Source of the DNA: Celerinatantimonas diazotrophica
Lineage (GTDB): Bacteria > Pseudomonadota > Gammaproteobacteria > Enterobacterales > Celerinatantimonadaceae
Direction: 5' to 3'
NCBI RefSeq assembly: GCF_004339545.1
Contig: NZ_SMGD01000011.1
Location: 434,001 to 498,000, forward strand
DNA: 64,000 nucleotides
This document shows positions 1 to 64,000 of this stretch, one piece after another (position 1 is the first letter of the stretch; every line of letters starts with the position of its first letter). Below the pieces are notes generated by a model. It was given only the letters and a program-made list of their open reading frames with translations. It did not search any database and was not told the origin of the DNA. A program made the position numbers and the translations under genes.

Positions 1-729
1 GGCGAGCAACAATCCTAAACTAATCATGGATGTTGCACCTAACATAAATATAACAAATAACACCAACACACTACCACGCATCGTCAAATGCAGAAACAGT
101 GTGGCGCAGATAAACAAGATCACGGTAATGGCCATAATCAGCACCAATCGTGAACAAACTTGGGCTAGCAAAAACTCAATCGGGCGAACCGGGGTCGCGC
201 TCAGTCGTTTTAACACCCCGTTTTTGCGATACCGAACAATGGCATATCCTACGCCCCACAAACCGCTAAACATAACGTTCATCCCCAACACTCCGGGCAA
301 AAACCAGTCGACATAGCGAATAGGCCTAGATGAAAGTTTAGCTGTCGTTAGCGGCACTTTAACCACGCCTTCCAATACTTTTTCGGCCATTACACTTTTA
401 GGGGATTTAGGGTTTACCCAATATCGGTTATGGCTTGGATCCACAACCAAGTCCAACTGATGACGCGCCAAATGTTTTTCGGCTTGCTTCTGGTCGGTAT
501 AATGATCAAAACTCAGATAAGGGGTGTTCCACAGAGGCTGCCATTGGCTTTGTTGCTGCCACTTGCCTACCACACCAATCTGATATTGCACCTTGCCTTG
601 ACCAGAGAAAAACACAGAAAACCCCACCAGTAATGCCAATGGGAAAAATATATTCCAAATAAGAGAGCTGCGATCACGAATGGACTCGAGATTACGAGCC
701 TGAAAAAGCGCCCAAATTCTATTGAACAT
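1..729 (-). CDS. ABC-2 type transporter permease (3' end beyond window)
   Basis: This is the membrane subunit of an ABC exporter, paired with the ATPase gene just upstream. Reading from the ATG at 729, the protein begins MFNRIWALFQARNLESIRDR and has a first membrane segment (FFPLALLVGFSVFF). A soluble loop with a VPLTTAKLS stretch follows, and then a run of further hydrophobic segments in the order usual for ABC-2 permeases. The reading frame stays open to base 1, so the C-terminus is missing. Only one base separates it from the stop of the ATPase gene, and its AGGAG ribosome site lies inside that gene's end, so the two are translationally coupled. The substrate cannot be told from the sequence; drug or lipid export is typical of the family. 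Confidence 0.85.
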   Translation of the reverse strand, partial: MFNRIWALFQARNLESIRDRSSLIWNIFFPLALLVGFSVFFSGQGKVQYQIGVVGKWQQQSQWQPLWNTPYLSFDHYTDQKQAEKHLARHQLDLVVDPSHNRYWVNPKSPKSVMAEKVLEGVVKVPLTTAKLSSRPIRYVDWFLPGVLGMNVMFSGLWGVGYAIVRYRKNGVLKRLSATPVRPIEFLLAQVCSRLVLIMAITVILFICATLFLHLTMRGSVLVLFVIFMLGATSMISLGLLLA

Positions 730-730
730 A

Positions 731-1612
731 CTAGCTCCTCAATGAACGCCCAGTAAGATTTAAAAACAGATCATCTAGATTAGGACGCTGGATTTGAATA
801 TCCCCCAATTGCAAACCGGCTTGTTGCAACTGCTCAATTTGAGCCTTAACATTATTGCTCTTCCAGCGACACCAACCATATTGGTGCTCACAACCAATCC
901 CAAGCGTATCCAATAACGGCTCATAGTCAGCACTCACACTGAGATAAATCCCCGGAATATGTTGATCCAATAGGTTTTGCGGTGTATCTCGCGCAATAAG
1001 TTGGCCTTGATCGACGATGCCAATTTCATCGCACAGATAATGGGCTTCATCCATGTAGTGAGTCGTCAATAACACCGTCTTACCCGATGCTTTTATTTGC
1101 TCAACTAGCTTCCAGAAATTAAGCCGAGCCTGAGGATCAAGCCCCGTTGTTGGTTCATCTAAAAAAAGGAGTTGTGGATCATTAATCAAGGCAATCGCTA
1201 GCAGCAATCGCTGGCGCTGACCACCTGAGAGTTTATGGGTGTCTTGCTCAGCAAGTTCATCGAGCTGACAACGCTGCAACAGTTCTCGTTCTGGTAGCGG
1301 TGATTCATACAAACGAGAGAATAATTTCAAGGTTTCCAATACATTTAAACGCTCTTGCAACGCAGTATTTTGAAACTGAATACCAATCAGTTGACGAAAA
1401 GTGGATGAGCGAGGCTTACCATGAAACAAAATCTCACCTTCATCTGGAGCTAAAACTCCTTCAAGCATTTCAATGGTCGTCGTTTTACCGGCTCCATTTG
1501 GCCCGAGCAGGCCAAAACACTGGCCCCCTTTCAGCGAAAAACTGATCCCATCAACCGCGACCTTGTTGTCAAAGCGTTTAGTTAACCGCCGTACCTGTAA
1601 AATATCTACCAT
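731..1612 (-). CDS. ABC transporter ATP-binding protein (ABC-2 exporter)
   Basis: This is the ATPase of the two-gene exporter shared with the downstream permease. It has a Walker A motif (GPNGAGKTT), the signature LSGGQRQR, a Walker B LLFLDEPTTGLDP and an H-loop LLTTHYMDE, all typical of the DrrA/CcmA-type ATPases that pair with ABC-2 permeases. The frame opens further upstream at 1645, but the ATG at 1612 has an AAGGGA site eight bases before it and starts the conserved MVDILQVRRLTKRF segment, so I use it. The C-terminal part (about 80 residues) is the usual variable accessory domain. Function as an ATP-driven exporter subunit is secure; the cargo is unknown. Confidence 0.9.
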   Translation of the reverse strand: MVDILQVRRLTKRFDNKVAVDGISFSLKGGQCFGLLGPNGAGKTTTIEMLEGVLAPDEGEILFHGKPRSSTFRQLIGIQFQNTALQERLNVLETLKLFSRLYESPLPERELLQRCQLDELAEQDTHKLSGGQRQRLLLAIALINDPQLLFLDEPTTGLDPQARLNFWKLVEQIKASGKTVLLTTHYMDEAHYLCDEIGIVDQGQLIARDTPQNLLDQHIPGIYLSVSADYEPLLDTLGIGCEHQYGWCRWKSNNVKAQIEQLQQAGLQLGDIQIQRPNLDDLFLNLTGRSLRS

Positions 1613-1702
1613 AACGTCCCTTTGCCGAATCACCCGTGTGAGCATACCAAAACTCAGAGTAATGTGCGCGCAAAGGCTGATTCTCCATTTTCTTTACCCA
1701 TA

Positions 1703-1732
1703 AAAAAGCCGCCCTGACAAGAGGCGGCTTTC
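1703..1732 (-). terminator. Rho-independent terminator after fklB
   Basis: Read on the minus strand, the arms AAAGCCGCC and GGCGGCTTT form a GC-rich stem followed by a run of T. It lies 15 bases past the fklB stop and ends that single-gene transcript before the ABC exporter genes. Confidence 0.85.
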
Positions 1733-1746
1733 AAAGCGAGGTGGGA

Positions 1747-2364
1747 TTACATCACACCTAACAATTCAACTTCAAATACCAGTGCCGAATAAGGTGCAAT
1801 CGCAGCGCCTGCCCCCTGAGAACCATAAGCCAGTTCCTGCGGAATATACAGTTTCCATTTGTCACCGACTTTCATATTCTGCAGTGCTTCAGTCCAACCT
1901 TTAATCACGCCATTAACTGGGAACTCAATCGGTTCACCACGTTGCACTGAACTGTCAAATACTGAGCCATCCACCAGAGTCCCGTGATAATGAACACGAA
2001 CTTTATCTTTCTCACTTGGTGTTGCGCCATCCCCGGATTCAACTACTTCATATTGCAGACCACTGGCGGTTACCTGCACTTCAGGGCGTTGCTGATTCTG
2101 AGCTAAGAACTGCTCACCAGCTTCTTTGTTTTCTTTGTGCTGTTCAGCCTGCTTGGCTTCAATTTTGGATGTAATCTGTTCAAATGCAGCGGCGATTAAA
2201 GACTCATCAACAGCCGGAGACTGACCAGTCATCATGTCGCGGATCCCGTTTAACATCGCTTCTACGTCAAGTCCGTCAAAGGCGGCCTGCTTGATCTGCT
2301 GACCAATCTGCATGCCGTAGCCATAGCTCGCCTGCGCTTCAACGCTGTTATACTGTTCGCTCAT
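1747..2364 (-). CDS. fklB: FKBP-type peptidyl-prolyl cis-trans isomerase FklB (FKBP22)
   Basis: This is a cytoplasmic FKBP22-type proline isomerase and folding helper. The 205 residues match the usual length of FklB. The N-terminal half is the helical dimerisation region (ASYGYGMQIGQQIKQ, then a long E/Q/K-rich helix). The C-terminal FKBP domain carries VRVHYHGTLVDGSVFDSS, the PIEFPVNGVIKGW segment and IPQELAYGSQGAG, which line the FK506/proline pocket. There is no signal peptide, which favours FklB over the periplasmic FkpA. AAAGGA lies eight bases before the ATG. It has its own terminator and looks like a single-gene unit. Confidence 0.93.
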   Translation of the reverse strand: MSEQYNSVEAQASYGYGMQIGQQIKQAAFDGLDVEAMLNGIRDMMTGQSPAVDESLIAAAFEQITSKIEAKQAEQHKENKEAGEQFLAQNQQRPEVQVTASGLQYEVVESGDGATPSEKDKVRVHYHGTLVDGSVFDSSVQRGEPIEFPVNGVIKGWTEALQNMKVGDKWKLYIPQELAYGSQGAGAAIAPYSALVFEVELLGVM

Positions 2365-2467
2365 AAAATTTTCCTTTGCTTGCGCTTTAAAAAGGCCAGA
2401 CTAACAAAATTAACGGGTAATTTCGCCCTCTTTTCATACTCAACACACTTTATGGGTCAAAACGCCA

Positions 2468-3979
2468 TTAGTTTGCTGAATGAGTTTTCGTCTGAACAAC
2501 CTGCCCCGTATTCGGATCGAGAATGAGTGGCTGAGCCTGTCTCTTTGTAAAATCAAATAAACTTAATAGTGAGCCAGCATCAGCGACATCCCCTTGCGAA
2601 AGGGTTCCTAATCGCCAGTTGTTCTCAATAAAACGAATGATAGAGCGCTGATCTAACAAATGATGATCCACATAATTGACTCTGGCATATGGCGAAATCG
2701 CCAAAAATGGCACTCTGGGACCAAATCCCTGTTGTCCTTTCTGGTTACTATTGGCATTTTTCAACGGATTAACATGATCATAAAACCCACCGGAATCAGT
2801 ATAAGTAATCACAATGGCCATGTGTTTCCACTGCGGTAACTTCTGCAATTGATTAATTATTTTTACCAGAAATTTTTGCTCATCCAATGGGCTGGAATAA
2901 TCAGCGCCCCCATTACTTGCTGATTTCGCTTTGATAAAGCTGACCGCTGGTAATTGATCCTTTTTAGCTAACTGATAAAACACTTTAAGATCATATTGGT
3001 GGTTGGCTTGATCTGCAGAACCTACCGAAGCTAAATGATATGGACTTAAATGATGTGGATTCGCTGTAGATTCAAAATACTGAAATGGATTTAAATGCGG
3101 CAGATAATCAAAAGAACGCTTACCAAAGGCATTCTTACTTTTACTATCACAGCGGGCCACTTCATTTTTCACACTCGTTGGCGCAAATCCGCCCTGAAAC
3201 CACCCCCAACTCACATGATGCTTATCGAGCAGATTGCCGATATTTTGCCCACTTAAGTACACTCGCCCGTCCCGAATCGTCGGGGCCAATAGCGCATTTT
3301 GCGCATTTTCAATGTGATCATACGAACAGTCATCAAAACGTGGATCAAAATCATCGGTGATCTGTTTAGCCATTAACCCTCTGGTATCATCGGGCCATGC
3401 TGGGCCACTACGCGCCGCAATTAAATTAATCGCCCCTGTCGTAGCAGCACCAAAATCCAACGTATAAAAGTTATCACTCATGGCATAGTGCTGTGCATAA
3501 TTCCACAGCGCCGTGACCGTATTACCATCGTAATAACCCATCACCTGACGCGTACATGCTTTCGATGTTTTGTTAGCCGTATTCTGAACAAACTTATCGA
3601 CTAAGCCGCCATCATAAGCGCTAATTTTTGCATCATATTGACTATTTTGCGCGCAAGGAACGATGGCCCGGCTTAACCGATAGGGCGCGATTTGATTCGG
3701 ATTATGCCTCAGTAAAGCCTTTGACAATCCGTTGACAGGGGGCGTGTTCTGCTGTGCATGAAAAACACGCTCGCCTTTACGATTCTGAGCCTTGGGATAA
3801 GTAGCAAAATAACGGTCAAACGATGTGCCTTCATCCACGATCACCACCAGATGCTTAATGGGAGTGGTCGTAGCACGAGTCTGCGACCAAACCTGTGGGG
3901 CATTTGGATCTTTTGCAGCACATCCTTGCAAAAGGACACCCAATAAGCAGCCAGCCAACGAAAATTTAAAGGTATTCAT
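2468..3979 (-). CDS. AcpA/phospholipase-C family lipoprotein, paralogue 1 (active site degenerate)
   Basis: This belongs to the phosphoesterase family (Pfam PF04185) of AcpA acid phosphatase and bacterial phospholipase C. I place the start at the ATG at 3979 because it opens a lipoprotein signal (lipobox LLQGC, Cys20); the frame itself extends upstream to 4060. The fold landmarks are present: IKHLVVIVDEGTSFDRYF, MGYYDGNTVTALWNYAQ, STANPHHL and FYDHVNPL. By comparison with AcpA (metal ligands E43, N44, D386, D387; nucleophile S175, recalled from the literature), E50 is kept, the Asn is G51, the Ser is A179 and the first Asp is T394, with D395 kept. It is therefore probably not an ordinary phosphatase. 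It is the last gene of a six-gene minus-strand block that contains two more paralogues. Confidence 0.85.
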   Translation of the reverse strand: MNTFKFSLAGCLLGVLLQGCAAKDPNAPQVWSQTRATTTPIKHLVVIVDEGTSFDRYFATYPKAQNRKGERVFHAQQNTPPVNGLSKALLRHNPNQIAPYRLSRAIVPCAQNSQYDAKISAYDGGLVDKFVQNTANKTSKACTRQVMGYYDGNTVTALWNYAQHYAMSDNFYTLDFGAATTGAINLIAARSGPAWPDDTRGLMAKQITDDFDPRFDDCSYDHIENAQNALLAPTIRDGRVYLSGQNIGNLLDKHHVSWGWFQGGFAPTSVKNEVARCDSKSKNAFGKRSFDYLPHLNPFQYFESTANPHHLSPYHLASVGSADQANHQYDLKVFYQLAKKDQLPAVSFIKAKSASNGGADYSSPLDEQKFLVKIINQLQKLPQWKHMAIVITYTDSGGFYDHVNPLKNANSNQKGQQGFGPRVPFLAISPYARVNYVDHHLLDQRSIIRFIENNWRLGTLSQGDVADAGSLLSLFDFTKRQAQPLILDPNTGQVVQTKTHSAN

Positions 3980-4137
3980 GTGCAATCTACATCGTCCAAT
4001 TTGAATAAGAAAGATATCAATAATTGGCACTAATGATAACAAGCTTAATCTCATGAACAAACATAAATTGCTCTCAATCGCCTTAAGCTATTTAAGCTTG
4101 CTGTTTGCACTTGTTCACAACTAAGTCATCTATCGCT

Positions 4138-5532
4138 TCATGGCTTTTGATTAAAATCAAACATCGAGCGCAACGAGTGAGCATAGCGATCAGGCGTAGC
4201 TTGTCCCAAGTAGCCCAGCTGCCAGTTCGTTTCAATGAAGCGCAAAACTGAACTTTGATCGAGCATCTTGTGCTCAACATAGTTATGTTTAGCCCATTTG
4301 GAGATCACTAAAAAAGGCAACCTTGGCCCGTAGCCATTGCCTAACATCGATTTAGCGGCGCGAGGAGGCGTGATATGGTCGTACCAACCGTTGGCACTGC
4401 TCCACTCCAGCATCACTGCGGTTGTAGACCATTGCTTAGTGTTTTTAAGATGACTTATCACTTGGCGCAAAAAAGCTTGCTCATCTAGTGGCGAAGAGGT
4501 TCCCACATGACCGTTATGAGCATGATCAGCGAACACAAAACTGACCGCAGGCAACTGGTTATGTTCAGTAGCCCACCACAGCAGTGACAAATCATATTGG
4601 TGATGTGCGGGACCATCATTGCCTAAATTAGCATGACTCTTGGGCGGCACATGGTGCCTATTTGCAGTTGATGCGAAATATTGAAAGGGATCGTCGTTAC
4701 TGCGATAAGCCGCTACTAAGGATCCCGCCTGATTCATGACTCGCTTATTCATAACTATTGTGCCATCAGCGCGATATGAACTGGGTTTAAATCCACCAAT
4801 AAAGGCGCCCCAACTCACCTGATGGGCGCTTAATAGATCACCAATATTAGGGCGTTGTAATGATACTTTAAAGCGTCCTTTAGAAGCATCATCATAAAGC
4901 GGCGGATTATTCCCCAGCAGTTCATCTTTATAACTAACCCCCGGTAAGACTTTTGGCATGATTCCTTGATTCACCCCAGCAATAATGTCTATCTGCCCTC
5001 CGGTGACAGTTGCATACTCGCTGGCAAAAAAGTGATCGGCTAATGCATAGTGTTGGGCATATCCCCATATCGCACTGAGCGTATTGCCATCATAATAGCC
5101 CATCACCGACTGCGGAAAACAACCATCGTCATTGATCGCATTCGGTCCCTGATCTTCCTGCCAGATAAACATATTATTGAGACCGTGGTTATAGGCACGC
5201 TGTTGTGCAATTACGCCATAGCCAAGGTCACAGGTCGGCTGACCAGGCGCCATTCGATAGGGGTTGGTGAGGTTCGGATTATGTGTCAGTAACGCTGGAG
5301 TAAAACCAGCCACTGCCGGTGTATCTTTACGCGCATGAAAAGCCACTTCAGTCGGATTATTCTGCGCATGAGGGTAAATACCAAAATAGCGATCAAAACT
5401 TTCATCTTGGAGCACCACGACCACCACATGCTTAATTGGCGTCTGCGTAGCCACCGCTTCGGCCATAGCAGCCCTAGCAAATGAGCTAACCAAGAGCAGC
5501 GATACGAGCCAACCACGTTTAATACCCACCAT
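4138..5532 (-). CDS. AcpA/phospholipase-C family exported protein, paralogue 2 (catalytic residues lost)
   Basis: This is the second member of the phosphoesterase family in the block. It has an ordinary secretory signal (MVGIKRGWLVSLLLVSSFARAAMA) instead of a lipobox. Conserved landmarks are TPIKHVVVVVLQDESFDRYF, VMGYYDGNTLSAIWGYAQHYA, STANRHHVPP and GWYDHITPP. Every catalytic position I can align is changed: the E-N metal pair is Q42-D43, the nucleophilic Ser is V176, and the D-D pair is S378-S379. The fold is likely kept without phosphatase chemistry. The start overlaps the end of the upstream P19-like gene by 14 bases, with an AGGA site inside that gene, so the two are translationally coupled. 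A binding or scaffold role is an inference only. Confidence 0.85.
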   Translation of the reverse strand: MVGIKRGWLVSLLLVSSFARAAMAEAVATQTPIKHVVVVVLQDESFDRYFGIYPHAQNNPTEVAFHARKDTPAVAGFTPALLTHNPNLTNPYRMAPGQPTCDLGYGVIAQQRAYNHGLNNMFIWQEDQGPNAINDDGCFPQSVMGYYDGNTLSAIWGYAQHYALADHFFASEYATVTGGQIDIIAGVNQGIMPKVLPGVSYKDELLGNNPPLYDDASKGRFKVSLQRPNIGDLLSAHQVSWGAFIGGFKPSSYRADGTIVMNKRVMNQAGSLVAAYRSNDDPFQYFASTANRHHVPPKSHANLGNDGPAHHQYDLSLLWWATEHNQLPAVSFVFADHAHNGHVGTSSPLDEQAFLRQVISHLKNTKQWSTTAVMLEWSSANGWYDHITPPRAAKSMLGNGYGPRLPFLVISKWAKHNYVEHKMLDQSSVLRFIETNWQLGYLGQATPDRYAHSLRSMFDFNQKP

Positions 5533-6040
5533 GTTTGCCTGTTCCTAAATAATCAAATTGGTAATGGCGCACAAATGGCTGCCACCATGGATAAACGCCT
5601 TTTTGCGCTTCGCTCAGCAAAAACATCCCATGATCACTGGGTGGCTGATAATAGTTGGTCAGCCGGTAATGCCCGGGACCATCGAGTTTGATATTCATTC
5701 CATAGTGCGGTCCGCCCTGTGCAACCATCGGCAAATAATCACCTTCATCGCGCCAATTCGAGCCGTCTTTCGTGAGCACAAAGTGAATTTTAAGCCCTGG
5801 GATCCAAGCTGTGGCTGGGAATCCTTGCGGATTTCCTGGCAACGCATGAACATCCGTTTCAAGATGGATGTCAGCGTGTTTAGGCATGCCTTTTTTCTTA
5901 GGTGACATAATGACCCCTTGAATATAACTGGCGCCAACCTTCATCCCATGGATACCGATATCGGGACCGAATACGACATCCATTGCCATAATCTGTCCCG
6001 AAAACAATGCGGTGATGAGCAACAAGCAGAAACGGATCAT
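5519..6040 (-). CDS. P19/Tp34-family periplasmic metal-binding protein (copy a)
   Basis: This is a periplasmic protein of the iron-transport P19/Tp34/FtrA family (PF10634), which binds copper or other metals and serves ferrous or ferric iron uptake. It has a 19-residue signal (to IMA), then the family core: ADIHLETDVHA, IPGLKIHFVLTK and YLPMVAQGGPHYG. The ligand positions known from P19 appear as H59, E61, M105 and H112, but the fourth ligand (P19 His132) aligns with L142. Its start overlaps the stop of copy b by four bases (ATGA), and its end overlaps paralogue 2 of the phosphoesterases. Tight coupling in the block suggests the products act together outside the cytoplasm. The exact metal is unknown. 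Confidence 0.8.
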   Translation of the reverse strand: MIRFCLLLITALFSGQIMAMDVVFGPDIGIHGMKVGASYIQGVIMSPKKKGMPKHADIHLETDVHALPGNPQGFPATAWIPGLKIHFVLTKDGSNWRDEGDYLPMVAQGGPHYGMNIKLDGPGHYRLTNYYQPPSDHGMFLLSEAQKGVYPWWQPFVRHYQFDYLGTGKHGGY

Positions 6041-6552
6041 TGTTGAACTCCCTGTAATGCAGTGATAGCGACGATTTGCCCATTGGCAGCAACCTGCATC
6101 TGATATTTATGTATAAATGGATGCCACCAAGGTGCTACGCCAGTGGCTTTATCTATATGGCGATAAAAGCCATTGTGCTCAGGCGAAATATAATGAATCG
6201 TCAGAAAGTAACGTCCGGGTTGCGTGAGCTGAATGACATGGCCATACTCGGGCCCAGTTAACGTCAGTCGCATCGGCAGTTGTCCCTGAGTTTGCGCTTT
6301 AGTAGCTAAACGCTTTAAGTGATAACTCACCTGACAATAGGGAATAAAATCGTTGGTAATAAAGCCATTTGGGTTATAGGCCTGTGCTTTTAGACGAGTC
6401 CATAACACCCAATGGTTAGTTTCAAAACGAATGCCTGATTGAATATGCATACCATCTTGATCACTAGATGAAAGCGTCACCGACTGTTTGGCTAAAACGC
6501 CACTTGAGAACAAAACCAACATGAAACTGACGCAATAAATAAAATAACGCAT
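6037..6552 (-). CDS. P19/Tp34-family periplasmic protein (copy b, divergent ligands)
   Basis: This is a paralogue of the adjacent P19-like gene, recognised by a signal peptide (to VLA at residue 21), NPNGF, a QLPMRLTLTGPEYGH segment aligned with the LPM..GPHYG core, and the shared GVAPWWHPFIHKY ending. The metal positions differ from copy a: His and Glu of the H-L-E motif are V49 and W51, Met is kept (M94), the second His is E102, and the C-terminal His that copy a lacks is present (H132). The two tandem copies therefore carry complementary halves of the P19 ligand set. It sits between the polyferredoxin gene (11-base gap) and copy a (4-base overlap). Confidence 0.72.
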   Translation of the reverse strand: MRYFIYCVSFMLVLFSSGVLAKQSVTLSSSDQDGMHIQSGIRFETNHWVLWTRLKAQAYNPNGFITNDFIPYCQVSYHLKRLATKAQTQGQLPMRLTLTGPEYGHVIQLTQPGRYFLTIHYISPEHNGFYRHIDKATGVAPWWHPFIHKYQMQVAANGQIVAITALQGVQQ

Positions 6553-6563
6553 GATTTAACCAA

Positions 6564-7955
6564 TCAACTCATAGTAAACGAAGGAAAAATAGTCCACATC
6601 GTGGCAACGGCCAGCAACAGACAGCCAGCCAGCACTGATACCCAAGCCAAAAGTAATGGCCGTACCGGTAACTGATACTGCTTAAGCCAACCGTTTGCAT
6701 TAAACACATTAAATGAAAAAGCAATGACCAACAGAATGAGTAAGATAATGATCTCACTTGGCCCGATAACCACTTTCAGTGAACTGAATAATGCAGTCCC
6801 TAAACCGAGCAAAATCCCCAGCATCGCTAGGGGAGCCAACTGATAGCCAAACAAACTCATGCGCTCGATCAGGGTTCCTGAATGAATCTTCTCTAGTGAT
6901 TTAGCCCCAAAGTAACTACACCCAATTAAGAACAGCGCGAATAAAACAGCGACAGAGCACATAAATGAACTAATTGCGATAAAATCCAGCCACATATAGT
7001 GCTGTCCCAGAACATCACTTTCATTCATTAACCAACTAGGGCCTGGCCTCAACGCCCATAACCAGTGATGCGCTAATGCCCAATGCCCCAGCGCTTGACG
7101 CCAGCTGACGAACCAGGGGGAACTGGGCCAAACAAATCCTGCAATAGCAAGCCCTGGCGCTAACCAGATAAACCAAAGTTCAGAAAAACACGGGGCATGT
7201 TGCTCAATATGGGCGACCTCAGAGCCGACCTCTCGCACCTCAATCGCCATTCCACCGCGAGATTGCGGCTTAACACAGCGCATACATTTAATACAGTGAC
7301 GTGAGCTTTGTTTCGAGCGCAGTTCAATATTGGTCGGGCACATACCGTCATCACGATAACCTTCTGCCCCGCCGCTAGGCTGCTTGGCGAAAACATTCAG
7401 CCGACCGAGCCTAGAAAAAACTCCAAGGACTGAACCAATCGGACACAAGTGACGACACCAAACTCGCCGGCCCCGCCCTTTTTCAGAGCCGAATAACAGA
7501 CCACAGCCAATCGCGAGCGCGAAAATAATGCCAAACAACACCAATGCGGCATGCAGGTCATCACGCACATCGAGAGTCTGAGCCCAAATGGTCACGATTA
7601 AAAAGCTGCAAGCGGTCGTCATTGGATGTTTCAGCCAGCGCGGTAAACGAACATGAGCGCCCAGATGACTGACCCATTCGCTGGTTGCGCCCAATGGACA
7701 AAAAAAGCCACACCAAAGTCGTCCTACCAGCAAAACAGATAGCAATGTCCCGGGGTACCAGATCGCCCATAAAGCCCATTCGCTAAAAAGCTGCGCGTTA
7801 TTCCACGGGGTTTGCCAGGCGTACTGAGGCACCGTCAAAAACAGAGGAACAATCAATAACGCCGCCAAAGCAACTAACATAACCAACTGGAAATAACGCG
7901 TATAACGAGCCAGTTGGACAAATTTCTGGCTCAATTTTGCTTGAAGAACACGCAC
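6564..7955 (-). CDS. FtrD/NapH-like 4Fe-4S membrane polyferredoxin
   Basis: This is an integral membrane electron-transfer protein. It has several hydrophobic segments, two CxxxCP motifs (CGFFCPLG and CRHLCPIG) and a cytoplasmic cluster motif CIKCMRCVKP with a further Cys in MCPTNIEL, as in NapH, CcoG-like proteins and FtrD of the FtrABCD iron system. The start is a GTG at 7955 with GGAGG six bases upstream; the nearby ATG is in another frame. In FtrABCD the polyferredoxin supplies or removes electrons during iron uptake with a P19-type protein. Here the two P19 genes follow it directly, but I find no FtrC-like permease or cupredoxin in the block. The electron-transfer role is well supported; an iron role is inferred from the neighbours. 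Confidence 0.8.
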   Translation of the reverse strand: MRVLQAKLSQKFVQLARYTRYFQLVMLVALAALLIVPLFLTVPQYAWQTPWNNAQLFSEWALWAIWYPGTLLSVLLVGRLWCGFFCPLGATSEWVSHLGAHVRLPRWLKHPMTTACSFLIVTIWAQTLDVRDDLHAALVLFGIIFALAIGCGLLFGSEKGRGRRVWCRHLCPIGSVLGVFSRLGRLNVFAKQPSGGAEGYRDDGMCPTNIELRSKQSSRHCIKCMRCVKPQSRGGMAIEVREVGSEVAHIEQHAPCFSELWFIWLAPGLAIAGFVWPSSPWFVSWRQALGHWALAHHWLWALRPGPSWLMNESDVLGQHYMWLDFIAISSFMCSVAVLFALFLIGCSYFGAKSLEKIHSGTLIERMSLFGYQLAPLAMLGILLGLGTALFSSLKVVIGPSEIIILLILLVIAFSFNVFNANGWLKQYQLPVRPLLLAWVSVLAGCLLLAVATMWTIFPSFTMS

Positions 7956-8014
7956 ATGACCCTCCTAAGTTTCAGCCAGAGTTGTTAAGCTCTGACTGAA
8001 ACCAGTACCACTAA

Positions 8015-9505
8015 CTAAGAGGCTTTTTCACCGGTTTTAACATTCAAGAAAATAGGTTTGGCTTTGCCACCATCTTTAAAGTCAAACATGTTATTGAGAA
8101 CCCCGGCATGTGAATCCATCGAGTTTTTCAAACGACCTAAGTGCCAATTATCTTCAATGAAGCGAATGATTGAACTCTGCCCTGTCAATGTGTGATCAAC
8201 AAAGTTCTGTTTGGCATAAGGTGAGATCACTAACAATGGCAACCGTGGACCATAACCTGCACGTCCCGTTTGATTAGCAAAGTGGTTTTTAGGTGGCATA
8301 ACGTGATCGTAATAACCGTCCGAATCATCATAAGCGATGATAATCGCCATGTTTTTCCACTGCGGTAGTTTTTCCAAGCGGTTAATCGTGCGAACCAAAA
8401 AGTGCTGCTCATCGATTGGGTTTGAATAGCCAGCATGGCCATCTTCAATACCTTTGGGTTTCAAAAAGCTTACAGCAGGTAAATTCCCCATCCGCGCCGC
8501 TTTCCAGAACGTTTTTAAACTGTACTGATGGTTAGCTTGGTCAGTTTGCCCAACTTTAGCGATACTCGTTGGTGGCAAATGGTGAGGGTTGGCGGTGGAC
8601 TGATAATACTGGAAGGGTTCGTGATGCGGTATGTAATCGGATTTTTCTCCGCCAAAAACATTGGTACTTTTAGCGCCACAACGGGCCACACCATTATGGT
8701 AACTGGTCGGGTCGAACCCGCCTTCAAACCAACCCCAGCTGACTTTGTTGGCATTTAACAAATTCCCGACATTCTGCCCTTTGACATAAACTAAGCCATT
8801 CTGCACAGATGTAGCCAATTCAGCCCCTTTCGCTTTTTCCACATCTTTATATGAACAGTCATCAAAGCGGGGATCAATATCGGTGACCAGATTGCCCTGT
8901 TCCACACCTGGGGTTGTCAAAGGATAAGTGGGGCCTGTTTGCCCGGCAACCAAGTTCAATGCACCCGGAGTCGATGGGCCAAAGATAGTACCGTATGAGT
9001 TATCACTCATTGCAAAGTTCTGAGCATAATTCCACAGTGCCGTGACCGTATTCCCATCGTAATAGCCCATCACCTGACGCTGACATTGTCGAGAACTCTT
9101 GTTCCCTGTGGCACTGACGAATTGATTCACGAGTCCCCCATTATAAGCGTCTTGTTCCGCTTCATAACCATGGTCTTGATCACACGGCTCCTTATTTCGC
9201 ACCATCCGAAATGGATTATATTGATTTGGATTATGCGTCAATAACTCCGGAGTCAACCCATTCACCGCTGGCGTATCCGCCTTGGCATGAAAGGCCGGCT
9301 CACCTTTAGGATTCGTGGCGTGTGGGTAGGTTCCAAAGTAGTGATCAAAGGAAATATTTTCGTCAAAAATCACCACCACATGCTTAATCGGTGTGGCCGT
9401 TTTTTTGGGTTGAGTCCAAGCATTTGTGGTTGAACTCGGATCGGCACATCCCTGTAAAAGACCTGCAACAGCTAGCGCCAATAATGATAATTTGCAAAGC
9501 TTCAT
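8015..9505 (-). CDS. AcpA/phospholipase-C family lipoprotein, paralogue 3 (active site intact)
   Basis: This is an acid phosphatase/phospholipase-C family enzyme (PF04185), a predicted lipoprotein (lipobox LLQGC, Cys20). It is the first gene of the six-gene block and the only one of the three paralogues with a complete site: E49-N50 in FDENISFDHYFGTYP, S178 in FGPSTPGALN, and D393-D394 in AYDDSDGYYDH. These match the AcpA metal ligands and nucleophile in identity and approximate position. It probably hydrolyses phosphomonoesters or phosphodiesters at the cell surface or in the periplasm. GGACGAT lies before the ATG. An inverted repeat about 90 bases upstream may be an operator. The substrate is not evident. 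Confidence 0.88.
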   Translation of the reverse strand: MKLCKLSLLALAVAGLLQGCADPSSTTNAWTQPKKTATPIKHVVVIFDENISFDHYFGTYPHATNPKGEPAFHAKADTPAVNGLTPELLTHNPNQYNPFRMVRNKEPCDQDHGYEAEQDAYNGGLVNQFVSATGNKSSRQCQRQVMGYYDGNTVTALWNYAQNFAMSDNSYGTIFGPSTPGALNLVAGQTGPTYPLTTPGVEQGNLVTDIDPRFDDCSYKDVEKAKGAELATSVQNGLVYVKGQNVGNLLNANKVSWGWFEGGFDPTSYHNGVARCGAKSTNVFGGEKSDYIPHHEPFQYYQSTANPHHLPPTSIAKVGQTDQANHQYSLKTFWKAARMGNLPAVSFLKPKGIEDGHAGYSNPIDEQHFLVRTINRLEKLPQWKNMAIIIAYDDSDGYYDHVMPPKNHFANQTGRAGYGPRLPLLVISPYAKQNFVDHTLTGQSSIIRFIEDNWHLGRLKNSMDSHAGVLNNMFDFKDGGKAKPIFLNVKTGEKAS

Positions 9506-9595
9506 GAAAATCGTCCGTCTTTAAGAATAAATTAGTTTGAGGCTCAAACTAAACTAGTCTTCGAAGATGACAATAAAGTGAACGTCAAGATAGGC

Positions 9596-9618
9596 TTTAC
9601 ATTAGTTTACAATGTAAA
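9596..9618. promoter_or_regulatory. Inverted repeat upstream of the phosphoesterase block, candidate operator
   Basis: The arms TTTACATT and AATGTAAA are perfectly complementary, with a seven-base spacer. The repeat lies in the only sizeable gap before the six-gene block, about 90 bases from its first start codon, where a repressor or activator dimer could bind. No regulator gene is adjacent, and I do not recognise the site as Fur. Confidence 0.4.
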
Positions 9619-9649
9619 AATTGCAGAAAATATAACTGACCTGAGGCAT

Positions 9650-9680
9650 AAAAAATCCAGCACTGATGGCTGGATTTTTT
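9650..9680 (-). terminator. Rho-independent terminator after dnaJ
   Basis: The stem AAATCCAGC / GCTGGATTT has T-rich flanks on both sides. It follows the dnaJ stop on the minus strand and separates the chaperone operon from the phosphoesterase block. Confidence 0.8.
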
Positions 9681-9705
9681 AATGGGCGATGAACTCACGA
9701 CGCGA

Positions 9706-10857
9706 CTATTTAGTCAGATCATCAAAAAACTTCTTCACGCCGTCAAGGAAACCTTCAGAACGGGGTTTGTGTTGTTGTTTTTTGCCAGATTTTGTCGCTG
9801 TTCCATCAAGAGATGCCTCAAACTGATGCAACAAATCTCGCTGTTCGTCATTTAATTTCACTGGCGTTTCGATCACAACTTTACAAATCAGATCGCCAAT
9901 ACGGTTTGAGCGTACCGACTGCACGCCTTTACCGCGAATACGCAACATCCGTCCCGTCTGTGTTTCAGCGGGGATCTTAAGTTTAACGCGGCCATCAATC
10001 GTCGGCACTTCAAGTTCACCCCCTAATGCCGCTTGGGTGAAACTAATTGGCACTTCACAATAAAGATTGTTTTCATCACGGGTAAAAATAGGATGTTCTT
10101 TAACATTTACCTGAACATACAGGTCACCTGCTTGAGCACCGTGTTCCCCGGCTTCACCTTCACCCGATAACCGAATTCTATCGCCAGTATCTACGCCTGC
10201 TGGGATCTTAACAGAGAGTTTTTTGTTCCGCTCATAACGGCCTTCACCATGACATTTCGAACATGGGTCTTTGATAATTTTACCGCTACCATGACAGGTT
10301 GGACACACCTGTTGAACCGCAAAAAATCCTTGGCGCATCTGAACCTGACCATGCCCATGACAAGTTGGGCAAGTTTTGACGTCAGAGCCTGATTTTGCAC
10401 CACTGCCATTGCATTGTTCACAATGCACCATGGTTGGAATGTAGATCTCTTTGTTTATTCCACGAACAGCCTCTTCCAGCGTGAGTTCCATATTGTAACG
10501 AAGATCTGCCCCACGTTGTGGACCGCGACCACCGCCACGACGGCCTCCGCCAAAGATATCACCAAAGACATCACCGAAGATATCACCGAAATCAGCTCCG
10601 CCACCGAAACCACCCGCACCCGCGCGGTTTGGATCGACGCCATCATGACCGAACTGATCGTATGCCGCACGCTTTTGCGGATCACAGAGCACTTCGTAAG
10701 CTTCACTTACTTCTTTAAATTTATCTTCAAGTGCTTTATCACCCTTAGTGCGGTCAGGATGATACTTCATAGCCATACGTTTGTAGGCCTTTTTGATTTC
10801 TCGCTCGCTGGCATCTTTGCTGATACCTAGCACTTCATAGTAATCTCGTTTCGACAT
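9706..10857 (-). CDS. dnaJ: Chaperone protein DnaJ
   Basis: This is the Hsp40 co-chaperone that delivers substrates to DnaK and stimulates its ATPase. Domain order is classic: a J-domain with HPD ([10 protein letters not shown]), a Gly/Phe-rich stretch ([14 protein letters not shown] and repeats), a zinc domain with four CxxCxGxG motifs ([32 protein letters not shown]), and the C-terminal substrate domain. The 383 residues are normal for a type I DnaJ. It lies 85 bases downstream of dnaK and shares its heat-shock promoter. Confidence 0.97.
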
Positions 10858-10942
10858 AATGACTTTAACTGTTGTGAAAAAGCAAACGGGCGCTGTAAAA
10901 CTACAACGCCCGCATTCTATAGGAGAGGGAAGTCAGGCGATA

Positions 10943-12868
10943 TTATTTTTTATCGTCGTTCACTTCTTCAAACTCCGCATCAACAACATCGTCGCCACTA
11001 TTCGCGGATTGCTGTTGCTGACCTTGCTCGCTACCACCTTGAGCAGCCTGCGCTTTCTGCTGGGCAATTTCCATCAGTTTGGATGAAACTTCAACGACGG
11101 CCTGTACTTTGGCGTCAATTTCAGCTTTATCTTCACCACGAGAAGCACTTTCAAGCTCACTAACCGCTTTCTCGATTTTCTCTTTTTCATCGCTTGGCAG
11201 AGCATCGCCTGCTTCTTCGACCTGTTTACGAGTACTATGGACCAATGCATCAGCTTGGTTACGAGCACTGACCAGCTCTTCGAATTTCTTATCGTCATCC
11301 GCGTGAGCTTCAGCATCAGAAACCATTTTGCTGACTTCATCATCAGACAAACCTGACGATGCATGAATAGTAATCTGCTGCTCTTTACCCGTGTCTTTAT
11401 CTTTAGCAGACACATGCAAGATACCGTCAGCATCCACATCGAAGGTCACTTCGATTTGTGGCACCCCACGTGGCGCTGGACGAATACCTTCAAGGTTGAA
11501 CTGTCCCAATGATTTGTTATCACCGGCACGTTTACGTTCACCCTGGAGGACATGAACAGTAACAGCACTCTGGTTATCATCAGCCGTTGAGAACACCTGC
11601 GATTGTTTCGTTGGGATCGTGGTGTTTTTCTCAATCACTTTGGTCATTACGCCGCCCATGGTTTCAATCCCAAGAGACAGTGGTGTAACATCCAACAGCA
11701 GTACGTCAGTTTTATCACCTGAAAGTACGCCACCTTGAATTGCAGCGCCCATGGCAACCGCTTCATCAGGGTTCACATCTTTACGAGGTGCTTTACCGAA
11801 GAACTCACTAACAACTTTCTGTACCAGTGGCATACGAGTTTGCCCACCAACCAGAATCACTTCGTCTACTTCAGAAACTGACAAGTCAGCATCTTGAAGA
11901 GCCACACGCATCGGTTCGAGTGATTTCTGAACCAGATCTTCAACCAAAGATTCCAGTTTGGCACGAGTCACTTTAATATTTAAGTGTTTCGGACCAGATG
12001 CATCAGCAGTGATGTATGGCAAATTCACATCGGTTTGCTGGGCTGAAGACAGTTCAATTTTTGCTTTTTCAGCCGCTTCTTTTAAGCGCTGCATCGCGAG
12101 TGGGTCATTGCGAATATCAATCCCCTGCTCTTTATTAAATTCGTCAACCAGATAGTTAATCATCCGGTTATCAAAGTCTTCACCACCTAAGTGAGTGTCA
12201 CCATTGGTTGCCAACACTTCGAACGTTTTTTCGCCGTCAACTTCATCGATTTCAATAATCGAGATATCGAATGTCCCACCACCTAAATCATAAACTGCAA
12301 CAGTGGTATCACCTTTGACACTATCAACACCGTAAGCAAACGCAGCAGCGGTTGGTTCGTTGATAATACGTTTCACATCCAAACCTGCGATTTTACCCGC
12401 ATCTTTGGTTGCCTGACGCTGTGAATCGTTAAAGTAAGCAGGGACCGTAATAACGGCTTCTGTCACTTTTTCACCGAGATAATCTTCGGCAGTTTTTTTC
12501 ATTTTTTTCAGCACTTCAGCTGAAATCTGTGGCGGTGCTTTTTTATCGCCCTTAGCAGAAACCCAAGCATCACCATTATCAGCTTTAACGATATCGAAAG
12601 GCATAATTTTGATATCGCGCTGAACTTCGTCATCTTCAAAACGACGGCCGATTAAACGTTTAATCGCAAACAAGGTATTTTGCGGGTTAGTAACAGCCTG
12701 GCGTTTTGCAGGTTGACCAACCAATGTTTCACCATCGTCTGTGAATGCGATAATCGAAGGCGTAGTGCGATCCCCTTCAGCGTTTTCAATTACCTTTGGC
12801 CGATCGCCATCCAAGATAGCGACACATGAGTTTGTGGTTCCCAGGTCGATACCAATAATTTTACCCAT
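10943..12868 (-). CDS. dnaK: Chaperone protein DnaK (Hsp70)
   Basis: This is the major cytoplasmic Hsp70. It begins [21 protein letters not shown] and carries the phosphate-binding segments [11 protein letters not shown] and [11 protein letters not shown], the [11 protein letters not shown] motif, the substrate-binding domain and the acid-rich tail ending [12 protein letters not shown]. The length of 641 matches E. coli DnaK within a few residues. It is the first gene of a dnaK-dnaJ operon with a near-perfect sigma-32 promoter about 45 bases upstream. grpE is not in this operon but about 5 kb away, under its own sigma-32 promoter. Confidence 0.98.
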
Positions 12869-12910
12869 ATTGATGTCTCCAAATTCGGTACTAATTGACT
12901 TTGCAAAATA

Positions 12911-12938
12911 AGATGGGGCCCGGATTTATCTTTTCAAG
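12911..12938 (-). promoter_or_regulatory. Sigma-32 heat-shock promoter of dnaKJ
   Basis: On the minus strand CTTGAAA is followed after 13 bases by CCCCATCT. This matches the sigma-32 (RpoH) consensus almost base for base and ends about 40 bases before the dnaK start codon. Confidence 0.9.
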
Positions 12939-13418
12939 GGAAAATCTAAAAAAATTTCATTTTATGCTGCTCCCCTAACGCGACCAAATAGACTTAACCG
13001 ACATCGGGATGGTAAAAGGCAATGCTTAAGCGGGTATAGAGATCTCTTTATTTTATTATAACTATTTGATTAAAAATGAATTTAATAGCTGCATTAAGCA
13101 ACTATATAAGCTAAACAGACTGACCCGAAAGATTTTGCTCTTAGCAGGAGAATTTTTTACCAAGTCGACGTTTAAGCACTCTGAATCATCACAAACTTAA
13201 GTAAAAAGATGAAAAGAGATAAGAATGCAACAGACATTGCGTTATAAATAATTATAGAAATGCGATTCATTCTCTCGCAAGAGGAATCAACCGTTGCTCA
13301 TTGAACAAAACTCAATTGGCCCTCTCGATGAGAGTTTTAATTTTTAATATAGTTTAGCGCGCTAGATCATACGCTAAATTCCTTTTCCAATTTTGACATA
13401 CAGAATTTGGAGTGTGTT
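12939..13418. other. Intergenic region between dnaK and the orphan gene
   Basis: This is about 480 AT-rich bases between divergent genes. I see no convincing reading frame or known RNA. A small hairpin (GATTC-ATT-CTCT / AGAG-GAATC, about 13264-13288) and a loose inverted pair AAAACTC / GAGTTTT near 13307-13336 are present. The ribosome site GGAG for the plus-strand gene lies at 13409-13412. Confidence 0.4.
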
Positions 13419-14552
13419 ATGCCAGCAAACCATCTAGATCCCTCACTGAACTTTGACTTTGGGACATCAGGATGTCCAGCCAGCGACGCCATTAAAGCTC
13501 GTTCATTAGCGATTAATGATTATTTGGCACAGATGAAAGTCATCGAAAATGATAATAAGGCGACCGAGAACACCGCCATCATGATCACTAAATTTCGCAA
13601 AATATATTACGATTCACATGGCTGGAATCACGAGTTAATCCGAGGTACAGAAGATATTCCGCCGTTTGCAACCAGCAAGGCGACTCAAGCTCTAAAGCGA
13701 AGCCACGAAGTCCTCACTAATAACAAGCAAGATGCGTATGATTTTGCCCATCTCTTTGCCATTATGGATGCCAGTAATCACAACGGACCACTAACACCGC
13801 TGCCCGAAAAAGTATTAGAAAGCACCACCCTTTTGGCAAAATTTTTAAAGCAAATTGCGCCAACGGTGGATGATCGATTGATGGCAGCAGGTTGGCTCGG
13901 TGATCTCTCTGAGATTGTTGGCAACTTCTATATTAATGATTACAAAAAAGAAAACAAAACCAAACAACAAATCATTGACCAATTTGGCGCAGGTTATAAA
14001 ACTATCGCTAACGTTGATGGCCAAACTATCGTTAACCATTACCAACTATCAGACAAGCAAAGTGAGCCCGTCTCGCAAATCCTAAGTGACTATTTCTCTA
14101 ACGTAAAACCCAGCTTAAATCCGTATAAGATTTTTGCCAGCACCATAGGTTTGAAGTTTGGCGGTACAGAATTTACCAATGCAGCGTCATGGCTCACGAA
14201 GCAAGAGAAAAACTTGCGGACCTGCACAGCATTTTATCTTTTTGAGTCACTCGGATTTCAGTTTGATTTTGACCAAAAATTACTCGACACATTAATGCAC
14301 GATGTCGAAGATGCGCTCAATAATCTCGATATCCGACCTCAGGAAGAAACCGCCTTAAAAGAGATCCGAGCACGACTGCACGTATCAGACGAAAGTAAAG
14401 TATTCGATAAAGATTTAATGATCATAACGATTTGCACGTTAATTTGGCTCGGTTTTTATAACCACCTTCTTGCAATCACCCCGCTGCTAAGCGCTTATTT
14501 GAGTGGACTACAAACAGCAATCAGCTATGCCGATGCAAAATTGAAGGCATAG
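13419..14552 (+). CDS. Orphan protein of unknown function (377 aa)
   Basis: I do not recognise this protein. The ATG at 13419 is preferred over the TTG at 13407 because GGAG lies seven bases before it. The product is soluble over most of its length and largely helical by eye. A central segment (DDRLMAAGWLGDLSEIVGNFY) and a C-terminal hydrophobic stretch (LMIITICTLIWLGFYNHLLAITPLLSAYLSG) could be one or two membrane or buried helices. There is no signal peptide, no zinc motif and no nucleotide-binding loop. It stands alone, divergent from dnaK and convergent with the next gene, and a long hairpin follows its stop. Confidence 0.65.
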   Translation: MPANHLDPSLNFDFGTSGCPASDAIKARSLAINDYLAQMKVIENDNKATENTAIMITKFRKIYYDSHGWNHELIRGTEDIPPFATSKATQALKRSHEVLTNNKQDAYDFAHLFAIMDASNHNGPLTPLPEKVLESTTLLAKFLKQIAPTVDDRLMAAGWLGDLSEIVGNFYINDYKKENKTKQQIIDQFGAGYKTIANVDGQTIVNHYQLSDKQSEPVSQILSDYFSNVKPSLNPYKIFASTIGLKFGGTEFTNAASWLTKQEKNLRTCTAFYLFESLGFQFDFDQKLLDTLMHDVEDALNNLDIRPQEETALKEIRARLHVSDESKVFDKDLMIITICTLIWLGFYNHLLAITPLLSAYLSGLQTAISYADAKLKA

Positions 14553-14602
14553 ATCAGACCATCACCGCTGTTCGGCCAACCTGACTTCATTCACTCAGCC
14601 AT

Positions 14603-14630
14603 TAAGGTGTGTTGTAAACAACACACCTTA
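14603..14630. terminator. Long hairpin between convergent genes, probable bidirectional terminator
   Basis: The 13-base arms TAAGGTGTGTTGT and ACAACACACCTTA are perfectly complementary with a two-base spacer. It lies between two converging stop codons. Neither flank has a strong T-run, so termination efficiency is uncertain. Confidence 0.6.
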
Positions 14631-14642
14631 ATTCTAGTCAGA

Positions 14643-15011
14643 TTATTTCGCTGCTTTTAATTGCGCTAATAATTGAGTATTGATTTTACCCGTTACTTTA
14701 TGATGGTGATCTTTCTGGAATTGACGAACAGCAGCCCGAGTTCGTTTACCGTTGAAGCCGTCAATTTTACCCACTTTATAACCTAAGCGATGTAATTGAC
14801 TCTGGATCTCTGAAACTAGCTTATGTGATTCGGCATGCATTTTATGTTTATGCATCGTTGGTTTAGTAACCGCTTTATGCGCCATTGCTTTTTTTGCAAC
14901 AGAGGTAGAAGGGGTTGCCGGTGTTTGACTTTGAGTCGCTGGAGCATTATCCGCTAATGCCAAAGGGCTGACCATCAATCCGAGTAACGCAGCAATCAAT
15001 GTTTTTTTCAT
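14643..15011 (-). CDS. Periplasmic peptidoglycan-binding domain protein
   Basis: This is a small exported protein of 122 residues. It has a clear signal peptide (MKKTLIAALLGLMVSPLALA), a Thr/Pro/Ala- and His/Lys-rich linker, and a single C-terminal PG_binding_1 domain (SEIQSQLHRLGYKVGKIDGF, then TRAAVRQFQKDH and NTQLLAQL). No catalytic domain is attached, so it probably just anchors to or senses the cell wall. It is a single gene; its long upstream region contains a foldable element at 15039-15153. Confidence 0.8.
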   Translation of the reverse strand: MKKTLIAALLGLMVSPLALADNAPATQSQTPATPSTSVAKKAMAHKAVTKPTMHKHKMHAESHKLVSEIQSQLHRLGYKVGKIDGFNGKRTRAAVRQFQKDHHHKVTGKINTQLLAQLKAAK

Positions 15012-15463
15012 TTAGTAATTTTCCTTAATAAAAAGCTACCATGAACTAGCCCTATAGGGTTCGAGTAAGCCGTTATGGTTTAGCATGAATGCGATGAATA
15101 GCTTCTCTCAGCCATTGCCAAAAGCTCCCCGATGGCCTCGAACCCTCAAGTTCCGTTCTATTTCAGCGCTACACGATTCACTGACTAAATCGCTCGCAAA
15201 TAATCTGAGTAATTAAGAAAAACTGCAACAAATAAAATGCAGTCATAAAAATTATGACTAACAACATCACTGATTAGCTTTTTTCTCTATATATAGGCTT
15301 GTATATATTGCTTAAAAACCAATTTATAGCTGTTAAAACTCCCGCACTTTTAGTCAAAAATATTGGCAAGCCCCTGAGACTTAACGCAATAAAATTAATC
15401 CAACCTTTACCTAAAATCAGATAGCTATATTTAACTGCAAGTTAATCCATTTTTTGTATTTTA
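15012..15463. other. Intergenic region with a long-range inverted repeat
   Basis: This is about 450 bases without a gene. The 10-base arms AGGGTTCGAG (15056-15065) and CTCGAACCCT (15137-15146) are perfectly complementary, and shorter flanking GAACT / AAGTTC pairs extend them. The roughly 110-base segment could fold as the leader of the minus-strand peptidoglycan-binding gene or as a separate small RNA. The AT-rich remainder shows nothing else I can name. Confidence 0.4.
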
Positions 15464-16207
15464 TTAGCGTAATTGATGATATTCCCCCATAGTGGTTTTT
15501 CCTCGTTCAGCGAGAAAGTCGAGCAGCTTTCCAGCATGAGTACTGACCAACCGCTCTAAGGGAAATTGCACCTGCTCAATAATATCAATACATTCAGCAA
15601 ACTGCCCCACCGTGTAGGCAATGTGCGAATCACTCCCTAAGGTAATCCATGTTCCAGAATCCCGAGCAGCTTCTGCAATGGCTAAACAGTTTTTATGACT
15701 CCCTCGACGAGATCCCAAAAACGACGAATTGTTCAGCTCAATGAGCACCCGATAATGAGCAGCAGCTTCAACAACGGCATTAATATCGATGGGATAATTG
15801 GGATTTCCGGGATGGCCTATCACATCCACCAGCCCGTTTTTCATTGCATTAATCAATGCCTGTGTATTTGTTTTTTCATCATTTGGTGCAAAAATAGGTT
15901 CGTGTAAACTACCAATAACCAGATCCAGCTGTTTAACGAGCTTCTCAGGGACGTCAATCTCACCATCAATATGACAGATGTTGGCTTCAACACCACGCAA
16001 CACCCCAACACCATCGATAATCCGCGGTACAACCTTTAAATTACCAAAATGCCAGAGATGCGGAGCTCCCGGCATCGATGGTGCATGATCGGTCATAGCC
16101 ATCAATTTAATACCAGCAGCTTTTGCTGCTGCGACATTTTCTGCCAAAGAACTATACGCGTGACCACTACTAATAGTGTGCGTATGAGTATCGGTTTCAA
16201 TTTGCAT
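15464..16207 (-). CDS. PHP-domain phosphatase/hydrolase, YcdX-like
   Basis: This is a metal-dependent hydrolase of the PHP family, close to E. coli YcdX. The ATG at 16207 is chosen because AGGAAT precedes it and the protein then opens with the metal motif DTHTHTISSGHAYS. Further metal residues are in MTDHAPSMPGAPH, GVEANI, IGSLHEP, VIGHPGNP and LGSDSH. Both arrangement and length (247 residues) agree with YcdX-type trinuclear zinc phosphatases. The substrate is unknown; a small phosphoester is likely. It is followed by OYE-type and DUF1289 genes on the same strand but has its own leader. Confidence 0.85.
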   Translation of the reverse strand: MQIETDTHTHTISSGHAYSSLAENVAAAKAAGIKLMAMTDHAPSMPGAPHLWHFGNLKVVPRIIDGVGVLRGVEANICHIDGEIDVPEKLVKQLDLVIGSLHEPIFAPNDEKTNTQALINAMKNGLVDVIGHPGNPNYPIDINAVVEAAAHYRVLIELNNSSFLGSRRGSHKNCLAIAEAARDSGTWITLGSDSHIAYTVGQFAECIDIIEQVQFPLERLVSTHAGKLLDFLAERGKTTMGEYHQLR

Positions 16208-16281
16208 AGATATATTCCTATCAATAAAAGAAATGATTCGTATCGAACCCATTTACAGATCAATTAAATCCCTTGAATGGA

Positions 16282-16548
16282 TTACGAAGATGACTCATCA
16301 AACGGAAGATCAAGTGACTGCTCATGCGGTTGTATTGATGATTGCGTCGCCTGAGCTTTAGCACGTAGATACCGCAATTTACGATTATGCGCTAAACGGA
16401 TGACATTTCGTTGTTGGGAAGGTGTTAATTTTTGCCAATAGAAGCGCTCATCGCGATTGCGAAAACAACCGCGACAGAGCCCCTTTTCATTAACCTGACA
16501 AATGCCAATACAAGGGCTTGGAATAGGGAAAATTTCGATCTGTTGCAT
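16282..16548 (-). CDS. DUF1289 family small cysteine protein
   Basis: This 88-residue protein has the DUF1289 signature: SPCIGICQVNEKGLCRGCFR, four cysteines spaced as in a small zinc or metal site, then the WQKLTPSQQRNVI segment. E. coli YdhL is a relative. The role is not known. The C-terminal 30 residues are low complexity. It lies 74 bases upstream of the PHP hydrolase on the same strand and may share a transcript. Confidence 0.8.
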   Translation of the reverse strand: MQQIEIFPIPSPCIGICQVNEKGLCRGCFRNRDERFYWQKLTPSQQRNVIRLAHNRKLRYLRAKAQATQSSIQPHEQSLDLPFDESSS

Positions 16549-16707
16549 AAGTCAACCTCTCTACGGCTAGTTCAGCTTACGACGAATCGTCTTATGAATC
16601 AGTCTAGCTGCAGAGCCACATTCATCCCCATCATCGGTTATAACAAATTGGCTAGCAGTCCATTTAACTTAGCGTATTTTATAATCGATTAACATTACTA
16701 ACGTCAT

Positions 16708-16740
16708 AAAAAAGCCGGAAGCACTTTGCGCTTCCGGCTC
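16708..16740 (-). terminator. Rho-independent terminator after the OYE gene
   Basis: On the minus strand, GCCGGAAGC and GCTTCCGGC form a nine-base perfect stem followed by TTTTTT. It lies 20 bases past the stop of the Old Yellow Enzyme gene. Confidence 0.9.
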
Positions 16741-16760
16741 ATACAATGGTGATCGTCAAT

Positions 16761-17861
16761 CTAAGCGTTGAATAGATCTTTTGCATTGTGCGGCGCACAG
16801 CGCAAATACTGAGGCGCGGGAGTCACATGCTCCCCTAGTGCTGCAGCAGCATGCCAAGCCCAACGCGGGTCATATAATATACCTCGAGCTAATGCAATGG
16901 CATCCGCTTGGCCACTGATGAGGATGCTTTCAGCCTGATGAGCGTCCGTAATTAAGCCAACAGCAATCACCGGCATCTGTTCAAGGGCCGCTTTAATTTG
17001 ATGCGCACACTTGAGTTGATATCCAGGGCCAATATCTATTTTTTGCGCTGCACTTAATCCACCTGATGAAACATGGATATATGAACAACCACGTTCTTCA
17101 AGCGCTTTTGCCAGCTCAATACTTTGAGCAATATCCCATCCGCCATCAACCCAGTCAGATGCCGAAATACGAATGCCGACAGGTTTCTCTTTGGGAAAGA
17201 CTTCGCGAATCCCCTCAAAAACCTCTAACACGAAACGCATCCGATTTTCCAGCGAACCACCATATTCGTCATCGCGCCGATTCGATAACGGCGACAAAAA
17301 CTGGTGCAATAAATAACCATGGGCACCATGAATTTCAATCGCATCAAGCCCAAGTTTAGCCGCTCGCTGTGCGGCACTCACAAAGTTTGTTTTAACCGCT
17401 TCAATATCTTCAAGTGTCATCGCCAAAGGTGGGGTATCCCCTTTATTGACTGGAATGTCAGAAGGAGCGATAGTCTGCCAGCCCAACTCATGATTCGGAT
17501 CAATTTGAGCGCCGCCTTTCCAAGATACTTCGCATGAAGCTTTACGTCCCGCATGACCAAGCTGGACCCCGATCGGGATATCCGAGTAACGACGGACACT
17601 TTCAAGAACCCGGCCCATAGCCTGCTCTGTTAAGTCATCCCATAAACCAACATCGCCATAACTGATCCGTCCTTGCGGCTCAACAGCACTCGCTTCGATA
17701 ATGAGCATCCCTGCTCCGGACTGCGATAAACTACCTAGATGCTGAATATGCCAGTCAGTCATCTTACCGTGCTCTGCGCTATACATACACATCGGCGCAA
17801 CAATCACTCGATTTGGCAACTCTAAATCGGCAAGCTTTAATGGAGTAAATAACTTAGACAA
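16761..17861 (-). CDS. NADH:flavin oxidoreductase, YqjM-type Old Yellow Enzyme
   Basis: This is an FMN-dependent ene-reductase acting on activated C=C bonds with NAD(P)H. Family marks are APMCMYSAEHGKMTDWHIQHLG (YqjM subclass, with the flavin-tuning Cys), QLGHAGRKAS, DAIEIHGAHGYLLHQFLSPLSNRR, the RISASDWVDGGW segment and QADAIALARGILYDP. A TTG at 17861 with AAGGAG six bases upstream is the best start and begins at SKLFTPLKLADLEL; the frame extends to 17903 without a ribosome site. The 366 residues fit the class. It appears to be a single gene. The natural substrate is unknown. Confidence 0.9.
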   Translation of the reverse strand: MSKLFTPLKLADLELPNRVIVAPMCMYSAEHGKMTDWHIQHLGSLSQSGAGMLIIEASAVEPQGRISYGDVGLWDDLTEQAMGRVLESVRRYSDIPIGVQLGHAGRKASCEVSWKGGAQIDPNHELGWQTIAPSDIPVNKGDTPPLAMTLEDIEAVKTNFVSAAQRAAKLGLDAIEIHGAHGYLLHQFLSPLSNRRDDEYGGSLENRMRFVLEVFEGIREVFPKEKPVGIRISASDWVDGGWDIAQSIELAKALEERGCSYIHVSSGGLSAAQKIDIGPGYQLKCAHQIKAALEQMPVIAVGLITDAHQAESILISGQADAIALARGILYDPRWAWHAAAALGEHVTPAPQYLRCAPHNAKDLFNA

Positions 17862-18195
17862 AGTATTCTCCTTACGGTTTGAATAATTGTTCAAGAATAA
17901 CAAACCATCGAGTCGATAGACAACTCTAATTATCTATACATCCGTTTACTCGATACTAAACAGCAACGACAAAATAACTGGTCACGATCATAACTTAAGA
18001 TGGCGGGGAAACTTTCCAAAATACACCAACGACTAAGAACCACCTCAGCACTTAAACAGACCAAAGGTATCTAGCTAATCAAATAAGCCGCTCAAAAGCC
18101 CAACGAGACTAAAACAACACCATAAAAAATGGGGCTTACATAAGCCCCTGAGATCCGAATATCACTTTTAATTGCTTAAAGTTTAGCACCGCAAT
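17862..18195. other. Intergenic region between grpE and the OYE gene
   Basis: About 330 bases hold the OYE promoter region and the grpE terminator (18124-18148). I see no reading frame of note. Confidence 0.5.
18124..18148 (-). terminator. Rho-independent terminator after grpE
   Basis: On the minus strand, GGGGCTTA and TAAGCCCC form an eight-base stem with a two-base loop, followed by ATTTTTT. It closes the single-gene grpE unit. Confidence 0.85.
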
Positions 18196-18837
18196 TTATG
18201 CTTTCGCTTTAGCAATCATCACCATTGCTGGACGAATCAAGCGACCATTCAACTCATAGCCTTTTTGCATCACCAACAGAACAGTATTGGGTGCAACTTC
18301 TTCACTCTCCTGCATCCCCATCGCCTGATGTTTAGCCGGATCAAATGTCTGACCTTGCGGGTTAATTTCCTGAACACCAAATTTTTCGACCACATTCAAG
18401 AATGATTTCAGTGTCAATTCAACCCCTTCAATCATGGGCTTGAGTGTTTCATTTTCTTGATCCGCAGCACCTAGAGCACGCTCTAAGTTGTCAATCACCG
18501 GTAACAGTTCATTGACGAATTTTTCAAGCGCAAATTTATGAGCTTTTTCCACGTCTTGAGCACTACGGCGACGAATATTCTCAACTTCAGCATGAGCTCG
18601 GACGACACTATCTTTTTGATCCTGAACTTTCTGGTTCGCAGCTTCTAGCTGTGATTCCAACTCACTGATACGAGCATGAGCACTTGCCAACTCAGCATTA
18701 TCTAGCTCAGCGGCTTCATCTTTGGTGATCACTTCAGGTTCTACAGCAGCATGTTCTTGCGCTTCAGTGGCTTGTTCGACAGATTCTGCCGTCTCTACAT
18801 TCTGGTCGGTTTGGTTCTTTGGTTGCTCGCTACTCAT
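18196..18837 (-). CDS. grpE: Nucleotide exchange factor GrpE
   Basis: This is the co-chaperone that releases ADP from DnaK. The acidic N-terminus is followed by a long coiled coil ([18 protein letters not shown]), the [12 protein letters not shown] motif and the C-terminal beta domain ([20 protein letters not shown] and [20 protein letters not shown]). The length of 213 is usual. It is transcribed alone from its own sigma-32 promoter and diverges from nadK. Confidence 0.96.
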
Positions 18838-18880
18838 GCGACACTCCGAAAAAGTTAGCCTAAATTACACTTGAGGCTTA

Positions 18881-18908
18881 TTATGGGGATGATATTGTGG
18901 GTTTCAAC
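18881..18908 (-). promoter_or_regulatory. Sigma-32 heat-shock promoter of grpE
   Basis: On the minus strand GTTGAAA and CCCCATAA are separated by 13 bases, the same spacing as in the dnaK promoter of this genome, about 45 bases before the grpE start. Confidence 0.85.
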
Positions 18909-18975
18909 CCAAAGTTAACGATTTGAAAAGGAAACCTGTCGGATTCTTAGCTTAATCCTGATTATTATCTATCCT

Positions 18976-18984
18976 TGATATAAT
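18976..18984 (+). promoter_or_regulatory. Extended -10 promoter of nadK
   Basis: TGATATAAT is a perfect extended -10 element (TG, one base, TATAAT). No good -35 is visible at the right distance, which extended -10 promoters tolerate. Transcription would start near 18991, at the foot of the hairpin that follows. Confidence 0.55.
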
Positions 18985-18995
18985 GACTCAGGATG

Positions 18996-19042
18996 TGACA
19001 TAAAGTCAGCTCAATAGCTCATAGTGAGCTGACTTCATGTCA
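18996..19042 (+). promoter_or_regulatory. nadK 5' leader hairpin
   Basis: The arms AAGTCAGCTCA and TGAGCTGACTT are perfect over 11 bases and extend outward, past one mismatch, with TGACAT / ATGTCA. The stem of about 17 pairs begins within a few bases of the predicted transcript start and ends 16 bases before the nadK ATG. nadK has no clear ribosome site, so the hairpin may affect mRNA stability or translation. Confidence 0.5.
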
Positions 19043-19058
19043 TATTTTAATTTTACCT

Positions 19059-19940
19059 ATGAATAAAATTTTTCAAACAATCGGTCTAATTGGTAAGCCT
19101 AACCATGAGGGTGCAAATCAGACCCTAAATCAGTTGCATAACTTTCTGTATAACAGAGGGTACTATTTACTGGTTGAAGAGCGAGTTGCCAAGCAACTTC
19201 CCATTTGTTGCAGTGAAATTGCAAGCCGCAGCGAAATAGGCAGAAAAGCCGACTTGGCTATTGTTGTGGGGGGCGATGGGAATATGCTAGGCGCCGCTCG
19301 CGAATTTAGCGGTCACGATGTTGCAGTGATTGGGGTCAATCGAGGCAATTTAGGATTTTTAACCGACCTTCATCCAGACGACTTTGAAGAGCCGCTAACC
19401 AAAGTACTCGATGGCGAATTCATCACCGAGCATCGTTTTTTACTAGAAGCCGAGCTCATTCGTGATGGTCGAACATTAGAGGTTCACCGGGCGATGAATG
19501 AAGTTGTGATTCATCAGGGTAAAGTAGCCCATATGCTCGAAATGGATGTTTATGTTGACGATAATTTTATGCTCGGCCTTCGCGCCGACGGCCTGATTTT
19601 ATCAACACCGACAGGATCAACCGCTTACTCGCTTTCTGGCGGCGGCCCCATTTTGACACCAGATCTTGAAGCCATTGCCATGGTTCCAATGTATCCGCAC
19701 ACCCTCAGCAGTCGCCCAACGGTGATTAACGGTAAATCGCAAGTATCAATCAAGTTTGCGCCGCAAAATCGCTCAGACAGCATGATGAGTTGTGATAGCC
19801 ATATTCCAATTGCTATTCAACCGGGCGATGAGGTGATTGTCCGCCAACATCCACAGCGACTGCGACTGATTCACCCGACTAACTACAATTATTTTGAAGT
19901 TCTGCGTAAAAAACTAGGTTGGGGCAGCACACTCTTTTAA
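19059..19940 (+). CDS. nadK: NAD kinase
   Basis: This is the ATP-dependent NAD kinase that makes NADP in the cytoplasm. It has the [13 protein letters not shown] motif, the [16 protein letters not shown] segment, the NE/D-type motif in [11 protein letters not shown], and [21 protein letters not shown], all conserved in bacterial NadK. The length of 293 matches E. coli. No good Shine-Dalgarno sequence precedes the ATG; a strong leader hairpin does. It is followed by recN, as in many gammaproteobacteria. Confidence 0.96.
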
Positions 19941-19974
19941 AAATATTGTATAAAACTTGCCCTTTTCGCAAAAC

Positions 19975-19994
19975 AACTGTATATATATACATGT
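19975..19994. promoter_or_regulatory. LexA (SOS) box of recN
   Basis: CTGTATATATATACAT matches the gammaproteobacterial LexA operator CTG-N10-CAG closely, the right half-site being CAT instead of CAG. It lies between nadK and recN, 23 bases before the recN start, so recN should be induced by DNA damage. Confidence 0.88.
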
Positions 19995-20016
19995 TATTTT
20001 GCGAAGGGGATTGCGC

Positions 20017-21675
20017 ATGTTAACCCAACTTACTGTCCAAAATTTTGCGATTGTCCGTTTTTTAGAACTTGATTTATCAAGTGGTATGACCACTATCACC
20101 GGCGAAACAGGTGCTGGTAAATCCATTGCTATTGATGCCTTGGGGCTATGTTTAGGGGATCGCGCCGAAGCGGCAATGGTTCGCCCCAGAGAAAAACGCG
20201 CCGAGGTCTCAGCTCGTTTTGATATTCACCAAAATCTGGCCGCCCAGACATGGCTCCTAGACAACCAATTAGACAGCAGTGGTGAATGTATTCTACGCCG
20301 CGTAGTGACTCATGAAGGGCGTTCTAAAGCATACATTAATGCCACCCCCGTCCCCGTTAGTCAGTTAAAACACCTTGGTGCGAAGTTAGTCGCGATTCAT
20401 GGGCAACATGCCCACCATCAACTGCTAAAACCAACTGAACAATTACGCATTATTGACAGCTATAGCCGCCATCAAAATCAGTTAGAGCAAGTCGCTCAAG
20501 CTTTTCAGCAATGGCAAAGTTTGCGCCATGAAAAAGACCGCTTATTGACGCAACAAGCTTCGCAGCAATCTCGTCAGCAACTATTAGAATATCAAGTGCA
20601 AGAACTTGATGAATTTGCGCTGCAACCTGAGGAATATCAGCAATTAGACCAACAGCACAAACGTTTATCAAACAGTTCAGAGTTGCTCGATGGTTGCCAG
20701 CAACTCGCCATGCTATTCAGTCAAGATGATGAAGTGAATGTCTTAGCGATGCTCTCGCAGGGCAGCAAAAAGTTAAGCGAGCTCCTAGAATATGAACCAA
20801 CACTACAAAGCGCTTATGATCTTATCCAAGAAGCCATTATTCAGGTCGAAGAAGCCAGTCACCAACTTAGCCATTCAGCCGATCAGTTCGACGTTGACCC
20901 TGAAGAATTTGCCCAGTTAGAACAGCGTTTAAGTACCAGCCTTGATCTAGCACGCAAGCATCAAGTATCGCCGGAACAGCTTCCCGATCTGCACCTAAAA
21001 CTCGCCGAAGAGCTGGCGCAAATGGCTTCTATGGATGAGTTACTCAAACAGATAGATGAGCAAATAACAACCAGTTGGCAAAGCTATCAAAGCGTTGCAG
21101 CTCGGTTAAGTCAAAGCCGCCAACGCCAAGCAAAACAACTCAGCCATCTGTTAGAAAAATCGATCCGGCAACTTAGCATGCCTAAGGCCAAATGCCAGTT
21201 AGAGATAATCTCTGATCCTGAACATCCCTCCCCTAATGGTTGGGATAAAGCCGAACTACTGGTTACGACCAACCCAGGGCAACCGCTACAACCATTAAAT
21301 AAAGTCGTCTCAGGGGGGGAATTATCACGAATTAGCTTAGCGATTCAGGTGATCTGTGCTGAAAATATTCAGGTTCCAACCTTGATATTTGATGAGATTG
21401 ATGTGGGAATTAGCGGTCCGACCGCTGCGATTGTTGGCCAGATGTTGCGATTATTAGGACAAACCAATCAGGTTCTATGTGTCACACACTTACCGCAGGT
21501 GGCCGGGAATGGCCATCAGCAATTGCGGGTCAGTAAAAAACAACAGAAACAGAGTACAGAAACAACGATGGATGTGCTCAACGGTGACCAGCGAGTTGAA
21601 GAATTGGCTAGATTGCTAGCGGGAGATGAAATCACCGAAGTCACCCTTGCCAATGCCAGAGAACTCCTCAAATGA
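20017..21675 (+). CDS. recN: DNA repair protein RecN
   Basis: This is an SMC-like ATPase that acts in double-strand break repair. The ATG at 20017 (GAAGGGG upstream) begins MLTQLTVQNFAIV as in other RecN proteins; the open frame extends to 19957 but would cross the LexA box. It has Walker A GETGAGKS, a long coiled-coil middle, the signature VSGGELSRISLAIQV and Walker B TLIFDEIDVGISGPTAA with a VTHLPQVA motif. The 552 residues equal the usual size. Confidence 0.96.
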   Translation: MLTQLTVQNFAIVRFLELDLSSGMTTITGETGAGKSIAIDALGLCLGDRAEAAMVRPREKRAEVSARFDIHQNLAAQTWLLDNQLDSSGECILRRVVTHEGRSKAYINATPVPVSQLKHLGAKLVAIHGQHAHHQLLKPTEQLRIIDSYSRHQNQLEQVAQAFQQWQSLRHEKDRLLTQQASQQSRQQLLEYQVQELDEFALQPEEYQQLDQQHKRLSNSSELLDGCQQLAMLFSQDDEVNVLAMLSQGSKKLSELLEYEPTLQSAYDLIQEAIIQVEEASHQLSHSADQFDVDPEEFAQLEQRLSTSLDLARKHQVSPEQLPDLHLKLAEELAQMASMDELLKQIDEQITTSWQSYQSVAARLSQSRQRQAKQLSHLLEKSIRQLSMPKAKCQLEIISDPEHPSPNGWDKAELLVTTNPGQPLQPLNKVVSGGELSRISLAIQVICAENIQVPTLIFDEIDVGISGPTAAIVGQMLRLLGQTNQVLCVTHLPQVAGNGHQQLRVSKKQQKQSTETTMDVLNGDQRVEELARLLAGDEITEVTLANARELLK

Positions 21676-21770
21676 GTAAAATAAGCTTAACTGTCTAAGT
21701 ATTTAGGCAATCAGGACTTCTTTTTTAATCAGTCCTTGGTATTATGAGCAGCCTCAGACAGGATAAAAGA

Positions 21771-22160
21771 ATGAAAATGATGCGCGTGCGATTGCTATTT
21801 TCGGCCATGCTGGCCACACTTGCGCTATCTGGCTGCTCAATGCTTGATAAGCTCGTTTATAAAATTAATATCCCTCAGGGAAACTACATTGAACAAAGTG
21901 AGGTCAACCAATTACGTATTGGAATGTCTCCTGCACAAGTAAAATATGTGATGGGGCCGCCAATGCTAGTTGATCTGTTTACACCACATACTTGGTATTA
22001 TATTTACCATTATCAGGTGGGTAACGGTAAACTAACTCAGAAAAAACTGGTTATTACCTTTAAAGACAATAAACTGGCGAGCATGAGCGGTGATTATAAG
22101 CCAAGCCCACAGTTTAATACGCCAATTAACGCGCCAGTGCAGTCCGACATTAGTAGCTAA
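21771..22160 (+). CDS. bamE: Outer membrane assembly lipoprotein BamE
   Basis: This small lipoprotein of the BAM complex inserts outer-membrane beta-barrels. The ATG at 21771 has AGGA seven bases upstream and gives a short signal ending in the lipobox ALSGC. The BamE core follows: IPQGNYIEQSEVNQLRIGMS, QVKYVMGPPMLVDLF and HTWYYIYHY. Its position after recN is the usual one. A frame start 27 bases upstream lacks a ribosome site. Confidence 0.93.
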   Translation: MKMMRVRLLFSAMLATLALSGCSMLDKLVYKINIPQGNYIEQSEVNQLRIGMSPAQVKYVMGPPMLVDLFTPHTWYYIYHYQVGNGKLTQKKLVITFKDNKLASMSGDYKPSPQFNTPINAPVQSDISS

Positions 22161-22234
22161 TAATTGTGCCAAGCTGAGGCAAACACCTGCTTCAGCTATA
22201 GCAAATTCAATATAGCGGTCTTATTTAGTTTAAT

Positions 22235-22579
22235 TTAAGAATCATTATGGCGCAGAGGATTCGGCCGACCACCGGTCACTTTATCCGCTTTGCCATTGTT
22301 TTTAGCTCGCTGAGCTCGAAGTTTGCGTAACTCTTTAGGATCAGCTAATAGCGGGCGATAAATCTCAATGCGATCACCATCACGCACTTGATGGGTTAAT
22401 TTCGCAGCCCGACTAAAAATGCCAACTTCCAATTTTTGGCCCTTAAGTTCTGGGTGATACTGAAAAATACCCGACTGAGCGATCGCTTGTTCAATAGTCG
22501 TCCCTTCATCAACGATTTCGGATAACAAAGTCTGCTTCTCTGGCAACGCATAGACCACTTCGATATTGAGCTCACTCAT
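22235..22579 (-). CDS. ratB: RnfH family protein RatB
   Basis: This is a small ubiquitin-like beta-grasp protein of the RnfH/UPF0125 family, regularly encoded beside ratA. It has IEVVYALPEKQTLLSEIVDEG, the LEVGIFSRAAKL core and GDRIEIYRPLLADPKELRKLRA. Its ATG directly abuts the ratA stop (no spacer), so it is translationally coupled. Its molecular role is not settled. Confidence 0.9.
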   Translation of the reverse strand: MSELNIEVVYALPEKQTLLSEIVDEGTTIEQAIAQSGIFQYHPELKGQKLEVGIFSRAAKLTHQVRDGDRIEIYRPLLADPKELRKLRAQRAKNNGKADKVTGGRPNPLRHNDS

Positions 22580-23011
22580 TTACTTATACACCTGCTTAGC
22601 TCGAGCACAAAATGCCTGCACCATCGACCCTGCCAGCTCTTTAAATATTCGGCCAAAGGCCAAACTAACCAGCCGATTCGAAAATTCAAACTCCATCTCC
22701 AAGATCACCTTACAGGCATGTTCATCAAACTGCTTAAAATGCCATACCCCGTGGAGTTTTTTAAACGGCCCTTTCACTAGCATAATTTCAATACAATCAT
22801 ATGGATGCATGATATTATGTGTTGTAAATTCGCCTCGAATCCCCGCTTTAGCAACTGAGACCGTTGCAGTCATTTCATTATTTTCCAGACTCAAAAGTTT
22901 TCCCCCGACACAACCGGGCAGAAACTGTGGATAAGACTCCACATCATTGACCAGATGATACATCTGCTCAGCACTATAATTGACCAAGGCATTTCGTTGA
23001 ATTTTAGTCAT
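22580..23011 (-). CDS. ratA: START-like protein RatA (ribosome-associated / coenzyme Q-binding family)
   Basis: This is a polyketide-cyclase/START fold protein related to COQ10. E. coli RatA was described as blocking 70S ribosome formation, and a role in lipid or ubiquinone handling is also proposed. Landmarks are [45 protein letters not shown] and [20 protein letters not shown]. The ATG at 23011 with GGGAGAG upstream is preferred to the one at 23023. It diverges from smpB, with about 100 bases between them for both promoters. Confidence 0.92.
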
Positions 23012-23114
23012 GAGCTCTCCCATCGCGATAATGACAGTAATTTTACCATCATCACCTATAAAGACGAAGAATATCAGTTTTCATGTGTTTAAAGATGGGT
23101 ATAATAGCCACCCT

Positions 23115-23597
23115 ATGGCTAAGAAAACGACAAAAAAGAAACCCGGCGGCAACACTATCGCCCTCAATAAAAAAGCACGTCACGAATTTAGTATCGAACA
23201 AAAATTCGAAGCCGGACTTGAACTACAGGGTTGGGAAGTTAAATCGCTTCGCGCGGGCAAAGTAAACATTAGTGATACATACGTCATCATCCATCGCGGT
23301 GAGGCTTATCTTATTGGCGCGACTATTCATCCGTTAAATGCGGCTTCCTCACATGTTGTGGCAGACCCAACCCGCAGTCGGAAATTGTTACTCAATCAGC
23401 GAGAATTAGATAAGTTAATCGGTTCAACCGAACGTCAGGGATATACCATTGTCGCTTTAGGCATGTACTGGAAGCGTTCTTGGGTAAAACTAGAAATAGG
23501 CCTGGCGAAAGGGAAAAGAGAACATGATAAACGCAGCGACATCAAAGAACGTGAATGGCAACGCGCCAAAGCGCGAGTGATGAAACACAATATGTAA
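23115..23597 (+). CDS. smpB: SsrA-binding protein SmpB
   Basis: This is the tmRNA partner in trans-translation. The ATG at 23115 gives [20 protein letters not shown], then the beta-barrel core [47 protein letters not shown] and the basic C-terminal tail [20 protein letters not shown]. The 160 residues equal the E. coli protein. An upstream in-frame extension to 23010 overlaps ratA and is not conserved. It is followed by a terminator and then ssrA. Confidence 0.96.
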
Positions 23598-23613
23598 TGC
23601 GTTAAAAATGATA

Positions 23614-23646
23614 TAAGCCTGTCCCAATGTGACAGGCTTATTTTTT
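23614..23646 (+). terminator. Rho-independent terminator after smpB
   Basis: TAAGCCTGTC and GACAGGCTTA form a ten-base perfect stem followed by TTTTTT, 17 bases after the smpB stop. Confidence 0.92.
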
Positions 23647-23931
23647 CCTCGAAATCATCTGATTCAACTACGCTCATATCTATCAAGTCTGGCCTCAATC
23701 ATCAGGTAGCATGATAAGGTGTCATTTATTCAAACTATTCGATATTCTGCGCCGCTTACAAAGCAGTCAATCAGCCCCCATTGCAAAATCTGCAACTATC
23801 CCCATATTAAAATTAACGTTTAAAGAACGGTAAATCGTATTTTTATCGTTAGATTGGTCAAATAAAGACCGAACTCAAAATTGCCGCTAGTTTCATGATA
23901 AGTAATTGTGCTAGACTAGCGCTCAATCACT

Positions 23932-24298
23932 GGGGCTGATTTAGGATTCGACAGGATCAATGAGTCCAGTGGAGCATGTCGAGGGGCGGTTGGCCTCGTT
24001 AAAAGCCGCAAAAAAATAGTCGCAAACGACGAAAACTACGCAGTAGCAGCTTAATAACCTGCTAGTGCTCTCCTGCCCCAGCTTCTGCCTGTAAGACGGG
24101 GACCAACAGGGGATCAAACCCAAACAGGATCGCGTGGATGCTCCCGCTTGAGAGCTGAACCGTTAAACCTAATTCAAGCTAGTGATAGTGTGGCGTGTTG
24201 ACCCGCAGCATTATCGCGAATTTAAAGGTCGACTAAACATGTAGGGCCACTGGGTAAGAGGGTTCTGGACGGGGGTTCAACTCCCCCCAGCTCCACCA
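23932..24298 (+). ncRNA. ssrA: Transfer-messenger RNA (tmRNA)
   Basis: The 5' end GGGGCTGATT and 3' end CAGCTCCACCA pair as the acceptor stem of the alanine tRNA-like domain, and GGGGTTCAACTCCCC forms the T-arm. The resume codon GCA at 24022 starts an encoded tag ANDENYAVAA ending with two TAA codons; E. coli has ANDENYALAA. At 367 bases the length is normal. Its 3' end is the insertion site of the downstream genomic island. Confidence 0.97.
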
Positions 24299-24338
24299 AA
24301 TACAAAAAAGACGCTTTCGAGCGTCTTTTTTCTTGCCT
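24271..24338. repeat. attL: ssrA 3' end copy of the island direct repeat
   Basis: This segment (T-arm, CCA end and terminator of ssrA) recurs in imperfect form at 53204-53272. The best-matched core is ACCAAATACAA followed by AAAGACGCTTTCGA. A decayed tyrosine recombinase gene begins about 250 bases further in. This is the usual layout of an element integrated at ssrA. Confidence 0.75.
24306..24332 (+). terminator. Rho-independent terminator of ssrA
   Basis: AAAAAGACGC and GCGTCTTTTT form a ten-base stem with a TTCGA-type loop, followed by T residues, seven bases after the CCA end. The stem is part of the att repeat, so island excision or insertion would rebuild it. Confidence 0.9.
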
Positions 24339-24587
24339 GTAAGATATAAAAATCAATAAGTTAGAAACACATTATACCACAAAGCACTTCAATGTCGGGT
24401 TAGGCTTTCTGAAGAAAGCGTCCAAATCCTCACTAAAGAATCGAAAGCTAAGTTTGGAAATATTAAGTGCTTGAATGAGAAAATAAGCCATGTTGCTAAC
24501 TGTGGTTTTATCTAGTCCCAACGTTTAGCTATATAACGCTTTAAAAGAAATCCAAAAAAGAGAGCACCGCCCCTCTCGCCAACCAAG

Positions 24588-24861
24588 ATGCTTACTTTAC
24601 TGGAAGTCATGCAGCCGATTCATAGTCACAGTGAATACGTGTTCCTATCAGCTCGTGATCCTAAAAAGCGATGCAATAGCCAAACTGCCAATATGATTTT
24701 AAAACGTATGGGCTTTGCAGGGCGTTTAGTCAGTTTTTAGCCAGTACCATGCTCAATGAGCAAAATTTGGTTGAAGCAGCGTTAGCCCACGTAGACGACA
24801 ACCAGGTTCGTAGAACCGTACAGACTACTTAGAACATCGCATTCCCATGATGTGCTGGTGA
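24588..24861 (+). pseudogene. P4-type tyrosine integrase, C-terminal remnant
   Basis: Translation in pieces gives the end of a P4-like integrase: HSEYVFLSARDPKKRCNSQT and ANMILKRMGFAGRLVSF, then a stop; LASTMLNEQNLVEAALAHVD and DNQVRRTVQTT, then a stop; and, in another frame, DYLEHRIPMMCW. The intact family reads RLVSHGLRSLAST at the first break, so the catalytic H-x-x-R box has been deleted. Frameshifts and stops follow, and the N-terminal half is absent. This was presumably the enzyme that placed the island at ssrA. Confidence 0.8.
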
Positions 24862-25151
24862 GCGAGATATTGCAAAAGCTTCACATAGGAGCTTATCAGT
24901 AATGGAAACAAATCAACTAAAAGTTGTATAAATTATCTTACTGACCGTTCTGGTATGGTATGATAATTTTTAGTCAAAACGCTCGATGTACTGTACTTCA
25001 TCGGGCATTTTGTATTTTAAAGCAGTATGGTAAAGCCAGAGACTAATAGATACTTTTTATGACAAAAATGTAATCAAACTATAAAGGGTTCATATTTTTA
25101 TTAAACCAGTATACTTAATTCTTTTTAATCATTAACGCGAAAAATATAACA
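24862..25151. other. Gap between the integrase remnant and the restriction operon
   Basis: This is AT-rich with no credible gene. An imperfect hairpin GCTCGATG...CATCGGGC near 24980-25005, followed by ATTTTGTATTTT, may have been a terminator. Confidence 0.3.
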
Positions 25152-25826
25152 TCATCGTCTACGCGATTTTTGATTTCGAAAAGCCGTTCTAAACTGTGAT
25201 ATTGTTTGTGCTTCTGAATCAGGATTTAAAGGCGTCAAGCCAAGAAAACGCTGTCTTTTATGATGAGCAAGTACTCTATCAAGAGATTTTCCATCACGGT
25301 TACTTAAGAAAAACCGATCTTCCTTCCCTAAATCCAATGTTGCTCCCAAAAATTCCCGACCTAGTGAGATCCCCAAATTGCCGGAATAAAATTTACATTC
25401 AGCAGTTAAAACAGTGTGGTTTTTCTTTGGATGGACCATATTTCGTCGACAAAATTCGCCTTCAGAAGCATCAACAACTAAAACATCACATTCATGAACA
25501 ACGCCGGCAAGTCCTTCTACATACACACCGACATGACCTTCAAAAATCAGGTCGTTGCCAAAATCGATCATCGCATGTGCATAATCATTAGCCTTCGAAT
25601 AAATTCGCCCTGGAGATGATCTGAAAAATAATGTCTTAGGAGATTTCGTACCATTAACTGTTTGAAATGATATCGACGCTCCTTCTTGCCGAGCTGCTTC
25701 TAACACCAATGATAACGCATACACTTCAAAAGCATCATTTGCCGCACCAGAAGATGTTACAGGAACCCTGTTTTTTAAATGTCGGTTATACGCGTTTTCA
25801 AGATCTTTCAGTGTCGTCATCGCCAT
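25152..25826 (-). CDS. Putative PD-(D/E)XK nuclease-fold protein, last gene of restriction operon
   Basis: I do not recognise a named family. The 224 residues contain a plausible restriction-endonuclease core: Asp in VHECDVLVVDA, a loop with two Cys/Arg-rich turns, then TAECKFYSG giving the E-x-K pair, and a following SLGREFLGATLDLG helix. It starts 29 bases inside the upstream 163-residue gene (ATG at 25826; the ATG at 25820 is also possible), so the pair is coupled. Being last in the operon, behind HsdR, it may add a further cleavage activity or a modification sensor. That role is an inference. Confidence 0.6.
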   Translation of the reverse strand: MAMTTLKDLENAYNRHLKNRVPVTSSGAANDAFEVYALSLVLEAARQEGASISFQTVNGTKSPKTLFFRSSPGRIYSKANDYAHAMIDFGNDLIFEGHVGVYVEGLAGVVHECDVLVVDASEGEFCRRNMVHPKKNHTVLTAECKFYSGNLGISLGREFLGATLDLGKEDRFFLSNRDGKSLDRVLAHHKRQRFLGLTPLNPDSEAQTISQFRTAFRNQKSRRR

Positions 25827-26289
25827 TCTCTAACATTCTTTTAAAGCCATCGTACGCGAATTGACTTTCAGTCAAATCCCCATTTATGCTAGTCGCCTTA
25901 ATTTCATGAAGAACCTCTTGATATATTTCATCATTATCTGATGGCACAAACTTTATTGATTCAATAGTCGCATCAAACTTCAATAGATTTTCCAGTGCAG
26001 AATGCCGTATTTTAGGTACATCTAAAAAAGCAACTTCGATAGATTTTAGTATCACACCAACTTTCTCATCAGGAGTAAAGGGCCTACTAGTTTCATATTT
26101 TTGACGTTTCTTCTTTTCTGGTGCTGGCAATTGATCGGGAGGTACTAATTTAAAGAAGCTACTATCGGTATCAGCTTCCTGGGCCTTCATTGATATACCT
26201 TGAGAAAAAGTATCTTCAATCTCCTCAGCCATCCAAGATGTACCTGAGCTCTGCCTCAAGACATTTAAAAAATCTTCTATTTTTTCCAT
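25798..26289 (-). CDS. Unknown acidic protein (163 aa) downstream of hsdR
   Basis: I do not recognise it. The protein is acidic overall, begins with MEKIEDFLNVLRQSSGTSWM, has a Lys/Pro-rich linker in the middle (PAPEKKKRQKYETSRPFTPD) and a helical C-terminal half (EVAFLDVPKIRHSALENLLK). No cysteine or nucleotide motif is visible. It lies 49 bases after hsdR on the same strand and overlaps the following nuclease-like gene by 29 bases, which argues for a two-gene module such as effector plus partner. No clear ribosome site precedes the ATG. Confidence 0.6.
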   Translation of the reverse strand: MEKIEDFLNVLRQSSGTSWMAEEIEDTFSQGISMKAQEADTDSSFFKLVPPDQLPAPEKKKRQKYETSRPFTPDEKVGVILKSIEVAFLDVPKIRHSALENLLKFDATIESIKFVPSDNDEIYQEVLHEIKATSINGDLTESQFAYDGFKRMLENGDDDTERS

Positions 26290-26338
26290 CTATAACAACT
26301 CATTTCCATTAAAACAAAAATCTTCAATAAGGCTCTCA

Positions 26339-29300
26339 TCAACCACCAACCATACGCTGCGTACTATGCATCAACGCAGTCTCGAATGCTGTATCAGAAG
26401 CAAATAGCTTGTAAAACTCCATATCTTCTTTACGGCGGCGAAGCATGACTTCCTTCAGTATTTTTTTATACACCAACTCTCGGTTTACCGGGTCTGGATT
26501 ATTTTTGTATTTCGATTCAAAATCAGGGTGTTGACGGACACTCTCGGCAATTTTAATAAACTTGATACGTTGCTCTTCTGGCGTAGCACTCCACCCTTGG
26601 AACCAGCGCTCGTTAAAGGTACGGATGATTTCATCAAGCTCGTCAGTTTCAGAGTCCCCCCCATGAGCACTTCTAGGGTTAGGGTTTTGAGGATCAACCG
26701 GTGTTTCATCTGCACTCAACTTAATCGACTGATTAAGCTTAACTCGTTGTAACCCATATGAACTCAGGTCAACCGATTCCAAAAGCTTATCAAAAGCATC
26801 TGCATCTGGATCATCTACTTTCAGCTTAGGAATCAGAAATTTGAGGAACCAGAATAGTTTTTCCCATTCCACAATTTCATACGGCATAATTGACGCCATC
26901 TGACCGTAAATTTTTACAAACTGTTTGGCTTTAATTTTGAAATCAACTTGTTCTTCAGGCTCTAGACCAAGTTCTTCATCAAATCTAGCCACTGCAGTAT
27001 CAATGATAGGGCTTAAGGTTTGTGCATCCTCATTATTAAAATAACGAGTCACAAAATCTTCAACTTCATACCATTCATATACACCGACATCATCCATTTC
27101 ATCTTTCAGCTCATGCAGGACATTAATGTCGGTAGCCTGAGAGAGTGACGTTGCAGTATAAAAAGGATTGAATGATGCTTGAATATCCTCTGCTGAATTA
27201 AAGAAATCCAAAACAAACAAATCTTCGGTTTTCTTGCCCAACTTAGGTGCACTACGGTTGAGTCGGGATAATGCTTGAACACACAGAACACCTGCAAGTT
27301 TCTTGTCTACGTACATAGAGCAAAGCTTAGCTTGATCAAACCCTGTAAGGTACTTGTTTGCCACTACCAGTAAGCGATATTCATCCGTATCAAATTTGTC
27401 TTTCGTTTCCGTCTCTGCGAAGCCATTCATATCAGCTTCAGTGTATTCAATACCATCAACTGTTTTTGAGCCAGAAAAAGCAATCAGAACTTTGAAAGGA
27501 TTACCTGACTCTTCAAGAATACGGCGAATAGCTCTGTAATAGCGTATAGCAGTCTCGATGTTCTGAGTAACAACCATACCTTTACCTTTGCCTTTTAGCT
27601 TCTTAGCGTTAACGACAGAAGGTATAAAGTGCTCCAGCATGATTTCAGCTTTTGTATCGATCGTCTGTTGACTGCGCTCAACAAAAGCCCTCAGTTTCTT
27701 CTGAGCTTTCTTGGTATCAAACTCAGGGTTTTCAGCTATCGACTTTTCAATCTCGTAATAGCTTCTGTAAGTCGTATAGTTGGCTAGCACATCCAGAATG
27801 AAACCTTCTTCAATCGCCTGCTTCATCGAATAAAGGTGAAATGGTTTAAACGTGCCATCCGGTTGCTGCTGACCAAATTTCTCCAAGGTTGTATTTTTAG
27901 GTGTTGCAGTGAAAGCAAGATACGAGGCATTACCACGCATTTTGCGTGATTTCATCGCCTGTAGAATTTTATCTTGTGCGTCTTCTTCCGCTTCAACGTC
28001 TTGTTTACCCATTGCCCGGTTCATATTGTCATGCGCAGAGCCAGACTGAGAGCTATGTGCTTCATCAATGATCACCGCGAAACGTTTATCACTGAGATCT
28101 TCAATCCCATCGATAATAAAAGGGAATTTTTGAATAGTGGTGATAATTATTTTTTTACCACCCTCTAATGCGCGTTTAAGCTCGGAAGAGGTAAAAGCTG
28201 GCGCAATAATGTTTTTGACCTCGGAGAACTCTTTGATGTTATCTCTCAACTGTTTATCAAGTAAACGACGGTCCGTTACAACGATAACAGAGTCAAACAA
28301 TGGTTGTTCCATTCCCTTACCGCCAGAAACTTCATTAGTTTCCGGATAAGTTTCTATCAGTTGATATGCAGCCCAGGTGATAGAGTTTGATTTCCCAGAC
28401 CCTGCGGAATGTTGAATCAAGTATGTATGACCAACACCATAAGTGGAGGCATGAGCAATCAATTTACGTACAACATCAAGCTGATGGTAACGCGGGAAGA
28501 ATAAGATACGTTTCGCTAATGGAGTTTTGCTACCGCCGTCAAGACGCACAAAGTGTTGAATAATGTTAGCGATACTACTTTTGGTAAAGACTTCTTCCCA
28601 TAGATATGCCGTTCGATGACCGTTAGGGTTTGGCGGGTTCCCTTTACCATGGTTATAACCTTTATTGAAAGGTAAGAAGAAAGTATTTTTCCCAGCTAAT
28701 TTTGTGGTCATATACACTTCATCAGTATCGGCTGTCATATGGACCAGACAACGACCAAACGTCAGAAGTGGCTGAGTAGTATCTCTGTCTTCACGGTACT
28801 GTTTTTGACCATGGTAACGAGCTGTTTGTCCAGTCCACGCATTTTTCAACTCAAGAGTGACAATTGGAATACCGTTGATAAACAGCACCATATCTATTTC
28901 TTGCAGTGGATTGGCTAATGAGTAACGAAGCTGACGTGTACAACTGAAAATATTAGCTGCAAAATTTTGTTTTACCTTGTCACTGCTGCTCGCTAACGGT
29001 GCCGGATACATGAGGTTTAAATGGGCATCATCAACTTTCAGCCCCTTTTTAAGCAGATGCAACACTCCATGTTTTTTGATCAGGCGGTCGTAACGCTCTA
29101 AAATCTTACGTTGCCAATCACCCGGATTGTTCTTCTTCAATTTAGCCAGTTCTTGTTCCTGAGAGTCTTCAAGAAACTGCCAAAAGAAACGCTCATCCAG
29201 TGCATACTGCATATTGAAATCAGAAGGGAAACCAGATAGATAACCGCAATGTTGCATACCATAAGGCGTAACAGGATTATCAGAAATCCCTATCGGTTGA

Positions 29301-29374
29301 TCTTCAAGACAATGGCCAGTGAGTGCTTTTTCAATACTAGCCTCTAACGCCTGCTCGTTAGTATTACTGACCAT
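26339..29374 (-). CDS. hsdR: Type I restriction enzyme R subunit (HsdR)
   Basis: This is the motor and nuclease subunit of a type I restriction enzyme, which translocates and cuts unmodified DNA with HsdM and HsdS. The N-terminal PD-(D/E)XK nuclease is visible as EIDMVLFINGIPIVTLELKN (about residues 160-177). The SF2 motor has Walker A HSAGSGKSN (about 322), DEAH in VIIDEAHSSQSG (about 435), TATPKNT and the QALSRLNRSAPKLGK helicase motif. AAGGAG precedes the ATG. At 1011 residues it is full length. Its start overlaps the GmrSD-like gene by 11 bases. It is unusual that three non-hsd genes separate it from hsdS. Confidence 0.93.
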   Translation of the reverse strand: MVSNTNEQALEASIEKALTGHCLEDQPIGISDNPVTPYGMQHCGYLSGFPSDFNMQYALDERFFWQFLEDSQEQELAKLKKNNPGDWQRKILERYDRLIKKHGVLHLLKKGLKVDDAHLNLMYPAPLASSSDKVKQNFAANIFSCTRQLRYSLANPLQEIDMVLFINGIPIVTLELKNAWTGQTARYHGQKQYREDRDTTQPLLTFGRCLVHMTADTDEVYMTTKLAGKNTFFLPFNKGYNHGKGNPPNPNGHRTAYLWEEVFTKSSIANIIQHFVRLDGGSKTPLAKRILFFPRYHQLDVVRKLIAHASTYGVGHTYLIQHSAGSGKSNSITWAAYQLIETYPETNEVSGGKGMEQPLFDSVIVVTDRRLLDKQLRDNIKEFSEVKNIIAPAFTSSELKRALEGGKKIIITTIQKFPFIIDGIEDLSDKRFAVIIDEAHSSQSGSAHDNMNRAMGKQDVEAEEDAQDKILQAMKSRKMRGNASYLAFTATPKNTTLEKFGQQQPDGTFKPFHLYSMKQAIEEGFILDVLANYTTYRSYYEIEKSIAENPEFDTKKAQKKLRAFVERSQQTIDTKAEIMLEHFIPSVVNAKKLKGKGKGMVVTQNIETAIRYYRAIRRILEESGNPFKVLIAFSGSKTVDGIEYTEADMNGFAETETKDKFDTDEYRLLVVANKYLTGFDQAKLCSMYVDKKLAGVLCVQALSRLNRSAPKLGKKTEDLFVLDFFNSAEDIQASFNPFYTATSLSQATDINVLHELKDEMDDVGVYEWYEVEDFVTRYFNNEDAQTLSPIIDTAVARFDEELGLEPEEQVDFKIKAKQFVKIYGQMASIMPYEIVEWEKLFWFLKFLIPKLKVDDPDADAFDKLLESVDLSSYGLQRVKLNQSIKLSADETPVDPQNPNPRSAHGGDSETDELDEIIRTFNERWFQGWSATPEEQRIKFIKIAESVRQHPDFESKYKNNPDPVNRELVYKKILKEVMLRRRKEDMEFYKLFASDTAFETALMHSTQRMVGG

Positions 29375-31337
29375 TGATTACTCCTTGTGTGTAATGTTTT
29401 TCCAACAATGCCAACATGTTCTGTTGATGTTTTTCTATTTCGTTGGCAGACCATTGGTTATCTGATTGCATGTATGTTTCAAAAATATCTTTCAGCTTCA
29501 ACGCGTTATAACGTGGCTTAGAATCGAAATCCGCTTTTTTCTTTGCTACCGTTTGGTTGCTATATGAAGAGTTTTCTCCCGGGCTTAGAAGCACTAAATT
29601 ACCAAAAGCATTTAATGGGCTCTTTTCAAGCTCGTGATGGTACTCTTCATTTTGAGGATGAACGTGCTCAACCGAGTTTTTCGAAGTGATCCGATAACGT
29701 TTTAGCTTTTCATCATTGGCTTTATCACCGTTTTTCCAAAGCAAGTATTCCAGCTTCTGAAACCAATAATGTTCAAATCGAGTTCCCAAAGAATTTTTAA
29801 GATATGTGGCTTGTTCTTCCCAGGGAATTGTTTGTGGCGATATTCCTGATGCAAGTTTAAAACTGGCTTCTTTTTGCGTTTCACTGGTACTGGTACTGGT
29901 ACTGGTAAGCGACATTTGATTATCGATGCATTCCAGTAGTGCAACCACGTCTTCATCTTTCGCTTTCGGCTCCGCAACCAATCGACTTAGAAATGCGGTT
30001 AACCAATACTGGGCTGAGCGATCACCGGTAAAGTTACGTACAGCTTGCAATTGTGCCAGTAAACCAAGTTCTTTGGCTTTACGGTTGATATAGGCTTTAT
30101 TCTTACTGATCGAGGTTAAACGTAACTGAGCATCTTCTCTGTCATCATGCTCGACCCATTTTACAACCCAGGTATCGAACTGATAACGAACCTGCCATAA
30201 CAACTCTATAAACGATTTAATGGTTCGCTCATCTTGTTGTAGTAGCCCTTCAAAACACAACATCAGATTGCTAGCACGGATACGAGGGACAAGATCATCC
30301 CACGATTTCTGGGTACTAAAAATTCTGAGCGTATGAATCAACAGCAATTCAAAACTGATAATTGAACGGCAATAAACAGTCTCATCATCAAAATCATCGC
30401 TTTGATTTTCATGTTGTTCAGGTTCAACATCTAAGTCCAACGCTCCTGATGCGATTTCTGCAATTGACTTACCAACTCGTTGAACACTATTACTAGAACT
30501 GACTAGAGGAAATCTCTCTGCCTGATAATCGGCAAGATCTGCATACTCCAGTTTTTGCCAGTCGGCACTTTTGAATATCTGTCTGAGATTGCGCTCAAAA
30601 TAGTTATCGGTATGTTCGCAAGCTTGCCAAATACTGCTGTATATAGCCTTGTCAGTTGGAGTTTTAATGTGTTTGAACAGTTTAGCCTTCAATAAATCGA
30701 CTGGTTCTAGCTGTATACCACCTGTATTTAAGCTCGAAAACAAGTGATTAAGATCCATGGATGCTGGAACAATATTGTTTACCCACTGTACTTGGCTAAA
30801 TATGTAGTCAGCAAAGCCATAGATATCGAAGTCTGATTGTTTTGCCAACTTATCGACTTGCTGTCTCAGAATCGTAAGGTTAGCTTCCAGATGCACTAAA
30901 TACTCATCCTTACGAATATCTTCTTCACCGGGTTTCGTAATTTTGTCCAGTCCCGCGTAGCTGCCAAGCAAGTTACGCACTGACTCTCTGATTTCGAACG
31001 TTAACCTTGGATTTTCACCTTTGATACTCACATGAGCCAGCTGAGTCTCAATCCCTACTGCCCTGAAGGCAAGTGATAACAACATCAATGTTGTGGTTCT
31101 TTGCTGCCCATCGATCAGTTCATATTCGCTTTTATCGCCATTTAACGCACTCAAGACACTGCCAATAAAGTAATGGGGCTCTTTCGCTAAATAAGCATCG
31201 CGAATGTCGTCAAATAACTTAATCACTTCTTCTTCACGCCAGACATAAGGACGCTGGTAGCAAGGAATAACGAAGCCCAAATCTTTTGTCGCGATGGTTT
31301 GTAATGAAAGCAGCTCTGTTTCAACCTTTGAACTCAT
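29364..31337 (-). CDS. GmrSD-like DUF262-DUF1524 restriction protein
   Basis: This is a fusion of a DUF262 (ParB/sulfiredoxin-like NTPase) domain and a DUF1524 HNH-type nuclease, as in GmrSD-type type IV enzymes that cut modified DNA. The N-terminus has IPCYQRPYVW (about residues 24-33) and ELIDGQQRTTTLMLL; the C-terminus has SVEHVHPQNEEYHHELEKS, NAFGNLVLLSPGENSSYSNQ and AKKKADF, including the H, N and H/K positions of the HNH box. A short Thr-Ser repeat (STSTSTS) encoded by a hexanucleotide repeat sits between the domains. GGAGG precedes the ATG, which overlaps the upstream DUF262 gene by four bases. Both catalytic halves look intact. Confidence 0.85.
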   Translation of the reverse strand: MSSKVETELLSLQTIATKDLGFVIPCYQRPYVWREEEVIKLFDDIRDAYLAKEPHYFIGSVLSALNGDKSEYELIDGQQRTTTLMLLSLAFRAVGIETQLAHVSIKGENPRLTFEIRESVRNLLGSYAGLDKITKPGEEDIRKDEYLVHLEANLTILRQQVDKLAKQSDFDIYGFADYIFSQVQWVNNIVPASMDLNHLFSSLNTGGIQLEPVDLLKAKLFKHIKTPTDKAIYSSIWQACEHTDNYFERNLRQIFKSADWQKLEYADLADYQAERFPLVSSSNSVQRVGKSIAEIASGALDLDVEPEQHENQSDDFDDETVYCRSIISFELLLIHTLRIFSTQKSWDDLVPRIRASNLMLCFEGLLQQDERTIKSFIELLWQVRYQFDTWVVKWVEHDDREDAQLRLTSISKNKAYINRKAKELGLLAQLQAVRNFTGDRSAQYWLTAFLSRLVAEPKAKDEDVVALLECIDNQMSLTSTSTSTSETQKEASFKLASGISPQTIPWEEQATYLKNSLGTRFEHYWFQKLEYLLWKNGDKANDEKLKRYRITSKNSVEHVHPQNEEYHHELEKSPLNAFGNLVLLSPGENSSYSNQTVAKKKADFDSKPRYNALKLKDIFETYMQSDNQWSANEIEKHQQNMLALLEKHYTQGVINGQ

Positions 31338-32710
31338 GCCGCCTCCGTCATTTCAGTGATATTACGGGTTAATAAGTTAGCAAATGAAGACGCATACTGT
31401 TCTGGTGACAACCTCAGCTGGAAATGCTTAGTCACTTCTGCAATAAAGCGTTTTTTAACACTATTGGTATCTGATTCTAAATTGCTAGGATCGACGACCA
31501 AATCAAACGCATCAAAAAAGGCAAAGCACTGCTTAGGTGTATAGCTCAAAGCAATCCAGTCCAAAACGGGATAGTCCTTAACAAAACTTGAAATCGAGTT
31601 TTCTCTTACCGCTTTCTGATTACTCACTCTGCGGGAGTATACGACTCTGAATAATTTTTTCGCTGCCAACTCTAACTGATATTCTTCAAACTGGCTGATG
31701 TACATCATCAGGCACGCTTCATAGAGACCTTGTAAATAGCCACAGCCTTCTAACCCTTTAAGCCAGCAAATAAAGCGGTTGTAACCTTCTTGATGGGGCA
31801 ACGTCGGATTAACCCAGTATTGCTGATATAGGTTTTGAAAATACGCCAAGTAACGAATAGTGTTGATACCCGCATTAAGCGGCTGTCTGACTTCGTATCC
31901 CTGTTGTGCGGCTTGTTGGACAACGTCGCCACCAATCCCTGTTAACCGCAGTACTTGACCATAAGCAATGTCATCACCTTCGGTAGTTTGTTCTCCAAGT
32001 TCAGCAACAATTTGATCCCTTACCACTTTGGTTTGCTGATGTGGTGCGAGTTCTCTCATATTCAGCTGTTGCCAATAACGTCCTTTTAAAAGGGATTTGA
32101 CTGAGTTGTCTAATTTACCCAACCCTTCCCATTGGAGCGCAAATCTTGATTGATGAACCTTAGGAACGGCTCTTAAGTGATGAGCTTTGATAATATCGGG
32201 ACCACCAAGTCTTACACCGCCAGTGTTTTGCGTTTCAAAAAAGCGGTACGCATCATCCTCTGATTCAGTGACCACCAATGAAAACTGAATACGCTCAAAA
32301 TTGATAAGCTTCGCCCACTTGGATTTGCGATCTGCTAACCAATCAAGATTTGTCTTAATTTGTTGTTGGCTAAGGGGAGATTCAAAACGTAGGTCAAGCA
32401 ATTGGTGCTGTTGAGAGAGAAAACTGAATAGAGCTAATGTAGTAATACGCTGTTGACCATCAATGATTTTCAGTTGCTGTTCATCGTGATGAAGAATTAG
32501 GCTACCCAAATAATACGGTAGCTCATTATGCTTATGAAAATGCTCTCTTAAATCTTCTAACAAACTAGCAATTTGCTGACTTTCCCAGCAATAAGGTCGC
32601 TGGTATTCAGGGATAACTAACACTCCAGTAAGTAGCTTGCCATTACTCGCCTGTATTTCTTGACCTTCAAAAAGTTGTTGTGCTGAACAAGTTGCGACAC
32701 TTACCATCAT
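31334..32710 (-). CDS. DUF262 protein without a recognisable nuclease domain
   Basis: This is a second DUF262 protein: VIPEYQRPYCWESQQIASLL, LGSLILH, and LKIIDGQQRITTLALFSFL give the NTP-binding signature, and FFETQNTGGVRLGGPDIIKAH matches the family's conserved N-T-G stretch. At 458 residues it is shorter than its neighbour, and I see no DUF1524 HNH motif in the C-terminal half. It may be a regulatory or DNA-sensing partner of the full GmrSD-like protein. AAGG lies seven bases before the ATG. It overlaps the genes on both sides by four bases. Confidence 0.82.
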   Translation of the reverse strand: MMVSVATCSAQQLFEGQEIQASNGKLLTGVLVIPEYQRPYCWESQQIASLLEDLREHFHKHNELPYYLGSLILHHDEQQLKIIDGQQRITTLALFSFLSQQHQLLDLRFESPLSQQQIKTNLDWLADRKSKWAKLINFERIQFSLVVTESEDDAYRFFETQNTGGVRLGGPDIIKAHHLRAVPKVHQSRFALQWEGLGKLDNSVKSLLKGRYWQQLNMRELAPHQQTKVVRDQIVAELGEQTTEGDDIAYGQVLRLTGIGGDVVQQAAQQGYEVRQPLNAGINTIRYLAYFQNLYQQYWVNPTLPHQEGYNRFICWLKGLEGCGYLQGLYEACLMMYISQFEEYQLELAAKKLFRVVYSRRVSNQKAVRENSISSFVKDYPVLDWIALSYTPKQCFAFFDAFDLVVDPSNLESDTNSVKKRFIAEVTKHFQLRLSPEQYASSFANLLTRNITEMTEAA

Positions 32711-33870
32711 TTCACATCCTTATGTTTCAATCTTTCAGCAGCTTGCAGAAGTGATGCCTTAAGTGCCTTTTCCAGTTTAACCATATGCTCAAGATGCCAG
32801 GTAGTATGATCATGCCAAATGTCTTTGTTAAAGCCTTCCACTTTACTGGAGAACTGGATTCGAGATTGTTTCTTGTCATCTAGACGAAGCCACTCAAGAG
32901 GTTCTCCAAATGCAGAATCAATCTGCTCTTTTTGTTCGAACAATTGATCAAATAACCATTTGTTTTCTTCACCGTTGCTACGACTTAACCACAACTCAAC
33001 ACGAAGTTCCTTTTGATTAAAAATCAGGCTGAACGGGCAACCGGTTACACCGGAACCAGCGCATAGCCAGTGATCTTTGGTTGTGCTGATATTGTCATAC
33101 AGGTTGCAATCGCTCTTTTGAAACACTTCTAAAGCCTGTTCCCAATATTCTCGCCTCACCGAGTGACGATTTTTAAGAACAACTTCTGTGGTTTTTTCTT
33201 CCGCTTCTTTGGCATTAATGCCAATCATCAGCTCTTTAGCTTCTGGGGTAGGAATAATCTGATCGATATTGATAAGAAGCTGCTCATCAAGGGCATAAGG
33301 GGTGACTTTAAAGCACTGGATACTGAGCCCTTGACCGAGTAGCCACAACGCGGTACTGGTCACTTCTTTACGGAAATTGGCGGCCACTAACATCAGGCGC
33401 TGGCTGTTACCCAAGTTGAGTTTGATTTCATCCAAATCAGGTGCATCTAAGAATTCACAGATGCGCTGCACTGCGTTTTGTGGCTGGTTTAATAAATCAC
33501 GTTCACCTTGCAGCGGTTCATAGCGGTCCAAATACTGCTGGTAAATATCAACAATCTGCCCCTTAGTCAGGCTGGCACAGTAAGAAGCGTACTTAAGTGC
33601 CTGCCAAACCACATCACGACCGGAATCATCGAGTTTGTTCTCGATAATGACCAGGTTGCCATCTTTATCTAGCGCCAATAAATCAAGGCGTTCACGGGTA
33701 TCATCAAAGCCATCGAACTCTTTTTGAATAATCAGGAGTTCTTCCCCTAATGCATACGGCTGATAAGCTAACCATTCCTGAAGATGTTTTCTCTCAGTAA
33801 AGCCCAGATCACTAAACTTCTTAGTTTTTACCGGACTGATTCGATTAGTTTGATGATTAACCGTAAACAT
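32707..33870 (-). CDS. DUF4268 protein with PD-(D/E)XK nuclease-like N-terminus
   Basis: The N-terminal part has an archetypal nuclease core: TRERLDLLALDKDGNLVIIE followed by NKLDDSGRDVVWQALKYAS, giving D...E-x-K as in NucS- and Mrr-like enzymes. The C-terminal 140 residues fit DUF4268 (REYWEQALEVFQKSDCNLYD, VELWLSRSNGEENKWLFDQL and the HTTWHLEHMVKLEKAL tail). Proteins of this make-up are frequent beside type I systems. AGGAGG precedes the ATG closely. The gene lies 11 bases after hsdS, so it belongs to the operon. Its biochemical role is unproven. Confidence 0.8.
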   Translation of the reverse strand: MFTVNHQTNRISPVKTKKFSDLGFTERKHLQEWLAYQPYALGEELLIIQKEFDGFDDTRERLDLLALDKDGNLVIIENKLDDSGRDVVWQALKYASYCASLTKGQIVDIYQQYLDRYEPLQGERDLLNQPQNAVQRICEFLDAPDLDEIKLNLGNSQRLMLVAANFRKEVTSTALWLLGQGLSIQCFKVTPYALDEQLLINIDQIIPTPEAKELMIGINAKEAEEKTTEVVLKNRHSVRREYWEQALEVFQKSDCNLYDNISTTKDHWLCAGSGVTGCPFSLIFNQKELRVELWLSRSNGEENKWLFDQLFEQKEQIDSAFGEPLEWLRLDDKKQSRIQFSSKVEGFNKDIWHDHTTWHLEHMVKLEKALKASLLQAAERLKHKDVK

Positions 33871-33881
33871 AACGCCTCCTA

Positions 33882-35219
33882 TTAGCCTTCTACCATTTCA
33901 GGCGTTATTTTGATTTTTCCTGTGACAGCACTGTTGATTAAAGACGTTTTGTATTCTTTTAGTTTTTCAATTTGATTATTAGTAGATTGTATTACCGAAT
34001 CAATTTGCTCAAATGTTTCGTTGACTGAGGCAACAATTCTAGTTTGTTCTGTGATATCAGGTATTGCTGTAGGGAAGTTCTGTACAAATGAAGATGGGAC
34101 CCTCTTTTGTCCGGCAGAACCTGTCATCATTGCTTCTCCTGCAACTAAAAACAGTGGAGAACTCACTATTAAATAGAGAAAGCTGCCAAGAATACGCTGC
34201 GTACATCTAAGAACATGAAATTCTGTTGACCCATAGCCAAACGTGGTATCAAGCTGATTCAGCCACGCTGACTTCCCATTCTCAAAACATGGTGTGATTT
34301 TAGCGACAATCACATCATCTTGATTAAAAACTGTAAATCCTTGACTCACATCGCAAACAGGTAGAAAAGTGTCTTGGACTATTTGCCCATCAACTGAAAC
34401 CTTTTCCATAGCTAGAAATGTAACTAATTCTTTTGATTTTTTATTTTGTACTTGCACACTTGGGCTCAAAATAGCCAGCCGTTTAAGTGGAACTACATCC
34501 CAATGTTCAGGAATCTGTCCGATCCAATCCACGCCGGAATCTTTCATTGGCACATTAGGATCAAGCCCTTGGGTTACCGCCTGCTGAATAATAATTTGCT
34601 TACGTTCTTTTAACAGACTAATTTGCTGTTCTTTAATGGCGATAGCTTCATCAATTTGAGCTGTTTTCTTGTCTAGAAAGTTAGCAATAGCAACTTGAAT
34701 GTCCTCTGGAAGGTCAAAAACAGGTAATCGTTTAAAATCCAAAAAACTAAGATTTTGTCTTAACCCACTACCGAACTTATAGAGAACTTTGGTAGTATCA
34801 AGCGCATGCAAATAATAGTGAATGAATTTTGCGTTAAAGCCTGGTTTAATATTGAGATTCAAGTAGGCACTGGTAATTATTCCTTTATTCTTTGCTAAGC
34901 CTGTACGTAGACTAACTTGATCATTTTGCAAATCAGTGCATCGAATAATAATATCGCCAGGTTCAACTAATTGATATGTTTCGAAGGATTCAGGAACTAA
35001 CCCCACCAATTTTTCTTCTGGCTTTATAACAATGTTTCCATAGCTAAGAGATAATACAGTACTTTCTTTCATCCCTTTGTTATTTCGCTTGTTTTCAGAA
35101 AATGCGACAAGACCAGGTTTTATATTCCAATCAGTTGGAATATTCCCAAGCCAATCAACTCCAGAATCCTTATAAGATTCATATTCTGGCATTGCTATAA
35201 TACTTTCCATACGAATCAC
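33882..35219 (-). CDS. hsdS: Type I restriction enzyme specificity subunit (HsdS)
   Basis: This is the DNA-recognition subunit. Two target-recognition domains are each introduced by the same box: KDSGVDWLGNIPTDWN near the N-terminus and KDSGVDWIGQIPEHWD in the middle, with helical spacers (KTAQIDEAIAIKEQQISLLK and TNNQIEKLKEYKTSLIN) between and after. The frame begins at a GTG (35219) one base after the hsdM stop; an ATG at 35210 with AAGG eight bases before is an equally good start. The length of 445 is normal. The recognised sequence cannot be read from the protein. Confidence 0.92.
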   Translation of the reverse strand: MIRMESIIAMPEYESYKDSGVDWLGNIPTDWNIKPGLVAFSENKRNNKGMKESTVLSLSYGNIVIKPEEKLVGLVPESFETYQLVEPGDIIIRCTDLQNDQVSLRTGLAKNKGIITSAYLNLNIKPGFNAKFIHYYLHALDTTKVLYKFGSGLRQNLSFLDFKRLPVFDLPEDIQVAIANFLDKKTAQIDEAIAIKEQQISLLKERKQIIIQQAVTQGLDPNVPMKDSGVDWIGQIPEHWDVVPLKRLAILSPSVQVQNKKSKELVTFLAMEKVSVDGQIVQDTFLPVCDVSQGFTVFNQDDVIVAKITPCFENGKSAWLNQLDTTFGYGSTEFHVLRCTQRILGSFLYLIVSSPLFLVAGEAMMTGSAGQKRVPSSFVQNFPTAIPDITEQTRIVASVNETFEQIDSVIQSTNNQIEKLKEYKTSLINSAVTGKIKITPEMVEG

Positions 35220-35220
35220 C

Positions 35221-37659
35221 TTATCCTTGAACCTTATCTATACTACTGACTTGTTCTTTTGACACCCCAAGGATCTGTGCAATCAAACCTTCCGCTTTTT
35301 GTTCAAGGCTAATGATATCAGTAGCCACATCACTCAGTTCGCGCAGTGGTTTATGACGATAGAAGTATTTATTAAAACTAATTTCGTAACCAATTTTCAC
35401 TGTATCCAAATTGATCCATGCTTCAGCGACGTGTGGTTTCACTTCATTGAGGAAGTATTGGTAGATACTTTGTTTAAGAGAAATAGATTCGCTATCACGC
35501 AGATCTGAGCTGCTTTCATAAGTGGTAAATTCGTGCTTTTTACCGGTTGGGTAATAACCAAAGTCAGGTAAATCTGCTTCTTCACATTCATAACACTCAA
35601 GTAAATCTTGCAGTTTTTCATCATTCAGTTTTACTACTTTCTTGACCACTTTAGCGGCATTTTCGTCATACCAGCTCACGGCATTTAAAATGGCATTTTT
35701 CTCTGTTGCTGAAAGCTTGATTTTGTTGGCTTTAAGCTCTTGCTCAACTTGCAATTTGAATACGTTGTAATCATCAAACTCATCAGTGCCAATGGCGCTC
35801 AACAACTGTTCTGCGGTTTGAACCAATGCTTTAAGCGATATCCAGAATTTAACATCCAGTAGTTTAGTCTGTGCTTTTTTATTAAGGTTAATGTCGTTAT
35901 CTTCACACCAAGCAGCTATCTCTTTTTTCTTCGATTTTAAGAAGCTCTGTTTCTGATCATCGCCGTAACCTTCTGTGGCATAGACTTTGTCACCATATTC
36001 AGAATACAAATACTCCATTACCTCAGACAGTTGCTTATCAAAACGCAATTTCTCAATCGCTTCTTGAGTAAATTTTGCTTTACGACGATCGGGGCGCTCG
36101 ATAGTGACTTTGTAATAACCAAAATCGTCATTATCAAATACCTGACTGGCAATACCAATAGGATCGTTATTCTCATCTAACTGACGTTCAACCGCAGCAC
36201 ACTTGAAATAAGTTTGAGTGATTTCATCAATCTGTTCCGGTGAAAATTCACAGTTTTTGTTACCCAGATTTTTACGTAGTTTTCGGTAAAGTAAGCTGGC
36301 ATCAATCAGCTGAACTTTACCTTTACGGCTATCAGGTTTGTTATTACTTAATAACCAGATGTAGGTAGTAATACCGGTGTTATAGAACAGGTTGTTTGGT
36401 AATTGTACAATCGCGTATAGCATGTCGTTTTCGATGATATAACGACGGATATTACTTTCACCGCTACCCGCATCTCCGGTAAACAAGCTTGAACCATTAT
36501 GGACAGAAGCAATCCGAGAACCGATCTGAGTTTCTGTCGCTGATGGCTCTTTCATCTTATTGACCATCTCCATCAAAAACAGCAATTGACCATCACTAGA
36601 ACGTGGCGTTGCATCTTGTTCTTCTTCATTGCCCCAAAAGTCTTTCAATTTGACTTTGAAGCGAGGGTCAATCACATCCTTACCATCTTTGATGTACTTC
36701 TGTTCAGATGCCCAGCTCTTACCATAAGGAGGGTTAGACAGCATAAAATCAAACTTCATCCCCGAGAACTCATCCGTTGAAAGCGTTGAGCCCACTTTAA
36801 TGTGTTCCGGGTTGTTGTTTTTGATCATCATATCCGACTTACAAATGGCATAAGTCTCATCGTTGATTTCTTTACCATAAAGGTAGATATCACGATTCGC
36901 TCCAAGGCTTGGGTACTTCTCTTCAATAAACTTCTGCGACTCAGTCAACATACCGCCACTACCACAGGCTGGGTCATAAACCGTCATCACACCAGGAAGT
37001 TTGTCTTTGATTGGGTCGAATACCAGGTGAGTCATTAGCTCAATCACTTCACGTGGCGTAAAGTGCTCACCGGCTTCTTCGTTGTTTTCTTCGTTAAATT
37101 TACGGATAAGCTCTTCGAACACATACCCCATACCCAAGTTACTTAGCGCCGGTAACTTGTAACCATCAGGATCAGTCGCTTCATTTGGAGTTAGGTTAAT
37201 GTATGGAGAAACAAATTTCTCAACGACATCCAGCAGTACTTGCTTGGACGCCATATGGCGGATCTGCGCTTTCAGGTTAAAGCATTCGATAATCTCTTTT
37301 ACGTTATCGCTAAAACCAAGTAAGTATTCTTCGAAGTTCGCCAACAGGATTTGCTGGTTGTTCGTCGCTGCGTTATACAAACTTCTCAGCGTCCATTTCG
37401 AGGTGTTGTAAAACACATAACCTGACGCATCACGCAACGGGTCACCATCCAGCTCCACCGCATTCATCTCTTCCTTTTGAAAGCGAACTTCTTCCAGAAC
37501 AGCGTCTTTACTAGGCTCAAGCAGCGTATCTAAACGTCTTAACACCACCATAGGCAAAATGACATCACGGTACTTACCCCGAACATAAACGTCACGCAGA
37601 CAATCGTCAGCAATATTCCAGATAAATGAGACAAGTTTGTTATGTACGCTGTGGTCCAT
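35221..37659 (-). CDS. hsdM: Type I restriction enzyme methyltransferase subunit (HsdM), long form
   Basis: This is the N6-adenine methyltransferase of the type I system. Motif I is DPACGSGGML (about residue 226) and motif IV is NPPYGKSW (about 307), preceded by the N-terminal HsdM helical domain (LVSFIWNIADDCLRDVYVRG). At 812 residues it is far longer than E. coli HsdM (529), with a C-terminal extension of about 280 residues rich in Lys/Glu helices that includes a CYECEEADLPDFGYYPTGK segment. Such long forms occur in other bacteria. AGGAT precedes the ATG. It opens the restriction operon, 55 bases after the WYL regulator. Confidence 0.93.
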   Translation of the reverse strand: MDHSVHNKLVSFIWNIADDCLRDVYVRGKYRDVILPMVVLRRLDTLLEPSKDAVLEEVRFQKEEMNAVELDGDPLRDASGYVFYNTSKWTLRSLYNAATNNQQILLANFEEYLLGFSDNVKEIIECFNLKAQIRHMASKQVLLDVVEKFVSPYINLTPNEATDPDGYKLPALSNLGMGYVFEELIRKFNEENNEEAGEHFTPREVIELMTHLVFDPIKDKLPGVMTVYDPACGSGGMLTESQKFIEEKYPSLGANRDIYLYGKEINDETYAICKSDMMIKNNNPEHIKVGSTLSTDEFSGMKFDFMLSNPPYGKSWASEQKYIKDGKDVIDPRFKVKLKDFWGNEEEQDATPRSSDGQLLFLMEMVNKMKEPSATETQIGSRIASVHNGSSLFTGDAGSGESNIRRYIIENDMLYAIVQLPNNLFYNTGITTYIWLLSNNKPDSRKGKVQLIDASLLYRKLRKNLGNKNCEFSPEQIDEITQTYFKCAAVERQLDENNDPIGIASQVFDNDDFGYYKVTIERPDRRKAKFTQEAIEKLRFDKQLSEVMEYLYSEYGDKVYATEGYGDDQKQSFLKSKKKEIAAWCEDNDINLNKKAQTKLLDVKFWISLKALVQTAEQLLSAIGTDEFDDYNVFKLQVEQELKANKIKLSATEKNAILNAVSWYDENAAKVVKKVVKLNDEKLQDLLECYECEEADLPDFGYYPTGKKHEFTTYESSSDLRDSESISLKQSIYQYFLNEVKPHVAEAWINLDTVKIGYEISFNKYFYRHKPLRELSDVATDIISLEQKAEGLIAQILGVSKEQVSSIDKVQG

Positions 37660-37713
37660 CTGTTTATCCTAATTCTGTTGAGCGTATGGCTCGAAATTCT
37701 TGTTGTAAGTTCG

Positions 37714-38604
37714 TTATGCCTTCGGGGCAATATCGAGCTCTGCAATATCTTTTAACTGGCTGGCATTACGCAGCCACAATAAATGTTCTCGCCCTGTCAG
37801 GCTGTGATCTTCCGTACAATCCACATTCCAGTAACGTAGATAATAGCCAGCAAGGGGAAGTCTTAACTTAATGCTGCGATGCCAATCAGGTGAGGATTCC
37901 ATAGAGAAATCCAGGGCAATAGCCTGATGGAATGATTGCGATGGATGGGGAACTAACTCAAGTTCAACCGACTGATCCCAACCATCATCACTTTCTCTCA
38001 GTTCACCATCTGGAACGTTTTCTTCTAGATTTTCAACCTGAGTAAACCGAGTGCAGACAAAGTCCCGAAACTGATTATGCTTGCGGTCAAACGCTCTGAC
38101 ATGCCAACGTTGTCCATTATTGACCAATGTATGCGGCACAATAATGCGTTGTGTTTCACCTGAGCTTAAAGACCAATAAGTCACTTGAATTGGTTGCTGA
38201 TGGACAATGCCACGCATTAGTCCCGCGACAATATCACTACTCGGGTTAAGTTGGCTAAAAGACTGAATACACACTTCAGAAGGCTTAACCGGCATAGAGA
38301 TACCGTCACCAAAGCCTTCCACTAAACGTTGCAGTATGGTACTGCTATTATGCTCAAAAAGTGGCTGAAATCGTTCTGTGCGGTAATAACGCTTATCTTC
38401 ATGCTTGAGAACCAGATTATCCGGCATTAACTCACGATAGAGAGTAAAATCACGCGAACAAGACGCCAGTCCTGTTTTAAAATGCTGGATAAGGTCTGTT
38501 CTTGCAACATCACCAAAGTACTGCAAGCAAAAGTCGATAAAAGCCAAGCGCTCTTTTTGCGCGTAGCTTAAATCCTCTAAAGCTTTATTTCTCTGAGATC
38601 CCAT
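37714..38604 (-). CDS. WYL-domain transcriptional regulator (BrxR/CapW-like)
   Basis: This is a likely repressor of the restriction operon. The N-terminal part is a winged-helix DNA-binding domain (AQKERLAFIDFCLQYFGDVA and LIQHFKTGLASCSRDFTLYR). A WYL domain follows (PIQVTYWSLSSGETQRIIVP and NNGQRWHVRAFDRKHNQFRD) and then a WCX-like C-terminus. Proteins of this type (BrxR, CapW) repress phage-defence operons and are thought to respond to infection signals. The ATG at 38604 with AAGG is preferred to the frame start at 38664. It is directly followed by hsdM. Confidence 0.88.
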   Translation of the reverse strand: MGSQRNKALEDLSYAQKERLAFIDFCLQYFGDVARTDLIQHFKTGLASCSRDFTLYRELMPDNLVLKHEDKRYYRTERFQPLFEHNSSTILQRLVEGFGDGISMPVKPSEVCIQSFSQLNPSSDIVAGLMRGIVHQQPIQVTYWSLSSGETQRIIVPHTLVNNGQRWHVRAFDRKHNQFRDFVCTRFTQVENLEENVPDGELRESDDGWDQSVELELVPHPSQSFHQAIALDFSMESSPDWHRSIKLRLPLAGYYLRYWNVDCTEDHSLTGREHLLWLRNASQLKDIAELDIAPKA

Positions 38605-38689
38605 TCCATACCTTGATACTTGCAACTTGGTGGATATATTAAGGCATGCAACCGATAGGTACAATCATTTTGATAGGATGATTTTGATA

Positions 38690-38872
38690 TTATCTATCTC
38701 GATTCAATAAACATTCTTCCATCCAGTTAACGACGTCCTCTTCCAACCAAACTACAGCCCTATCCCCCAAACTCACTGATTTTGGAAAATCTTCTTCATT
38801 CATTTTACGGTAAATGGCTGAACGACTAAGTACTGTTTTTTCCATTACTTCTTTTAGTTTTAAAAATCTCAT
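38690..38872 (-). CDS. AlpA-family excisionase/regulator
   Basis: This is a 60-residue MerR-like helix-turn-helix protein of the AlpA family: MRFLKLKEVMEKTVLSRSAI, YRKMNEEDFPKSVSLGDRAV and the WLEEDVVNWM ending. AlpA proteins of P4-like islands activate or help excise the element. The ATG at 38872 with AGGAGG upstream is far better placed than the frame start at 38944. Two small regulators in a row, AlpA then WYL, head the restriction operon. Confidence 0.85.
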   Translation of the reverse strand: MRFLKLKEVMEKTVLSRSAIYRKMNEEDFPKSVSLGDRAVVWLEEDVVNWMEECLLNRDR

Positions 38873-39022
38873 GGGATGTCCTCCTGTGTCGTTTCTTCTC
38901 ATGTGATTTCCATTTGTTAAAAAAACAGTTCCCCCCTGTTTCATCTATTGAAGCATCTCTGCTTCAAAAACCACTAAGATATATTTCATCTGCATGAACG
39001 AGCCCAATACAGGAGGTTTTAT

Positions 39023-39160
39023 GTGAAGAGAATGTCCTACTCTCTACAAAAATTAGAACTCATTACTGAACAACAAGTATTAGAACAGCCAGCTGAGATA
39101 CTGAAACGAACATACCTGAAAGGAGATGTATTCGAAAATCCACAAGCAACGAAAGATTAT
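39023..39160 (+). pseudogene. radC: radC-like gene, truncated by ISAs1
   Basis: A GTG at 39023 with AGGAGG six bases upstream starts a protein (KRMSYSLQKLELITEQQVLE, then AEILKRTYLKGDVFENPQAT) that matches the N-terminal part of island-borne RadC/YeeS-type JAB proteins. Similarity stops at about residue 46, exactly where the ISAs1 terminal sequence CAGGGCGAACGCATGAGTG begins (39161). No downstream remainder of radC is found, so the gene is dead and part of it has been lost. Confidence 0.7.
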
Positions 39161-40145
39161 CAGGGCGAACGCATGAGTGTCTTTTTACTCACCGAACTCT
39201 ATCCAGCCCTTAAAACAGCCTCCAGCATGGATGTGTTCATCATGCAGCGCTTCTGTTTACCAATGATACTGAGTTTGGTTGGCTCTGCGCGCAACATATT
39301 TAATCCTATGTGACGTAAACAAAATAGATTTTCAGCACCGTGGTCTTTATAAATTTGGCAAGCATCCTCAGCTATAGTCACATCCAAGACCCAGTGCATC
39401 GACTCTATCCCCCAATGCTCTCTGACAGCGCTCGCTGCATGCTCTGTGCTTAGTGATTTTGAACTGATGTAGTAACGATACTCAAGCTCTGGGGCTTTGC
39501 CTTTGCGATCGCGCACGTTTTCCACCACAATGATGGATTTTAGTTCCTTCCAGCGAAAAAAGGCACCATCGAGAGCATTACTGCTTACATGGCTCTGGCG
39601 GACTTCAACACGGCCGTGACCCTGCTCAATATTGATGTTGTCGGACGTCGCTGCACATTGCACTGTAAAGGCCTTCTCTACTGTTTGGCGTAATTTGCCT
39701 TGATTGCTTTATGGCCGCAAGGATGTAATCGGCAGCTTGTTCGATGAAGCATAGGCGCTAATCATATGGATAGTGTTGGCCCCATCATCTCGGTTATATG
39801 AGCCTCGAGGTGTCTTCCCATCAATGGCAACGACTTGACCATCCGTGAGAGAATGTACCGCTGACATCCAATTTATAAAACGGCGTGAAATGGCTCCGGT
39901 TTAATCCTAGAAATAATTCGTACTATCGTATCATCGGCAGGAATATCGCTAATAAACATGCCATGAAGTTTAAACCACTCATGGTGACCGAGAATGTATT
40001 CACGAACCCCAAACTGACCTCTAGCCCCTGCAATCACCGCGCACAATGAGCCGAAGAGCCCCCCAAACAAGCAATAAGTTACCTTTGCTGACTGGCGTTT
40101 GTCTGCGACTGTGTGAAAATATTCTTTAAACTCATCGATATGCAT
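39161..40145 (-). mobile_element. ISAs1-family insertion sequence, degenerate, right end missing
   Basis: The left end at 39161 (CAGGGCGAACGCATGAGTG) resembles ISAs1 terminal repeats. The matching inverted end is not found past 40145. Minus-strand transposase fragments fill the interior: an N-terminal piece (MHIDEFKEYFHTVADKRQSA, 40145-39873), a middle stretch with stops, and a C-terminal piece (YYISSKSLSTEH, REHWGIESMHWVLDVTIAED, 39663-39199). The element cannot transpose by itself. Confidence 0.8.
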
Positions 40146-40489
40146 TGCTGGCTAATCTCTCTCTTAAAAAAGAGTATATGATCACAGCCAATTATAATCG
40201 TCAATCGATAGTTCTAAGTGGTCAAAAAATATTCGCGTCCCCCCGAATGGTTGGGACTTTAAGCTAATTAATTTTTCGATTTTCAACGAAGCTAATGGAG
40301 TTTTGCAGATTATTGGTTTTAGCGAAAAAGCTATTTCTAAAATAGCGATTCACACCCCACTGATGGAGCTGCGTCATTAAATAATGGCTATCATTGCTAG
40401 GTGAGATAACAACGATAGACTCTAAAGCTCCCGATGGAAAACTTGTTTAAACTATCTGAGCAATATGAAAACTGCATTTAATCGAGCAT
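40146..40489. other. Gap between ISAs1 and the ula locus
   Basis: About 340 bases with no gene. A seven-base inverted repeat (GCTATTT-CTA-AAATAGC, 40330-40346) is present. This is probably scar sequence from loss of the IS right end and the rest of radC. Confidence 0.35.
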
Positions 40490-40515
40490 AAAAAGGGAGC
40501 GATTCACCGCTCCCC
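40490..40515 (-). terminator. Rho-independent terminator after ulaG
   Basis: On the minus strand GGGGAGCG and CGCTCCC pair and are followed by TTTTTATG. It lies just past the ulaG stop. Confidence 0.8.
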
Positions 40516-40532
40516 TAATAATGGAAACATGA

Positions 40533-41600
40533 TTATAAAAATGCACGGTAAGGCAGCTCTGGCTCATTTTTAAAGATATCAGCAAAACCACGGAAGTGTT
40601 GGTAATGAATGCGTCCTTTATCGGTTGGATAAGTGTACTTGCCACCGACTTGCCAGAAGAAAGGCGCAAAACCATATTGAAGACGCTCTTTCTTCATGTT
40701 CCATAAGACCTCGATTTCACGAGGATCATTTTGGAAGTTAGCCCAAATGTCGTGGTGAAAAGGGATCACAACTTCACAGTTCAAAGATTCAGCGGCACGA
40801 AGAATATCTGAAGAGGTCATCTTATCGGTTACGCCGCGAGGGTTCTCGCCAAAAGAAAGCAATGCCACATCGATCTTATGATCGTTACCGTGTTTAGCAT
40901 AGTAGTTAGAGTAATGAGAGTCACCCGAATGATAAACTGACCCCCCAGTGGTTTCCACAAGGTAGTTTACTGCACGCTCATCCATGCTATCTAAGATCTC
41001 TTTGTCTAGAGAAGATGTACCTTCTGGTAGTGTCACCAGAGCCGTTCGGTCGAATGCGTCTAGCACTTTGATGGTTACGTCTTTGATTTGGATCTCATCG
41101 CCTACTTTTGCAATCACACAACGCTCTTCTGGCACCCCCCACTTCATCCATAGGTCAACACACGCTTTAGGACCGATGAATTTGACGTGTTCGCCACAGT
41201 TTTGTAGAACAGCGGCAGCCACGTTAATGTCGATATGATCGCCGTGGTCGTGAGAGGCCATGACAGCATCTATTTCTTTAATCGCGAATGGGTCTAGCGG
41301 GAAGATAGCCGTACGTAAGTTGGGTTGAAGCGCTTCGACTCCCCCCATACGCATCATTTGGTGTTGGTTCTTCATTTTTTTAACCGCTTGTGTTTTTTTA
41401 CCCGTACCACACCAGAAATCCATAGATAGGTTGGCACCACCTTCTGATTTTAGCCATATTCCCGTACAGCCTAACCACCACATAGAGAACGTATTGGGTG
41501 CAACCACCGTTTGCTCTATCTCTTCATTGAGCCAAGTCCCCCATTCAGGGAATGTATTTAGAATCCAAGACTCGCGGGTGATTTCGTTGACATTGCTCAT
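40533..41600 (-). CDS. ulaG: L-ascorbate-6-phosphate lactonase UlaG
   Basis: This metallo-beta-lactamase-fold lactonase opens L-ascorbate 6-phosphate to 3-keto-L-gulonate 6-phosphate, the first cytoplasmic step after PTS uptake. It tracks the E. coli enzyme throughout: [36 protein letters not shown], the metal motif [29 protein letters not shown] and [14 protein letters not shown]. The ATG at 41600 with AAGG seven bases before is better than the ATG at 41606. It lies downstream of ulaR on the minus strand, opposite to the ulaABCFDE genes. Confidence 0.96.
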
Positions 41601-41725
41601 GTTCATACCTTCTATTTATTTCACAAATTTGACTAATTTGGGGTGTAGGGGGCCGAGCGCCTTAATTTGGATAAAGGCACTGAGCTAAGATTTATAATTA
41701 TTAGGGGCCGATGAGCCCTTTGGAT

Positions 41726-42481
41726 TTAGACTAAGATGACTTGCGTCCCTTGATCTTCAATCTGTTTAACAACATCTGGATTGGCAGCTTTACCGGTAAT
41801 CACAATGTCTATTTGCTTGGTATTGCAAAATAACATGCCCGTTCGCTGGCCAACTTTAGAGCTGTCTACCACAACGACCAATTTATCGACTTGCTCTAAC
41901 ATTTGCTGTTCGGCAACTGCCGTAAGCATATCGGCCTTATAGAGACCTACATCAGTTAAGCCTTTACCTGATGTAAACATCCAGTTACCGGCATACCCCT
42001 CCAATGAGTTCGGCGCAGGGTTTAAAAAGATATTTTGAGCCCTATTGTATTGGCCGCCAATGATGATCACATCGTCATGATCCTCATTAATCAAGTAGCT
42101 AGCGAGAGGAAAATAGTTGGTTACGATCTGGACGTCTTCTCCACATAATTGCTGCCCTAAGAGGAAGGCTGTGGAACCACAGTTGATGACGACGGTATCT
42201 CCCGCCTGACAAAGCGCAGCTGCTGCATGCGCTATTTGAGCTTTCTCTTCATAAAATTCAGTACTATTAATATTAAGGGGTGACCACTTTCTCTTTTGGT
42301 TTTCTATTCTTTCAGCGCCATTGCGTACTTTTCGAAGTTTGCCAAGCTCATCTAATTTTGCAATATCACGTCGAGCTGTAGCAGGCGAAACACTAAAACT
42401 ATCAATAATCTGAGAGACGTTAATCGTCTGCATTTCTTCTAGTAACGACAAAATGCCGTTGTGTCGTTGCACTTCATTCAT
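41726..42481 (-). CDS. ulaR: DeoR-family repressor UlaR
   Basis: This is the regulator of ascorbate utilisation. It has a DeoR-type N-terminal helix-turn-helix (RHNGILSLLEEMQTINVSQI and VSPATARRDIAKLDELGKLR) and a sugar-phosphate sensing C-terminal domain (DTVVINCGSTAFLLG, VVDSSKVGQRTGMLF). In E. coli UlaR is released by L-ascorbate 6-phosphate. The ATG at 42481 is taken as the start; a GTG lies three codons upstream. It lies between ulaG and the operator-rich gap before ulaAB. Confidence 0.9.
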   Translation of the reverse strand: MNEVQRHNGILSLLEEMQTINVSQIIDSFSVSPATARRDIAKLDELGKLRKVRNGAERIENQKRKWSPLNINSTEFYEEKAQIAHAAAALCQAGDTVVINCGSTAFLLGQQLCGEDVQIVTNYFPLASYLINEDHDDVIIIGGQYNRAQNIFLNPAPNSLEGYAGNWMFTSGKGLTDVGLYKADMLTAVAEQQMLEQVDKLVVVVDSSKVGQRTGMLFCNTKQIDIVITGKAANPDVVKQIEDQGTQVILV

Positions 42482-42514
42482 ATTGATCACTCTATTTGTC
42501 TCTGTGACAATTTT

Positions 42515-42738
42515 ATGATTACTTTTGATTCAATTTGATTCTAGCAATCACATTTATGATTGTCAAACAACCCCAAAACAAAAATAAGATCCGCATCACC
42601 ATTTAATATAAGTAATTGTTTTTATTGTAATTTATATTTTTCAATGTGATCCAATGCTCAATTAAGCACATTCCGATAGTGAATAATTGATATAAATCAA
42701 AGTAATCACAAGTGAGCATTGAATGATTACTTTTGATT
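42515..42738. promoter_or_regulatory. Probable UlaR operator pair and extra half-sites
   Basis: The 16-base sequence ATGATTACTTTTGATT occurs twice in direct orientation (42515-42530 and 42723-42738), near the two ends of the divergent ulaR / ulaAB gap. An inverted pair CAATGCTCA (42652-42660) / TGAGCATTG (42713-42721) lies between. Repeats spread over about 200 bases suggest DNA looping by UlaR between the two promoters. Assignment to UlaR comes from context. Confidence 0.6.
42687..42700. promoter_or_regulatory. Consensus FNR box upstream of ulaAB
   Basis: TTGATATAAATCAA is a perfect TTGAT-N4-ATCAA site, the FNR consensus, about 125 bases before the ulaAB start. It suggests anaerobic control of ascorbate fermentation. 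CRP can bind related sites, so this rests on sequence match only. Confidence 0.6.
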
Positions 42739-42822
42739 GTTAAAGTTTGTCTCGTGAGCAAAACAAGACACCTTTGAATCCTACGAGCTATTAAAAATAC
42801 AAATTATATTAAGGGTAAAGAT

Positions 42823-44625
42823 ATGGAGTTCTTATACGACATCTTCTATATATTTTACAGTCAGGTTATGACCAAAGCACCTTTATTGCTGGGTATCGTG
42901 ACTTGTATCGGTTACATTCTTCTCAAACGCGATGCAACGACCGTGATTTCTGGTTCAATTAAAACCATCGTTGGTTTTATGATTGTTCAAATCGGTGCGA
43001 GTACGCTGGTATCTGGGTTTAAACCCGTCATTGAGAAGATGAGTGAAATCCATGGTCTGACAGGCTCGGTCATCGACCCTTACACCACCATGATGGCGAC
43101 CATGGAAACCATGGGAGATAACTACTCCTGGGTGGGTTACGCCGTCCTTATGGCACTGGCGATTAACATCCTTTTAGTCGCTTTTCGAAGAGTGACGGGG
43201 ATCCGTACCATCATGCTCACGGGACACATCATGTTCCAACAAACGGGCCTGATTGCGGTTTTCTACTTCGTGTTGGGTGCCAGCATGTGGGAAACCATCA
43301 TCTACTCCGCAGTATTAATGGCGTTGTACTGGGGTATCTCGTCAAACATCATGTTCAAGCCAACACAAGAAGTAACCGGTGGTGCGGGGTTCTCTATTGG
43401 TCACCAACAACAGTTTGCTTCTTGGATTGCCACCAAAGTCGCGCCCAAACTAGGCGATAAAAACGACAGCGTTGACCACATCAACCTACCAAAATGGCTA
43501 CACATCTTTCACGATAGTATTGCAGCGACAACGCTGGTGATGACCGTATTCTTCGGCATTATTCTTCTTTCTTTCGGCCTTGATAACCTACAAAAGATGG
43601 CAGGCCATACGAACTGGCTAATCTATATCTTTGAGACCGGTCTAAAATTTGCGGTGGCGATTCAAGTTATCGTAACCGGTGTACGCATGTTCGTAGCCGA
43701 ACTTTCAGAAGCATTCAACGGTATTTCTCAACGCCTCATTCCCAATGCGGTACTCGCCATTGACTGTGCGGCTATCTACGCCTATTCACCAAACGCAATG
43801 GTATTTGGTTTCCTTTGGGGGGCTGTCGGTCAATTTACTGCAGTCATCGCCATGTTGGAGTTCAATGCGCCAATCATGATCATCCCTGGCTTCATCCCTA
43901 TGTTCTTCTCTAACGCAACGATCGGCGTATTTGCCAACCATTTCGGGGGTTGGAAAGCGGTTATGAAGATCTGTTTTGTGATGGGCATCATCGAGGTTTT
44001 AGGCTCTGCATGGGCAATTCATATCTTCGCTCAATCAGGGACTGAGTTTAATGGCTGGATGGGTATGGCTGACTGGGCTCTCGTTTTTCCTCCAATTATG
44101 CAAGGTATCTCTATGTCAAGTCTGTTCTTCTTCGTGATTCTAGCTCTTGCAGGGGTCTACATGTACTTCGCATCAAAAATGCTAAGAGCAGAAGAAGATG
44201 CACAAGCACAGCAGGCACAAACAATGACAGCCTTAACACCAGAAGGCATAGAAATTGGCGTGGAAGCTCCTGCAAAACCTGAAGCCCCCTCAAAAGCTCC
44301 TCAAGCAGAAAGCACAACCGAGCAGAATCCCGTACGCGTCTTAGTCTGTTGTGGCTCAGGTCAAGGCTCATCGATGATGTGTTCAAAGAAAATTAAAGAG
44401 TTCCTAGATAAAAAAGGGGTCCCCGCAACCACATTTAATAGTGCGATTACCGATTACAAATCATATCTAGGCTCGTTCGACATCATTGTGACTTCAATTG
44501 CTCTTGCTGAAAAAATTACCAACCTCCCAGATGGTAAACAGCAACTGGCCGTGAAGAACATGATTATGGTGAAAACCTTTGGTGATGAACTGATTTCCCT
44601 TATCAAAAACCACTTTCACAAATAG
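42823..44625 (+). CDS. ulaA: L-ascorbate PTS transporter, fused EIIC-EIIB (UlaA-UlaB)
   Basis: This is the membrane channel and phosphoryl-transfer domain that import and phosphorylate L-ascorbate. Residues 1-450 are a UlaA-type EIIC with about ten membrane segments ([60 protein letters not shown]). An Ala/Gln/Pro-rich linker of about 45 residues ([20 protein letters not shown]) leads to an EIIB domain ([17 protein letters not shown]) with the phospho-cysteine at C510. In E. coli these are two proteins (UlaA, UlaB). It heads the plus-strand ula operon. Confidence 0.94.
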
Positions 44626-44630
44626 TCCAG

Positions 44631-44659
44631 TTAGCCCGGTGGCACAGCTGCGGGGCTAA
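44631..44659 (+). promoter_or_regulatory. Intercistronic hairpin between ulaAB and ulaC
   Basis: TTAGCCC and GGGCTAA pair around a 15-base loop, beginning six bases after the ulaAB stop and ending 37 bases before ulaC. No T-run follows, so it is more likely an mRNA processing or stability element than a terminator. Confidence 0.5.
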
Positions 44660-44695
44660 TCAAAATACTAATAAAAATGAATAAGTGAGCAAACC

Positions 44696-45163
44696 ATGAA
44701 CTTAACAGAATCGCTAATTACAAACAATTCAATCCGACTGAACGCTCAAGCAACAGATTGGCAGTCAGCCATCCAAATCGGTACCGATGCTCTGGTCAAA
44801 GCAGGCGTCGTAGAAGCGCGTTACTACGATGCAATCGTCAACGCAGTCTCAGTTGAAGGCCCCTACATCTGCATCCATGACGCATTCGCCATGCCGCATT
44901 GTCGTCCAGAAGATGGCGTGATCAAAACGGGATTCGCTCTAACCGTATTGGAAACCCCTATCCTATTTGATGACATAGATGAGCCCGTAGACGTGCTGAT
45001 CACGTTAGCGGGGAAAGATTCAGACGAGCATATCGAAGGTACGATGCAGGTCGCGAACTTAATCGAATTTGATGAAGATTTCTCAAAGCTACGCGCATGT
45101 AAAACACCACAAGATGTCGTGAACTTGATTGATATGGCACTGGCACAAGCCGCGGTGAATTAA
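44696..45163 (+). CDS. ulaC: L-ascorbate PTS EIIA component UlaC
   Basis: This cytoplasmic phosphocarrier passes phosphate from HPr to the fused EIIB. It has the mannitol/fructose-type EIIA fold with the active histidine H68 in IHDAFAMPHCRPEDGV, the same position as in E. coli UlaC, and the LIDMALAQ ending. The 155 residues are normal. It lies between the EIICB gene and ulaF. Confidence 0.94.
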   Translation: MNLTESLITNNSIRLNAQATDWQSAIQIGTDALVKAGVVEARYYDAIVNAVSVEGPYICIHDAFAMPHCRPEDGVIKTGFALTVLETPILFDDIDEPVDVLITLAGKDSDEHIEGTMQVANLIEFDEDFSKLRACKTPQDVVNLIDMALAQAAVN

Positions 45164-45172
45164 GGAGTCGAT

Positions 45173-45871
45173 ATGTCCAAATATCACCTATTGAAACAAC
45201 GTGTTTTAGAAGCCAATTTACAACTTCCTAAATACGGCTTAGTGACATTTACGTGGGGCAATGTCTCTGAATTTGACCGTGACAATGGCGTAATTGCTAT
45301 TAAACCATCGGGGGTTGAATACAGTGTCATGACGGCTGACGACATCGTAGTCGTCGATTTAGAAGGCCATGTTATTGAAGGGAAACTGAATCCTTCGAGT
45401 GATACGGCTACCCATTTAGAGCTTTATAAATCATTCCCCGAGATCGGCGGCATTGTTCATACACACTCTCGTAGTGCAACGATTTGGGCGCAGGCAGGCA
45501 TTGATATTCCAGCGTTGGGGACAACGCATGCCGACTACTTTTATGGAGACATTCCATGTACTCGCAAGCTATCAAGCCGCGAAATTGCAGACCAATACGA
45601 GAAAAATACCGGCCTTGTGATCATCGAAGAGTTCACTCAGCGCCACATTGACCCAATGGCGGTTCCGAGTGTGATCGTTATAGGACATGCGCCCTTCTCT
45701 TGGGGAAAAAATGCCAAAGACGCAGTACACAACGCGGTTGTGTTAGAAGAGGTATCGGCAATGGCATTAGCAACGCGCTCCTTAAATAGCGACATTAAGA
45801 TTCAACCCGAATTATCAGATAAACACTATCTACGTAAGCATGGTGAACATGCTTACTACGGACAGCAATAA
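45173..45871 (+). CDS. ulaF: L-ribulose-5-phosphate 4-epimerase UlaF
   Basis: This converts L-ribulose 5-phosphate to D-xylulose 5-phosphate, the last step of the ascorbate route. Class II aldolase-like metalloenzyme: [51 protein letters not shown], the zinc triad in IVHTHSRSA with a later His in [12 protein letters not shown], and [16 protein letters not shown]. Very close in pattern to AraD/SgbE/UlaF; the operon points to UlaF. It follows ulaC by nine bases with GGAG before the ATG. Confidence 0.93.
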
Positions 45872-46174
45872 GCCTGCGATCTATCAAGAACTTGCATTAG
45901 CTCGAGATGAAACGGCGTTAACAGATGCCCTATCCATCTGAGGGTAAAAAATCGAGGGGCAATGCGCTTAGCTAACTATGAGCAACCTTAGCCAACCGAA
46001 CGCCCAAGTGATGGCCATTAGTGACCATCAACATGATCGAGCACAGCGGCAATAAGCTGGCTTAGGCATCGCGGTAGTTGCTACGAACTACACCCGCTTA
46101 AGCCATATATAAAACAGATAACAACCCAGATGGGCTAGTCCATCTAATACGTGAACAAATTAAAGGATAGAACG
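45872..46174 (+). other. Gap between ulaF and ulaD with a nested hairpin
   Basis: About 300 non-coding bases interrupt the operon. A nested fold at 46058-46105 has outer arms TGGCTTA / TAAGCCA and inner arms GTAGTT / AACTAC around a six-base loop. It could separate expression of the upstream transport genes from ulaD-ulaE, by processing or attenuation. Confidence 0.45.
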
Positions 46175-46822
46175 ATGACCAAACCAATGATCCAGATCGC
46201 CCTAGATCAAACCAGCCTAGCGGCAGCAATTGAAGTCGCAAATAACGTAGAAAGCTATGTTGATGTCATTGAAGTGGGGACGATTTTAGCGTTTGCAGAG
46301 GGAATGACAGCAGTCTCTACATTACGTAAAAACCACCCTGACCATATCTTAGTCTGTGATATGAAAACAACCGATGGAGGGGCAATCCTGGCTCGCATGG
46401 CTTTTGAAGCGGGTGCCGATTGGATTACCGTATCGGCCGCCGCTCACATAGCGACCATTAATGCGTGTAAAAAAGTAGCCGATGAATTTAATAGTGAAAT
46501 TCAAATCGAAATTTACGGCAACTGGACAATGGAAGATGCGCAGGCTTGGGTTGATCTAGGTATTACACAAGCCATTTACCATCGTTCTCGTGATGCAGAA
46601 CTAGCCGGTGTAGGTTGGACAGACGCGGACTTAGTGAAAATGCGCGAACTATCTAATCTGGGTATCGAACTTTCCATTACGGGCGGGATTGTGCCTGAAG
46701 ATTTACATCTATTTGAAGGTATTAAAGCGAAAACATTTATCGCGGGTCGCGCTCTGGCTGGAGATAAAGGCAAGGAAACCGCCGAAGCACTGAAAGAACA
46801 AATTAATCGCTACTGGAAGTAG
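46175..46822 (+). CDS. ulaD: 3-keto-L-gulonate-6-phosphate decarboxylase UlaD
   Basis: This orotidine-phosphate-decarboxylase superfamily enzyme makes L-xylulose 5-phosphate. The start is set at the ATG at 46175 behind AGGAT; the frame opens at 46151 without a ribosome site. Landmarks: IQIALDQTSL, VIEVGTILAFAEGM, the metal and catalytic stretch CDMKTTDGGAI (D-x-K-x-x-D), ADWITVSAAAHI, QAIYHRSRDAELAGVGW and SITGGIVPEDLHLFEG. The 215 residues match E. coli UlaD. Confidence 0.95.
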   Translation: MTKPMIQIALDQTSLAAAIEVANNVESYVDVIEVGTILAFAEGMTAVSTLRKNHPDHILVCDMKTTDGGAILARMAFEAGADWITVSAAAHIATINACKKVADEFNSEIQIEIYGNWTMEDAQAWVDLGITQAIYHRSRDAELAGVGWTDADLVKMRELSNLGIELSITGGIVPEDLHLFEGIKAKTFIAGRALAGDKGKETAEALKEQINRYWK

Positions 46823-46830
46823 GGGGCACT

Positions 46831-47772
46831 ATGTACCAAAACCTACCGCGCCATCTTGTAGGGCTCTATGAAAAAGCCCTACCGAATGACTTCAGTTGGG
46901 AAGAAAGGCTCAAAACGACTAAAGAATTAGGCTTTGATTTTCTAGAAATATCGATTGATGAATCAGATGAAAGGCGTAGTCGCTTAGATTGGATCGATGA
47001 AAAAATTTACGGACTTCGCCATTTATGTGAAGCGTACCAAATACCTCTGCAATCGATGTGTTTAAGTGTGCACCGTAAGTTTCCATTTGGTTCTGCAGAT
47101 CCAAGTGTGCGTGAACAAGCCGTCATTCATATGGAGAAAGCGATCACATTGGCGTATAAACTGGGCATTCGGACCATTCAACTGGCCGGTTATGACGTTT
47201 ACTACGAACCAGCAGACCAAGCGACGCACCTTCGTTTTATCGAAGGCATGAAGTTGTCAGCTAAATTAGCAGAGCGTGCGGGGGTCATGTTGGCGGTTGA
47301 AATCATGGATACCGACTACCTCAATTCACTCAGTAAGTTTGAAGTGTTAAATCGTGAAATTAATTCGCCATACTTCACAGCCTATCCAGATGTAGGCAAT
47401 ATTTCTGGGTGGAATTACGACATTGTGACCGAGCTTAAACTGAGTAAGCCACGCATTACACAGATCCATCTCAAAGATACGCATCGCGTAGCCCCTGGAT
47501 ACAAAGGGCAGTTCCGAGATCTCGTCATCGGCGAAGGAGAAGTTGATTTCAACGCAATATTCAAAACATTGAAAGAAACGGCATGTGTGGTACCGCTGGT
47601 GATTGAAATGTGGGCGCAGGATGAACACTGGAAGGAAAACATCTTAAAAGCACAGGCATGCTTGAATAAAGTTTGTCGCCAAGTCGATGTCATACCGCTG
47701 TTCAGCACTCCTGCTCTTGATTCAGAACATGCAATCAAACAGCCGCGCCACTCAGTGAGCTTAACAGACTAG
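46831..47772 (+). CDS. ulaE: L-xylulose-5-phosphate 3-epimerase UlaE
   Basis: This TIM-barrel epimerase converts L-xylulose 5-phosphate to L-ribulose 5-phosphate. It has LVGLYEKALPNDFSWEERLK, LGFDFLEISIDESDERRSRL, VHRKFPFGSADP, IQLAGYDVYYEP, AVEIMDTDYLN, YPDVGNISGWN and IHLKDTHRVAPGYKGQFRDL. At 313 residues it exceeds the usual 284 by a C-terminal tail of about 30 residues. It follows ulaD by eight bases, with GGGG before the ATG, and ends the operon. Confidence 0.95.
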   Translation: MYQNLPRHLVGLYEKALPNDFSWEERLKTTKELGFDFLEISIDESDERRSRLDWIDEKIYGLRHLCEAYQIPLQSMCLSVHRKFPFGSADPSVREQAVIHMEKAITLAYKLGIRTIQLAGYDVYYEPADQATHLRFIEGMKLSAKLAERAGVMLAVEIMDTDYLNSLSKFEVLNREINSPYFTAYPDVGNISGWNYDIVTELKLSKPRITQIHLKDTHRVAPGYKGQFRDLVIGEGEVDFNAIFKTLKETACVVPLVIEMWAQDEHWKENILKAQACLNKVCRQVDVIPLFSTPALDSEHAIKQPRHSVSLTD

Positions 47773-47791
47773 CAAGCACCATTTTGACAAA

Positions 47792-47835
47792 ACGTGCGGC
47801 ATATTGCCCCCAATATGTTGCACGTACTATTTTTA
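47792..47835 (+). terminator. Terminator of the ula operon
   Basis: The 15-base arms ACGTGCGGCATATTG and CAATATGTTGCACGT pair with two G-U wobbles around a four-base loop, followed shortly by TTTTT. It lies 20 bases past ulaE. Confidence 0.85.
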
Positions 47836-47849
47836 TCTCAAGGTGTGGA

Positions 47850-48059
47850 TTAGATAGCAACAGTCATGTGGTCGCGACCAATTTTTGCCATCTCAATGAG
47901 AACGTCGGTGTGATAATTCTTCTTCACGGTAACATGAGTGCCAATTTCACTGGCGATTTTTACGATTTCTAATGCGTCGGTCGGGTGCAGTGACGAATCT
48001 TTTGTGATTTCAATATTTACGCCAAGTTTTACGAGCGCAATTGCATCGGTTGAATACAT
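47850..48059 (-). CDS. Small protein with three degenerate internal repeats
   Basis: I do not recognise it. The 69 residues break into three similar units: STDAIALVKLGVNIEITKDS, then HPTDALEIVKIASEIGTHVT with VKKN, then HTDVLIEMAKIGRDHMTVAI. Each follows the pattern T-D, hydrophobic helix ending K-I/L, G/I-x-x-x, then a beta strand. The regular helix-strand rhythm argues for a real folded product, not a chance frame. It lies opposite to and just downstream of the ula operon; the ATG at 48059 has a weak AAGAGAA upstream. Confidence 0.6.
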   Translation of the reverse strand: MYSTDAIALVKLGVNIEITKDSSLHPTDALEIVKIASEIGTHVTVKKNYHTDVLIEMAKIGRDHMTVAI

Positions 48060-48777
48060 GAATGTTCTCTTAACTTTAAATTTTGGAGCACTATATCATT
48101 TTCGATTCATCCAACTCTATATGTTCATCGAAAAACTCATCTGTGTATTTTAATGCACTAGCTCAACTCGAACTTCTTTTACACCGATAAATGACATGTT
48201 AGAGAAATTACCTATTTCTAAAAAACAGTCTCGAGTGGGCTATATAGCTCAAACGGGTAATGCCATCATAGCCATTTTTAATCATATCGGACGGGCATCA
48301 ACTCGATAAACATCCCATTCGGTTTCATAAAATCAGCAAGAAACTTGCTGAAAAATATCAGTATTTGCAATGCTTATGACTAACTGTCCATGATAATCAT
48401 TTTCCAAATCTGGAGTTACTAGCTTTCGCTAGACAGTTTGTTGTTCCAAAAAATATGTTTCTGTAAATTGAGTCGGTGACATACCACCTGTATGCAAATG
48501 ACGTTTTTAGAGTTGTAAAACTTTTCTATACAGTTAAATATTTTAGTCTTCGCATACTCGAGCATTTAGTGGTAGATGTAACCACCGTTTCTGTTGCTGA
48601 ACAGGCAATCATAACCTAATACCTATCAGTCATCACACTCACTGTGATGACGACTTACTTTTCGCCTCAAGCAACACAATCTAATTTGATATCGGTTAAT
48701 CTTTATCAGTTAAAATGATGTTAAATTAAAGAAAACGTCAATGAAAAATAAGTTATTATCGAATCAGGTGACTACGG
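48060..48777. other. Gap holding an IS3 remnant
   Basis: About 700 bases without an intact gene. An IS3-family transposase end lies at 48429-48563. A palindromic stretch ATCACACTCACTGTGAT near 48631-48647 could be a regulator site or weak hairpin. The rest is AT-rich and unassigned. Confidence 0.4.
48429..48563 (-). pseudogene. IS3-family transposase, C-terminal remnant
   Basis: On the minus strand the segment reads EYAKTKIFNCIEKFYNSK, then after a one-base slip RHLHTGGMSPTQFTETYFLE and QQTV, then a stop. This is the characteristic C-terminus of IS3-family OrfB (the F-Y-N, R-H and S-P landmarks). Only about 45 residues survive. Confidence 0.75.
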
Positions 48778-49332
48778 ATGGATGAACCACCAATTAATAA
48801 TTCAACGCCTAAAGCTGCCATTAATCAACCTTTAACTAAAACGTTTAGTTGGTATTTAAAAACCATCGATTGGGCTTTTAGTCATTTCATTGCATTGATT
48901 TTTAAAGGAATTTTTTTCTTAACACTCATAGCTATTAGTTTGGCATCCATTGTTTTAGAGTTTAGATATATTTTCGAATATAATGCCGGACTTGCTGATT
49001 TATCATTTGTCGAAATCATATTTTTCGTAGTTTTACTGATATTACTCAAACGATATTGGGTATATTCTAAACAAACCAGTGTTCACTGGTGGGATCTACT
49101 AACAGCGCCGTTACTTTGGTATGCCAAATTTAACATATTCACTTTCCTATCTCTCTTTCTTATACTCCTTAAGTTAGAATCAGATACACATCTTTCCAAT
49201 CTATTGTTCACTCAATGGCAACATTATGAACAAATTGTCTTTTTTATCGGAACATTGATCAGTTTATATATAGCTGTACCCAGCCGGAGTCTTATTATTA
49301 AATTGACTCGACAAAATCACCGGACCAATTGA
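48778..49332 (+). CDS. Unknown inner-membrane protein (184 aa)
   Basis: I do not recognise the family. After a polar N-terminus of about 35 residues there are four hydrophobic segments: FIALIFKGIFFLTLIAISLA, VEIIFFVVLLILL, IFTFLSLFLILL and QIVFFIGTLISLYIAV. A basic C-terminus follows. AGGTGA lies before the ATG. It is the first of three same-strand genes closely spaced to 50401, followed by a small exported cysteine protein. The trio may be one functional unit. Confidence 0.6.
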   Translation: MDEPPINNSTPKAAINQPLTKTFSWYLKTIDWAFSHFIALIFKGIFFLTLIAISLASIVLEFRYIFEYNAGLADLSFVEIIFFVVLLILLKRYWVYSKQTSVHWWDLLTAPLLWYAKFNIFTFLSLFLILLKLESDTHLSNLLFTQWQHYEQIVFFIGTLISLYIAVPSRSLIIKLTRQNHRTN

Positions 49333-49377
49333 ACCAAAAGAAAGCTGATGATACGACTAACAAAAATGAGGGTTAGC

Positions 49378-49707
49378 ATGTTAAGTAAGAAACATTTATT
49401 GGTCACCGTTGCTCTAATTTTTTTTCCAATGATATCCGTTGCGAGTCAATTCCCCTTGGTCAATAGTTGCGTTGAATTAGTGAATATCTACAAATCAAGA
49501 AATGAACAACACCTACTCGCTGCACAAACCACATCATTGTCACAAAGCCTGAGAGCTGGATATTGTTTAGGAGTTTTAACGCAGTACGCTGAATCTCATA
49601 GCTGCTATTCAAACTGGTTTAAGCGCGCTGAATATATCGCTAACTATGCATCAGAAGACTTTCCACCATCTGAAAAAAAACTGTTGGAGTTGTCTTGTGA
49701 AAATTAG
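49378..49707 (+). CDS. Small exported cysteine-containing protein, possibly Rap1a/Tai-like
   Basis: Start chosen at the ATG at 49378, which directly opens a signal peptide (LSKKHLLVTVALIFFPMISVAS). ATGs at 49348 and 49366 would add a charged tail before it. The mature part of about 85 residues has four cysteines (SCVELVNIYKS, RAGYCLGVL, SHSCYSNW, LSCEN). The layout with G-Y-C-L-G resembles Rap1a/Tai-type periplasmic immunity proteins, but the match is loose and no effector gene is evident nearby. It overlaps the next gene by 11 bases. Confidence 0.5.
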   Translation: MLSKKHLLVTVALIFFPMISVASQFPLVNSCVELVNIYKSRNEQHLLAAQTTSLSQSLRAGYCLGVLTQYAESHSCYSNWFKRAEYIANYASEDFPPSEKKLLELSCEN

Positions 49708-50401
49708 TGACGATTACATATCGACTCCAGATGCAATAGAAAAACTGTTCAACATTAAGTTATCAGAATACAAACAATTTAAAGACCTCATCTATTCTTT
49801 TGTACGTCATCGCAGCCAGAAAAAGCAGAGCTTTCTCGAGGTGAAAAAGGAATCTCAAGCATCGCCAAGTGCGAGTAATAAAAGTGACTTACTTATCCAT
49901 CGTTCTAGCCTAATAAAACTCTACAACGCGGTTATATTACAAGCCTTTTTCTTAGAAACAAAAAAAGTAAAATTAATATTTTCTAGTACCGAAAAAAGGA
50001 CACAGGCAGCTGACTTAATAGAATGTATTTTGCGTAACAGGCAGACCATTTTAGCTACCAAATTGCAAAGTAACAAAGTTTCACAATTAATCGATTTATT
50101 GCGCTCTGAAAACTCCTTAGAAACAAACGAACTCCCAAACCCCTTTGAAGAATTACCTCAATTATCGTTATCCCAAATGACTAGTCTACTGCAAAGCCTG
50201 GTAGCACAAAGTGCGGTGCTATCTCATGATGGCTCTAACATGCTTTTACATTTTTTCAATGATGACCTAGAAGAAGCCTATCAAGCATCATTAAATGTTA
50301 ATAGCCAATTACCAATCATCAAAAAATATCAGTCATTCATTCAAAACAGATACCGCGAAGCTAAAGAATTTGATGATACATTGGATGGTTTATTAAATTA
50401 G
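49697..50401 (+). CDS. Unknown soluble protein (234 aa), coupled to the exported protein
   Basis: I do not recognise it. A GTG at 49697 with GGAG seven bases upstream is a much better start than the ATG at 49646, which reads a Cys/His-rich shadow of the previous gene. The product (KISDDYISTPDAIEKLFNIK) is helical, basic in the middle, and ends YREAKEFDDTLDGLLN. There is no signal, zinc or ATP motif. Overlap with the upstream gene implies translational coupling, so a cytoplasmic partner or effector role within the trio is possible. Confidence 0.55.
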   Translation: MKISDDYISTPDAIEKLFNIKLSEYKQFKDLIYSFVRHRSQKKQSFLEVKKESQASPSASNKSDLLIHRSSLIKLYNAVILQAFFLETKKVKLIFSSTEKRTQAADLIECILRNRQTILATKLQSNKVSQLIDLLRSENSLETNELPNPFEELPQLSLSQMTSLLQSLVAQSAVLSHDGSNMLLHFFNDDLEEAYQASLNVNSQLPIIKKYQSFIQNRYREAKEFDDTLDGLLN

Positions 50402-50461
50402 GTGTTGCGAGTGCAGTGCACTCACTCATACTGATTCTTAGTTCATCGAGGATGAGTAAGG

Positions 50462-50644
50462 ATGAGTTCGACCAAGCAACTCTTTGATACATCTCGAATT
50501 CAAAGTCCGCAATTCAATATCAAGTGGGTTAGAAATATTGAAAAACGGCATAAATCGAAAACATCCTATCTCAGTTTAGGGGCTAGAAGATTTGCAGTTG
50601 CCCGACCTTTACAGAGCTTAAGCTGGAAGCTGGAATACTGTTAA
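50462..50644 (+). CDS. Small basic hypothetical protein (60 aa)
   Basis: This short frame has an AAGG close to its ATG and encodes a basic peptide (SSTKQLFDTSRIQSPQFNIK start, WVRNIEKRHKSKTSYLSLGA middle). It follows the unknown trio by 60 bases on the same strand. No domain is visible. It may be real or a remnant. Confidence 0.3.
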   Translation: MSSTKQLFDTSRIQSPQFNIKWVRNIEKRHKSKTSYLSLGARRFAVARPLQSLSWKLEYC

Positions 50645-50759
50645 TTTGGTATACCGCATCTGATGAGCAACATCCTATATGTCATAACATCTAGGAAAAA
50701 TTTGAGCAAATCCTTAAACAAATTCGTAATGCGATTTACTAACATGGAGTAATCACGTA

Positions 50760-50903
50760 ATGAGAAAAAAAATCACCCCCCAAAATAATTCGGCAAACAC
50801 GCAAAACCCGAATAAAGGTTCTTCCGGTACTAATCGCCAATATGACCAGAACCAGGGAAATATTGGTAAGCAAAAGAACCCAAATCAGCAAGGGAAAAAA
50901 TAA
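50760..50903 (+). CDS. Small Asn/Gln/Gly-rich protein (47 aa), possibly frameshifted
   Basis: An ATG at 50760 with GGAG upstream starts a 47-residue protein rich in N, Q, G and K (RKKITPQNNSANTQNPNKGS, then GTNRQYDQNQGNIGKQKNPN). Small proteins with this G-T-N...Q-G-N-x-G-x-Q-x-N-P-N pattern occur widely in gammaproteobacteria; their role is unknown. The stop lies right after a run of six A. Skipping one base there would extend the product by about 30 residues ending NNEDDLDDED. A strong terminator follows. Confidence 0.5.
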   Translation: MRKKITPQNNSANTQNPNKGSSGTNRQYDQNQGNIGKQKNPNQQGKK

Positions 50904-51009
50904 TAGGTCAAATACAAATGATATATATAAAGACGAACTCATTGTAGGGTCATACATCAACAATCCCAATAATGAAGACGACTTAGATGATGAAGATTAA
51001 CAGCTAATA

Positions 51010-51043
51010 ATAGAGCGGTCCCTTTGAGGGCCGTTCTTTTTTT
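51010..51043 (+). terminator. Rho-independent terminator after the small Asn/Gln-rich gene
   Basis: AGAGCGGTCCC and GGGCCGTTCT pair with one bulged base around TTTGA, followed by seven T. It closes the small-gene cluster. Confidence 0.85.
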
Positions 51044-51653
51044 AGAAACAATCCTATCTGCAAGACGTTTTATTTATGATTTACGAGCAGAGCCTTAGCA
51101 ACAGCTTCTCTTCAGCATCATTTCGAACCATGATCACATAGCATCTTAAGCATTCATCCGCTCACTATCATTTCACATGATCACAAAGAAATGGCAATGG
51201 CCGCTTGATATTAGAGAGTTTCTCACTTCGAAGTTGAATTTGGGGGTAGATATTTGTTACTGCTGTCCACATTCCCCTCAATGCCAACTACTGCTGAGTT
51301 AGCCGAAAAATTGCTATTTCTCCCCAGATATATTCGAGAGTATAATCGCTCAGATAAAGCTATGATGCGATTAAACTAACTGTTTTGTAAAACCCTACCA
51401 ATAACATATCCCTGAATCTAAAAAGAGAATAAATGAACTCTATTACAAACTTTCCTTCTTGAGTAAATCAATTCCAAAGTTTTAATCTATTTATTTCATA
51501 GAATTAGCTAAAAAGAATGAGTTAAATAAAAACCCCTAATACTTTATCATTAATAATGAATCATGTTTGTAAATTACACACAAATATATTGACAAAAACA
51601 ACAAAACAAAATATCTGTTATTAACATATTTATTATTATATGGGCATAAATTC
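51044..51653. other. AT-rich gap before the decarboxylase gene
   Basis: About 600 bases with no gene I can support. A 32-codon frame (51283-51381, PTTAELAEKLLFLPRYIREY) has plausible codon use but no ribosome site and may be a remnant. AT content rises strongly over the last 150 bases, where the promoter of the next gene must lie. Confidence 0.35.
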
Positions 51654-52898
51654 ATGAATATACGTAAAGTTGACATAAGTATTATAAATGACATAGCTAT
51701 AGTAAAAGAATTATATGATCTACTGGAAAGTAAAGAGGGTACTGAGTTAAAAAAATCTGTTGAGCACTCGATAAATGTCGCTCGAGAAATTGCGCACAAA
51801 GAACTGGATTCCCATTTATTTGACTTATTATATTGGCCAACTAGCTTGGATGAGTACTATGCCTATCTTGTCTGGTACGCCCAGTGGAAACCCGTTCAGC
51901 CGAACCAAACTGGCACTGGCTGGCAGGAACCAGACAGCGGGGTTATCCCAGAACAGCAAGAAGTATTTGATCGGCTGTGTCATTGGTACTTTCTAATTAA
52001 TCAAAAAACAAACACAAGTATAGATAACTTACAAAATGACCCGAAATTTTCGAAATGGATGAGGAAATATTCATCAACTTGGGGAGATTATTTAAATACA
52101 ACGGATTCATTCAATAATGAAATTCTAAAAACTTTCATTGATGACCCCGAATTTAGGGTATCCGAATCATTAGTCGATGGAAAGCCGAACTCCCCTAGCG
52201 GGTGGCTCACATGGAATCAATTCTTTGCTCGGGAACTTAACCCTGGAACTCGCCCTATTTCGTGCCAGGGAAACAACCATTATCCTACTTTTCCTGCAGA
52301 TTGCCATTACCGAGCATGCTATCACATTGATGAAAAAGGTAATATTCCAGAGATAACAGTAAAAGGAACCCACAAATATAATAATATTCAAAAGTTATTG
52401 GATGATGAAACAGAAAAATACGCAAAAGAGTTCTTTGGCGGAACATTTGTCCACTATTTTTTAGGCCCTTATTCATATCATCGGTTTCACACACCTGTTT
52501 CAGGGCTAGTAGAAGAATGTAGAGCTGTTACAGGAAGAACCTATCTTCAGGTAAATATAGAGGATGGACAATTTAATGCCCCTGATGATTCAGAGAACGG
52601 TTATGAATTCAGCCAGTCTCGGGGAATTGTTATTATTGATACAGCAAAATCAGAAGATGGCGATATTGGCTTAGTTGCAACTCTTCCTATCGGGATGGCA
52701 CATGTTTCGTCTGTTCATATGACACATGAAGTCGGGACGATGGCTAAAAAAGGGGATGAATTTGGTTACTTCCTATTCGGTGGCTCAGATATAATCATGC
52801 TCTTTGGACCTAAACAAAAAGCATTCGATAAAATTAGAACCGATAGTACAGTCTATAATCTCGTCGGTGAATTAGTTGTTAAGAGTGAACTTAATTAA
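51654..52898 (+). CDS. Phosphatidylserine-decarboxylase-like pyruvoyl enzyme (PsiD-type architecture)
   Basis: The C-terminal half matches the phosphatidylserine decarboxylase family: GWLTWNQFFARELNPGTRPI, LGPYSYHRFHTPVSGLVEEC, GLVATLPIGMAHVSSVHMTH and FGYFLFGGSDIIMLFGP. In the last, cleavage between G377 and S378 would create the pyruvoyl group. The N-terminal 170 residues are a soluble domain of the PSDC type found in PsiD-like decarboxylases, not a membrane anchor. That layout fits amino-acid decarboxylation more than phospholipid synthesis, but substrate is a guess. The gene stands alone at the right edge of the island, in AT-rich surroundings; no clear ribosome site precedes the ATG. Confidence 0.75.
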   Translation: MNIRKVDISIINDIAIVKELYDLLESKEGTELKKSVEHSINVAREIAHKELDSHLFDLLYWPTSLDEYYAYLVWYAQWKPVQPNQTGTGWQEPDSGVIPEQQEVFDRLCHWYFLINQKTNTSIDNLQNDPKFSKWMRKYSSTWGDYLNTTDSFNNEILKTFIDDPEFRVSESLVDGKPNSPSGWLTWNQFFARELNPGTRPISCQGNNHYPTFPADCHYRACYHIDEKGNIPEITVKGTHKYNNIQKLLDDETEKYAKEFFGGTFVHYFLGPYSYHRFHTPVSGLVEECRAVTGRTYLQVNIEDGQFNAPDDSENGYEFSQSRGIVIIDTAKSEDGDIGLVATLPIGMAHVSSVHMTHEVGTMAKKGDEFGYFLFGGSDIIMLFGPKQKAFDKIRTDSTVYNLVGELVVKSELN

Positions 52899-53203
52899 AT
52901 CCGATTTAATAGAGTTTTCGGTTGAGAACTCTATTTATCATTACAACTAATATATAAATTTTTATTTTTCAGCTAAAACATTTTATTCAGATTGCCTATC
53001 CTATGTAAAGATAACACACCCCATAGCGAAGCATTTACAGCTCCTAACCAAATCTTTTCATATAAAAGAAAATATAACCACATCTCTTCTTGGTATTGCT
53101 CTTAAAAAAGAGGATATAGAAATATGTTCTAAAATGGCACGTTGATGGCACATTTCAGAACTCAGAAAAAATAATAAAAATAAAATAGTTATTTTGAATT
53201 CAT
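52899..53203. other. Gap between the decarboxylase gene and attR
   Basis: About 300 AT-rich bases. A frame near 53096-53145 reads ALKKEDIEICSKMAR before a stop, possibly the tail of a lost gene. Nothing else is supported. Confidence 0.3.
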
Positions 53204-53272
53204 GGCGGGTCCACCCCCTCTCAGCACTACCAAATACAAGAAAGACGCTTTCGACGTCTTTCTTACCTAAAA
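53204..53272. repeat. attR: imperfect copy of the ssrA 3' end
   Basis: From GGCGGGTCCACC through ACCAAATACAAGAAAGACGC to the CGTCTTTCTTACCT end, this segment matches the ssrA T-arm, CCA end and terminator at 24271-24338 with scattered substitutions and a lost base in the stem. It marks the right edge of the island. Confidence 0.75.
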
Positions 53273-53483
53273 AACTCGAACCGATTGGACTTCCCTGACC
53301 TTACTAATCATGAGAAACCAATTTATAGCCATTTACTTTAGCCCATTCCTCTGAAGAGCATCTTCCAATGACGCTAACACCCTTTAGAAAAAAATTGATC
53401 GAAGTTATAACAAAAAACACCCTGCTTACAATAGAATACGTGATTAAAATTAAGAGTTTAAAGAGAAGGGGCAAGGAAGGGGA

Positions 53484-56400
53484 ATGGATAATCAGGGCTG
53501 GATTCATTATTGGCGTAATTCACTTGCAGATGCCGATAGTGCAAAAGGTGGGTTAAAAAAACAAGATCTGGAAAAGTATGAGCGCACATCGACCGATGAA
53601 TTCAAGGGCGGTAAACTGAAGCCTAGCTCTCCAGTACTAGCCAAACTATTTCAGGATGAACCCGACCATATCACTGCCGTGCAAATTCACCTTCGTCCTG
53701 TAACCTATTATCTGAGAAAAGTTCACGCCAAAGATTACAGTGGTAATATGCCTAAAGTACTCTCGCCGATCCTGTGTTCTTTGTGGGTAAATCGCGAAGG
53801 ATTATTATTCCCACATACAACACCATTCATACCGCGTGATCTACTTGCCCCACAAGGCGAAGATACATTTACTATCGCGAACGTCGAGACTCTAGATAAA
53901 TTTCTTACTATACATGAAATTCCAGCACTGACAGCTGAAGCCATTCCTGCCGAACTCAAAGAAAAGGAAAAATATCACTCCCATCAATTGAATTGGAGGC
54001 ACTACTACGAGCTGACTCAAAACCTTTTTACCGACTACTGTGATCAACGTCGCATCGAGAAATTCTATGAAAACATTGAAAAGAGCGGCTTCGTCACTAA
54101 AAGCAATGAATGCTCAGGCGCATCAAAATATATTTTAAAGCTGTACGATAATCTGAACAATTCAAACATAGAGTTACCTTTACTAAACTGTTACGCTGCA
54201 AAAACAGTCACCAAGTACGAAGAATGTCTTGATATATCTAACACATTGAATCTTCGTTTAGGACACTCAAATCGTCATTTCCCACTCGCAAAAGCACAAT
54301 GCGATGCTTTAGCTCATACCTTAGCTATGCAAGACGGCGATATTCTTGCTGTAAATGGTCCTCCCGGCACAGGCAAAACCACTTTTGTTCTGTCTGTTGT
54401 GGCATCGCTGTGGATTGAGTCAGCACTGAAAGAAAGTCATCCCCCCATTATCATCGCCGCATCGACCAATAACCAAGCAGTCACTAATATTATTGACGCT
54501 TTTGGTAAAGACTTTGATGAAGGCAGTGACGAGCTATCAGACCGATGGCTACCTTATATCTTTAGCTATGGTGGTTATCTACCATCCGCCTATGGTGAGT
54601 CTAAAGCAGCCAAAAATTATCAAACGAGGCATTTCTATGAACACGTCGAACAGTTGGATTTTCTAGATCAAGCGCAAGCTCATTATTTAGATAACGCAAA
54701 GCTTGCATTTCCACAGCAAAACTTTGCTGATATAGAACCTATTAAGGCACATCTTCATGAGCAGTTACAGCAACAGAAAGCCCTGCTAGACGAGATTCAA
54801 GCCAATTGGAATCAATACAACCAACAATTGAAAAACATCCATTTGATTATGGGAGACACCCCAGAACAAGCACTAGCAGATCAACAACTGGCAGTTTATA
54901 ATGCTCAAGCATCGATAGATAATGCCGAAAGACATTTGACGGCCTGGCGAACCTACCTCGCTAATGAGTCCACATGGTTAAGTTTATTTAAGTGGCTCCC
55001 ACCGATTAAAAATAAGCTCGAACTTCAGCGGAAAAATTTCATTATTAGCCTTCTCAATCACGATGAAGCGCAAATTGAAAATCTGTCATCAGATCAATTC
55101 GAAGACTTCTTAAAACAAGCTTATTCAAATAGAAAAGATAATTTTGATGAGCTAAATAACCAATATCAATCCTGGCTAGAACACTACCGACAGTTTGAAC
55201 AATCACAACAGCGTTGGAAAGCTTCGATCAACAGCTTAACCCAAGGTACTCAAGAACAGACTATGACGAAACTAGCCGACATTGATTCGGTTTTGGATAT
55301 TACAGTCCGCTTTCGAATGTTCCGTTTAGCTGTCCATTACTGGGAAGCGTGCTGGTTACTCTCTTGTCGGAATTTAGGCCAACAACTAAACGACCACAAC
55401 AAAACAGGATTAAAATCGGTTCAGCCTCGCTGGAGGCGCAGAATGATGCTCACACCCTGTATTGTTTCAACATTCCATTCGTTACCCTCTCATATGAGTT
55501 ACCAATCTTACATTGGCAATAATGAATACGAAACTAACTATCTGTTTAATGAAATTGACCTTTTGATCGTAGATGAAGCAGGGCAAGTTGCCCCTGAAGT
55601 CGCCGCAGCCTCATTTGCTCTGGCAAAAAAAGCGTTAGTCATTGGCGATATTTACCAAATTCCACCAATTAGGAATATATGCTCAGCGATTGACCGAGGA
55701 AACTTAAAAGAACAAAAAATCATCGTCTCAGATGATGAATACCCCGCTATTCAAGGTTCTGGTCGAAGTGTTGTAACGGGCAGTGTGATGCACATAGCCC
55801 AAAAAACAAGCCGTTTTCATTATATGCCTAAAGCAGAACCTGGGATGTTTTTACAAGAACATAGGCGCTGCTACGATGAATTAATTTCGTACTGCAATGA
55901 TCTTTGTTATCAAGGAATTCTAATCCCGAAACGAGGAAAAGCAACGAATGCTCATCTCTACCCTCCGTTTAGTTATCTTCATATCGACGGCATCGCAGAA
56001 TCATCTGGCGGCAGCCGACAGAACAAGTTGGAAGCAGAAACAATCGCGGCATGGCTTCACACCAACAAAACAAAAATAGAAGATTACTATGGTCAACCTC
56101 TATCAAAGTGTGTGGCCATAATTACCCCATTTTCGGCTCAAGTGAACCAAATCCAAAAAGCATGCGCTGAATACAATATCAAAGCAGGCAAAGGTGGTAA
56201 TCAACTCACGGTGGGTACAGTTCACGCTTTGCAGGGAGCTGAACGAAAAATCATCATTTTTTCCCAAGTGTACACAAGACACAACGATGGTGGATTTATT
56301 GATAAGGATCCTTCAATGCTCAATGTTGCAGTCTCTCGAGCCAAAGACGCATTCTTGGTCTTTGGTGATTTAGATATCATTGAGGCCGCTCCATCATCCA

Positions 56401-57131
56401 GCCCAAGAGGGTTACTCGCGAACTGCCTCTTTTCTGACGAGAAGAATGAACTTGAGTTTAGTGTCGGTCAGCGTCCTGATTTGCTAAAAATATGTGGACA
56501 TCCCAAGCTACTCACCAATGCAAAAGAACACGATGCATTTTTATCGAAACTGCTCAAGGAAGTAAAACGAAAAATCGATATCGTCTCACCTTGGCTATTT
56601 TTGAATAAGCTGCAGTCAACAGGACTGCTAGAGTTGCTAAAAGAGGCTCTTCTCAAAGGTGTACAGATAACCATACATACTGATAGACATTTCAATACTA
56701 CTACTTCAAACCGCCTAGATACGAACAAGGTGAAAGCTTTTCAACATTGCTGTGCGACCTTGGAAGAACTGGGTATCGTTATCAATATAATTAATGGTGT
56801 ACATAGTAAGAGCATTTTTGCTGATGATAGATATATGGCTGTGGGGTCTTTTAACTGGTTTAGTGCCAGTAGAACCGGAAAATATGTCAATATCGAAACG
56901 TCTCTTATCTATGTAGGTGATTTAGAGAAAGAGATCAAAACCCAGCTCGACTTCTTAAATAGCCGGAACGGCGACACTCATGGAAAGGTTCAGAAGAGGA
57001 AGCCAACTGCTGAAAGTGGTACGCTCTTCTCGCCAAAAAACAAGCCGTACGACCATAAGTTATCAGTAGTTGGCCAAGGGGAAAAGATATCAGATTGCGA
57101 CCCTTTGGGAACTGGGAATTTCTATCTCTGA
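53484..57131 (+). CDS. UPF1-like SF1 helicase with C-terminal PLD nuclease motif (Mokosh type II-like)
   Basis: This is a large predicted phage-defence protein. Walker A GPPGTGKTT is at about residue 292. A long coiled-coil insert lies at about 400-620. The Walker B IVDEAGQVAPEVAAASFALA (about 697) and ALVIGDIYQIPPI belong to the UPF1/DNA2-like group (COG1112), as do GTVHALQGAERKIIIFSQ and the VAVSRAKDAF motif. The C-terminus has a phospholipase-D-type HxK box, HSKSIFADDRYMAVGSFNWF (about 1107). A single protein with this order matches my recollection of Mokosh type II (MkoC). AAGGAAGGGG precedes the ATG. The last 20 or so residues are read from an IS30 start, so the natural end is lost or altered. 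Confidence 0.78.
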   Translation: MDNQGWIHYWRNSLADADSAKGGLKKQDLEKYERTSTDEFKGGKLKPSSPVLAKLFQDEPDHITAVQIHLRPVTYYLRKVHAKDYSGNMPKVLSPILCSLWVNREGLLFPHTTPFIPRDLLAPQGEDTFTIANVETLDKFLTIHEIPALTAEAIPAELKEKEKYHSHQLNWRHYYELTQNLFTDYCDQRRIEKFYENIEKSGFVTKSNECSGASKYILKLYDNLNNSNIELPLLNCYAAKTVTKYEECLDISNTLNLRLGHSNRHFPLAKAQCDALAHTLAMQDGDILAVNGPPGTGKTTFVLSVVASLWIESALKESHPPIIIAASTNNQAVTNIIDAFGKDFDEGSDELSDRWLPYIFSYGGYLPSAYGESKAAKNYQTRHFYEHVEQLDFLDQAQAHYLDNAKLAFPQQNFADIEPIKAHLHEQLQQQKALLDEIQANWNQYNQQLKNIHLIMGDTPEQALADQQLAVYNAQASIDNAERHLTAWRTYLANESTWLSLFKWLPPIKNKLELQRKNFIISLLNHDEAQIENLSSDQFEDFLKQAYSNRKDNFDELNNQYQSWLEHYRQFEQSQQRWKASINSLTQGTQEQTMTKLADIDSVLDITVRFRMFRLAVHYWEACWLLSCRNLGQQLNDHNKTGLKSVQPRWRRRMMLTPCIVSTFHSLPSHMSYQSYIGNNEYETNYLFNEIDLLIVDEAGQVAPEVAAASFALAKKALVIGDIYQIPPIRNICSAIDRGNLKEQKIIVSDDEYPAIQGSGRSVVTGSVMHIAQKTSRFHYMPKAEPGMFLQEHRRCYDELISYCNDLCYQGILIPKRGKATNAHLYPPFSYLHIDGIAESSGGSRQNKLEAETIAAWLHTNKTKIEDYYGQPLSKCVAIITPFSAQVNQIQKACAEYNIKAGKGGNQLTVGTVHALQGAERKIIIFSQVYTRHNDGGFIDKDPSMLNVAVSRAKDAFLVFGDLDIIEAAPSSSPRGLLANCLFSDEKNELEFSVGQRPDLLKICGHPKLLTNAKEHDAFLSKLLKEVKRKIDIVSPWLFLNKLQSTGLLELLKEALLKGVQITIHTDRHFNTTTSNRLDTNKVKAFQHCCATLEELGIVINIINGVHSKSIFADDRYMAVGSFNWFSASRTGKYVNIETSLIYVGDLEKEIKTQLDFLNSRNGDTHGKVQKRKPTAESGTLFSPKNKPYDHKLSVVGQGEKISDCDPLGTGNFYL

Positions 57132-57513
57132 AATTGCCCAAAACATAAAGTGTCACCGAGCAAAGGTGTATCGTGAACTAAAACGAAACCGAACATGCGG
57201 CCAATATTGCCCCAAGAACGCTCACGCGTCTTCTGTTCGCAGACGTCAAGCAGCGAAAAATCGGTTCTCTCTGTTTAAGAAAGTTCCCTCAAAGTCAATA
57301 GACGCAGTGACGAGGGCGACCATTGAAATGATGATGCCCTACAAAGATTGCGTACACACCATGACCGCCGATAATGGTAGAGAGTTTGCATGTCATCAGG
57401 AAATCGTAAAAGCACTGAACGCGGAATTGTATTTTGCCTATCCGTATAGTTCTTGGGAGCGAGGTGCAAACGAAAATGCAGTTTGCTCAATCGAGGCTCA
57501 ACAATCGTCCTAA
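57070..57513 (+). pseudogene. IS30-family transposase, internally deleted and truncated
   Basis: The N-terminal helix-turn-helix piece (KGKRYQIATLWELGISISEI, HRAKVYRELKRNR) joins after about residue 70 directly to the end of the catalytic domain (VPSKSIDAVTRATIEMMMPY, HTMTADNGREFACHQE, YPYSSWERGANEN). The central DDE region and the C-terminus are missing. It overlaps the 3' end of the helicase gene in another frame, so insertion of this IS reshaped that gene's tail. Confidence 0.85.
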
Positions 57514-57569
57514 AAAGTGTTTAGCGTTCAGGCAGCCTGCTGTTATTTTTAAAGAAATGGCCGTGGTCG

Positions 57570-57845
57570 CTTAAAAATTGGCATATTGTCACCGGATGCG
57601 GTTTTTCCGGCCGCATCGGTGGTAAACAATAGCTACCATTGGCAGGTTTTATGGCTTTGTGGCAAACGGTTCTCTTTGGTGTTATCCATCGAAGTGGAAT
57701 TGGCGACAATTTGTAGCCACCGAGGCAAGACGCATAGTTTCAGCTCATCAATAAACTGCTCTGATAATAGATAAGCGCCATTGAAAAGTTTTGAAAACAC
57801 AAAGGACTGCCAAATGCCCTCCCAGAAAAGCTCAAAAATAAACAC
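57570..57845 (-). pseudogene. P2-like phage tail genes U and D, collapsed remnant
   Basis: This stretch is a shortened copy of 63174-64000 in the same orientation. Bases 57570-57648 match 63174-63255 (middle of gene D). Bases 57648-57755 match 63436-63546 (earlier part of D), joined at a short GTTTT microhomology. Bases 57763-57795 match 63967-63999 (upstream of X). A gene-U-like end is still readable on the minus strand (FQNFSMALIYY). X and most of D are deleted. Confidence 0.8.
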
Positions 57846-57994
57846 CTTTAAAACCTTATAAATTTTTTTACTCCATCATCATTTAGTGCTAAGTCACGTT
57901 TCAAAATGAGTCAAATGATGATCATAGGCAAAGTTTCCAAGACCATTACCATAAATGGAGCAATCAAGGAATTTATAACTGGCTGAGGATAATT

Positions 57995-59605
57995 TTGAAG
58001 AAGTTCACCTTTTTTAGACGGCTTTTCTTTATACAAAGTTTTCTGGCCTTCATTATTTCATCAATATTTGTGGTGGTCGTCTACCACAATATACACGCGT
58101 TGCTGGTTGAAGAAACCAGGGATTCAGCAGTTGAACAAGCCACTATTTTTGCTTCAAGCGATCATCTCAAACAGGCACTTAAAGACCATAACGTGGCAGT
58201 GATTGCAAACCTGGTGGAAAACATCAGAATGCCGTTAGGTACGGATTATGTCGTCGTCGCTGACAGTACGGGTAAGCGAATTTACAACACGGCGGGAGTT
58301 GGCATGGGCGTCACGATGCCTGCCTATCAAATCGTGAATGTACTCAAGGGAAAACCCGCCAGCTTTGTTGACTATAGTGATGAAGGGATCACCAATATTA
58401 AGTCGCGTGTTCCGGTCATGGATCATAACAAGGTGATTGGTATTGTTGCTGTAGGGATGTCCTATAAATTTGCGGTAAACCGGATCAGCAAATACATCAT
58501 TATTGTGGTGGGTATCTCCGTATTCCTGTTCGCTCTACTTGTGACTTTCAGCCATTTTTTTGTGAGCTACCTCAACCGAAAAATGTTGCAAAAAAGTCCA
58601 ACTCAAATTGAGGTCGCGTTTAATCTGTATGAATCCATGGTTAATTCCATTCTTGAAGGTGTGGTTGCTATCAACCCTTCTAACAACATTCTAGCAATGA
58701 ACTATGCTGCCGAAAAATACCTTCATCTCGTTGATCTTCACGAAACGATGGTTAATCAACATATTTCTAAATATCTTTATCCAGCTGATTTTTTCCTGCA
58801 GCACAGTGAAGAGAATGTGGTTGATCAAACGCTTTGTTGTAATGGCGAACGTCTTGTCGCCAACCGGACACCATTTTATAGCAATCAAGGCAAATATCTG
58901 GGAACTGTCATTACGCTCAGACCAAAAACAGAGAAGGAAGAGCTAGAACAAGCGGTCAATGCGGCGATAGAAGATAAGAAAAACCTGAGGGCGCTCAGCC
59001 ATGAGTTTTCTAATCAGTTAGCGGTTATTTCTGGTTTGTTGGCCGTGAATAAATATGACGAAGTAAAAGCATATATTCATAATGAACACATTATCAAAAA
59101 AAATGAGGTTGTACAGATCGCCCATTCTTTCAATGTTTCTATTTTGATTGGTCTGTTAATGAGTAAGATGAGTCGGGCCAGAGAATTGGGCATCGCGCTT
59201 GAAATCAGTCCATTATCAAACGTTCAAGCAGAACGACTATCGCTGAATGATAAAGAGCTGACATGCATCATCGGCAATTTTATAGATAATGCATTCGAGT
59301 CAATCATCCGTTCTCCTGGAGCAGAAAAGATCGTATCTATATTTGCCAATAACTTGGGAGATGAGTTGATAGTTGAAGTTTCTGACAGCGGTATGGGAAT
59401 TAGTGAGGATAAAATCGAGTTGATATTCGAACGAGGCTATTCAAGTAAGAATGATGAAGAACACGGGATAGGCTTAAGTTTAGTCAAAGAAATCGTCGAT
59501 AAAAATCACGGGCATATCATTGTCGAAGAATCGGAGTATGGCGGGGCAATGTTTACATTATTTATTCCCCAGTATAAACAGGCATGTGAAAATGAATCGA
59601 ATTAA
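57995..59605 (+). CDS. CitA/DcuS-family sensor histidine kinase
   Basis: This is a membrane sensor for small carboxylates or similar compounds. A TTG start at 57995 is set by GAGGAT just upstream. The first membrane helix (FFIQSFLAFIISSIFVVVVY) precedes a periplasmic PASp domain of about 130 residues (GTDYVVVADSTGKRIYNTAG, IKSRVPVMDHNKVIGIVAVG). Then come a second helix (YIIIVVGISVFLFALLVTF), a cytoplasmic PAS domain (SILEGVVAINPSNNILAMNY), an H-box LRALSHEFSNQLAVISGLL with the phospho-His, and the ATPase boxes NFIDNAFES, DSGMGI and GIGLSLVKEIV. It overlaps the response regulator gene by 14 bases. Confidence 0.92.
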   Translation: MKKFTFFRRLFFIQSFLAFIISSIFVVVVYHNIHALLVEETRDSAVEQATIFASSDHLKQALKDHNVAVIANLVENIRMPLGTDYVVVADSTGKRIYNTAGVGMGVTMPAYQIVNVLKGKPASFVDYSDEGITNIKSRVPVMDHNKVIGIVAVGMSYKFAVNRISKYIIIVVGISVFLFALLVTFSHFFVSYLNRKMLQKSPTQIEVAFNLYESMVNSILEGVVAINPSNNILAMNYAAEKYLHLVDLHETMVNQHISKYLYPADFFLQHSEENVVDQTLCCNGERLVANRTPFYSNQGKYLGTVITLRPKTEKEELEQAVNAAIEDKKNLRALSHEFSNQLAVISGLLAVNKYDEVKAYIHNEHIIKKNEVVQIAHSFNVSILIGLLMSKMSRARELGIALEISPLSNVQAERLSLNDKELTCIIGNFIDNAFESIIRSPGAEKIVSIFANNLGDELIVEVSDSGMGISEDKIELIFERGYSSKNDEEHGIGLSLVKEIVDKNHGHIIVEESEYGGAMFTLFIPQYKQACENESN

Positions 59606-60278
59606 GGTACTAATTGTTGAGGATGTAAAAGAGATGTCAGGATTACTGTCTGAACACATCTCTAAACTATATTTCTTTGAAGTCATCGGTATCGCTTCAA
59701 CGATCGCTGATGCGCAAGTGATGCTGCATCATTTTAAGCCAAATCTCATGCTGTTAGATAACTTTCTTCCCGATGGGACGGGTTTAGACCTATTACGGAA
59801 TCTAAGGAAAAAGAACGAACAGGTTGATGTGCTCTTTGTCACGGCAGCGAACAATATCGAGACCGCTTTATGTGCAATGCGATACGGCGCATTCGATTAC
59901 ATGATCAAACCGTTTGCGATGGAACAGATCAATGACTCTTTAGAACGTTACTATAACTTCCATAAACATATCGCCTTAAGAAATGACGACAATGTAAACC
60001 AATCATTCATCAATAAGTTATATAACACACATATTTGTACAGATTCTCTGGGCCAGCACCCCAAAGGAATCGATGATATCACGCTTCAACGCGTTATATC
60101 TGTTTTTGATGATGGACAGGTGTATACCTCAGATGCTATCTGCAATAAAGCCGGTATCAGTAAAACAACGGCCAGAAGATATTTAGAATATGCGGTTGTC
60201 CGTGGCTTTTTATCTGCAAATGTTGTTCTTGGTAAAGTCGGTAGACCACAGAGGTGTTATCAAAAAGTTGTTAGATAA
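59592..60278 (+). CDS. CitB/DcuR-family response regulator
   Basis: This is the partner of the upstream kinase. The ATG at 59592 begins the receiver domain (KVLIVEDVKEMSGLL; acceptor Asp in LMLLDNFLPDGTG; conserved Thr and Lys in LFVTAANN and YMIKPF). The C-terminal helix-turn-helix DAICNKAGISKTTARRYLEY and the GKVGRPQRCYQ ending are typical of DcuR/DpiA. The upstream open frame belongs to the kinase overlap. It probably activates the hydrolase and permease genes that follow. A hairpin terminator stands between. Confidence 0.92.
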   Translation: MNRIKVLIVEDVKEMSGLLSEHISKLYFFEVIGIASTIADAQVMLHHFKPNLMLLDNFLPDGTGLDLLRNLRKKNEQVDVLFVTAANNIETALCAMRYGAFDYMIKPFAMEQINDSLERYYNFHKHIALRNDDNVNQSFINKLYNTHICTDSLGQHPKGIDDITLQRVISVFDDGQVYTSDAICNKAGISKTTARRYLEYAVVRGFLSANVVLGKVGRPQRCYQKVVR

Positions 60279-60309
60279 AAATATTTATTCACATGCATTG
60301 CTATATTAT

Positions 60310-60338
60310 AAAGTCATCTTTGATAGATGACTTTTGTG
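60310..60338 (+). terminator. Hairpin terminator after the response regulator gene
   Basis: AAAGTCATCT and AGATGACTTT form a ten-base perfect stem with a five-base loop, followed by TTGTG. It separates the regulatory pair from the catabolic pair; the remaining 140 bases to 60480 must hold the promoter of the latter. Confidence 0.7.
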
Positions 60339-60480
60339 ATCTGATGCATCAGATTTTTAATTAAAACCTTTAATACCTTAATTACCTTTTAAAAAGTAAA
60401 AATAAAGCTTTTTTTCTCATTTCAGCTGCTCTCCATTCTTTATTATAAAAAAATAATAACATTAGTCGAAAGGATAAAAG

Positions 60481-61332
60481 ATGAGCACAAATAATCTGGA
60501 AGGTATTGTCGAGCTTCATGTCCACTCTGCACCGGATATTCGGGAAAGAGCATATTCAGATCTGGAATTATCCGATGCTGCACGAAGCGTTGGGGCAAAA
60601 GCTGTTGTCATAAAATCTCATCATGGGACAACTATGAATCGAGCTTTTCTGGTCAATGAATATAACCGGAAAGTATACAACGAAAAAAAATTTACCATGT
60701 ATGGTGGGATTGTTCTCAATTATGCTGTCGGAGGATTAAATCCGGTCGCTGTTGAAACTGCATTAAAACTGGGGGCAAAAATTGTCTGGTTGCCAACCAT
60801 TCATGCCGATAATCAACTGGAAAAGCTAGGTAAATCAGGCGGTATTGTCTGTGTTAAAAATAATGAACCGGTTGAAAAACTCAAAGAAATTCTTGCATTA
60901 GTCAAAAAATATGATGTGACTTTAGCAACTGGACATTTATCGGCAGATGATATATTTGTTGTGGCCCGACACGCGAAAAATATGGGAATTAATAAAATTG
61001 TAATCAACCATCCAGAATTCTGGGTTGTTGGGTTATCGACACAGCAACAGGCAGCATTAGTCCGGGAATATGATGTCTATCTTGAGCGCTGTTATGCACA
61101 ACCCATGGGCGGTGGTAAATATAAGAGTAACCTTGAGGATAATTATAATCTGGTGAATGAACTCGGCCCGGATAACATAATTATTAATACTGATGGTGGG
61201 CAGGTTGAAAATCCTCACTGGGAAGTTGCTTTTCAGCAAAGCATTGACTACCTAGCGGATAAGGGAATATCACCAGAAGATATTTATAAAATGACAAGAA
61301 CAAATCCAGCTAAAGCTCTGGGCATTAACTAA
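60481..61332 (+). CDS. DUF6282 amidohydrolase-like metal-dependent hydrolase
   Basis: This is a predicted cytoplasmic metal hydrolase of the DUF6282 family. The opening GIVELHVHSAPDIRER supplies a H-x-H metal pair. Further candidate ligands are VVIKSHHGTTMN, WLPTIHADNQ, ATGHLSADD, VINHPEFWVV and INTDGGQVENPHW. Members are found near transporters, but no substrate is established as far as I know. AAAGGAT precedes the ATG. It lies 18 bases ahead of a MatC-like permease and behind a carboxylate-type two-component system, which suggests hydrolysis of an imported organic acid, amide or lactone. Confidence 0.8.
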   Translation: MSTNNLEGIVELHVHSAPDIRERAYSDLELSDAARSVGAKAVVIKSHHGTTMNRAFLVNEYNRKVYNEKKFTMYGGIVLNYAVGGLNPVAVETALKLGAKIVWLPTIHADNQLEKLGKSGGIVCVKNNEPVEKLKEILALVKKYDVTLATGHLSADDIFVVARHAKNMGINKIVINHPEFWVVGLSTQQQAALVREYDVYLERCYAQPMGGGKYKSNLEDNYNLVNELGPDNIIINTDGGQVENPHWEVAFQQSIDYLADKGISPEDIYKMTRTNPAKALGIN

Positions 61333-61350
61333 TAATTGGTGTTACTCATT

Positions 61351-62640
61351 ATGACAAGTTTTATAATTATAATGGCTATTGCGGCATCGATTGCGCTGGG
61401 TTACAAAACTAAGATCAATACAGGCTTCTTTGCCATGGGGTTTGCCTATTTTATTGGTTGCTTTGTTCTGGATATGTCCGCTTCGGCAGTTATTAAAACA
61501 TGGCCAATTAAAATATTTTTCATTATATTTTCTGTGTCGATTTTCTATAATTTTGCGATAAACAATGGCACGTTAGATAAATTGGCACAACACCTGTTAT
61601 ATCGAACCAGAAAGGTTCCGCAATTGCTTCCACTGGCAATTTTTATATCCGCGACCATCATTGCCGGACTTGGCGCCGGATATTACTCAGTATTGGCATT
61701 CTTTGGCCCTATCACTCTGATCCTCTGTGAGAAAACCAAGCTCAATAAACTAACTGGAATAATGGCCGTTAACTTTGGTTGTCTGGCGGGTTCCAATTTT
61801 ATGACAAGTGCCAGTGGGATTATTTTCAGTGGATTAATTGAATCGGCCGGATATGCTCAAGATGCCTTTGCCTATACCTTCACTATTTTTTCAATTTCGG
61901 TTGTGATCCCTTTGATCGTGTTAACGACCCTTACGATTACCGGGCGTCATCAGATCGATACATCTAGTTTTTCATCGGTATTACCAGAACCTTTTACTAA
62001 GCAACAAGCATACATGCTTAAGTTAATTGTTCTGATGGTCGCTACCGTGCTTTTCTTCCCGATCATGCACAAAATTTTCCCGGGTAATGAGACTATTACC
62101 TTTATGAATTCCAAAATTAATATCGCTCTAATTGCCATTGTCTTCTCGATCATAGCGCTCTTAATGCGACTCGGTGATCAAAAAGATATCATTGCCAATG
62201 TGCCATGGCCGACGATGATTATGATTTGTGGGGTTGGCATGCTCATTTCTATTGCGATTAAGGCGGGTACTATAGAACTACTGGCTAACTGGATTAGTGG
62301 AAATATACCGAACCTGTTTGTGCCAGTCGTGCTTTGTCTGGTTGGTGGTTGTATGTCGCTGTTTGCCAGTACGTTAGGGGTCGTTGCACCAGCACTATTC
62401 CCGATTATTCCTGCAATTGCACTGTCTACACAACTTAATCCTGCGATTCTGTTTACTACAATTATTATCGGTGCACAAGCGACCTGTCTTTCACCTTTCT
62501 CCTCAGGAGGGAGTCTTATCCTGAGTGCCGAAAGGGAAGAACACAAAGATGTATTGTTTAATCAGCTACTGTTTAAAGGTGCCCCTTCAATTCTGTTTAT
62601 ATCTACACTGTTCTGCATGGCGATCAGCGCTATGCTCTGA
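61351..62640 (+). CDS. MatC/SLC13-like dicarboxylate carrier permease
   Basis: This is a membrane transporter of about 12 segments. The N-terminal domain resembles the MatC dicarboxylate-carrier N-terminus (IALGYKTKINTGFFAMGFAY, IGCFVLDMSASAVIKTWPIK). Conserved SLC13/ion-transporter traits are GLGAGYYSVLAFFGPI, AVNFGCLAGSNFMTSASGII and ATCLSPFSSGGSLILSAERE near the end. The ATG at 61351 is the likely start; a TTG at 61336 is possible, and no strong ribosome site exists, so coupling to the hydrolase gene 18 bases upstream is likely. It would import the compound sensed by the kinase and acted on by the DUF6282 enzyme. Confidence 0.85.
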   Translation: MTSFIIIMAIAASIALGYKTKINTGFFAMGFAYFIGCFVLDMSASAVIKTWPIKIFFIIFSVSIFYNFAINNGTLDKLAQHLLYRTRKVPQLLPLAIFISATIIAGLGAGYYSVLAFFGPITLILCEKTKLNKLTGIMAVNFGCLAGSNFMTSASGIIFSGLIESAGYAQDAFAYTFTIFSISVVIPLIVLTTLTITGRHQIDTSSFSSVLPEPFTKQQAYMLKLIVLMVATVLFFPIMHKIFPGNETITFMNSKINIALIAIVFSIIALLMRLGDQKDIIANVPWPTMIMICGVGMLISIAIKAGTIELLANWISGNIPNLFVPVVLCLVGGCMSLFASTLGVVAPALFPIIPAIALSTQLNPAILFTTIIIGAQATCLSPFSSGGSLILSAEREEHKDVLFNQLLFKGAPSILFISTLFCMAISAML

Positions 62641-62766
62641 TTCACCTAATCGATGAGATGAAATTGCCCTGATGGTTTGACCGTCAGGGCGCGTCGGTTC
62701 AAAGTGTAAATATGAGTACTAGTCGCTAAAATCAAATTCAACATAAGTACTAAAAACCATCGTGTT
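62641..62766 (+). other. Gap between the permease gene and phage gene D, with a hairpin
   Basis: A stem CCCTGATGG / CCGTCAGGG (about 62672-62693) without a T-run may end the permease transcript. In P2 the regulator gene ogr would follow gene D here; no such gene is present. Confidence 0.4.
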
Positions 62767-63774
62767 TTAATTAGGTACACCACGATCACCAGCAATATGC
62801 ATAGTCATGCCGGAGCTTGATAACTTCCATTCAATCGATTTGATCCGCCATTGAGGCTCGTCTTCTCGGTCGCCAAACCCACTGAGCTGGACATATCCTT
62901 CAGCGACCATTGCCATAAAGTCACTCTGGCCATCCATCGTAATTGCTAACGAATCACTGCTACCTTGAGCCGTTTTAATGCGAGCTTGGGCAGCGGCTTG
63001 TGCTTCGGCTTGATTGGGGTAGGTGTATAAAATTCGATACACCGGCTCGCCACTGCCAATGCTAACTTGTTCCGTGTTGCCAGTTGCTACATCATGATAC
63101 GTCGCAATCACGCGCTTCACATTCCGGCGACTGCTGAATCGGCACTGCCATGTTTTAACATGCCCTGACGATAGCTTAAAAACTGGCATCTTACTGCCGG
63201 ATGCAGTTTTTCCGGCCGCATCGGTGGTAAATAATAGATAACCATTGGCGGGTTTAACGACCGCACCATACTGCTGGGCGATACGGGTCAGCAATGCCAT
63301 ATCGCTTTCATTAACCTGATCAATATGAGCAATGGTTCGAGTAGCCATATCGGGGCTCACTTTAGGGGTCAGGTCATTCTCCTTGGCAATAGTGGCCACT
63401 AAGCTACTCAAAGTCACTTCATCCCAACTGCGAGTTTTATGGCTTTGCAGCAAACCGCTCTGTTTGGTGTTATCCATCGGCGCGGCATTAGCAACAATTT
63501 GCAACCGTCTTGGCGGGCCGCTTAATGTCAGCTCATCAACAATAAATCGCCCTTTATCGACGAGTGAACCATTAAACCCTAGCGAGAAATTCAACACCGC
63601 CCCTTTAGGAGGCGTGACCGCACTGACAGGAAGAACTATATCAATAGTAAGCTGGTCTGATTTTTTCCCCGCGTTATCGCGCAAACTAATACTGAGCAAA
63701 TTGTCCCAGATCGCCTGAGTGATATCTTTGCCATCGGCATGCAATGAGAACTGCGGCTGATAGTTCAATCCCAT
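62767..63774 (-). CDS. P2-like phage tail protein D (late control gene D product)
   Basis: This is the baseplate/tail-tube hub protein of P2-like contractile tails. It begins MGLNYQPQFSLHADGKDITQ and carries the gpD pattern IWDNLLSISLRDNAGKKSDQ, GAVLNFSLGFNGSLVDKGRF, PPRRLQIVANAAPMDNTKQS and LMTRIAQ-like LLTRIAQQYGAVVKPANGYL. The end IKSIEWKLSSSGMTMHIAGD is typical. The length of 335 is normal and the frame is intact. It overlaps gene X by ten bases. A shortened pseudogene copy lies 5.4 kb to the left. Confidence 0.9.
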   Translation of the reverse strand: MGLNYQPQFSLHADGKDITQAIWDNLLSISLRDNAGKKSDQLTIDIVLPVSAVTPPKGAVLNFSLGFNGSLVDKGRFIVDELTLSGPPRRLQIVANAAPMDNTKQSGLLQSHKTRSWDEVTLSSLVATIAKENDLTPKVSPDMATRTIAHIDQVNESDMALLTRIAQQYGAVVKPANGYLLFTTDAAGKTASGSKMPVFKLSSGHVKTWQCRFSSRRNVKRVIATYHDVATGNTEQVSIGSGEPVYRILYTYPNQAEAQAAAQARIKTAQGSSDSLAITMDGQSDFMAMVAEGYVQLSGFGDREDEPQWRIKSIEWKLSSSGMTMHIAGDRGVPN

Positions 63775-63968
63775 AACGCAGTCCCCTGCGCTACTGGCTC
63801 AGCCAAATCAGGCAAAATAATGTCAATCCCTGCGGGAAGTATAACGTTATATTCAACTAATCCCGGATTCACATCATAAACGTCCATTATCGCCGAGGAA
63901 CGGCCATAATAATCGTGACAGATTCGGTCTAGTACATCCCCGTCACGGGTTCTGTAAATCGTCGCCAT
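63765..63968 (-). CDS. P2-like phage tail protein X
   Basis: This is a LysM-like small tail protein of 67 residues: YRTRDGDVLDRICHDYYGRS, then VYDVNPGLVEYNVILPAGID and IILPD. GGAG lies upstream of the ATG. It stands between genes U and D as in P2 and overlaps both, so the tail operon looks functional at this point. Confidence 0.92.
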   Translation of the reverse strand: MATIYRTRDGDVLDRICHDYYGRSSAIMDVYDVNPGLVEYNVILPAGIDIILPDLAEPVAQGTALWD

Positions 63969-64000
63969 AATAGATAAGCTCCATTGAAAAGTCTTGAAAA
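63943..64000 (-). CDS. P2-like phage tail protein U (C-terminal end only)
   Basis: The last 18 codons of a gene entering from beyond the window read FQDFSMELIYYGDDLQNP and stop at 63943, overlapping the start of gene X. Position directly upstream of X, the overlap, and the beta-strand ending match gpU. A parallel ending (FQNFSMALIYY) is found in the remnant at 57755-57845. Confidence 0.6.
   Translation of the reverse strand, partial: FQDFSMELIYYGDDLQNP

Follow-up and report, generated by a model that had tools for sequence, protein, structure and literature searches.

An operon of Celerinatantimonas diazotrophica that combines AcpA-like proteins lacking the metal site with a P19 pair of divided site residues

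Introduction

Among eukaryotic kinases and tyrosine phosphatases, pseudoenzymes have received much study. STYX and MK-STYX have the protein tyrosine phosphatase fold, which is unrelated to the fold of the acid phosphatase AcpA. These eukaryotic pseudophosphatases exemplify the concept of non-catalytic members retained beside active ones, which would here extend to a bacterial envelope. Searches of an open-licence library brought up no account of a pseudophosphatase from the AcpA/phospholipase C superfamily.

A locus of Celerinatantimonas diazotrophica raises the question of which role remains for AcpA homologues that have lost most of the active site and are encoded beside an intact relative. 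The window analysed comprises 64,000 nucleotides (contig NZ_SMGD01000011.1, positions 434,001 to 498,000). A preliminary description had placed three AcpA-like paralogues side by side in it, and their coordinates, reading frames and named residues were borne out by HMMER alignment to Francisella AcpA (PDB 2d1g). The trio as such proved incomplete: since a polyferredoxin and two P19-type proteins, with a residue division of their own, are encoded between the AcpA-like genes, the whole operon constitutes the unit to be explained.

Operon layout and genomic context

The features of the operon, all on the minus strand, are as follows (P19 residues in FetP numbering).

Pho-box-like direct repeat, 9567..9584, minus strand: CGTTCAC-TTTA-TTGTCAT, with a period of 11 bp, beginning 79 bp before the start of P3
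P3, 8015..9505, minus strand: AcpA-like acid phosphatase with 9/9 site residues and a lipobox-like LLQGC signal (by eye)
FER, 6564..7955, minus strand: membrane polyferredoxin with a Fer4_5 match, CxxCxxC kept
P19b, 6037..6552, minus strand: PF10634 protein, H127 present, H44, E46 and H97 absent
P19a, 5519..6040, minus strand: PF10634 protein, H44, E46, M90 and H97 present, H127 absent
P2, 4138..5532, minus strand: AcpA homologue without metal site (site Q-D-Y-V-N-D-H-S-S), presumed pseudophosphatase
P1, 2468..3979, minus strand: AcpA homologue without the site (E-G-S-A-H-L-G-T-D), with a lipobox-like LLQGC signal (by eye)

The genes are arranged in the order P3, FER, P19b, P19a, P2 and P1; P19a shares 4 bp with P19b and 14 bp with P2. 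The order P3-FER-P19b-P19a-P2 recurs in G001, a genome of the same genus, in two genomes of Marinomonas spartinae and in M. flavescens, and P1 is confined to C. diazotrophica among these five genomes. For P1, an alternative TTG start is possible at 4060, and a simple scan of the minus strand revealed no terminator between P2 and P1. P1, P2 and P3 are the only PF04185 genes found in the C. diazotrophica genome. The similarity of FER to the NapH subfamily falls below the cut-off, and its FtrD-like label derives from context. A phytase-like gene was considered as a part of the operon and dropped, as only the two M. spartinae genomes have it ahead of the operon.

Active-site residues of the AcpA-like proteins

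All three proteins match PF04185, the acid phosphatase/phospholipase C superfamily, over their full length, with E-values of 4.9e-66 for P1, 2.1e-55 for P2 and 1.2e-81 for P3 (223.8, 188.8 and 275.1 bits; cut-off 23), and they share full-length similarity with Francisella AcpA (E 1e-145, 1e-99 and 7e-168, respectively, in the HMMER alignment to 2d1g). Read in the column order E43, N44, H106, S175, H287, H288, H350, D386 and D387 (AcpA numbering), P3 presents ENHSHHHDD and thus every site residue, whereas P1 (EGSAHLGTD) keeps three of the nine and P2 (QDYVNDHSS) a single one. Three of the four substrate histidines are lost from each, namely H106, H288 and H350 from P1 and H106, H287 and H288 from P2. 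Unlike Francisella AcpA, P1 and P2 are therefore devoid of most metal ligands and substrate residues, and they share their operon with P19 proteins.

Alignment with AcpA and its homologues revealed how uncommon this loss is: of 82 rows compared, among them the five of the P3 type, 81 retain E43, N44, D386 and D387, and the remaining one is gapped at E43/N44. This count omits L006, L007, L009, L012, L013, L015, L016, L017 and L078|13433, distant PLC-like sequences or duplicates, in each of which E43, N44 and D386 are preserved and position 387 is D or E. The changes are concentrated at the site: P1 is altered in 6/9 site columns compared with 10/106 other columns with a conservation of 95% or more (Fisher p 2e-4), and P2 in 8/9 compared with 23/106 (p 1e-4). 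When the site is reduced to the five of its columns that reach this conservation threshold, the enrichment has a p of ~0.01 for P1 and P2 each.

The earlier claim that catalytic residues of P1 and P2 are replaced is confirmed, and all four metal-ligand positions are changed in four of the five P2 rows (M. flavescens P2 keeps N44). Loss of the nucleophile is not conserved in P2: the valine at the S175 position is peculiar to the C. diazotrophica protein, and the four orthologues carry S, T, T and T. As judged from these residues, P1 and P2 are homologues outside the PF04185/AcpA catalytic class, and as phosphatases they are very probably pseudoenzymes. P2, most of whose ligand positions are occupied by amide or hydroxyl residues, would be unable to hold the catalytic metal; its pocket contains an invariant Q, Y and H.

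This same pocket (Q42, Y105 and H342 in 5/5 genomes), together with new clade-wide residues including H167 and W124 and with the S or T at the nucleophile position in 4/5 P2 rows, could also denote that P2, and possibly P1, has kept an enzymatic function, based on a different chemistry or on catalytic residues in new places. Such retained activity is improbable in view of the altered metal-ligand positions and of findings on SapM, an AcpA-related protein, in which single alanine changes at the equivalents of E43, N44, S175, D386, D387, H288 and H350 abolish activity, alanine at the H287 equivalent merely lowering it (PMC6635428).

Origin and selection of P2 and P1

The preliminary description had further regarded P1 and P2 as selected, non-catalytic proteins of retained fold, a view that the present data support. 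The predicted models agree with 2d1g (Z 57.1, rmsd 1.6 over 450 for P1; Z 51.5, rmsd 1.8 over 427 for P2), the alignments fed to the predictor having contained AcpA relatives; the fold of P3 was judged by sequence only. With respect to selection, a P2 without the metal site occupies the same operon position in all five genomes, and its orthologues in four other genomes rule out a local curiosity. Between the two M. spartinae genomes, omega of P2 amounts to 0.07 (13 nonsynonymous and 47 synonymous differences), a value that reflects purifying selection and excludes the P19a overlap and upstream sequence (0.113 when those are included). The corresponding values are 0.048 for P3, 0.098 for FER, 0.045 for P19b and 0.027 for P19a. 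Since synonymous sites are mostly saturated between genera, dN/dS was derived from this pair only, and P1, being devoid of an orthologue in the four other operon-bearing genomes, has no such value.

These data also bear on the reading of P1 and P2 as duplicates that are being lost by drift, which is very improbable overall and strongly disfavoured for P2 by its omega and its constant place in the operon, even though 19-23 of 106 conserved non-site columns are altered in the P2 clade. For P1, the restriction to one genome and the branch length of 1.31 would be compatible with drift, against which stand an open frame of 503 codons, the concentration of its changes at the site and the preserved predicted fold. 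In the tree, which leaves out the nine distant or duplicate prefixes plus L083, P1 groups with P3 on this long branch, a placement that is unsure given the quick method. P2 and P1 seem to stem from separate events, P2 resembling an old copy and P1 a newer one, both beside the working phosphatase P3.

Divided metal-site residues in the P19 pair

P19 is taken here to be a dimer with its metal site at the interface and ligands from both subunits; in the literature searched, no statement on ligands drawn from both subunits was found. P19a and P19b match PF10634 with 139.5 and 87 bits (cut-off 21), the same profile as P19/FetP/FtrA (PDB 3lzl, 3nrp, 8vv5 and 7r4z). In all five genomes the site residues are divided between them, P19a carrying H44, E46, M90 and H97 without H127 (4/5 residues) and P19b carrying H127 without H44, E46 and H97 (1/5); in P19b, M90 may be recovered through a PM motif if one residue of shift is allowed. 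Their union thus yields the full site set. All five residues are present in 43 of the 44 other distinct P19 rows (identical rows counted once, hits weaker than E 1e-8 not counted). Several PDB sequences differ from wild type at these positions and are presumably site mutants, namely 5i0x at M90, 5i0y at E46 and 8vv6 at the H127 equivalent. Because nearly all other rows keep the complete set, P19a and P19b are quite likely to function as an obligate heterodimer in which the two chains share a single metal site. In contrast to P19/FetP/FtrA, the site residues are here divided between two paralogues of one operon, and an adjoining FTR1 permease is missing.

Putative upstream regulation

The plain E. 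coli-style Pho consensus yielded p-values of 0.31 for the C. diazotrophica operon, 0.12 for G001, 0.15 and 0.10 for M. spartinae and 0.01 for M. flavescens. The matrix used subsequently consists of eight half-sites chosen by eye from the pst upstream regions of four genomes; it was built after this weak result, so that its outcome is choice-dependent, and the three-repeat form was likewise chosen. So calibrated, the repeat upstream of P3 in C. diazotrophica has a p of 0.0025-0.0045, and a Pho-box-like repeat precedes the operon in 4/4 lineages tested (Fisher 5e-7 with two repeats, 3e-8 with three). For the four sites, respectively, 5, 2, 7 and 3 of 115 upstream controls reach an equally high score; these controls come from the same loci, may include spurious frames and probably include the P3 genes themselves. 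A separate Pho-like site ahead of P1 or FER was not detected, and a consensus scan for a Fur site upstream of P3 in the five genomes gave nothing clearly over shuffles (p 0.18 to 0.99). A candidate Pho box ahead of the operon (STATISTICALLY) is supported by these scores, and the operon is probably induced by phosphate starvation.

Comparison with ferrous-iron uptake systems

FtrABCD of Bordetella and Brucella and FetMP of E. coli and Campylobacter are ferrous-iron systems that have a P19-type protein in common with the operon, which differs from them by its AcpA proteins. FtrD is a polyferredoxin. The operon could be read as a common ferrous-iron uptake cluster of the P19/Ftr type, to which the AcpA-like genes belong as passengers or accessories, the phosphatase contributing to iron supply by removing phosphate from iron chelates. 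P19 adjoins a FER-like gene in 9/20 other loci of the class (3.3-kb loci) and FTR1 adjoins one in 2/6 larger regions, as this reading would have it; in addition, low-iron growth of Campylobacter requires P19/FetP (PMC10783030). However, the profile search found neither an FTR1 permease (FtrC/FetM) nor an FtrB-like cupredoxin in the operon, and the sole FTR1 found in C. diazotrophica is located elsewhere (C5:10050), beside imelysin, cupredoxin and DyP genes. A separate P19 lies by an FTR1-like permease in four of the five genomes, Pfam confirming FTR1 in both tested. Ordinary iron uptake is thus an unlikely explanation, given also that the P19 pair is non-canonical and that the site upstream is Pho-like, not Fur-like.

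Distribution of the module

In a family-level sample, the P2 type occurred in 2/12 genomes, C. diazotrophica and G001, and a profile scan of 394 genomes of the order returned only these two as P2-type or P19b-type, so that both types are found in company. P2-type scores ranged from 927 to 939 bits, followed by 469 (P3-type) and 291 (other genomes), and P19b-type scores from 303 to 320 bits, followed by 84; absence of either type was judged by these score gaps, residues being read only at loci with sequence examined. The P19b type was found in none of 369 genomes of the class beyond the five, and neither type was found beyond them among the best 80 named AcpA-like matches listed, where rarer cases may be missed. 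Three Marinomonas loci aside, P19 or FER was near AcpA-like genes in 0/76 other listed named loci, the flanks of which are often short; hence, as far as these flanks extend, the AcpA family at large needs no P19 or FER.

This distribution speaks against a further explanation, according to which P19a, P19b and FER form a metallation system that provides the AcpA enzyme with iron or another metal, P2 having the role of a chaperone. The shared operon and presumed common induction, the metal binding of the enzyme family and the nature of P19 as a periplasmic metal protein would all suit such a system, but AcpA-like genes elsewhere lack these neighbours in the listed loci, and metallation is considered a minor possibility.

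Proposed mechanism and significance

The reading preferred here, to which we assign a probability of roughly 55%, is an envelope module composed of the phosphatase P3, the non-catalytic P2 (with P1 as an extra in C. diazotrophica), a P19 heterodimer and a polyferredoxin, probably induced by phosphate starvation. In this module, P3 would hydrolyse phosphomonoesters and P2 would act as a binding or regulatory partner, for instance by holding a phosphorylated ligand or by docking P3 to the P19 pair; that P2 works with P3 or with the P19 pair has about an even chance. P19a/P19b and FER would link iron (or copper) handling to P3 hydrolysis, FER supplying or taking electrons at the membrane, and it is tentatively put forward that the module serves to couple phosphate to iron. 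A bolder and rather doubtful version envisages an undescribed envelope machine for phosphate starvation, in which the AcpA and P19 families, unrelated to each other, have each split into complementary paralogues that function solely as hetero-oligomers. P3 and P2 would together capture and hydrolyse phosphoesters, and P19a and P19b would build one composite metal site; the polyferredoxin would tie the assembly to the membrane, so that a single complex would handle both the release of phosphorus and the redox chemistry of iron.

Taken together, these features of the operon suggest an envelope system, so far uncharacterised, that connects the handling of phosphate with that of iron. For the P19 family, the residue division predicts how the metal site is built, a single paralogue being deficient and the pair competent. 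By bringing together a phosphatase, proteins that handle iron and a site of the Pho type, such an operon would provide a concrete handle on how these bacteria might cope with joint scarcity of phosphorus and iron.

Site residues of the three AcpA-like proteins

The genome encodes exactly three AcpA-like (PF04185) proteins according to a whole-genome search, and all three genes lie in the window as open frames of 503 (P1), 464 (P2) and 496 codons (P3), on the minus strand and at the coordinates assigned in the preliminary description. Between P3 and P2, profile matches place one polyferredoxin gene and two P19-like genes:

8015-9505, minus strand: P3, AcpA-like protein
6564-7955, minus strand: FER, Fer4_5 membrane polyferredoxin
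6037-6552, minus strand: P19b, PF10634 (P19/FetP/FtrA) protein
5519-6040, minus strand: P19a, PF10634 (P19/FetP/FtrA) protein
4138-5532, minus strand: P2, AcpA-like protein
2468-3979, minus strand: P1, AcpA-like protein

In Francisella AcpA, four ligands (E43, N44, D386 and D387) bind the metal, S175 acts as nucleophile, and the substrate is bound by H106, H287, H288 and H350. In the AcpA-related SapM, activity is abolished when a residue equivalent to one of the four metal ligands, to the nucleophile, to H288 or to H350 is changed to alanine, and is only reduced by the same change at the H287 equivalent (PMC6635428). Alignment to AcpA (2d1g), read in the order E43, N44, H106, S175, H287, H288, H350, D386 and D387, yields ENHSHHHDD for P3, EGSAHLGTD for P1 and QDYVNDHSS for P2, which confirms the replacements named previously.

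These losses concentrate at the site. The comparison set has 82 rows, 77 of them taken from other loci and five of P3 type (P3 included); all four metal ligands are intact in 81, and the remaining row has a gap at E43/N44. P1 has lost six of the nine site residues versus 10 of the 106 columns outside the site with 95% conservation or more, P2 eight of nine versus 23 of 106, and the P3-type rows none of nine. When the site is narrowed to its five columns of at least 95% conservation, the signal is weaker (p about 0.01 for P1 and P2; 0.07 for the P2 of Marinomonas flavescens).

Other AcpA-like relatives

Nitrososphaeraceae-type archaeal proteins (L041, L047, L060, L068, L081, L083) retain metal ligands and nucleophile, apart from a gap at E43/N44 in L083, and carry DV or DD at H287/H288, which on sequence grounds indicates a different substrate pocket. 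Acidobacterial proteins L042, L046, L048, L075 and L076 share H106N, S175T and H288Y, as if they formed a distinct substrate class.

Different histories of P2 and P1

P1 and P2 have two different histories. Among the matches listed, the P2 clade of the tree comprises five members, from this genome, a second genome of the genus (G001), two Marinomonas spartinae genomes (L020, L022) and M. flavescens (L021), none of which keeps more than one of the four metal ligands. In that order, E43 is replaced by Q in all five, N44 reads D/D/D/D/N, D386 S/S/N/N/N and D387 S/N/N/N/N. The nucleophile, previously described as replaced in P2, is indeed V in the window copy, yet the other four members have S, T, T and T; hence its loss is no feature of the clade. 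Q42, Y105 and H342 of the P2 pocket are invariant, and the AcpA fold is kept in predicted models of both P2 and P1. The two M. spartinae P2 genes differ by 13 nonsynonymous and 47 synonymous changes (omega 0.07), in agreement with the earlier proposal that P2 is selected rather than decaying. Among 394 genomes of the order, P2-type or P19b-type scores occur solely in the two Celerinatantimonas genomes and stand far above those of the next matches.

P1 is missing from G001, the two M. spartinae genomes and M. flavescens; these genomes carry exactly two PF04185 genes apiece. In the tree it clusters with the P3 lineage (support 96), on a long branch that renders this placement unsure.

A conserved operon with divided P19 site residues

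The order P3, FER, P19b, P19a, P2 is identical in G001 and the three Marinomonas loci; in the window, P19b and P19a overlap by 4 bp, and P19a and P2 by 14 bp. Among 79 named loci in the matches listed, P19 or FER genes neighbour an AcpA-like gene only in the three Marinomonas loci, a count confined to the flanks examined, which are shorter for many of the other loci. A phytase-like PF13449 gene immediately precedes the operon in one M. spartinae genome (L020:4388-5689) and lies at a matching distance in the second, with none in the remaining three genomes. By eye (window 8015-9505, L018, L020, L021), a lipobox-like LQGC signal is present in P3 and P1 of the window and in P3 of G001, while Marinomonas P3 proteins seemingly carry plain signal peptides; thus, anchoring of the enzyme may differ.

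Compared with FetP (3nrp), P19a keeps H44, E46, M90 and H97 but not H127, which is replaced by L, V, A, A or I. In P19b, H44 is replaced by V, E46 by W and H97 by E, and H127 is retained within RHIDKATGVAPWW, an invariant stretch; with a one-residue shift, the methionine of its conserved PM motif may occupy the M90 position. This division is present in five of five genomes; among 44 other distinct P19 rows, 43 carry the full set of five site residues. The deposited sequences 5i0x, 5i0y and 8vv6, changed from wild type at M90, E46 and the H127 equivalent, are presumably site mutants. In the P19 dimer, H127 is, as we assume, donated by the partner subunit; in that case, one complete site would be formed jointly by P19a and P19b.

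Upstream regulation and iron permease context

With a plain consensus, the Pho signal upstream of P3 is weak. A matrix derived from the sequences that precede pst in four of the operon-bearing genomes detects, in four lineages, a repeat of 11-bp period that starts about 70-112 bp upstream of P3 (p = 0.0045, 0.0005, 0.0175 and 0.006; Fisher 5e-7), where 5, 2, 7 and 3 of 115 control stretches, which probably include the P3 upstreams, score as high. No Fur-like site stands out upstream of P3.

G001 and three Marinomonas genomes (L150-L153) harbour a separate, canonical and complete P19 adjoining an FTR1-like permease gene, identified as FTR1 by Pfam in the two loci tested. A search of the C. diazotrophica genome found neither that P19 nor any P19-FTR1 pair; the one FTR1 that it did detect resides in an EfeUOB-like cluster (G000:C5:10044-13948) together with imelysin, cupredoxin and DyP peroxidase. 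Hence, iron handled by the module would need another permease for entry.

Proposed module

Searches of open-licence papers on AcpA-family pseudoenzymes, heterodimeric P19 and Pho control of AcpA-like genes turned up no description of such an operon; its parts are of known kinds and constitute no new category. The sequence comparisons establish the loss of site residues, their conservation pattern, selection on P2 and the division of the P19 residues. We propose that the operon encodes a phosphate-starvation envelope module, for which we infer contacts, ligand, electron flow and purpose: P3 would hydrolyze phosphoesters, P2 would act as a non-catalytic binding or regulatory partner, P19a and P19b would form a heterodimeric metal protein, and FER would move electrons.
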